Shown here: piece after piece, positions 1 through 33,541 of the stretch
Layout of the letters: the number at the start of each line of letters is the position of its first letter
Numbering within the stretch: the first letter of the stretch is position 1
NCBI GenBank assembly: GCA_947166155.1
Contig: CAMVDC010000010.1
Coordinates: forward strand, 1-33,541
Direction of reading: 5' to 3'
DNA: 33,541 nucleotides
Source of the DNA: an uncultured Prevotellaceae bacterium
Lineage (GTDB): Bacteria > Bacteroidota > Bacteroidia > Bacteroidales > Bacteroidaceae
Position numbers and translations under genes: made by a program
Notes under the pieces: model-generated
Seen by the model: only the letters and a program-made list of their open reading frames with translations
The model's database searches: none
Told to the model about the DNA's origin: nothing

Positions 1-846
1 TGGGTATATGTCGCGCTGACGTGGTGTGAAGCGTCCGCTGACGGGTGTCACTCGTGTGTTGTCGGAGCAGTAGTTGTTGACTGTCTCGGCACCAGCATCG
101 CAGAGCAGGAGTCGTCCGGCTTCGAGCGGACGTAGCGATGGGTCGCCGTGGAATATCTCGCCGTGCATGGTGACGATCGAGAGGAACGACACCTTGCTGC
201 CGCGACTGCTCACGATGCCTTCCATGATTCCTGCCAGTTGTTTCTCGGTCACACCCGGCCGCACGGCTCGCATCACTGCGGTGTGCATATCGTAGCCTAT
301 TGCCATGGCACGCTCTATCTCAGCTATCTCTTCATCGGATTTCACGGCTCGCATATCGACCACGGCCTTGATGAGCCGCACCGATGCAGCTTCGCGCACA
401 CGGAGCGGATGGATGCCCATGAGGTCGCCTATCTGTATCATGAGGTCGTGGCGGCATGGTGGCAGGAACATTATCTCTTGTCCGGCCTTACGGGCACGAT
501 CGACGATTTGGCTGAGTTCGGCCATTGGTGCCGAATGTTCGACTCCTACCTCCTGAGCGAGGTCGTGGATTGACGGCACGAAGCCTGTCCAGATGATGTC
601 TTCGATGTCGATATCGTTGCCTATGAGGTATTCGCGGTCGTTGTCGATATCGATTACTCCCACCAACCCCTCTTGGTTCTGACCGAAGTAATAGAGGAAT
701 GAACTGTCCTGACGGAATGTATAGGCATTGGCCGGATAGTTGGCCGGTGCCTGATTGTGGCCGAAGATGAGCACAAGTCCGCTGCCCAACTTCTGCTTCA
801 GCGTCTGTCGGCGCTGTATGTATGTTTCTTTAGTAAATGCTGTCAT
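1..846 (-). CDS. Xaa-Pro aminopeptidase / M24B family metallopeptidase (C-terminus beyond window start)
   Basis: Reverse-strand reading from ATG at 846 is open to base 1: MTAFTKETYIQRRQTLKQKLGSGLVLIFGHNQAPANYPANAYTFRQDSSFLYYFGQ...GVTEKQLAGIMEGIVSSRGSKVSFLSIVTMHGEIFHGDPSLRPLEAGRLLLCDAGAETVNNYCSDNTRV, an aminopeptidase P N-domain plus pita-bread start. Not in the ORF track because it is open at the edge. Confidence 0.9.
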   Translation of the reverse strand, partial: MTAFTKETYIQRRQTLKQKLGSGLVLIFGHNQAPANYPANAYTFRQDSSFLYYFGQNQEGLVGVIDIDNDREYLIGNDIDIEDIIWTGFVPSIHDLAQEVGVEHSAPMAELSQIVDRARKAGQEIMFLPPCRHDLMIQIGDLMGIHPLRVREAASVRLIKAVVDMRAVKSDEEIAEIERAMAIGYDMHTAVMRAVRPGVTEKQLAGIMEGIVSSRGSKVSFLSIVTMHGEIFHGDPSLRPLEAGRLLLCDAGAETVNNYCSDNTRVTPVSGRFTPRQRDIYP

Positions 847-857
847 AGTTGTGTATG

Positions 858-989
858 TTATAAATCTATTGATTTCACGATAAGACTTTGTCGCAAAGCA
901 TTCAAGTCTTCTTTCAAAGAGGGATAGCGTTTGGACAGTGCCTTCACTCCTTTTATGAAGTCTGGAGACAAACGAAACTCATAATTCAT
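858..989 (-). pseudogene. truncated RelE/ParE-like toxin remnant (43 aa)
   Basis: MNYEFRLSPDFIKGVKALSKRYPSLKEDLNALRQSLIVKSIDL*. The start codon overlaps the 3' end of the antitoxin ORF, as in type II TA operons. The N-terminus resembles RelE-type toxins (...F.k..K.L.KKYpSlkeDl..l) but stops after 43 codons. Confidence 0.55.
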
Positions 990-1209
990 CCATCATCTCC
1001 TCCCAAGTGCTAAATTCTGTCTTTCCTTCCTTGAAGTCCTTTGCTTGACTCACGGCATGTGTGAACTCGGCCAGAAACTTCTTGCGCTTTGAGGGTTGAG
1101 TGGTAGGTCGTATGACCTGAATATGCTCAATACCACCCATTCGACCCAGCACTTTCTTCAGTTCCGGTACAAGACTACGGTCGGAAATGTTGATTACCAT
1201 CTGTGTCAT
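979..1209 (-). CDS. antitoxin-like small protein of a type II TA pair (orphan)
   Basis: ORF 979..1239. The more likely start is the internal Met at 1209 (MTQMVINISDRSLVPELKKVLGRMGGIEHIQVIRP...EMMDEL), because a TAACTTTG -7 box overlaps the longer start at 1237-1244. Small, acidic C-terminus, overlaps the toxin start. Confidence 0.6.
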   Translation of the reverse strand: MTQMVINISDRSLVPELKKVLGRMGGIEHIQVIRPTTQPSKRKKFLAEFTHAVSQAKDFKEGKTEFSTWEEMMDEL

Positions 1210-1298
1210 ATCGTTGCGTTCTATTGATTTTGCATGCAAAGTTACAAAAATTGTGTGATATGATGTATATGTTTTGTGAGTTTTTGTGTGCCAAAGGG

Positions 1299-2345
1299 CT
1301 AACTAATCTCTCCAGCAATGGCAATCTCCATGCGGCGGCGCACTTCGTCGGCATCGAGTCCTTGGCCGAAAAGTACCATCAGTTTTGCCACAGCTGCCTC
1401 GACGGTCATATCCCTGCCGCTCACCACTCCTGCTTCGCGCAGGCGTATTCCCGTCTGATAAAGTCCCATCTCGACGCTGCCGCTCTGACACTGAGTGATA
1501 TTGACCACCACCTTGCCTGCCTCGCTCGCACTGCGCAAAGCATCGATGAACCACGACTTGCTCGGGGCGTTACCCGACCCGAAGGTGCGAAGCACGATGC
1601 CGCGGATGTCGGGCATGCGAAACACATTCTCGATCAGTTGGGGGCGGATGCCTGGGAAGAGAGTGAGGGCCAGCACGCGGTTGTCGAGGGTGCGGTGTAC
1701 GCTGAGTTTTTCATCACTCATGGGTTGATGTATTAGGGCATCGTTGTAGTTGATATTGATGCCTGCACGCGCCAGGGGCGGATAGTTGTAGGACGCAAAG
1801 GCATTGAACTTCTCGGCGTTCTCCTTCGTGGTGCGGTTGCCTCGGTAGAGGTGGCTTGCGAAGTAGATGCACACTTCGGGCACCCGCGGACGGCCGTCCT
1901 GTGTGCGTGCCGCTGCTATCTCGATGGCTGTGATAAGGTTTTCGCGTCCGTCGGTTCGCATGGCTCCGATTGGCAGCTGACTGCCGGTGAGCACCACGGG
2001 TTTTGTCAGGCCCTCGAGCATGAAACTGAGAGCGCTGGCAGTGAATGCCATGGTATCGGTGCCGTGCAGGAGTACGAATCCGTCGTAGTGGTCGTAGCGG
2101 GTGGATATGATGTCGGCCAGGTTCACCCACAGTTCGGGCGTCATGTCGGACGAGTCGATTGGCGGGCGGAACTGATAGTTGTCGATAACGTAGTCGAAGA
2201 GGCGCAACTCGGGTATATGTTCGCGAATGCCATTGAAGTCGAACGGCTCCAAGGCTCCCGTCTCGGCATTCTTCATCATGCCGATAGTTCCGCCGGTGTA
2301 GATGATGAGTATTCGTGGTTTCATACGTCGAGTCTTATTCTCCAT
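1299..2345 (-). CDS. ansA: type I L-asparaginase
   Basis: IYTGGTIGM...LLHGTDTMAFTASALSFMLEGLTKPVVLTGSQLPIGAMRTDGRENLITAIEIA: signature motifs of the asparaginase/glutaminase family. Confidence 0.93.
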   Translation of the reverse strand: MENKTRRMKPRILIIYTGGTIGMMKNAETGALEPFDFNGIREHIPELRLFDYVIDNYQFRPPIDSSDMTPELWVNLADIISTRYDHYDGFVLLHGTDTMAFTASALSFMLEGLTKPVVLTGSQLPIGAMRTDGRENLITAIEIAAARTQDGRPRVPEVCIYFASHLYRGNRTTKENAEKFNAFASYNYPPLARAGININYNDALIHQPMSDEKLSVHRTLDNRVLALTLFPGIRPQLIENVFRMPDIRGIVLRTFGSGNAPSKSWFIDALRSASEAGKVVVNITQCQSGSVEMGLYQTGIRLREAGVVSGRDMTVEAAVAKLMVLFGQGLDADEVRRRMEIAIAGEIS

Positions 2346-3502
2346 TCCTTGGGATAGAGGTTGTTGGCACGTGTGCCTATATTCTTAGCTTGTCCGAGCG
2401 GAAGGCCGCAGTACGCGATGGTCACGATGCCGCGAGGTGCATCGGCCGCAAGGCGTATGGCATCGCCGTGGAGGTAGTGAAGGGCTGTGGTGCGGTCGAC
2501 AGTGACAAGAGGCGGAACAGGTGCAGAATGTACTTCATTCCGCTTTTCCCTCCCTACATGTTTCGGCTGCGCAATCGCTACTTCTCCCTTCTTCCTCAGC
2601 ACCGCACAGAAGAATCCCTCGCCTCGCACCCTGTGGGGCATGAAGTGAGCGCAGGGGAATGGTGCATGTGGCAGCAAGTTGCCCATGATGTTCCACTCCG
2701 TTTTCGCATCGACGGGCAGGATGTCGGCACCCAGTTCGCTGGCAATCCATGCCACGTTTTCTTCGTTTTCGCGGGTGTTGTAGGTGCAGGTGCTGTATAT
2801 CATGATGCCACCAGGCGTGAGGCACGGCCATATATCGGCCACGATGTCGCGCTGACGGCGGCTACACATGTCGACAAGTTCGTCGGTCCACTGAGTGCGT
2901 GCCTCGTCGTCTTTGCGCATCATCCCCTCGCCCGAACAGGGCACATCACACAGGATGAAGTCGTATTCGGCACCCATCTGGGCAAATGCACGTGCTTCGT
3001 GGCTGGTCACCTGGACGTTCGCTCCACCCCATTTCGTCATGTTTTCCTGAAGTATGCGTGCTCGCTTCGCCACCACTTCGTTGCACGTGAGCATCGACCC
3101 CAGCGGCAGGCACGACTCGAGCAAAGTAGATTTTCCGCCGGGAGCGGCACAGAGGTCGAGCGCGCGTACGGGCCGAGTGCCTATATATATATTAATAAGG
3201 TGTGCCACAAACATCGACGACGCTTCCTGCACATAGTATGCTCCGGCATGCAACAGGGGGTCGAGTGTGAACACAGGGCGCTCGGGCAGGTAGTAACCGT
3301 CGGCACACCACGCCACCTGCTCATCGGTGTTCAGGTGTAGGTGGGTATCGAGATCGGCCATTATTTCGGCCGATATCTTACGTCGGTTCAGCCTGATACT
3401 CACTGGGCAAGGCATGTCCATCGAAGCCACAAACCGCTCGTATTCATCGGGCGGCAGCAGCCGTTGCATCTCGTTTACAAAGCCAGCAGGTAGTTCCATC
3501 AT
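2321..3502 (-). CDS. NOL1/NOP2/Sun (RsmB/RsmF) family rRNA (cytosine-C5)-methyltransferase
   Basis: RALDLCAAPGGKSTLLES...FILCDVPCSGEGMMRKDDEA..W...ICSxRQxxI..DIWPCLTPGGIMIYSTCTYNTRENEENVAWI: SAM motif I plus PCSG and TC motifs. Confidence 0.93.
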   Translation of the reverse strand: MMELPAGFVNEMQRLLPPDEYERFVASMDMPCPVSIRLNRRKISAEIMADLDTHLHLNTDEQVAWCADGYYLPERPVFTLDPLLHAGAYYVQEASSMFVAHLINIYIGTRPVRALDLCAAPGGKSTLLESCLPLGSMLTCNEVVAKRARILQENMTKWGGANVQVTSHEARAFAQMGAEYDFILCDVPCSGEGMMRKDDEARTQWTDELVDMCSRRQRDIVADIWPCLTPGGIMIYSTCTYNTRENEENVAWIASELGADILPVDAKTEWNIMGNLLPHAPFPCAHFMPHRVRGEGFFCAVLRKKGEVAIAQPKHVGREKRNEVHSAPVPPLVTVDRTTALHYLHGDAIRLAADAPRGIVTIAYCGLPLGQAKNIGTRANNLYPKEWRIRLDV

Positions 3503-3740
3503 TCGTATTCAGTATTGTTTGTGGCCACAAAGATACGAAAAAACCACCAAACGACACGCATCCAACCCACACAAACTGCAACGACAAAGCACGAAAGAGC
3601 GAGGACGAACGTCAGAATACACTTACACCTACACATCGATTTCGCTGTGCATACGCATAATTTTAGCTGCGAGTACGCAGTAAAGACCTTGCGAATGCAG
3701 AGTAGTTTTTTTGCGCCGCAGTTCTCGTCCCCCTCAGTAT

Positions 3741-3818
3741 CTCTAAGGAGTATTATGAGAAAAGGAGAACGAGCCACACCCATGCGGATGCACTCCCTGA
3801 CTCGCATGACTCCTTAGA
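3741..3818. repeat. 78-bp element copy 1 with 10-bp terminal inverted repeats (tctaaggagt...actccttaga)
   Basis: Identical by eye to 3827-3904, separated by 8 bp. Internal inverted repeat catgcg/cgcatg. Contains a 20-codon ORF (3755-3817) behind TAAGGAG. Confidence 0.9.
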
Positions 3819-3826
3819 TATTAATT

Positions 3827-3904
3827 CTCTAAGGAGTATTATGAGAAAAGGAGAACGAGCCACACCCATGCGGATGCACTCCCTGACTCGCATGACTCCT
3901 TAGA
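3827..3904. repeat. 78-bp element copy 2
   Basis: Exact second copy of 3741-3818, 86-bp period. Confidence 0.9.
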
Positions 3905-4002
3905 AATAAATACTCTAATTCTTCATGTTTTTACCGCTTGAGCGGCATAGATGTTTCAAACTTACGACATTCTTTTTCAGATAACGGTAAGGAATACAGA
4001 GA

Positions 4003-4947
4003 TTAATGCGAAGTAACAGCATTTTTATCACCTCTTGCATACAACCGCGCAACGATTGCGCCGCTTATGTTGTGCCACACACTAAACACGGCGCCAGGAA
4101 TGGTGGCCATGGGATAGGCAGCGAAGTGGAGTGTGGCAAGGCTCGATGCCAGCCCGCTGTTTTGCATGCCCACCTCTATGCTTATGGCCCTGCGCTTGGC
4201 ATCGCTGAGGTGCAAGAGTCGGCCCACACTCCATCCCAGTGCCAATCCGCACAGGTTGTGGAGCACCACGACAAGGATGATGATGAAGCCTCCGGTGAGC
4301 AGTTTCTGCGCGTTGGCAGCGATGATGATGAGCACGATAAAGGCAATGGATAGCGACGAGAGTGCAGGCAGATATGCTATGGTGCGCTCGGTGAAACGCG
4401 GCCACAGGCCCTTGACTATCAGTCCCACCACAATGGGCAGTATGACCACCCACAGTATGCTCAGCAACATGCCAGCCACATCGACATCGACACTCTTGCC
4501 TGCCAGCAGCCACACCAGCAACGGTGTCAGCACCGGTGCCAGCAGTGTGGATGTGGCTGTCATGCCTACCGACAGGGCGAGGTCGCCTTTTGCCAAGTAG
4601 GTAATCACATTGGATGCCGTACCGCCCGGGCAACAGCCCACAAGCACCACCCCTACGGCTAATGCCTCGTCGAGATTGAACAGGCGCGAGAGCACAAATG
4701 CCAGCAGCGGCATGATGGTAAACTGAGCCACACAGCCAATAATGACATCCTTCGGCCTACTGAATACTACCTTGAAATCCTCAATCCTGAGCGACATGCC
4801 CATGCCAAACATAATAACACCCAGCAGCGGGTTGATGATGGTGGGTTTCAAACCGCCAAACACACCGGGGAAGGCAAGAGCCACTACTGCCGACGCCAGC
4901 ACCAGCACCCCCATATAGTCGGAAATAAGTTTACAAAGTCGTTTCAT
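4003..4947 (-). CDS. bile acid:sodium symporter (BASS) family transporter
   Basis: Multi-TM protein with FGMGMSLRIEDFKVVFSRPKDVIIG...VLVGCCPGGTASNVITYLAKGDLALSVGMT...ISIEVGMQNSGLASSLA, diagnostic BASS motifs. Confidence 0.92.
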   Translation of the reverse strand: MKRLCKLISDYMGVLVLASAVVALAFPGVFGGLKPTIINPLLGVIMFGMGMSLRIEDFKVVFSRPKDVIIGCVAQFTIMPLLAFVLSRLFNLDEALAVGVVLVGCCPGGTASNVITYLAKGDLALSVGMTATSTLLAPVLTPLLVWLLAGKSVDVDVAGMLLSILWVVILPIVVGLIVKGLWPRFTERTIAYLPALSSLSIAFIVLIIIAANAQKLLTGGFIIILVVVLHNLCGLALGWSVGRLLHLSDAKRRAISIEVGMQNSGLASSLATLHFAAYPMATIPGAVFSVWHNISGAIVARLYARGDKNAVTSH

Positions 4948-4971
4948 CTCTTACGTATCTAATTTGCGGTG

Positions 4972-4979
4972 CAAAGTTA
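4972..4979 (-). promoter_or_regulatory. Bacteroidota -7 box (TAACTTTG) for BASS transporter
   Basis: caaagtta on + strand, 25 bp upstream of the CDS start. Confidence 0.5.
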
Positions 4980-5109
4980 CGATTTTTCCTCAACATGCAT
5001 GCAATCCGATGTCGCAAAATGAGGTCAAACGGCCGAATTCCACCCCTGTCGGCACACAAATCAGCAGTCACCTCGCCAGGCATGCTCACAGATAGCTGTG
5101 GGCAGGGTG

Positions 5110-5200
5110 AAAAATGAGTGCGCACTCGCGGGCCCGAGAGTGCGCGCTCGCAGGCCCGAGAGTGCGCACTCGCAGCCCCGAAAGTGCGCACTCGCAGACA
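5110..5200. repeat. palindromic REP-like array: four 22-bp units containing GAGTGCGCACTC
   Basis: Units at 5116, 5138, 5160, 5182 with 22-bp period. Each core is a 12-bp palindrome or a variant of it, spaced by G/C-rich GCRGGCCCGA. Homologous to the array at 26840-26930. Confidence 0.9.
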
Positions 5201-5340
5201 GCCCTGAAACCACGCATGATTTCCGACCGCTGGCGGAGGGCGATGTGTTTCCACACATGAAAAAGACACATTATTATAATAAAGTATGATGCATCGACTA
5301 CATTTTCATCCAAAACCAAAATAGTTTTCAAAACTTTTCG

Positions 5341-5348
5341 TACCTTTG
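5341..5348 (+). promoter_or_regulatory. Bacteroidota -7 box (TACCTTTG) for thioesterase
   Basis: TACCTTTG about 50 bp upstream of the preferred ATG at 5397. Implies the ORF-track start at 5346 is too early. Confidence 0.55.
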
Positions 5349-5396
5349 CGGTCAACAGACAAAACCCTGTGCGGTTCCTATTTACATATATTAAGA

Positions 5397-6116
5397 ATGT
5401 ATAGTTTGAATTTCAAAGTAACCCCGAGCCGGTGTGACAGTGACGGCCGCCTGAAACTGTTTTCAGCCCTTCAGATGATGCAAGACTGCTCGGAAATGTG
5501 GATTGACTCTGAGCCAGGGGTCAGGAAATACTTCACACAGCACAACATGGCTCAGTTGCTGGCTTCGCGTCAGGTAGAGATACTGCGTGTGCCCGAATAT
5601 AAAGAAGAATTGACGGTGTCGACCTCAGTCTTCGACATGAAACCGATGTTTGGATTTCGCAACACCTTCATCTACGACTCCGACGGCCAACCATGCTACA
5701 GGACATGGAGCATGGGGGCATTTGTCGACAGGAGGAACGGGAAGCTGACCCGAGTGGACGAAGCCACGATAGCCACCATGAACCTGGAGCCGCGACAGGA
5801 AATGAACTACGGCGACCGTCGCATCATACTGCCAAAAGAAGGTGGCGAACAACATGACGCGATTAGGGTGATGAAAGCCGACATCGACTACAATCACCAC
5901 ATGAACAATGCCAACTACATTCGCATGGCGATGGAGCTGTTGCCCCACGGCATTGAAGTCAAGGGCATGAGAGTGGAATACAGGGTAGCTGCCAAGTTGG
6001 GCGATATGCTAAGCCCCACCCTCTTCCGCCTGGCGGACGACACAATCATAGTAGCACTTTATATAGGCGATGAAGTAAGCGCCAACATAGAATTCACGGT
6101 GGTCAAGAGGCCATAG
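5397..6116 (+). CDS. acyl-ACP thioesterase family protein (FatA/FatB-like, PF01643-type)
   Basis: MYSLNFKVTPSRCDSDGRLKLFSALQMMQDCSEMW...SRQVEILRVPEYKEELTVSTSVFDMKPMFGFRNTFIYDSDGQPCYRTWSMGAFVDRRNGKLTRV...ADIDYNHHMNNANYIRMA: hot-dog thioesterase with D.N.HMNN..Y. Confidence 0.85.
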   Translation: MYSLNFKVTPSRCDSDGRLKLFSALQMMQDCSEMWIDSEPGVRKYFTQHNMAQLLASRQVEILRVPEYKEELTVSTSVFDMKPMFGFRNTFIYDSDGQPCYRTWSMGAFVDRRNGKLTRVDEATIATMNLEPRQEMNYGDRRIILPKEGGEQHDAIRVMKADIDYNHHMNNANYIRMAMELLPHGIEVKGMRVEYRVAAKLGDMLSPTLFRLADDTIIVALYIGDEVSANIEFTVVKRP

Positions 6117-6199
6117 TCGCAACAAGCCACCCCAAGGGCAACCGACGGCATGGCAAAAGGCAGCACACAAAAAGAACGGATTTTGATACAAGTAATTAT

Positions 6200-6634
6200 A
6201 TGTCGAATATTCACATCATACAGGGAGATTTCAGCAAAAGACTGCAACTACCCATTGCCGAAGGACTGAAGGCAGGATTTCCATCACCAGCCGAGGACTA
6301 CAACCACGAGACCCTCGACTTCAATCGCGACCTCATACTCCATCACGAAGCCACATTCTATGGCAAGGTGGAGGGCGACTCCATGATTGAGGTAGGCATC
6401 TGCGACAACGACATTGCAGTCATCGACCGTTCGCTCGAACCCCGCAACGGCGACGTGGTAGTGGGCTGCATCAACGGTGAGTTCACCATCAAGTTTCTCG
6501 ACCTGCGACATAAGAAAGACGGCTATATCGAACTCCGACCAGCCAACAAGGACTTCAAGCCCATCAGAATCACCCCCGACGACGACTTTGAGGTGTGGGG
6601 CGTGGTGGTATGGACCATCAAACACTGGAGATAA
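6200..6634 (+). CDS. umuD: translesion polymerase subunit UmuD (S24 LexA-like peptidase)
   Basis: GFPSPAEDY (cleavage region), FYGKVEGDSMIEVGICDNDIAVIDRSLEPRNGDVVVGCINGEFTIKFL; followed 5 nt later by umuC. Confidence 0.93.
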   Translation: MSNIHIIQGDFSKRLQLPIAEGLKAGFPSPAEDYNHETLDFNRDLILHHEATFYGKVEGDSMIEVGICDNDIAVIDRSLEPRNGDVVVGCINGEFTIKFLDLRHKKDGYIELRPANKDFKPIRITPDDDFEVWGVVVWTIKHWR

Positions 6635-6639
6635 CGACC

Positions 6640-7935
6640 ATGTACGGCATCATCGATTGCGACAACTGCTACGTATCATGCGAGCGAGTCTTCAGGCCCG
6701 ACCTGAAAGACAAGCCCGTAGTCGTGCTATCCAACAACGACGGCTGTGTCGTGGCACGTTCGAACGAAGCCAAACGCATGGGCATAAAAGCCGGGATGCC
6801 ATACTTTCAGTTGGCAGAACAATTTCCTAATCAGAAGATAGCAGTCTTCTCGAGCAACTACGAACTGTATGGCGAACTGACCAGCCGCGTGGTATCCATC
6901 ATCCGCAAAGAGGTCCCCGCATACTTCCGCTACAGCATCGACGAGTGTTTTGTATATCTCGACGGCATGGAACACATCGACCTGAAAACATGGGGCGAAG
7001 AACTGCACAAGAGGATAAAGCACGACGTGGGGATGCCCGTCAGCATCGGACTTGCCCCCACCAAAACACTGGCAAAGATGGCAAGCCACTTCGCCAAGAA
7101 ATACCAAGGCTACCGCCACTGCTGCATGATAAACTCCGACGAGCAACGAATCAAAGCACTGAAACTCTACCCCATCGACGAAGTATGGGGCATCGGCCGG
7201 CGCTATGCAGCACGACTTGAAGCCTTGGGAGTGAAGACCGCCCACGATTTCGCACAACATAGCCTGGCATGGGTACACACGACCTTCAACAACATAGTCA
7301 TCGAGCGCACCTGGCGCGAACTCAACGGCGAGGACTGCGTGCCAAACGAAGAAATGGCCAAGAAGAAGTCGATCTGCACCAGCCGCTCCTTCAACGGCAT
7401 GATAACCGACCTCGAAGCACTCCGCACACACGTCTCGAACTATGCCGCCCGATGTGCAGAGAAACTGCGTCAGCAAGGCACCGTGGCATCAATCGTGGGA
7501 GTATTTATCAACACCAACGCCTTCCGCGACGACCTGCCCCAGTATTGGAACTTCCACGAGGTAAGACTCACGACACCCACCAACTCAACCATCAACATCG
7601 TCAGGGCTGCCAACGATGCCCTTCAAAGGCTCTACCGCCAAGGCTATCACTACAAGAAAGCAGGCGTAATAGTCATGGGTATCGGGCCCAACAGCCCCAT
7701 CCAACAGGACTTGTTCGACATAAATGCCGAGCAGTTTGAGAAAATGCGCCGGCTGGATGCCGTCATCGACCGCATCAACAAGGTGAACGGCACAGAAACC
7801 ATAGTGCTCGGCAGTCAGCAATACACTCAGAAAGACGGCAAAGGGAAGGCCACAGTATTTGCAAATGCCATCAAGCATGATTACAGAAGCAAGAACCCCA
7901 CAACCCGATGGAGCGATATCATCGTGTTGAAATAG
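6640..7935 (+). CDS. umuC: Y-family DNA polymerase UmuC
   Basis: MYGIIDCDNCYVSCERVFRPDLKDKPVVVLSNNDGCVVARSNEAKRMGIKAGMPYFQ...YSIDECFVYLDGM; C-terminal DUF4113-like region (KAGVIVMGI...TIVLGSQ). Confidence 0.96.
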   Translation: MYGIIDCDNCYVSCERVFRPDLKDKPVVVLSNNDGCVVARSNEAKRMGIKAGMPYFQLAEQFPNQKIAVFSSNYELYGELTSRVVSIIRKEVPAYFRYSIDECFVYLDGMEHIDLKTWGEELHKRIKHDVGMPVSIGLAPTKTLAKMASHFAKKYQGYRHCCMINSDEQRIKALKLYPIDEVWGIGRRYAARLEALGVKTAHDFAQHSLAWVHTTFNNIVIERTWRELNGEDCVPNEEMAKKKSICTSRSFNGMITDLEALRTHVSNYAARCAEKLRQQGTVASIVGVFINTNAFRDDLPQYWNFHEVRLTTPTNSTINIVRAANDALQRLYRQGYHYKKAGVIVMGIGPNSPIQQDLFDINAEQFEKMRRLDAVIDRINKVNGTETIVLGSQQYTQKDGKGKATVFANAIKHDYRSKNPTTRWSDIIVLK

Positions 7936-8004
7936 ATATCATCGCAGTATAGATATTATCGTATAGCCATAATCATCGTATAGATATCATCATATTGAAA
8001 TAAA
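7914..8004. repeat. imperfect short tandem repeats (atatcatcg(t)atag) derived from the umuC 3' end
   Basis: gatatcatcgtgttgaaatag / atatcatcgcagtatag / atattatcgtatag / ataatcatcgtatag / atatcatcatattgaaataaaag. The last unit re-creates the umuC terminus sequence. Confidence 0.6.
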
Positions 8005-8010
8005 AGAAAG

Positions 8011-8616
8011 ATGACAGCAACCCAACTCATACTCATATATCTTGTAGCCATCAACGTGATTACATTCTTCGTTTACGGTATCGACAAATGGAAAGCCAGG
8101 CGCTCGAAATGGCGGATACCCGAAGCCACGTTGCTGGGATTGGCCATCGTGGGAGGCAGCATCGGCGCATGGCTCGGCATGAAAACATGGCATCACAAGA
8201 CGAAGCACAAGAAATTCAAGTATGGCATTCCGCTGATACTCATTGTCCAGATAGCATTAGTCATCCTCTGTTCGTGCAGAACGCCAAAATCGGTCATAAA
8301 TCAAGCAGAGCAGCATTCCGCCACAGAGCAAGCCGATACAATCCCCGCCATGGCCGAGCATTCGCCCGACGTGTTTCTTGTGATGTACGATGTCGAAACA
8401 GGGAAAGAGCCACTGCTGAAAGCCATCAAAGACTACGGATGTGAAGTCGTCTATGACTACAAAATCATCAACGGCATGGCATTGAAGAAACCTCGAAGCA
8501 AATCGCTCGAAGCAACGATGCAACACTTCAGGCAAGTCAAAGGCGTACTGACCGTAGAATACGACCACATCACCCGCCTCACCGACCCAGTGAAACCACG
8601 GTTGGAAGTGAAATAA
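8011..8616 (+). CDS. DUF1294 membrane protein fused to a C-terminal extracytoplasmic I9-inhibitor/propeptide-like domain
   Basis: N-terminus FVYGIDKWKARRSKWRIPEATLLGLAIVGGSIGAWLGMKTWHHKTKHKKFKYGIPLILIVQIAL is DUF1294-like. C-terminus VFLVMYDVETGKEPLLKAIKDYGCEVVYDYKIINGMALKKPRSKSLEATMQHFRQVKGVLTVEYDHITRLTDP resembles subtilisin-propeptide/I9 modules. Confidence 0.75.
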   Translation: MTATQLILIYLVAINVITFFVYGIDKWKARRSKWRIPEATLLGLAIVGGSIGAWLGMKTWHHKTKHKKFKYGIPLILIVQIALVILCSCRTPKSVINQAEQHSATEQADTIPAMAEHSPDVFLVMYDVETGKEPLLKAIKDYGCEVVYDYKIINGMALKKPRSKSLEATMQHFRQVKGVLTVEYDHITRLTDPVKPRLEVK

Positions 8617-8661
8617 AGAAATGCTTTTTCGGCAGCTAAAAGTCTGATATATTGGAAATAA

Positions 8662-9423
8662 TTAATGACGGATAAAGACGCTTTGCAGGTATTTAATTGG
8701 ATATTTCATGCTTATCAGTGCCCAGTTGGTACGTATTCCGTTATTTCGACAAGCAATCATGTTTTCCTCCGCTCCGAGCATTCGGTTGCTCCAACTGCGA
8801 GTACTCGCACCACCCATACGCATAGTGACGAAATCGATATGCAGATACTTCATCGGCACGCGGTTTTTGTAGCCAAGCCGGGCTATCAACTCAAAGTCGG
8901 CTGATATACGCAACGAAGCATCATAATATCCAAATTTGTCGAATAACTCACGACGCACATATAATGAAGGATGTGGTGGAAGATAGCCTATGCGCACAAG
9001 CCACGGACGGAAGACACGACCAGAATAATAGCGCACGGTGTGGTTCTCGTTGCCAGCCCTGACAAAGTGGATGTCGCCATACACGGCTCCTGCATCAGCA
9101 GGGAATTCCTTGACCATGCGTTCAATCACGGTGTCGTTGGTCAGGAAGTCATCAGAATTGAGTATGCCGACCACATCGCCCGTTGCCATGTGAACACCTT
9201 TGTTCATCGCATCATATATGCCACGGTCTTTCTCCGACACCCATTTAAGTCGCCCTTTGAACAGTGGTTCGAAGCTCTTGATGACACCTACGGTTCCATC
9301 CTTCGACAGGCCGTCCACAACGATATATTCAATATCCTTGTAGGTCTGACGAAGCACCGATGTCATAGCATCGGCAAGCGTTTTCTCGCTATTGTATGCA
9401 ACCGTAATGATGGAGACTTTCAT
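8662..9423 (-). CDS. glycosyltransferase family 2
   Basis: MKVSIITVAYNSEKTLADAMTSVLRQTYKDIEYIVVDGLSKDGT...EKDRGIYDAMNKGVHMATGDVVGILNSDDFL. Start moved to 9423 because a -7 box lies at 9448-9455, just upstream. Confidence 0.92.
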   Translation of the reverse strand: MKVSIITVAYNSEKTLADAMTSVLRQTYKDIEYIVVDGLSKDGTVGVIKSFEPLFKGRLKWVSEKDRGIYDAMNKGVHMATGDVVGILNSDDFLTNDTVIERMVKEFPADAGAVYGDIHFVRAGNENHTVRYYSGRVFRPWLVRIGYLPPHPSLYVRRELFDKFGYYDASLRISADFELIARLGYKNRVPMKYLHIDFVTMRMGGASTRSWSNRMLGAEENMIACRNNGIRTNWALISMKYPIKYLQSVFIRH

Positions 9424-9608
9424 GTCTGCATAGTTAAATTCCGAGTGCAAAGGTACAAAATAATTGAGAATTGACAATCCTCAATTGATAATTATTTGCA
9501 TATTGACAACAAACAAAGCGACCTTTGCTGTCGTAAGGGAAAACAAAAAGCAAGCAAGCTACAATAAAAAGATGAACAGTACGTTATAATAAATAAAAAA
9601 GAATTATT

Positions 9609-11312
9609 ATGACTCGAAGACTATCGTTGCTGGTACTTTCATTCCTATATGTTGTATCAGCCTATACCTACAACTATCTGTTCATCGACGGCAAGAGCGA
9701 GTATGCAATAGTTGTCGAAGCCGATGCCGCTCAGTCGGAACGCACCGCTGCTTACGAATTCCAAAGCTATGTGAAACAGATAAGCGGAGTTCAGCTTCCC
9801 ATCCTGAGCAGGGCAAGAGCAGCCGGCAATAGTGTGTATATCGGCTACAACTCAGAACTTAAGAGCCGCAACATAAGCCGACCGGCCGACGAAGACCAAA
9901 CATATACATACAGAACGATAGGCAACGACCTCTTCATCTACGGAGGACGACAACACGGCACCATGTATGGAGTGTTTGCATTTCTTGAAAGGGAATTAGG
10001 AGTGAGATGGTACACGCCCGAATTTACCAAAGTGCCACAAACGAAGCGATTCATGATGAAAGAATGGAACCACACGGAAAGCCCCGTCATCAAGTACAGA
10101 GTTGATTACTTCTACCAGACGGTAAAAGACAAAGCATGGACAGCCCACAACCTGCTCAACGCCAACAATACGATCTCAACCAGCAAGTATGGTCAGTTGT
10201 CGGCATGTTGGGGAATACACACGTTTGAGAAACTCATCCCTCCTGCCGACTATTTCAATACTCACCCCGAGTATTTCGGTGTTTATGAGGGCAAGCGTTC
10301 CAACAAGACACAACTGTGCCTCAGCAACAATGCAATGTGTCAGGAACTGATAAAGAACCTGAAGAAGGTCATAAACGAGCGTCCTGGTTTTTGGTGCTAC
10401 GACGTATCGCAAAACGACAACCGCTTTCCATGCGAATGTCCAAAGTGCGAATCGTTGGTCAAGACCTACGGCGGGCAATCGGGAGCCCTGCTGTGGTTTG
10501 TCAACAAGGTAGCTGCCGAGATAAAGAAAACCCACCCCGACATCTATATCAGCACCCTCGCCTACCGCTACACACGACAGGCACCAACCAGCACAATCAA
10601 GCCAGCCAACAACGTAGTCATAAGGCTCTGCGACATAGAATGCTGCATGGCCCACCCTCTTGACCAATGTCCGGAGAACAAAGCATTCCTGCACGACCTC
10701 GAGAACTGGAAACGTATTGCTCAGAACATCACAATATGGGATTACACCACGGGGTTCCATCACTACCTCATGCCGTTTCCAAACTTCGACGTACTGGGAC
10801 GTAATTATCATTTTCTCAGCAAATCCAACGTCATAGGAATCCTCGAACTGGGTTCCTGGAATGCTCAATGGAGCGAATGGAGCGAACTGAAGCAGTGGCT
10901 CATTGCAAAACTGCTTTGGAACCCACAGCAAAACACCGACTCGCTGGTCACCAGCTTTATCAACGACTACTACGGCAAAGCAGCGCCCTACGTAAGACAA
11001 TACTATGACCAGTGCCAGAAACTTATTACGCCAGAATCACACTTTACTGCAGGCATAGAGCATGATAACAAACTATACACAAACCGTTTCATATCCGACT
11101 CTGCCAAGCTACTGGAGAAAGCCCTCAAAGCATGTCGCGATGACGAGACACGCCGCCGCACCAACCGCCTTGCAGCACAAATCTACTATCTGCAATTAAG
11201 ACGTCAGACGACACGAGCCCTCACCAACAGCGCACGGCAGAAACTGAGAGGCATAGTGGAAACCGACAGCACAATATACAGAGAGCGCAATGGCAATATT
11301 AACGAATTGTAG
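9609..11312 (+). CDS. DUF4838 domain-containing secreted protein (carbohydrate-active enzyme-like)
   Basis: Signal peptide, then AAYEFQSYVKQISGVQLPIL...HGTMYGVFAFLERELGVRWYTPEFTKVPQ (GH20/GH67-like N-domain), then a DUF4838-type core (WCYDVSQNDNRFPCECPKC...). Confidence 0.85.
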   Translation: MTRRLSLLVLSFLYVVSAYTYNYLFIDGKSEYAIVVEADAAQSERTAAYEFQSYVKQISGVQLPILSRARAAGNSVYIGYNSELKSRNISRPADEDQTYTYRTIGNDLFIYGGRQHGTMYGVFAFLERELGVRWYTPEFTKVPQTKRFMMKEWNHTESPVIKYRVDYFYQTVKDKAWTAHNLLNANNTISTSKYGQLSACWGIHTFEKLIPPADYFNTHPEYFGVYEGKRSNKTQLCLSNNAMCQELIKNLKKVINERPGFWCYDVSQNDNRFPCECPKCESLVKTYGGQSGALLWFVNKVAAEIKKTHPDIYISTLAYRYTRQAPTSTIKPANNVVIRLCDIECCMAHPLDQCPENKAFLHDLENWKRIAQNITIWDYTTGFHHYLMPFPNFDVLGRNYHFLSKSNVIGILELGSWNAQWSEWSELKQWLIAKLLWNPQQNTDSLVTSFINDYYGKAAPYVRQYYDQCQKLITPESHFTAGIEHDNKLYTNRFISDSAKLLEKALKACRDDETRRRTNRLAAQIYYLQLRRQTTRALTNSARQKLRGIVETDSTIYRERNGNINEL

Positions 11313-11380
11313 AAAGAGACATTAGAACAAAACTGAAAGCGGACTCTGATTAAAGCACAGAAAAAAGCGATGACTAAAAG

Positions 11381-11418
11381 ATTAAGCGCATATACTATGA
11401 TGGGTATATGCGCTTAAT
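11381..11418 (-). terminator. 15-bp perfect inverted repeat, 8-nt loop, at the end of the polysaccharide operon
   Basis: attaagcgcatatac (11381-11395) / gtatatgcgcttaat (11404-11418). On the minus strand it is followed by CTTTTAG. The arm overlaps the last codons of the LicD gene. Confidence 0.6.
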
Positions 11419-12087
11419 CCATTTATCAAGGAAAGGTTTATCGGAACGACTTTGCAAGCGTTCCCTCAACCACTCAGGCAGCAAAACCTTGACATACTGC
11501 TTGGCTATTTCTTTTCTGACGACCCACGAGGGTTGATTATAATTGTTTGTTTGTATGGGTGTCTGCCAGTTGCTCCCGAAATAGAACTCGAAATACTCGA
11601 TATAATTCCTTGGTATCAGGAATTCTGATCCTTGGAAAGGATATGGTATCACATCATCGAGCCACTGGTTCTTGCATATGTCGCGGCAGCAGTATCTCAG
11701 TTGCTTGTCACCGGGGTATGGTTGGAAGAAGGAAAAATCTATGTATTCCCCCTTGCGTATTATTGACAGGAAACCTCGCCGTTCATAACGAGCCACCTCG
11801 AAGCCATGCTTGCGGAGCTCGAACAGGAGTGAAAGGAAAGCAGGCATATCTTCCTTCATCATTACGATGTCTATATCTTCGTCGTGAGCAATGAAATCGT
11901 GCTCACGCACTGCTCCCAACAACGTGCCAAAAAGCAGGATGAAGCGCAGGTGGTGCTCATCGAGCACGGACTTCAACAGCAATAGATTTTCTTTGGCTAT
12001 GGGCTTGCATATGGGTTTGAATCCTAAATAAATGGGCACGTACTTGTATTTGTATTTGCCAATGGGGGTGTCAATGTGTAGTATCAT
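11395..12087 (-). CDS. LicD family protein (phosphocholine/phospho-sugar nucleotidyltransferase-like)
   Basis: LLLLKSVLDEHHLRFILLFGTLLGAVREHDFIAHDEDIDIVMMKEDM: LicD/NTase GTLLGAVR..DFI..D.DID motif. Confidence 0.88.
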   Translation of the reverse strand: MILHIDTPIGKYKYKYVPIYLGFKPICKPIAKENLLLLKSVLDEHHLRFILLFGTLLGAVREHDFIAHDEDIDIVMMKEDMPAFLSLLFELRKHGFEVARYERRGFLSIIRKGEYIDFSFFQPYPGDKQLRYCCRDICKNQWLDDVIPYPFQGSEFLIPRNYIEYFEFYFGSNWQTPIQTNNYNQPSWVVRKEIAKQYVKVLLPEWLRERLQSRSDKPFLDKWIKRIYPS

Positions 12088-12995
12088 CTTATGTGTCGTT
12101 TCAAAAATTGTTTTAATCCGTATGGCATCATGCGTTTCAATGAGGCCTGCATGTTGTTGTCGGTTTTGAAAAAAGCACGATCGAAATCTGTATCCGGACA
12201 GATGTATGCAGGGTGTGACAAAGGGAATGAAAGGGGGTGGCTCTCTATATATGTGTTTGAAAGCGAGGTATGGGTGGCAAACTGGTCATTGCCTATATTG
12301 GAAATCAGATTCCGACAGGGGAAGATGCATAATTGATTTTGTGATGCCAGCGAGAAATACCACTGCCAATCCCATGCAGAGACACGTCCGAGCCGAATGG
12401 TTCTCAGCTGATATTTCCACCGACCGACCTCTTTCCCCTGGTAGCCTCGGTTTTTCAACACGCTATGCTCGCAGTCCTTGAGGAAATGCATGTCGATATC
12501 CATGTGTTTCCATGCTCGCCTCCATGTGGCCCAGCCCCAACATGCTGCATATTTTGAAAAACAATAGGAATATGGCATAGAGTAATGTGAAACCTGGTTT
12601 GTGCCTGCTATCATACCGATACGTTGGTCATCGTAATAAGTTTGGAGCAATTCTTCTGCATACACAAAAAAAGACGGGTCGGCAACACAATCATCCTCAA
12701 GTATGATGCCCATATCTTCGTTCTCAAACAGCCAACTGATTGCAGTATAGACACCAAGACCACATCCCAGGTTTTTTGTCTGGAATAATTGATGTACATC
12801 ACATTCCCAATCAATGGCACTTAGGATAGATTCACGTGTTGCGCGCACCAACTCGTCCTCATACTCTACTTCTGCTCTGGGACCATCGCTGGCTATATAT
12901 AATTTTGAAGGTTTGAGTTGCCTGATACGTTCGAACGACCGCATGGCAACATCTTTTCTTTTGAATATAATGAATAGTATTGGTATCTGATACAT
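12084..12995 (-). CDS. glycosyltransferase, nucleotide-diphospho-sugar transferase fold (GT2/GNT-I-like)
   Basis: IPILFIIFKRKDVAMRSFERIRQLKPSKLYIASDGPR...NLGCGLGVYTAISWLFENEDMGIILEDDCVADPSFF...CWGWATWRRAWK. Overlaps the licD start by 4 bp. Confidence 0.82.
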   Translation of the reverse strand: MYQIPILFIIFKRKDVAMRSFERIRQLKPSKLYIASDGPRAEVEYEDELVRATRESILSAIDWECDVHQLFQTKNLGCGLGVYTAISWLFENEDMGIILEDDCVADPSFFVYAEELLQTYYDDQRIGMIAGTNQVSHYSMPYSYCFSKYAACWGWATWRRAWKHMDIDMHFLKDCEHSVLKNRGYQGKEVGRWKYQLRTIRLGRVSAWDWQWYFSLASQNQLCIFPCRNLISNIGNDQFATHTSLSNTYIESHPLSFPLSHPAYICPDTDFDRAFFKTDNNMQASLKRMMPYGLKQFLKRHIR

Positions 12996-13024
12996 ATAAT
13001 GGAATTTACAAGAATCTCAGTTCA

Positions 13025-13966
13025 TTAATGCTGTTGAGGATTATCGGTTGGTAGTTTGGTCAAACGTCCGAGCATGAGCAAGAACTCATGGGTATAGAAC
13101 CCATTGACACCTGCCGACGATGTGAAGGTCATCTCACCGAAATATAGTTTTCCGTCAACCTCATAGAAGTCTACTCTCACTTGCGGAAATCCTTTCGACA
13201 GTTTCGCCGCAGCAAGGAGCATTTTATCAAGTGTCACAGGGCGGGGCAAGCGTTTGTCGGTGGGAATAAAGTGATAATAGTCTTCTGAGAATTCAGGGTG
13301 GGGATTCCAGTCTGTATCGTATGTTATCACCTCAACCGAGTCTGCTGTACGGTTCAGACAACACCAAATATATGCAGGCTTGCCATCAAACGACCAGACT
13401 TTGTAGTCAATAAGCGACGATGATGGTACTGGTTGCTTGGTCGCATCAAGCAACTGCTCTGCAATGATGCATGGTGGAATGGTTCGATAGTGTATCTCAC
13501 CCTTTTCGCGGCTATAATCATAGTGCAACCATTTGTCTATTTCTTTTGTCCAATATGCAGTATTGAGTTGTTCTTTGTTCTTACATATAAGTACTGATTT
13601 ACTTGCATTGTTGGTCTTCATCACAAACTGCTGTGGCAGAGCATCCCAGTCAATATCTGCACTTCGATCCCATTTCCCCAGTAGTGGTACAAGAATATCC
13701 TCCAATCCGCAATCGGCTACATATTTACGCACCCGATACTTATCTGCGAGCAGGGTCCACTGCGTCGTGTCGGTGTTGTATTTCAGCCAATTGATTTTCT
13801 CATCAATAGTCTTCGGATTTTTCCAGTCAATGTCAACACCATAGTGTTCTTTATATCGCATGGAAGACAGTTTCTTCGGAAAATATCGACCGAGAAACAA
13901 TTCATACCCGACTCTTAGCGGGTGGAAGTAGTGACGTATCTTACAATATATTTTGTTCATCTCCAT
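13025..13966 (-). CDS. TupA-like ATP-grasp protein (polysaccharide biosynthesis)
   Basis: DEKINWLKYNTDTTQWTLLADKYRVRKYVADCGLEDILVPLLGKWDRSADIDWDALPQQFVMKTNNASKSVLICKNK...IIAEQLL...DYKVWSFDGKPAYI...RVDFYEVDGKLYFGEMTFTSSAG. Confidence 0.9.
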   Translation of the reverse strand: MEMNKIYCKIRHYFHPLRVGYELFLGRYFPKKLSSMRYKEHYGVDIDWKNPKTIDEKINWLKYNTDTTQWTLLADKYRVRKYVADCGLEDILVPLLGKWDRSADIDWDALPQQFVMKTNNASKSVLICKNKEQLNTAYWTKEIDKWLHYDYSREKGEIHYRTIPPCIIAEQLLDATKQPVPSSSLIDYKVWSFDGKPAYIWCCLNRTADSVEVITYDTDWNPHPEFSEDYYHFIPTDKRLPRPVTLDKMLLAAAKLSKGFPQVRVDFYEVDGKLYFGEMTFTSSAGVNGFYTHEFLLMLGRLTKLPTDNPQQH

Positions 13967-14835
13967 ACCATTTTTTTAAAGATTACAGATAGCCCTGAGA
14001 ACAAAGAATGAGTCCTTATGGCATATACCAATGCTTTCCAGAATGTTCGTGGTCCAATCTTCAGTCCTCTGATAACTTGTACAAGGATAGGACGCCGTTC
14101 GTAATTGCCGTCTGTACAAAACTGGTTGCAGCGAATCAGTACATCCAATGTGCTGAGATAGTTTCGCGGTGAAGTTCCCTTCAAGGCGACAAGGCTTCCA
14201 CTGCGTGTTGTTACCACATATAAATGTTCATCTACAACTTTTACCGCATTGTCATTTGCCCAGCAAGTGGCTTTTAAGACAAACATCATGTCGTTACTGG
14301 CATATGTTTCATCGAATGTTACACCACGTCCTTGTATATATGAACGTCGGAACATCTTGCTCCATGGTGAAGGAATTTTAAGTATAGCCTTCTTGACAGA
14401 TATCTCTCCCGACAAAGCATCATCAATAGCTTTGTTTAGGCGCAAATGTCTGTCGGATGGTGTATAATCGTCAGAGTTTACACTTTCGGTCTTGAATAAG
14501 ATAACATCTTCACTATCATCCCTATGTTTATACAACATATCAAAAGCGTCATCAACAAAGAAATCGTCGGCATCGGCAAAGACCAGCCACTTTCCGTCGG
14601 CATGTTGCATACCGACATTGCGTGCATGGCCGGCTCCACCACCTTGTTTGTCAAAGACACATTCGGTGTATTTGCGTTCCAGTCCCGGGAAATGGTCGAA
14701 GTCAACCTTGTCTGCTGAGCTGTTGTCATCAACAACAATGACCTGAACATCTGGCTCGTCAGGGATTGAATCAAGGCATCGTTGCAAAAGCTGCGGGATG
14801 TTGTGATGCGGAATTATGACTGAAAAAGTAATCAT
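13957..14835 (-). CDS. glycosyltransferase family 2 (copy A)
   Basis: FSVIIPHHNIPQLLQRCLDSIPDEPDVQVIVVDDNSSADKVDFDHFPGLERKYTECVFDKQGGGAGHARNVGMQHADGKWLVFADADDFF. Confidence 0.93.
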   Translation of the reverse strand: MITFSVIIPHHNIPQLLQRCLDSIPDEPDVQVIVVDDNSSADKVDFDHFPGLERKYTECVFDKQGGGAGHARNVGMQHADGKWLVFADADDFFVDDAFDMLYKHRDDSEDVILFKTESVNSDDYTPSDRHLRLNKAIDDALSGEISVKKAILKIPSPWSKMFRRSYIQGRGVTFDETYASNDMMFVLKATCWANDNAVKVVDEHLYVVTTRSGSLVALKGTSPRNYLSTLDVLIRCNQFCTDGNYERRPILVQVIRGLKIGPRTFWKALVYAIRTHSLFSGLSVIFKKMVWR

Positions 14836-14838
14836 TGC

Positions 14839-15732
14839 TTATAATTTCAACGTATGCCTGTTAACTATTCTAAGAAAATTGCCAAATCCATAGAACAAAG
14901 CCTTATTACGTAGTACAAGCACTAAGGCCTTAAAAATTGTTTTAAAACCAAAATGCCTTGACCTTGCAAGGGCCAATAATATCGGTTCCTTTTCAAGTTC
15001 CGGCCATTCTTTCACAAACTTGTGATAGCGAATCAGAACCTCCAAACGGCAGAGATAATTATCTGGTTCCTTCTTTAAATTGTCCATAAGACTACCTTTA
15101 CGTGTTGTCACGGTATAGATAACGTCTGATGACAATGATAATGTTTTGACATCGGCCCAGCAGGTCGCTTTTGCTACAAACATCAAATCGTTTGAGGCCA
15201 TAGTCTCATCGAATCGTATATTATGCTCGGCTATATATGCCGTTCTGACCATCTTGCACCATGGTACAGGTTTTGCCAATATTGCTTCCCTCAGAGAGAT
15301 GGAGCCATTAAGAGCTAAATCTATCGCTTCATTTAAAACTATGTGGCGGTCGGATTGTGTGTAGTTATCTGAATCAACGCTATTTGCCTTAAATAAAATT
15401 ATATTATACGGTTCATCCTTGTACCTATTGAGTATGCTGAAGGCATCGGGAGTGAAGAAATCGTCGGCATCAGCAAAGACCAGCCACTTTCCGTCGGCAT
15501 GCTGCATACCGACATTGCGTGCATGGCCAGCTCCCCCACCTTGTTTGTCAAAGACACATTCGGTGTATTTGCGTTCCAGTCCCGGGAAATGGTCGAAGTC
15601 AACCTTGTCTGCTGAGCTGTTGTCATCAACAACAATGACCTGAACATCGGGCACGTCTGGTATTGAATCGAGGCATCGCTGCAGTAGCTGCGGGATGTTG
15701 TGGTGCGGAATTATGACTGAAAAAATATGCAT
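14839..15732 (-). CDS. glycosyltransferase family 2 (copy B, tandem paralog)
   Basis: N-terminal GT-A domain nearly identical to copy A, C-terminal half diverged. Confidence 0.93.
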   Translation of the reverse strand: MHIFSVIIPHHNIPQLLQRCLDSIPDVPDVQVIVVDDNSSADKVDFDHFPGLERKYTECVFDKQGGGAGHARNVGMQHADGKWLVFADADDFFTPDAFSILNRYKDEPYNIILFKANSVDSDNYTQSDRHIVLNEAIDLALNGSISLREAILAKPVPWCKMVRTAYIAEHNIRFDETMASNDLMFVAKATCWADVKTLSLSSDVIYTVTTRKGSLMDNLKKEPDNYLCRLEVLIRYHKFVKEWPELEKEPILLALARSRHFGFKTIFKALVLVLRNKALFYGFGNFLRIVNRHTLKL

Positions 15733-15854
15733 TGACTTTACTATGGAATATTCTGCTTTGCAAACTTAACCATTTATTTTGAAATGGCAAAACAATTTAA
15801 GTCTTTTTATATTATCTTCTTATATAATTGAAGTAAAAGAATAAAAACTATGGG

Positions 15855-16769
15855 TTATAAGTGTAGAATCTGTTTCAAGTCACTTGCGAATATCGACGAA
15901 TAAGCCTTAGCTCCATCTTCAACCATGTGGCCATTATCACGAAAGAATTCTGGGTGATCATGGAATAATCCATTGGTGTGATAATCCAAACATGGCACAT
16001 CATTCTTAATTGCAATATCCATGAGTGGAGCGTAGAAGTTGGGAGGAGCGACGGAGAACCGGGGCGAGATTGTAAATACCAACTTTATGTCATTTTGACG
16101 GCAAATATCGACGAATCGCTGTAAATAATCAAGCTTTAAGCTGTCAACACCTATCGCATACTGTTCTCGTTTCAACTGTATAGTTTTATCAGGAGAACCC
16201 TGTATTGTAAAATAGCCATTATCTTCACCATAGCGATGGTTTACAATCAGTCCACCGAGAGATTCAACACCAACTGCATTATAACGGTAAAGGTGTGATA
16301 CAATGTACCTCCAATATGTCCCTGCTTCTTTATATACCGAATCTGCACCTGCGCAACGCCCAATCCATGGTGCGAAGAATGAAATCTTTCCAAACTGGTC
16401 GTCTCCCTGTATTGAATAATCTTTTGCTGACAACTCTAAACATACTACTTTTGGTTTGTGATGTTCCAATATTAAGTTCAGCAAAATAAAATGTGCGTAT
16501 ATATTGTCAGAATCGGATATGCCACCATTATAAACACTCATGTGAATAGAGTCGGTTATAATTGACGGAACATAGTGATGAATACATCGTGATGTACCAA
16601 GAAGGATGACATCTGCATTTACTTCATCAGCCATATATCGTATCTTGACTTCTGCCTTTGCATTTGTCAGACCAATGCACTTGTCCATAATCAGTCCTCC
16701 AACACGATCGATAACAAACAATAATAATATAATCGTTGTCAGACTTATGTAGAATTTCTTCATCTTCAT
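15855..16769 (-). CDS. SGNH/DltD-like membrane-anchored hydrolase partner of MBOAT
   Basis: Single N-terminal TM, VILLGTSRCIHHYVPSII (GxSR block), LEHHKPKVVCLELSAKDYS, C-terminal DYHTNGLFHDHPEFFRDNGHMVEDGAKAYSSIFASDL (DxxH-like). Adjacent to an MBOAT gene. Confidence 0.72.
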   Translation of the reverse strand: MKMKKFYISLTTIILLLFVIDRVGGLIMDKCIGLTNAKAEVKIRYMADEVNADVILLGTSRCIHHYVPSIITDSIHMSVYNGGISDSDNIYAHFILLNLILEHHKPKVVCLELSAKDYSIQGDDQFGKISFFAPWIGRCAGADSVYKEAGTYWRYIVSHLYRYNAVGVESLGGLIVNHRYGEDNGYFTIQGSPDKTIQLKREQYAIGVDSLKLDYLQRFVDICRQNDIKLVFTISPRFSVAPPNFYAPLMDIAIKNDVPCLDYHTNGLFHDHPEFFRDNGHMVEDGAKAYSSIFASDLKQILHL

Positions 16770-16780
16770 TATTACCTATT

Positions 16781-18190
16781 TTAGAATTGGAAATAAATAA
16801 ATTGATCTCCTCCAAGAATTCCGAAAAGGATTATCAAGGCTATCATAAAGGCAACATAGACATGTTCTAAAATCCAGTGGATGGAGTCGGATACACGAAC
16901 TTTCCATTTATATTCGTCGGATGTTTCTTTTGCAACTAAAATAATGAAACCAAGGAAAAGAGCCATAAATGTTTTCGTATCGGCATGTGGCATACCTAAT
17001 TTAGTAAATATACCAGAAATAACAATCACAGCATCTTGCAAAGTATTTGCACGGAAAAGAATCCAAGCCAAGCATACCAGCGTAAAAGTCATTGCCCAAT
17101 GCCACACTAGTCGTAACCCTGTATATTCCTGCCGGCCTATGCCAAAAGCTTTTTCAATACATAGCAGCACCCCATGAAGGCTGCCCCAGCATAGGAATGT
17201 CCAGTTTGCACCATGCCAAATACCACTCACAATAAAAGTAACGAGCAGGTTAAAATACTGTCGAAGACGTGGCACACGGTTTCCGCCAAGAGGTATATAG
17301 ACGTAATCCTTAAACCATGTTGACAGCGATATATGCCATCTATGCCAAAACTCTCCTATTGAGCATGCAAAATACGGGCGTCGGAAATTTTCCATCAACC
17401 TGAATCCCATAATCCGGGCAGCGCCTATAGCAATGAGTGAGTATCCGGCAAAGTCACCATAGATCTGAAACGGGAAAAGCAACGAAGCAAGCAGAAAACT
17501 GCCTCCGTTGTGTTTATCTATGTTATTAAAAATTGAGTCGACGTATATGCCACAACGGTCGGCCAGCACTAATTTCAGGAAATATCCCCATACCATCATA
17601 CGTAAGCCAATCATTGCTTCATTATAATCAAATGCATGTTTATGTTTGAATTGCGGCAACAGGTTATTCGAACGCTCGATAGGTCCGGCAACCAACTGCG
17701 GGAAGAAAGATACAAACAAAGCATATGTAGCGAAGTTGTGCTCTGCTTTTGTTGTTCCGCGATAAACATCAATGGAATAGCCTAATGCCTGAAACGTGTA
17801 GAACGAGATGCCTACAGGCAACAGTAGTTGTAATTCCGGAATGTCGATGCCAAGTCCGCCTCTACAAAGCAACGCCTCTACATTCTGTGCAAGGAAATTG
17901 TAATACTTGAACAGGAATAATATTGACAGATTCAGCACCAAACTACTTACCAGACATAGTTTCCGGTATCTAACCGTCCTGAAATATTCTATGCCAAGTG
18001 CTGCAAGATAGGTTATCAACGTACTTGTAAGCAAAAGCAAGGCATAGGTCGGTTCCCAGTTCATATAGAAATAATAGCTTGCCAACAACAACATCACATT
18101 TCGTAGCCGAAGTTGATTTGCAGGAATCATGAAATACACTATGCAGACTATTGGAAAGAAAAGCAGAAAAGATATCGAGTTAAACAACAT
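16781..18190 (-). CDS. MBOAT family O-acyltransferase (AlgI/DltB-like)
   Basis: LLPVGISFYTFQALGYSIDVYRG...ERSNNLLPQF...GDFAGYSLIAIGAARIMGFRLMENFRRPYFACSIGEFWHRWHISLSTWFKDYVYIPLGGNR...FIVSGIWHGANWTFLCWGSLHG. Confidence 0.95.
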   Translation of the reverse strand: MLFNSISFLLFFPIVCIVYFMIPANQLRLRNVMLLLASYYFYMNWEPTYALLLLTSTLITYLAALGIEYFRTVRYRKLCLVSSLVLNLSILFLFKYYNFLAQNVEALLCRGGLGIDIPELQLLLPVGISFYTFQALGYSIDVYRGTTKAEHNFATYALFVSFFPQLVAGPIERSNNLLPQFKHKHAFDYNEAMIGLRMMVWGYFLKLVLADRCGIYVDSIFNNIDKHNGGSFLLASLLFPFQIYGDFAGYSLIAIGAARIMGFRLMENFRRPYFACSIGEFWHRWHISLSTWFKDYVYIPLGGNRVPRLRQYFNLLVTFIVSGIWHGANWTFLCWGSLHGVLLCIEKAFGIGRQEYTGLRLVWHWAMTFTLVCLAWILFRANTLQDAVIVISGIFTKLGMPHADTKTFMALFLGFIILVAKETSDEYKWKVRVSDSIHWILEHVYVAFMIALIILFGILGGDQFIYFQF

Positions 18191-18247
18191 ATGTAATCAA
18201 TCTATAATTAATATACGATTCACTTTAAGAGCATCAATGTGAGCGGT

Positions 18248-19768
18248 TTATGTCTGTTTCTTCTTAATCATTTTGACTGCAGCTCGACGTTCATCTTTAT
18301 CTAATGCAAACTGCCACACAGTAAATGTTGAAATCACAACAGTCACAAATCCTGTCAACAAGAATCTGAATGGCATATCTACATAAGAAACTACGAGATA
18401 ACACACCAGAACAATACTGATTATAGGAATAGCAACACGAGCAAACACATGCTTTGCGAAATGGCGGATGGAGAGTCCGGCAGTATATTTGAGGAAAGGC
18501 AGACGGATTATTGCGCAAATGAATTCAAAACCGATATATACCCACATGGCATCTTCGAGTTGATAGCCGAGATGCAGGCATAACCAAAACACTGGCAAAG
18601 TGAGTACCTTGATGGTATTTACGACGAGCGAATAGTTGCGAATACGGCCTATTGCCTGGTTGGCAGTACCGAGTCCTATCGTCAGTTGGTCAACAAGGGC
18701 TGTAAGCAACACAAACCGACATAAAGCAGCTGCATGTGGTGGAACTTCATCCAGCCACACATTGAGCACTTCACTCATCTCAAACGACAATGGGATTGTG
18801 ACTGTTGCAAGAAGAAGAAATGCATACTTGCTTGCTATCTCCGACAAATACAGCATCCGCTCCCTGTTATTCAGGCTCTCTGCCTTAACTATCTGCGGAC
18901 TCATTGCATTTGTCACAGACGTAGCAATAAATACAACAGAAGCATAAACCTGCTGGGCTACACCATAAGCACTATTTACTATTGTACTTTGAAAGAATCG
19001 GTTTATAATAACCGCAACACCCTGTGAACGTGCTATCACGCATCCCATGCTATATATAGTCCATGTTGCAAAGCCTGTAAGTTCCTTTATGTATTTTCGG
19101 CCGATGAGGTCAAGACGGGGTATTAGCATTGACTCCTCGAAATGCCTTTTCGACCACAACGAAAGTGCCAAATAATTAAACAACATAATGCAGGCCAGGG
19201 CTATAGCATATGCCATGAGTTTATCGTATGTGATGAAAGGCAGACACAGGGCAAAAGCCAGTTTCAGCACACCGTCTATGATTTCCACAGCCGATATATA
19301 TACTATCTCCTCGTGAGCCACAAACAGAGCCTTATATGGTGCTGTAAGAAAAGTTATAACAAGCGACAGAATTACAGTATAATAGACTTTTGTTGCTGTC
19401 GGTATCCTTTCAGGAGTTATTTCTAATAGTCCATCGAATATGAATGGGGTCAGTGCGACAAGAATAATTGCGAGCAAAGTTCCGATGACTACGTGCAATA
19501 GCAAACTATTCGAAAACATTGCTTTTAGCTCTGCCACATTGCCCTTCCCAAAATAAAACGACAGTTGTCTTTGAGTGGTTACCACCATTGCATTAGTAAT
19601 AAATGCCAGCATCGTCACCACACCTGCCACCAATGCATATATACCATAATCCGACTGTCCTAACGCTTGCAATACCAAGCGTGTACTATAAAGCGAAAGG
19701 CATATATTTACAATCGCCCTCGTGTGCTGAGCCAGCGTGTTTATGACTATTCTTTTCGATGGGTCCAT
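18248..19768 (-). CDS. polysaccharide flippase (Wzx-like, MATE/MVF superfamily)
   Basis: About 12 TM protein, TRLVLQALGQSDYGIYALVAGVVTMLAFITNAMVVTTQRQLSFYFGKGN; located within the EPS operon. Confidence 0.88.
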   Translation of the reverse strand: MDPSKRIVINTLAQHTRAIVNICLSLYSTRLVLQALGQSDYGIYALVAGVVTMLAFITNAMVVTTQRQLSFYFGKGNVAELKAMFSNSLLLHVVIGTLLAIILVALTPFIFDGLLEITPERIPTATKVYYTVILSLVITFLTAPYKALFVAHEEIVYISAVEIIDGVLKLAFALCLPFITYDKLMAYAIALACIMLFNYLALSLWSKRHFEESMLIPRLDLIGRKYIKELTGFATWTIYSMGCVIARSQGVAVIINRFFQSTIVNSAYGVAQQVYASVVFIATSVTNAMSPQIVKAESLNNRERMLYLSEIASKYAFLLLATVTIPLSFEMSEVLNVWLDEVPPHAAALCRFVLLTALVDQLTIGLGTANQAIGRIRNYSLVVNTIKVLTLPVFWLCLHLGYQLEDAMWVYIGFEFICAIIRLPFLKYTAGLSIRHFAKHVFARVAIPIISIVLVCYLVVSYVDMPFRFLLTGFVTVVISTFTVWQFALDKDERRAAVKMIKKKQT

Positions 19769-19770
19769 AT

Positions 19771-20994
19771 CTACTGCTGTATTACATCACTCCCCTTCAG
19801 TGATTTTATTGCCGCATAGTAAGCAATCGACATCAAGGTTATTATAAACACAGGCGAGTATGCCTCCATTGTCATCATCATAAACAATATTGCCACCGAT
19901 GCATAGACAAGCAGGATGTATTTATCATTTACGAAAACAAGCTTTGGTATGACAATATAGCACATATAAGAAAATAGCATCAACAACAACACCCCTCCGT
20001 AGATAAGTATCAGCCATATAAAATTGTGAGGTCCCTTTGCCAGAGAACTTAGATGGGATAAATACCAATCGCCACCAACATACCCATATCCATAAATAGG
20101 CGATTCCACAAAAACCTTCGAAGCAGCATCCCACAAATAAGTACGATTTGTAAATGTAATGTCCTTACCAAGTATGTCCTCTACAAAAAATATGGCTAAT
20201 TCATTCTGTTCTATGCCTTTACCCTGAAAGCATACAAATATCTGAAATAGAATGACACCTGCGAGCAATGCTAATACGCCGATTTTAATTAGTCTTTTCG
20301 AAGGAATGATACAGAATAGAAGAAAAAGAAGAATGCCGGTTATAGAGGTCATTGAGCCCACAATGAACAGTGTGGCAAGCGACACTAATACTATGGGAAC
20401 AACATTCACCCACCACCACTTGTTATATTTTAAACATAGGACACTTGCTGCAACAGCACATAGTAAACGACATCCCATTTGGTTATAGTTTGCTCCCAAT
20501 AGGTAACCATTGACTACAGTATCATTTGCAAACCACAGTTCGGGGTGGAGCATCATGTGAGCAGCATTCAGATATGCGCATAATGAAAATGAAATGGCGA
20601 ACGATGCCACAATCAGATTCAAGCGACCTGAATAATACTCACAAACCATGACAACGAAAATATATGAACATCCGTCATAGAAACAGTTCTTGATATCGTT
20701 ACCACCTATTATGGTGGACATCAGCATAAGAGTGACGAAGAGCACACAAGCCATAACATAATGCGACATCACTCCCTCCCTCAGATAGAGATATGCCATT
20801 ATGAAGAAGGAGAGCATCGAGAAGAACAATGCAACGTATGAAACGGCTTGCCATTCAAGAACCGAGATATTTATAGTAATTCTGATTACAACTGCAATAA
20901 TCATGAGGCACGGCAGCCACGTAAGACTACGCGGGTCGAACTTCATCAACCGGCTGAGGTCTATTGCGTATGGTCGCTCTACCAGTGTGTCCAT
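19771..20994 (-). CDS. O-antigen ligase/polymerase (Wzy-like)
   Basis: Polytopic protein; ITFTNRTYLWDAASKVFVESPIYGYGYVGGDWYLSHLSSLAKGPHNFIWLILIYGG: Wzy_C/O-antigen ligase signature with R-N-H motif. Confidence 0.85.
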   Translation of the reverse strand: MDTLVERPYAIDLSRLMKFDPRSLTWLPCLMIIAVVIRITINISVLEWQAVSYVALFFSMLSFFIMAYLYLREGVMSHYVMACVLFVTLMLMSTIIGGNDIKNCFYDGCSYIFVVMVCEYYSGRLNLIVASFAISFSLCAYLNAAHMMLHPELWFANDTVVNGYLLGANYNQMGCRLLCAVAASVLCLKYNKWWWVNVVPIVLVSLATLFIVGSMTSITGILLFLLFCIIPSKRLIKIGVLALLAGVILFQIFVCFQGKGIEQNELAIFFVEDILGKDITFTNRTYLWDAASKVFVESPIYGYGYVGGDWYLSHLSSLAKGPHNFIWLILIYGGVLLLMLFSYMCYIVIPKLVFVNDKYILLVYASVAILFMMMTMEAYSPVFIITLMSIAYYAAIKSLKGSDVIQQ

Positions 20995-21063
20995 AGATTA
21001 TTGTGTTTGACAGAAAATGTATTGACTTTCAGTTGTAATCGGGAAGGTGTATCCATGCAGATA

Positions 21064-22128
21064 CTACCATAGTCTTATTTCCTTCCTCAGCACCCATCCT
21101 GCACATACGATGGTGGCTAAGATGAGCATACCGAGTACGAATATCATGCGTTTTGGTCCCGTTGCCTTGACTGGCACTGTAGCTCCTTGCAGCACAGTGA
21201 AGGCTGGTATCTTCTCTTGCAGCTTTGCCTTGGCACCCTCGAGTTGGGTCTTCATGGCGGTGTAGGTCTGATACTTTATCGACATGTCGCCTTCCAGACG
21301 GTCGCGCTCGGAGATGTATGCCTGAAGGATTACGTCTTTGTGCGAGTCGGTATATGCGCTGTAGGCCATCATAGCCTCGTCGTATTCAGCCTTGGCCTGG
21401 TTGAGCAGGTCGGTGTAGTGCTCTACATCGACACGTGCCTTGCTGGTGCGGTAGTCGATGATAAACTGCTGGAGGTGTGCACGTGCTGAGTCGGCTATTG
21501 CGGCACTGATAAGTGGATCCTGGTCGGTGGTTGTGATGGTCACCACATTGGTCAGCTTGTCCACGCTGCATGAGATGTTGCTCTTGATGGCATTGGCAAT
21601 ATCCGTCTGGCGTTTAGTGAGCATGAATGCTTTGGAGTGGTTGGCATTGCTTGCGCCAATGCCTGCTGGTGCCTCAACCGAAGGGGAAATCAGTGCTGTC
21701 ACTTTACTTTTCACCCAGTTGAATGGCACCATCCATACCGTCTTCTTCTGATGTTTGTCGAGGTAGTCGTAGTATGTGGTGTTGATAGTTCCGTCTTGAC
21801 TCTTGACGTTGATATCAAACATACCGACTACGAAGTCGTTCGACTCAAACAGTTCGGGATAGAGTTGCGGGAAGATAGCGTCGGTCGACTCGAGGCTTCC
21901 GAGGTCGAATCCGAACGATGAAGCTATTGAACCCAATGCGCCGCCTGCTCCTGCCGATTCGGCTTCGGGTGCGAGTTTCACGTTGCAGGTAAATGTGCGT
22001 GGCACACACAGAATGAGCACACTTGCCACCACAGCCGTGATGCCCCATGTCCAGATAAAGGTCTTCTTGTGGCTGAGCAACTCTCGCACTACCACGCGCA
22101 AATCTATATAGTCTATCTTGTTACTCAT
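21064..22128 (-). CDS. Wzz-type chain-length determinant
   Basis: IDYIDLRVVVRELLSHKKTFIWTWGITAVVASVLILCVPRTFTCNVKLAPE..., two TM ends (C-terminal KATGPKRMIFVLGMLILATIVCAGWVLRKEI) and a central coiled coil. Confidence 0.9.
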   Translation of the reverse strand: MSNKIDYIDLRVVVRELLSHKKTFIWTWGITAVVASVLILCVPRTFTCNVKLAPEAESAGAGGALGSIASSFGFDLGSLESTDAIFPQLYPELFESNDFVVGMFDINVKSQDGTINTTYYDYLDKHQKKTVWMVPFNWVKSKVTALISPSVEAPAGIGASNANHSKAFMLTKRQTDIANAIKSNISCSVDKLTNVVTITTTDQDPLISAAIADSARAHLQQFIIDYRTSKARVDVEHYTDLLNQAKAEYDEAMMAYSAYTDSHKDVILQAYISERDRLEGDMSIKYQTYTAMKTQLEGAKAKLQEKIPAFTVLQGATVPVKATGPKRMIFVLGMLILATIVCAGWVLRKEIRLW

Positions 22129-22131
22129 ACG

Positions 22132-24687
22132 TTACTTCAATATGTTTGCTATTGTTACCATCATGGTGGCGATTGATGCAGCCGAGGTACCCATGGCCGA
22201 ATATTCAGCTACAGTCATCTTGTTCTTGGCATTCTTCGACGGCACCACGATGCGGCTGCCGGGCTCGATGTCTTTGCTCGAATGGTGTCCGAGCTGCTGT
22301 GCCGAACCATTGGCATAGAGGATGTACACATTCTTCTTGCGGGCGTTCTCGCCATATCCGCCTGCACTCTTGATGTAGTAGTCGAGGCTTTCACCTTTCT
22401 TGTAGTTCACGGTTATGGGGTAGAGCACGTCGCCCGAGATCTGCACTGTGTTTACATACTGTGGAACGACGAGTCGGTCGCCTTCGCGCAGGGCAATATC
22501 TTCTGGGCCTCCAGGTTTGGCCAGTGCTGCCTCGAGGTCAATGGCTACCGACATGGTGTTGCTCACATCGAGTTTCAGTGAGAGCAGTGAGTCGGCTTTT
22601 GCCATGTCGTAGTTGCGTTCGTTGCGCATAGCTTCCTCATAGAGGGTTATCTGCTCCTTGCGTTGCATGGCTTCGTTGAGTTGTCGTTCCTCTTCGGTCA
22701 TGCGGCGTTCGAGTCGTGCGCCCTTGGCGTATGCCAGTTCGGTGATACCGCCTGCGGCAGTTATGAGGTCGCTGAGTCGGTAGTTTTTGTTGGTGACGGA
22801 GTATTGTCCTTCAAAGTTGACTGATCCGCTCACGGTCACGGTTTGCATGGTTGAATACGATGGGCTGCGGCGCACCACCACTTCGTCGAACGGTTGGAGG
22901 GTGAAACCGCGTGTGCCGTCGATCACGAATCCGTCTTTTATCGAGAAGGAGAAGGTCTCCGACACATCGTTGGTCTTTTCGGTCGATGTAGGGTCGAATA
23001 TGGGTCGGAACACGTCGACTTTGCTGGTCGATGCCGAGTTGGTCAGGCCTCCTGCTTGCAGTATGAAGTCCTCGATGGTGGTTCCTTCGGCATATTGGTA
23101 TGTGCCTGGATAGACTACCTCGCCGCTTATCTTTATGGTTTGGTTGGTGATGTAGTCGCTGCGACTCGGAATGAATACCACGTCGTTTTTCTGTAACGGT
23201 ATGTCGGCAGCACTGCCTTCGATCAATGCCTTCACGTCGAACGATATGACTTCGAGTGTCATGTCGGGACGCTGGCGGTGCATCACTCCGCGTGCCGCGA
23301 AGGCATCGTCGCGCAGTCCTTCGGCAGCAGCGATAAGGCTTCGCACCGAGTTGATTTCGCCTCCTATCTGGTACATGCCCGGATGGAACACCGCTCCTCG
23401 CACTTCGGCCATGTTGGAGTAGCGTGCCACTACCGAGTCGACGTATATTGAGTCGCCGTCGGAGAGGCGGAAGCCGTTCATGTCGAATTCGTCGATGGTA
23501 TGTATTGAGTATTCGGCTCCGCTCTTGCGTATCAGCCTCACGTTCTTACGGTAGGCATCGCCTGCGAATCCGCCGGCATAGTTCAGTATGGTCGATACGC
23601 TTTCGGTGGGTTTCATCTCGTAGAACATAGGGCGCTTCACTCGTCCCTTGATTCTCACCAGTTGCTCGTATGGGCCTACCGACACGATGTCGTTGTCTTG
23701 CAGACGTACGTCGCCGCTGGCGTTGCCGTTGATGATGTAGTCGTAGACGTCGATTGTGGCTATCTGTCGGCCCTGGCGATATACTTTGATGTTGCGCAGT
23801 GTACCGATGTCGCTTATTCCGCCTGCTGCATAGAGTGCATTGAATGCCGTTGAGAGTGAGTTGAGTGTGTAGCTGCCTGGCATTTTCACCTCGCCTATTA
23901 CCTGCACTGTGACGGCTCGTGTGTTGCCTACGGTCAGTTTTATGTCGGAGTCGGCGTAATAGCGGCCGAGTCGTGACTTCAGTTGTGAGTTGGCTTGTGC
24001 CACGGTCATGCCGCCCAGGTTGATAGGGCCTACACCGGGTATTGTGACTGTTCCGTCGGGCGAGAGTGTGCCTTCGAATGTCTCCTGCGATGCACCCCAC
24101 ACGTCGATTATCACGGCATCGCCTGCGCCGAGGCGATAGTTGGCGGGTGTGGCTATGTTCATGTTGGGTTGAAAGGTGAGTGTCGGGGTGTTGAATATGT
24201 TACGTCCGAACACTTGGTCTTCGTCGTTGAACTTGTTGCGGTAGTACATCAGCGAGTCGATGTCGAGGAAGGCGATGTCGTTGTTCATCATCTGGAGTCG
24301 TTCGTCGCGGGTATATCCCACTTGCCCGTTGTTGCCCCGGGCCTGACTGCGCACCATGTAGTTGTTTTGTTGCTGATACTGTTCGCCTGCCAGTTGCTGG
24401 TTGGTTCTCAGGCGCGATGGTGTGGTGGTGGTGTTCTGTCCGTTGAGGTCCACGGCTCCCAGTTGGCTTTTCTCGGCCTCGAGGTTTTTGCGTATGCGTT
24501 GCAGCTGCTGTACGGTCACTCCGCGTTGCAGCAGTCGCGACACTATGGTCTGTTGGTCAGAGCCTCGTGCCTGCTGTTCGCTCACGTATTGTATCACCTG
24601 TGCGTCGGTCATGCTCTGTGCCTGCATGGTTGTCATGCATGCGCCCATGATTGTCATGACCCACACTGCAATCAGTTTTCGTATCAT
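22132..24687 (-). CDS. SLBB-domain polysaccharide export protein (Wza-like)
   Basis: YRLGAGDAVIIDVWGASQETFEGTLSPDGTVTIPGVGPINLGGMTVAQANSQLKSRLGRYY... followed by multiple SLBB repeats (VTVSGSVNFEGQYSV..., KISGEVVYPGTYQYAEGTTIEDFILQAGG). Confidence 0.93.
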   Translation of the reverse strand: MIRKLIAVWVMTIMGACMTTMQAQSMTDAQVIQYVSEQQARGSDQQTIVSRLLQRGVTVQQLQRIRKNLEAEKSQLGAVDLNGQNTTTTPSRLRTNQQLAGEQYQQQNNYMVRSQARGNNGQVGYTRDERLQMMNNDIAFLDIDSLMYYRNKFNDEDQVFGRNIFNTPTLTFQPNMNIATPANYRLGAGDAVIIDVWGASQETFEGTLSPDGTVTIPGVGPINLGGMTVAQANSQLKSRLGRYYADSDIKLTVGNTRAVTVQVIGEVKMPGSYTLNSLSTAFNALYAAGGISDIGTLRNIKVYRQGRQIATIDVYDYIINGNASGDVRLQDNDIVSVGPYEQLVRIKGRVKRPMFYEMKPTESVSTILNYAGGFAGDAYRKNVRLIRKSGAEYSIHTIDEFDMNGFRLSDGDSIYVDSVVARYSNMAEVRGAVFHPGMYQIGGEINSVRSLIAAAEGLRDDAFAARGVMHRQRPDMTLEVISFDVKALIEGSAADIPLQKNDVVFIPSRSDYITNQTIKISGEVVYPGTYQYAEGTTIEDFILQAGGLTNSASTSKVDVFRPIFDPTSTEKTNDVSETFSFSIKDGFVIDGTRGFTLQPFDEVVVRRSPSYSTMQTVTVSGSVNFEGQYSVTNKNYRLSDLITAAGGITELAYAKGARLERRMTEEERQLNEAMQRKEQITLYEEAMRNERNYDMAKADSLLSLKLDVSNTMSVAIDLEAALAKPGGPEDIALREGDRLVVPQYVNTVQISGDVLYPITVNYKKGESLDYYIKSAGGYGENARKKNVYILYANGSAQQLGHHSSKDIEPGSRIVVPSKNAKNKMTVAEYSAMGTSAASIATMMVTIANILK

Positions 24688-24781
24688 CGTCGGTCAGTTG
24701 TATGGATTGTAAGGTTTATAATAACGCAAAATTCCCCGTCATTTCCGCTTGGAAACTGAGAGGGATTTGCACATGATCGTT

Positions 24782-25414
24782 CTAAATTTTCTTTCCGCCC
24801 AACACGCAACACAGTGTTTCGACTATGATGTTGGCATCGGTCAACAACGAGCGGTGGTGTAGATAGTCGAGGTCCATGTCGAGCCGTCGTATCATTTTCT
24901 CCATCGTGTCGGTATATCCGTTGTGCAGGGTGGCATTCGATGTGACTCCCGGTCGGCTGACGTATAGGTCGGCATAGTCGGGTCGGTGTTGCATGATTTG
25001 GCGTATGAAGTACTCGCGCTCGGGTCGGTATCCCACGAACGACATGTCGCCTGTCAGCACATTGAGCAGTTGTGGCAATTCGTCGAGATGGTGTGAGCGC
25101 AGGAAGCGTCCCACTTGGGTCAGGCGGTCGTCTTGTTCCTGAGCCAACTGTGGGCCTTCATCCTCGGCCGTGGTTTTCATCGTCCTGAACTTCCATATCC
25201 TGAACGTACGGCCACGATATCCCACACGTTCTTGCCTGTAAAATACGGGTCCCTCGCCCTCAATCAGTTGAGCCAGCGATATGACGAGGAAAAGCGGGAA
25301 TGTGCAAACCAAACCCACTGCAGCGCCCACGAAATCAAACAGGCGTTTTATGCAGCGGCCTATCCACGACATACCATCTTTTGGCTTTATTTGTTTATCC
25401 GATTCTATCTTCAT
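24782..25414 (-). CDS. initiating sugar transferase (undecaprenyl-phosphate hexose-1-P transferase)
   Basis: KRLFDFVGAAVGLVCTFPLFLVISLAQLIEGEGPVFYRQERVGYRGRTFRIWKFRTMKTTAEDEGP...RFLRSHHLDELPQLLNVLTGDMSFVGYRPEREYFI...RPGVTSNAT. Confidence 0.95.
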   Translation of the reverse strand: MKIESDKQIKPKDGMSWIGRCIKRLFDFVGAAVGLVCTFPLFLVISLAQLIEGEGPVFYRQERVGYRGRTFRIWKFRTMKTTAEDEGPQLAQEQDDRLTQVGRFLRSHHLDELPQLLNVLTGDMSFVGYRPEREYFIRQIMQHRPDYADLYVSRPGVTSNATLHNGYTDTMEKMIRRLDMDLDYLHHRSLLTDANIIVETLCCVLGGKKI

Positions 25415-25470
25415 TAATCTTATTACGCAATTCTATAAACAGAAACGTAAGTGTATGCTTATTTATTGTG

Positions 25471-25521
25471 GCGCCAGCGATTTTTTTATTAACAATTTTT
25501 TAAGTCTGGCGCAAAAATCGC
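25471..25521 (-). promoter_or_regulatory. interleaved inverted repeats at the TSS/leader of the EPS operon
   Basis: On +: GCGCCAG (25471-25477) with GCGATTTTT (25477-25485), then CTGGCGC (25506-25512) with AAAAATCGC (25513-25521). Immediately downstream of a minus-strand -7 box TAACTTTG (25530-25523). Confidence 0.6.
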
Positions 25522-25522
25522 G

Positions 25523-25530
25523 CAAAGTTA
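25523..25530 (-). promoter_or_regulatory. -7 box (TAACTTTG) of the EPS operon promoter
   Basis: caaagtta on +, about 110 bp upstream of the first EPS gene. Confidence 0.55.
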
Positions 25531-25573
25531 CAAAATATATTAGATATAACAACTATTCATTAACATTTTTTAC

Positions 25574-25581
25574 TACCTTTG
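25574..25581 (+). promoter_or_regulatory. -7 box (TACCTTTG) divergent promoter for the secreted hydrolase
   Basis: TACCTTTG 45 bp before ATG 25626. Confidence 0.55.
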
Positions 25582-25625
25582 CACATGAAAAGAGACGAAC
25601 AACCATAAATAGAGGACTACTAAGT

Positions 25626-26765
25626 ATGAACATCAAGCACATATTAACGAGCGTGGCTGTCATCGCCGCATGTGGGTGGAATTGCAGCGCAACGGCACAG
25701 ATGAGTCGCGAAAAAGCCGAAGAGGTACGCAAACAAATCATATCGCAATGGAAGGCCGACGAACGCACCCGGCTGCAGAACGATGCCGAGGCAAAATGTG
25801 TGAGGCAAGGCGAACTGAGCATGCCCTACGACGTTAAGACCTTCGGAGCCGAACCCTCCGACGGACGGTCGTTGTGGATTTCGCTTCATGGTGGCGGAAA
25901 TGCTCCCAAAGCCCTCAACGACAGCCAGTGGGAGAACCAGAAAGTGTTGTATCAGCCTGCCGAAGGCATCTATGTTGCCCCGCGTGCACCATGGGACGAC
26001 TGGGACATGTGGTTCAAGCCGCCCATCGACCCCATGTACGAGCAGCTCATACGCACGTGCGTAATATATTATAATGTGAACCCCGACAAGGTTTACCTCC
26101 TGGGCTATTCGGCCGGCGGCGACGGCGTGTGGCGCATGGCTCCGCGCATGGCCGACCACTGGGCAGCCGCCTCGATGATGGCTGGCCACCCGGGCGATGT
26201 CGATATGCGTCCGCTTCGCAACCTGCCGTTCATGATATGGTGTGGCGGCAACGATGCTGCCTACGACCGCAACCGCATCGACGCCGAGCGCGGACGACAG
26301 ATGGACTCGCTACGCCGCTCCGACCCCGAAGGCTACATCCACGAGACCCACATACTCCCAGGAAAGCCTCACTGGATGGACCTCGAAGACAAGGCTGCAC
26401 TGCCGTGGATGGCACAGTATCGTCGCAACCCCTACCCTGCCACCGTCGTATGGGTTCAGGGCGACAGGATGCGACCGCAATTCTATTGGTTGGGAGTTTC
26501 AACCTCCGAGGCAAAGAAGGGCAGCTACATCAAAGCCACCATCAAGGGCAATACCATCACGATAGACACCGACGACTACACCGAAGCGACGCTCTACCTC
26601 AACGACACTCTCGTCAACCTCGACAAGAGCATCACCGTGCGCCACGGACGCAAGACAGTGTTCAAAGGCAAGCTCCCGCGCACCGAGGCCAACCTGCGTT
26701 CATCGCTTGCCGAGCGTGGCGACCCCAGCTATTGTTTCCCGGCAAAAGTGACGGTGAAACTGTAG
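25626..26765 (+). CDS. secreted alpha/beta hydrolase / esterase (PHB depolymerase-like)
   Basis: Signal peptide MNIKHILTSVAVIAACGWNCSATAQ; LWISLHGGGNAPK...VYLLGYSAGGDGVWRMAPRMADHWAAASMMAGHPGDVDMRPLRNLPFMIWCGGND...GKPHWMD: GxSxG nucleophile (GYSAGG), Asp and His candidates. Confidence 0.85.
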   Translation: MNIKHILTSVAVIAACGWNCSATAQMSREKAEEVRKQIISQWKADERTRLQNDAEAKCVRQGELSMPYDVKTFGAEPSDGRSLWISLHGGGNAPKALNDSQWENQKVLYQPAEGIYVAPRAPWDDWDMWFKPPIDPMYEQLIRTCVIYYNVNPDKVYLLGYSAGGDGVWRMAPRMADHWAAASMMAGHPGDVDMRPLRNLPFMIWCGGNDAAYDRNRIDAERGRQMDSLRRSDPEGYIHETHILPGKPHWMDLEDKAALPWMAQYRRNPYPATVVWVQGDRMRPQFYWLGVSTSEAKKGSYIKATIKGNTITIDTDDYTEATLYLNDTLVNLDKSITVRHGRKTVFKGKLPRTEANLRSSLAERGDPSYCFPAKVTVKL

Positions 26766-26839
26766 GCTTTTCTCCACCATAAATCCCACTTAATTTACTC
26801 CGACTCCACCCCCATCCACAGGTACTTGTAGAGGGGTGT

Positions 26840-26930
26840 AAAAATGAGTGCGCACTCGCAGGCCCGAGAGTGCGCACTCACAGGCCCGAGAGCGCGCACT
26901 CACAGCCCCGCGAGTGCGCGCTCATTTTTG
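26840..26930. repeat. palindromic REP-like array, second copy: four 22-bp units, bounded by aaaaatgag...ctcattttt
   Basis: Units at 26846, 26868, 26890, 26912. 84-bp ungapped alignment with 5110-5193 gives 8 mismatches by hand count. Confidence 0.9.
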
Positions 26931-26987
26931 CAAAAACACGCAGGTGCATTTTTTTGCCTGCTTCCCCGCCTCATTTTTTCTGTCTAT

Positions 26988-27118
26988 TCGCCTCCGTTCG
27001 GATGTCCCCCTCGCCTTCGTCCTTTTTTCCTCTTCTCTTCGTTCGGATGTTCCCTCGCCTCCGTTCGGATGTCCCCTCGCCTTCGTCCTTTTTTTCCTCT
27101 TCCCTTCGTTCATCTGTA
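26988..27118. repeat. pyrimidine-rich imperfect tandem repeat, about 67-bp period
   Basis: cctccgttcggatgtcccc(c)tcgccttcgtcctttttt at 26991 and 27058; cgttcggatgt occurs three times. Confidence 0.75.
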
Positions 27119-27301
27119 CCCTCCATCCGTCCTTTTTTACATTCGCGCCCCGTCAGTGTTCGGCGGTTTTCCCGCCGAATTATCCATCCGCCCCGCCAGT
27201 GTCCTGCCCTTTTGTCATCTTTTCGCGTCATTTTGTCTTATTTCCTACATTGGAACAAAGTTTGAACTGCACCATTACAGAAACGAAAGGAGAACCAAAC
27301 C

Positions 27302-29404
27302 ATGAATACAAACCAAAACAACCAACCAGGAAACGGAAGCCAAAAGGAATTCAACCTCGAGGCTCTGAAGAAATATGCCACCAACCTCGTTGAGCAGGCT
27401 CGCCAAGGCAAGCTCGACCCGGTCATTGGCCGCGACGAGGAGATACGTCGTGTGCTGCAAATCCTCTCGCGCCGTACAAAGAACAACCCTGTGCTCATAG
27501 GCGAACCGGGCACCGGCAAGACCGCCATCGTCGAAGGCCTGGCCCACCGCATCCTGCGCGGCGACGTGCCTGAAAACCTGAAACAGAAACAACTCTACTC
27601 GCTCGACATGGGTGCGCTCATCGCCGGCGCCAAGTATCAGGGCGAGTTTGAGGAACGACTGAAGGCGGTGGTCAACGCCGTGGTCGAGAGCGAGGGAAGC
27701 ATCATCCTCTTCATCGACGAAATCCACACCCTCGTGGGTGCAGGTCAGACTCAGGGTGCCATGGATGCCGCCAACATCCTGAAGCCGGCACTGGCGCGCG
27801 GCGAACTGAGGGCCATCGGTGCCACCACGCTCGACGAGTATCAGAAATACTTCGAGAAAGATAAGGCACTCGAACGCCGGTTCCAGACCGTCATGGTCGA
27901 TGAGCCAGACGTGGCAAGCAGCATCAGCATACTGCGTGGATTGAAAGAACGATACGAAAACCACCACAAGGTGCGTATCAAGGACGATGCCATCATTGCG
28001 GCCGTCGAACTGTCGAACCGCTACATCACCGAACGCTTCCTCCCCGACAAGGCCATCGACCTCATGGACGAGGCCGCCGCACACCTGCGCATGGAGCGCG
28101 ACTCGGTGCCGGAGGAGATGGACGAACTCAGCCGCCGCATCAAGCAACTGGAGATTGAGCGGGCCGCCATCAAGCGCGAGGGCGACAAGGCCAAGACCGA
28201 CGAACTGAAGCAGGAGTTGCAGAAACTCAATGCCGAGTACGACGAGATGAACCGCAAGTGGCAGGCCGAACGCTCGCTGCTGGGCAAGATTCAGCAGGCC
28301 AAGGCTCAGATCGAGCAGCTGAAGTTCGAAGCCGATCGCGCCGAACGCGAGGGCAACTACGGACGTGTGGCTGAAATCCGATACGGAAAGATAAAGACCA
28401 TCGAAGACGACATAAGCCGCACTCAGGCCGAGCTGGCACAGACCCAGGCGGGCAATGCTATGATAAAGGAAGAAGTGACTGCCGACGATATTGCCGACGT
28501 AGTGGCACGGTGGACGGGCATACCTGTGAGCAAGATGATGCAAAGCGAACGCGAGAAGCTGTTGCATCTGGAGGAGGAACTCCACCGCCGTGTCGTGGGT
28601 CAGGACGAAGCCATCAATGCCGTGAGCGATGCCGTCCGTCGCAGCCGTGCAGGCCTGCAAGACCCGCGCCGACCGATAGGCAGCTTCATCTTCCTCGGAC
28701 CTACCGGAGTGGGAAAGACCGAACTGGCAAAGGCTCTGGCCGACTACCTCTTCAACGACGAAAGTCTCATGACACGTATCGACATGAGCGAATATCAAGA
28801 GAAATATAGCGTCTCGCGACTCATCGGTGCACCTCCAGGATATATTGGATATGACGAGGGAGGTCAGCTCACCGAAGCCGTAAGGCGCAAACCATACAGC
28901 GTGGTGCTGTTCGACGAAATCGAGAAGGCACATCCCGACGTGTTCAACATCCTGCTGCAGGTGCTCGACGACGGACGTCTGACCGACAACAAGGGACGCA
29001 CCGTCAACTTCAAGAACACCATCATCATCATGACATCCAACTGCACTGCCGACCAGCTACACGCATTGATGCGGCCGGAGTTCCTGAACCGAATCGACGA
29101 GATCATCACGTTCAAGGCATTGAGCGAGACGGAAATCAGGCAGGTTGTCGAGATGCAGATTGGCGGAGTGAGCCGCATGTTGGCCGAAAACGGCATCAAG
29201 TTGACCCTCACACCTGCCGCCATCGACCTCCTGGCCAGTGCCGGCTACGACCCGCAGTTTGGCGCACGACCAGTGAAACGTGCCATACAGCGGCTGCTGC
29301 TCAACGAACTCTCGAAGCAGATACTGGCTGGAAGCATCAACAAAGACCACACCGTTGTGGTCGATGCCTCGGCCGACAGCCTCAGCTTCAGCCAAGGAGA
29401 ATGA
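27302..29404 (+). CDS. clpB: ClpB-like AAA+ disaggregase lacking the N-terminal Clp_N domain
   Basis: Starts directly at [65 protein letters not shown]; has the M-domain coiled coil and NBD2 ([21 protein letters not shown]), 700 aa total. Confidence 0.9.
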
Positions 29405-29425
29405 TGCAGCGATGCATGAAACGAC

Positions 29426-29459
29426 AAAAGGGGTTCCCGTCAGTGGGAACCCCTTTTTT
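29426..29459 (+). terminator. Rho-independent terminator after clpB
   Basis: AAAAGGGGTTCCC gtcagt GGGAACCCCTTTTTT. Confidence 0.93.
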
Positions 29460-29558
29460 GTAAGAAGTAAAGGAGCTAAAGGGAAGTGAAAGGGACTTTA
29501 GGCCTTTGCTTTTATCATTTTTCACACCAAAACATCAACGAAATCAGAAAAGAATTCG

Positions 29559-29566
29559 TAACTTTG
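29559..29566 (+). promoter_or_regulatory. -7 box (TAACTTTG) for the AraC-type gene
   Basis: 26 bp upstream of ATG 29592. Confidence 0.5.
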
Positions 29567-29591
29567 CCCTCGATAAATCTAATATAGCCAG

Positions 29592-30728
29592 ATGATACCT
29601 ATCACAGAACTTAACAAGACAGAATACCTCGTCCTCTTCGCTGCCAACCTCGTGTTCATCGTGACACACCTCTACGGCTGGCTGCTGAAGTGGTTCTACA
29701 AGCCGCAGGCCTACGGCGAGAACTTCGTGCAACTGTTTCCTGCCTACAAGGCTGTGGGGTGGCTCTATCTGTTGCAGATGTTAGAGCTGCCATACCTGCT
29801 GCACATCGGGCAGGACGACACCCTGCTCTACGCCAACAGTTTTGCAATGCTTGTCTATCCACTGCTGTTGCTGGCCATGTGCGAGGGTTATTTCTTCCCC
29901 GATGTTCACCGCCGCTGGCGCGACTACATGCTGTTCATGCCGTCGATCGCAGTCCTCATCCCGCTACTGCTACAGGCCATAGGGCTAATCATCCTGCCTG
30001 AGTGGCACCGCACTGCAACCTTCATCGTGGTGGGTATGCTGTTCATCTGGCAGTTCGGCCTCACCATCAGCATGGCTCTGCGCATCGGCCGTGCCATACG
30101 TCGGGTGAACGAAGACACATACGCCGATATCGACGACTTCCCGACACGCACGGGCGAGAAGATGCAGTGGTTGCCCACATGCGTGTGCCTGCTCATGGCC
30201 ATCAACTTCTTCATCGACGACCCCGCGGTGAAGGCCTGTCGCGATGTCTTCTTCACCATTTGCAACGTGTGGTTCTGCATCTACACCCTCAACCCGCGGC
30301 GAAAGGCATTCGAAAAGGAAGAGAAGCCCCTGCCCCAACCAGTTCCTGTGAAAGACGCACAGGGAAATGGTGGCACCCCCTCCCGTCTCAGCGACGAGCG
30401 CTACAGGGAATTGAGCCAACAGCTGGAGTCCCTGCTCACCGACGAGCACATATTCACCGAGCAACACATCACAGCCGACATCCTGATGCGACGTCTCGGC
30501 ATCAACGCCAACTACCTCACCGAACTAATCCAGCGCAGCGGCTATGCTTCGTTTTACGACATGATTTGCCAGCACCGCGTACGCCATGCTATCGCCCTCA
30601 TCCACCAACACCCCGACCGCCTGCTGGCCGACATCGCCGACAGCTGCGGCTTCTCCTCACCATCCAGCATGGCCAAGGCCTTCGCCTCGCAAGGCAAGCG
30701 CTCCCCCTCCACCTACCGCCACGGTTGA
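29592..30728 (+). CDS. membrane-anchored AraC-family transcriptional regulator
   Basis: About 6-7 N-terminal hydrophobic segments, then an AraC-type DNA-binding domain: ITADILMRRLGINANYLTELIQRSGYASFYDMICQHRVRHAIALIHQHPDRLLADIADSCGFSSPSSMAKAFASQGKRSPSTYR. Confidence 0.88.
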   Translation: MIPITELNKTEYLVLFAANLVFIVTHLYGWLLKWFYKPQAYGENFVQLFPAYKAVGWLYLLQMLELPYLLHIGQDDTLLYANSFAMLVYPLLLLAMCEGYFFPDVHRRWRDYMLFMPSIAVLIPLLLQAIGLIILPEWHRTATFIVVGMLFIWQFGLTISMALRIGRAIRRVNEDTYADIDDFPTRTGEKMQWLPTCVCLLMAINFFIDDPAVKACRDVFFTICNVWFCIYTLNPRRKAFEKEEKPLPQPVPVKDAQGNGGTPSRLSDERYRELSQQLESLLTDEHIFTEQHITADILMRRLGINANYLTELIQRSGYASFYDMICQHRVRHAIALIHQHPDRLLADIADSCGFSSPSSMAKAFASQGKRSPSTYRHG

Positions 30729-30805
30729 CCTATGCTGCAACACCGTTGCAGTCAACCTATGCTGCAACACCGTTGCAGTTAACCTACGCTGCAACACCGT
30801 TGCAG
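30726..30805. repeat. three tandem 27-bp units each carrying CTGCAAC-ACC-GTTGCAG palindrome
   Basis: Palindromes at 30735-30751, 30762-30778, 30789-30805. Consensus TYRACCTAYGCTGCAACACCGTTGCAG. Confidence 0.95.
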
Positions 30806-30848
30806 CAAAAAAGACAAAGAACAAACAAAAAAAACAGGAAAAAGAACT

Positions 30849-32063
30849 ATGGACAAAGAAGCCTTCGAGAAGCACAAACCCTTTGCCGGCGAGAAGAAGC
30901 CCTCCATGCTTCGCCGACGCATAGGCCACGACTATGAATCGCGACGCATCTACCTCATCACCATGACGGTAGAGGGCCGCCGTCCCCTGTTGGGCACCCT
31001 CGTAGGCGATGCCGATGCACACGATGACAGCCCCGAGGCACCAAGGGTGGAGCCATCTCCCTTAGGATTGGAAGTACAACAATGCTGGTTCTCCATCCAT
31101 GAGCACTATCCCGAAGTTGAGGTACTCTCACTCCAGCTGATGCCCGACCACCTGCATGGCATCCTCTTTGTCACCCACCAGATGGAGCAGCACCTGGGCA
31201 TGGTCCTCAAAGGCTTCAAGGCCGGCTGCAACAAAGCCTACCGTCAGTTCCCCTATGCTGCAACAATGTTGCAGCAAAGAGGAACCAATGGAAAGGACGA
31301 CCGCACCCACGGCTTCCTCTTCTCTCGCAACTACAACGACCACATCCTCGAAGGTGCTGGCGAACTGGAACGTTGGTTCCAGTATCTGCACGACAACCCC
31401 CGCCGCCTTGCCATCCGTCGCAGCCACCCCGACTACTTCCGCGTGCGCTTCGACATCGCCATCAAAGGACAGACCTATGCCGCCATCGGCAACCGCTTCC
31501 TACTTGACAGTCCCGAGAAGGTACAAGTGCAATGCTCACGCCGTCTCACCGACGAGCAGGTGGCAGAAATCGTCAGCACCATGCTGGCCAAAGCTCACCG
31601 CGGGGCGGTGCTCGTCTCTCCCGCCATCTCCAAGGGTGAGCAGGACGTGATGCGGGCAGCACTCGATGCACGTCTGCCCCTCATCTTCCTAACCCCATGG
31701 GGCTTCAATGACTTCTCACGCCCCGGCCACCAATACTACGAAGCCTGTGCCGAAGGACGCTTCCTCATCCTGGCCCCATGGCCCCACGAGAACCAACGCA
31801 TCCCCCTCACCCGCAACATGTGTCTCGCCCTAAACACCATGGCAGCCACCATCTGCCAGAAGTATGCACACCTCCCTCTGCCTCTGCCCCCGTCCCTCCA
31901 CTCCTCTGCCTTCCGTTTCTCCGCCTTCCGTCCCCTCTGCCTTCCGTCCCTCTGCCTTCCGTTCCCTCTGCCTTCCGTTCCCTCTGCCTTCCGTCCCCTC
32001 TGCCTTCCGTCCCTCCTCCACCTGTCTTCTATGCTGCAACACCGTTGCAGCAAAGGAAGCTAA
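30849..32063 (+). CDS. REP-associated Y1/HUH transposase-like protein (RAYT) with C-terminal DprA/SLOG-like domain and VNTR-encoded tail
   Basis: Y1_Tnp-like: RRIYLITMTVEGRRPLLGTL...VEVLSLQLMPDHLHGILFVTHQMEQHLGMVLKGFKAGCNKAYR...FSRNYNDHILEGAGELERWFQYLHDNPRRLA (HxH HUH motif). C-terminus: GAVLVSPAISKGEQDVMRAALDARLPLIFLTPWGFNDFSRPGHQYYEACAEGRFLILAPWPHENQRIPLTRNMCLALNTMAATIC. Confidence 0.82.
   Translation: MDKEAFEKHKPFAGEKKPSMLRRRIGHDYESRRIYLITMTVEGRRPLLGTLVGDADAHDDSPEAPRVEPSPLGLEVQQCWFSIHEHYPEVEVLSLQLMPDHLHGILFVTHQMEQHLGMVLKGFKAGCNKAYRQFPYAATMLQQRGTNGKDDRTHGFLFSRNYNDHILEGAGELERWFQYLHDNPRRLAIRRSHPDYFRVRFDIAIKGQTYAAIGNRFLLDSPEKVQVQCSRRLTDEQVAEIVSTMLAKAHRGAVLVSPAISKGEQDVMRAALDARLPLIFLTPWGFNDFSRPGHQYYEACAEGRFLILAPWPHENQRIPLTRNMCLALNTMAATICQKYAHLPLPLPPSLHSSAFRFSAFRPLCLPSLCLPFPLPSVPSAFRPLCLPSLLHLSSMLQHRCSKGS
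31258..31274. repeat. in-frame palindrome copy inside the RAYT gene (CTGCAAC-AAT-GTTGCAG)
   Basis: Flanks cctatg...caaa match the intergenic units; encodes FPYAATMLQQR in the linker between HUH and the YNDH region. Confidence 0.9.
31905..32015. repeat. 15/16-bp pyrimidine-rich VNTR (TCTGCCTTCCGTYCC(C)), about 7 copies
   Basis: tctgccttccgtccc / tctgccttccgttccc / tctgccttccgtcccc etc. with mixed 15- and 16-bp unit lengths, inside the RAYT 3' end. Confidence 0.9.
32034..32050. repeat. palindrome copy at the 3' end of the RAYT gene (CTGCAAC-ACC-GTTGCAG)
   Basis: tctatgctgcaacaccgttgcagcaaag; same core and flanks as the upstream array. Confidence 0.95.
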
Positions 32064-32109
32064 AAGCCCCACTTCTCCACCCACAAACTTTCCTCTCAGC
32101 GTATTTTTT

Positions 32110-32153
32110 CTTTCCTCTCAGCGTATTTACGTCGAGAGGAAAGTCTTTTTTTT
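32110..32153 (+). terminator. Rho-independent terminator with duplicated 5' arm
   Basis: CTTTCCTCTC (32110-32119) / GAGAGGAAAG (32134-32143) then TCTTTTTTTT. A second copy of the 5' arm, ctttcctctcagc, lies at 32088-32100. Confidence 0.8.
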
Positions 32154-32163
32154 GCCTATTGTT

Positions 32164-32171
32164 TACCTTTG
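32164..32171 (+). promoter_or_regulatory. -7 box (TACCTTTG)
   Basis: 28 bp upstream of small ORF 32199. Confidence 0.5.
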
Positions 32172-32198
32172 CAGGCAAAAACAAAAGAAGCAACACGT

Positions 32199-32339
32199 AT
32201 GGAAACAACTATTCAGACAATAGGCATCGCCGTAGCCAGCCTACTCGCACTGGTCATCGCCTTCATCATAGTGCTCTCGCTGTGGAAGAACTTCCGCCGC
32301 AAGCAACGCATGGAGAATCAACACAATAATAATATATAA
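32199..32339 (+). CDS. 46-aa single-TM small protein
   Basis: METTIQTIGIAVASLLALVIAFIIVLSLWKNFRRKQRMENQHNNNI*; one hydrophobic helix with positive-inside tail, own -7 box. Below the ORF-track length cutoff. Confidence 0.55.
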   Translation: METTIQTIGIAVASLLALVIAFIIVLSLWKNFRRKQRMENQHNNNI

Positions 32340-32373
32340 AACACAATAACAATACAAAAAACGTATCAACACA

Positions 32374-33541
32374 ATGAAACAACCAACCAACATCAAGACA
32401 AAAGTCCTCGCCCTTGTGCTGACGATAGCAGCACTGGCGGCGGGGCAGAGCGCCTGGGCTGCAAGCACGTGGAGCGTGACGAGCAGCACCAGTGCTGGTA
32501 TCACCACCTTCACCATCACCCGCAGCGAGAGCACCACGGACGAGACGGTCTATTACCGCACCGTGAGCCTCTCGGCCATCGAGGGGCAACATTTCACCGC
32601 AGTCAGCGGCAGCCTCACCTTCACCACCGGACAGACAAGCAAGACCGTCACCGTGACGGAAGCAGTGCCCAGCGATGCTGTTTACAAGGTCTATAATAGT
32701 AATTCGCGCGCCTACCGCTTCGAGCTGCTCGGCCTCGATGGCACCGTCATCGCCCAGCGCGACCGCACCGTCTCGGGCGGCACCCAGTTCACGGACACCT
32801 ATCTGAACAAAAGCATCACCGGCCTGACCTATTTCGACCATTACGGCGACGGCAGCCTCCTCTCTGGCACCACCCACTATTTAGACGTGGCCCACAGCGG
32901 CTCTGCCGGTACGTGGGTCAAGGTGGGCGACGGCGGATACAGCCAGGCCGTCCACACCGTGAGCACCGGCGCGCTCTATAACAGCAACAGCACCCTGCGC
33001 ACCTACCTGAACAGCAGCGGTACCAAAATGTATGCCACCGTCTATTTCACGCAGAAGGAAGATCAGGACGGCTACCAGTACATCCAGATACTGGCCGACA
33101 ACAGCACCACCTACGACGGCAACGACCCAAACGGAGCCGTCAACAGCCCCTCAACCTCGCTCTACAAGGCCTGCTTTATCCTCAGTTACGACCCCAGCGG
33201 CAGTGTGGAGACAAATCCGCATACGCAGTTCTTCCCTCATCGCTGGGACTATGCGGACAGGAACGCACAGTACAGCGGCAACAGCTGGAACTGGCAAGAG
33301 TTCGACTACGACAACGCGCACCTCTATGAGCAGGAGTTCAAGAGCGCCACGCCCTCACTCCGTGCCGAGAACTCCGGCTCGCTGGTTCTCGCTCCCACGG
33401 TGAACAATATCAATGTCCGCTTCGACGCGGCTGGCTCGGGCGGCGACGACTGGTACTTCAAGGACCTGAAGGTACGTCTTGCTCTCGTCGATGCCACCGC
33501 CCCCACCGTGCTCAACAACTATAAGGTCTCTGGCGGACGGC
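32374..33541 (+). CDS. large secreted/surface protein, Calx-beta-like N-terminal domain (3' end beyond window)
   Basis: MKQPTNIKTKVLALVLTIAALAAGQSAWAASTWSVTSSTSAGITTFTITRSESTTDETVYYRTVSLSAIEGQHFTAVSGSLTFTTGQTSKTVTVTE...; open to window end (389 codons). Confidence 0.8.
   Translation, partial: MKQPTNIKTKVLALVLTIAALAAGQSAWAASTWSVTSSTSAGITTFTITRSESTTDETVYYRTVSLSAIEGQHFTAVSGSLTFTTGQTSKTVTVTEAVPSDAVYKVYNSNSRAYRFELLGLDGTVIAQRDRTVSGGTQFTDTYLNKSITGLTYFDHYGDGSLLSGTTHYLDVAHSGSAGTWVKVGDGGYSQAVHTVSTGALYNSNSTLRTYLNSSGTKMYATVYFTQKEDQDGYQYIQILADNSTTYDGNDPNGAVNSPSTSLYKACFILSYDPSGSVETNPHTQFFPHRWDYADRNAQYSGNSWNWQEFDYDNAHLYEQEFKSATPSLRAENSGSLVLAPTVNNINVRFDAAGSGGDDWYFKDLKVRLALVDATAPTVLNNYKVSGGR

Follow-up and report, generated by a model that had tools for sequence, protein, structure and literature searches.

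The hairpin pair and its genomic context

The window analyzed here (the whole stretch of DNA under study, 33,541 bp from an uncultured Prevotellaceae bacterium) contains a pair of hairpin repeats between a sodium/bile-acid-symporter-family gene (4003-4947, minus strand), located upstream of the pair, and an RsmF-type methyltransferase gene (2321-3502, minus strand), located downstream of it; 99 bp separate the pair from the former gene and 240 bp from the latter. The two hairpin cores, of 77-78 bp each and 86 bp apart, occupy positions 3742-3818 and 3828-3904 of the plus strand and, as claimed in the initial sequence-only reading of this DNA, are identical to each other. They are parts of an 86-nt direct repeat (3740-3825 and 3826-3911; 98% identity, with both differences within the linker), for which Tandem Repeats Finder reports a period of 86 and 2.1 copies over positions 3740-3918. 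The copies are separated by an AT-rich linker, tattaattc (3819-3827), and the second copy is followed by a conserved right tail remnant, aataaatactctaattcttcat (3905-3926), common to the flank of other copies of the repeat (aataaattctctaattcttgataat); repeat coverage at the locus spans 3738-3926. The array has two different linkers (tattaatt and aataaata), which is evidence against a simple assembly duplication. In G003, a close relative represented by a Bacteroidaceae MAG from roe deer reticulum, the rsmF and symporter genes are found on separate contigs, and the intergenic DNA of the window locus yields no alignment.

Other tandem repeats were observed in the same window. A 22-bp repeat, GAGTGCGCACTCGCAGGCCCGA, is present at 5105-5200 and 26834-26929, both intergenic, and is related to sequences elsewhere in the genome; further tandem repeats are located at 26988-27130 (period 22/67) and at 31903-32015 (period 16/31), the latter at the 3' end of a RAYT-type transposase gene.

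Architecture and conservation of the repeat unit

The unit is an imperfect 26-bp inverted repeat flanking a variable loop of 8-27 bp, with edges TCTAAGGAGT...ACTCCTTAGA, and each of its ends carries the motif TCTAAGGAGT-N5-GAG-N4-GGAG. In copy 1, which represents the long form, the left inverted repeat (3742-3767, plus strand) matches this motif with zero mismatches and the right one (3793-3818) matches it on the minus strand; in copy 2, the corresponding matches are at 3828-3853 (plus) and 3879-3904 (minus). Nowhere else in the window is the end motif found. The long form is about 77 bp, with a loop around CACACCCATGCGGATGCA, and the short form is about 65 bp. The terminal inverted repeats (TIRs) noticed in the sequence-only reading exist, but the length of 10 bp given there is too short, the arms being 29 nt long and 72% complementary; the stem comprises 10 + 3 + 4 bp and closes a long loop. 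The inner arms catgcg/cgcatg proposed at the same time are not the helix that we found, the inner helices being GAG/CTC and GGAG/CTCC. Both arms are near-invariant among the copies, in contrast to the variable loop and N5 and N4 spacers. Homology drops at the TIR edge, and similarity in the flanks is mostly low except for a TC before the unit and an A-rich start after it.

A dispersed repeat family restricted to one genus lineage

The BLASTN search for further copies of the 78-mer, proposed together with the original observation, produced 31 matches in the own genome, a draft of 2.79 Mb with 85% completeness and breaks at repeats. Absence of other copies anywhere, combined with absence of transcription, had been named as a refutation of the original observation; the family is dispersed in this genome and in two relatives. 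The own genome encompasses at least 21 units that are complete, together with approximately 12 truncated ones, on 21 contigs, G003 has about 9 copies, and G015, another member of the genus, has one, whereas the end-motif scan of the 16 sampled relatives detected no copies in the 14 other genus members. With up to one mismatch, the end motif has 47 matches in the own genome (25 forward and 22 reverse), 21 in G003 (11 and 10) and 2 in G015 (1 and 1), compared to 0 matches of a reversed-pattern control in the three carrier genomes and one in the other genomes. An exact-pattern scan of public genomes matched only the MAG RGIG4776 (roe deer reticulum), the contigs of which correspond to G003; outside the genus, a scan of 399 genomes from the family detected nothing beyond scattered matches with one mismatch, and plasmids, phages and viral contigs contained no match for the repeat. 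Almost all listed clusters of copies are outside open reading frames, the two overlaps both involving short, doubtful ORFs, and copies are frequently located at contig ends, positions at which an assembly would lose longer repeats. The one-mismatch match C48:3174, which has an orthologue in G003 and lacks an inverted partner, was set aside as a chance match or a relic.

Long palindromes (TTTAAGGAGTTAAGGGAGTGAAGGAG) were also observed in G171, a genome from another genus of the family (L162, 1501-1634; L157, 1370-1504). The arms of these palindromes have the same GGAGT-N5-GAG-N4-GGAG spacing, and they are possibly distant kin of the hairpin repeat.

Tandem arrays and composite inserts

The window copies are each other's nearest relatives, and the next nearest copies share 92% identity with them, which supports the recent local duplication suggested from the sequence. 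The hexamer CTCTAA starts copy 1 (3741-3746) and copy 2 (3827-3832) and recurs in the right tail (3913-3918), all on the plus strand and at a spacing of exactly 86 bp; slippage or template switching between these direct repeats, which bracket the hairpin, would account for the local pair. The arrays C45 and C108 consist of unlike units, the nearest relatives of which are at other loci, so the arrays are not all simple duplications.

Tandem arrangement is frequent in the family, and many copies are embedded in mosaics with other palindromic modules. At C72, a rhaB-type kinase gene and rhaA are separated by a composite insert that includes two hairpins and measures about 300 bp; in G015 and G003, the composite is missing, and the orthologous gap is about 20 bp. 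At the site in G003 orthologous to C131, the outer hairpin repeat is present and this unit is absent. Such presence/absence differences between species show that composites have been gained or lost. Where sites were compared, the hairpin was embedded in composite repeats and did not form a clean insertion by itself, so the family may have spread through recombination of larger composites.

Among the adjoining palindromic modules (L068, 4560-4920; L071, 8700-9157; L073, 4850-5475), GATGCGCCGAGCATC and CACCCAG..CTGGGTAG recur beside the hairpin and form mosaics with it. A separate high-copy repeat, ATTTACTATTTACTGATTTACTATTTAC...CATCCGG (L069, L084 and L167), immediately precedes a start codon in at least two instances; it is present at many places in G003, G015, G004 and G013, and genomes across the genus contain dozens of matches each.

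Search for a mobilizing enzyme

None of the 31 units has a target-site duplication (minimum length, 2 bp) directly adjoining its ends. A search of the own genome (85% of which is represented in the draft) that allowed up to 3 mismatches detected no long element bounded by these ends, and all matches with up to 2 mismatches belong to short elements or fragments, apart from the isolated C48 match; in the incomplete drafts of G003 and G015, no autonomous element with the same ends was found with up to 1 mismatch. A single RAYT-type transposase gene (30849-32063) was identified, 27 kb from the hairpin pair in the window; its NCBIfam match is below the cut-off, so the name is likely rather than certain. 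This gene is flanked by its own unrelated palindrome, CTGCAACACCGTTGCAG, the copies of which are spaced identically on a G003 contig (C75). The palindrome has 4 exact copies and one internal copy, all confined to the RAYT gene, with no dispersal elsewhere, and on these grounds the hairpin was rejected as a RAYT substrate. The RAYT-like gene also has a long C-terminal extension and three tandem 27-bp palindromic repeats upstream (region 30728-32050), and its palindrome is found both inside the gene (31258-31274) and at the 3' end (32034-32050).

These searches bear directly on the possibility that the copies are fragments of longer transposon ends, i.e., a classical MITE derived from a DDE insertion sequence, the full copy of which is missing from the draft. 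Such an origin would fit the imperfect TIRs, which are 26 bp long and combine a 10-bp terminal block with GAG/GGAG blocks further inside, as well as the frequent position of copies at contig ends. Given the lack of target duplications, of a full-length copy in the three carrier genomes and of matches in plasmids, phages and viral contigs, we consider it unlikely.

RNA structure and coding potential

The core folds better than all 200 of 200 dinucleotide shuffles on each strand (z-scores of -4.8 on the plus strand and -5.3 on the minus strand; -33.5 kcal/mol on the minus strand), in agreement with the stable folded unit predicted at the outset. The covariance analysis of homologs proposed as a check revealed no compensatory changes at the paired positions of RNAalifold's own structure, and no Rfam family was found at the gathering score, the miRNA, snoRNA and CRISPR models from a permissive scan all being below their own cut-offs; thus, the test for structured RNA detected neither covarying helices nor a known family, and the suggestion of a tandem sRNA is not supported. 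No intrinsic terminator was called at the element, and a T-run is absent. Sequence conservation of the arms in the absence of compensatory changes suggests that they are recognized by a DNA-binding enzyme rather than selected for RNA structure; this pattern would be expected of a protein-binding end and not of a selected RNA helix, though after a recent expansion covariation would also have had little time to arise.

A different interpretation is that the repeats are a functional array of RNA or DNA sites, either a transcribed hairpin that stabilizes mRNA or attenuates transcription, or a binding site for a nucleoid or regulatory protein, as in BIME-like elements. The strong fold on both strands, the intergenic location and the orientation of the element flanks (27 facing 3' gene ends vs 16 facing 5' ends) speak for such a role, but the 3' bias is weak and comes from a rough ORF call, and neither the covariation data nor the terminator search provides support. 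Moreover, the repeat is missing from 14 of the 17 genomes of the genus, which implies that it has no conserved role at given genes. An array of this kind appears unlikely, and the repeat has no demonstrated function for the neighboring symporter-family and rsmF-type genes.

The sequence-only reading also pointed to a 20-codon ORF (ATG...TAG), which is indeed found in both window copies, and raised the possibility of a duplicated small peptide with a Shine-Dalgarno-like TAAGGAG followed by ATG (MRKGERATPMRMHSLTRMTP). The reading frame is not conserved among the copies: 17 of the 31 units have no ATGAG start, the other 14 encode 13-24 codons and are mostly frameshifted or stop early, and the 20-codon frame is kept in four units only, two of which are the window pair. 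The TAAGGAG that precedes the ATG belongs to the inverted end and is mirrored at the opposite end, and a peptide gene is extremely improbable, despite an ATG and a stop in both window copies and two others. The ORF is an incidental by-product of the repeat, and a tempting small ORF with a Shine-Dalgarno-like site inside such a repeat is a warning for small-protein annotation.

The most likely nature of the repeat

The family is dispersed in the intergenic DNA of one Bacteroidaceae genus lineage and has no conserved coding content. The pair in the window is best interpreted, with a probability of about 75%, as tandem copies of a non-autonomous, hairpin-forming interspersed repeat of approximately 60-80 bp that is restricted to this genus and resembles REPINs and MITEs. 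The original suggestion of a MITE-like element holds insofar as the repeat is dispersed, intergenic, bounded by TIRs and recently amplified; the target duplication and the partner transposase were not found. The conserved inverted ends are probably recognized by a transposase-type enzyme supplied in trans, and we infer that this enzyme would act on the folded or the duplex unit, in a REPIN-like or MITE-like manner.

A more far-reaching interpretation, which we regard as rather doubtful, is a new kind of self-dispersing hairpin of rumen Bacteroidaceae that is moved by a non-RAYT enzyme without target duplication, nests in the loops of palindromes and builds composite inserts directly before start codons, as between the rhaB-type and rhaA genes. 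If so, such hairpin inserts would act as mobile 5' leaders or operon spacers. For the non-autonomous hairpin repeat as such, the results add a clearly delimited, recently amplified palindromic repeat family for a poorly studied gut genus, and its exact end motif can be used by others to seek the moving enzyme.

Comparison with known repeat systems

The hairpin repeat is a family that is unnamed so far as our searches reached and belongs to a familiar kind of bacterial repeats. The BIMEs, or mosaic elements, of enterobacteria are mosaics of several small palindromes in intergenic clusters; the hairpin mosaics resemble them in this organization, in a different phylum.

With regard to REPINs and MITEs, the repeat deviates from each in at least one tested feature. 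REPINs are REP doublets that form hairpins (PLoS Genet 2011, PMC3116915), and the window repeat is similar to them in having two conserved inverted ends and a less conserved, variable spacer that fold into one hairpin, in its intergenic location, in the presence of tens of copies and in being non-autonomous (PMC3116915). Unlike in REPINs, no RAYT gene is flanked by the hairpin repeat, the RAYT gene of this genome carrying CTGCAACACCGTTGCAG instead, and the arms are not small palindromes with a GTAG-type tag: GTAG and CGTC are absent, there is no evident hairpin within an arm, and compensatory changes are not seen. The TIRs, the lack of coding capacity and the multiple copies are shared with MITEs, which are about 100-400 bp long (PMC3116915), but the core of 60-80 bp is shorter, with only composites reaching about 300 bp, and none of the 31 units has a target-site duplication.

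Like the GTAG- and CGTC-tagged REPs and the RAYT-linked TIR repeats (PMC3733652), the hairpins are short palindromic repeats that are clustered and arranged in tandem with flanking DNA. They differ from the tagged REPs in having no tag at their ends and a stem of 10 + 3 + 4 bp with a long loop. RAYTs may carry flanking long TIRs that also form dispersed families (PMC3733652), but the RAYT gene in this genome is flanked by another palindrome. Compared by description, the BrickBuilt MITE of Porphyromonas gingivalis (PMC4596501) differs in that it is built from a 23-nt minisatellite with a leader, a tail and inverted ends, whereas the tandem unit of the hairpin repeat is the whole 86 bp; the two are alike in their occurrence in Bacteroidales, exclusively intergenic location, approximately 20 copies, small inverted ends, tandem internal structure and narrow host range.
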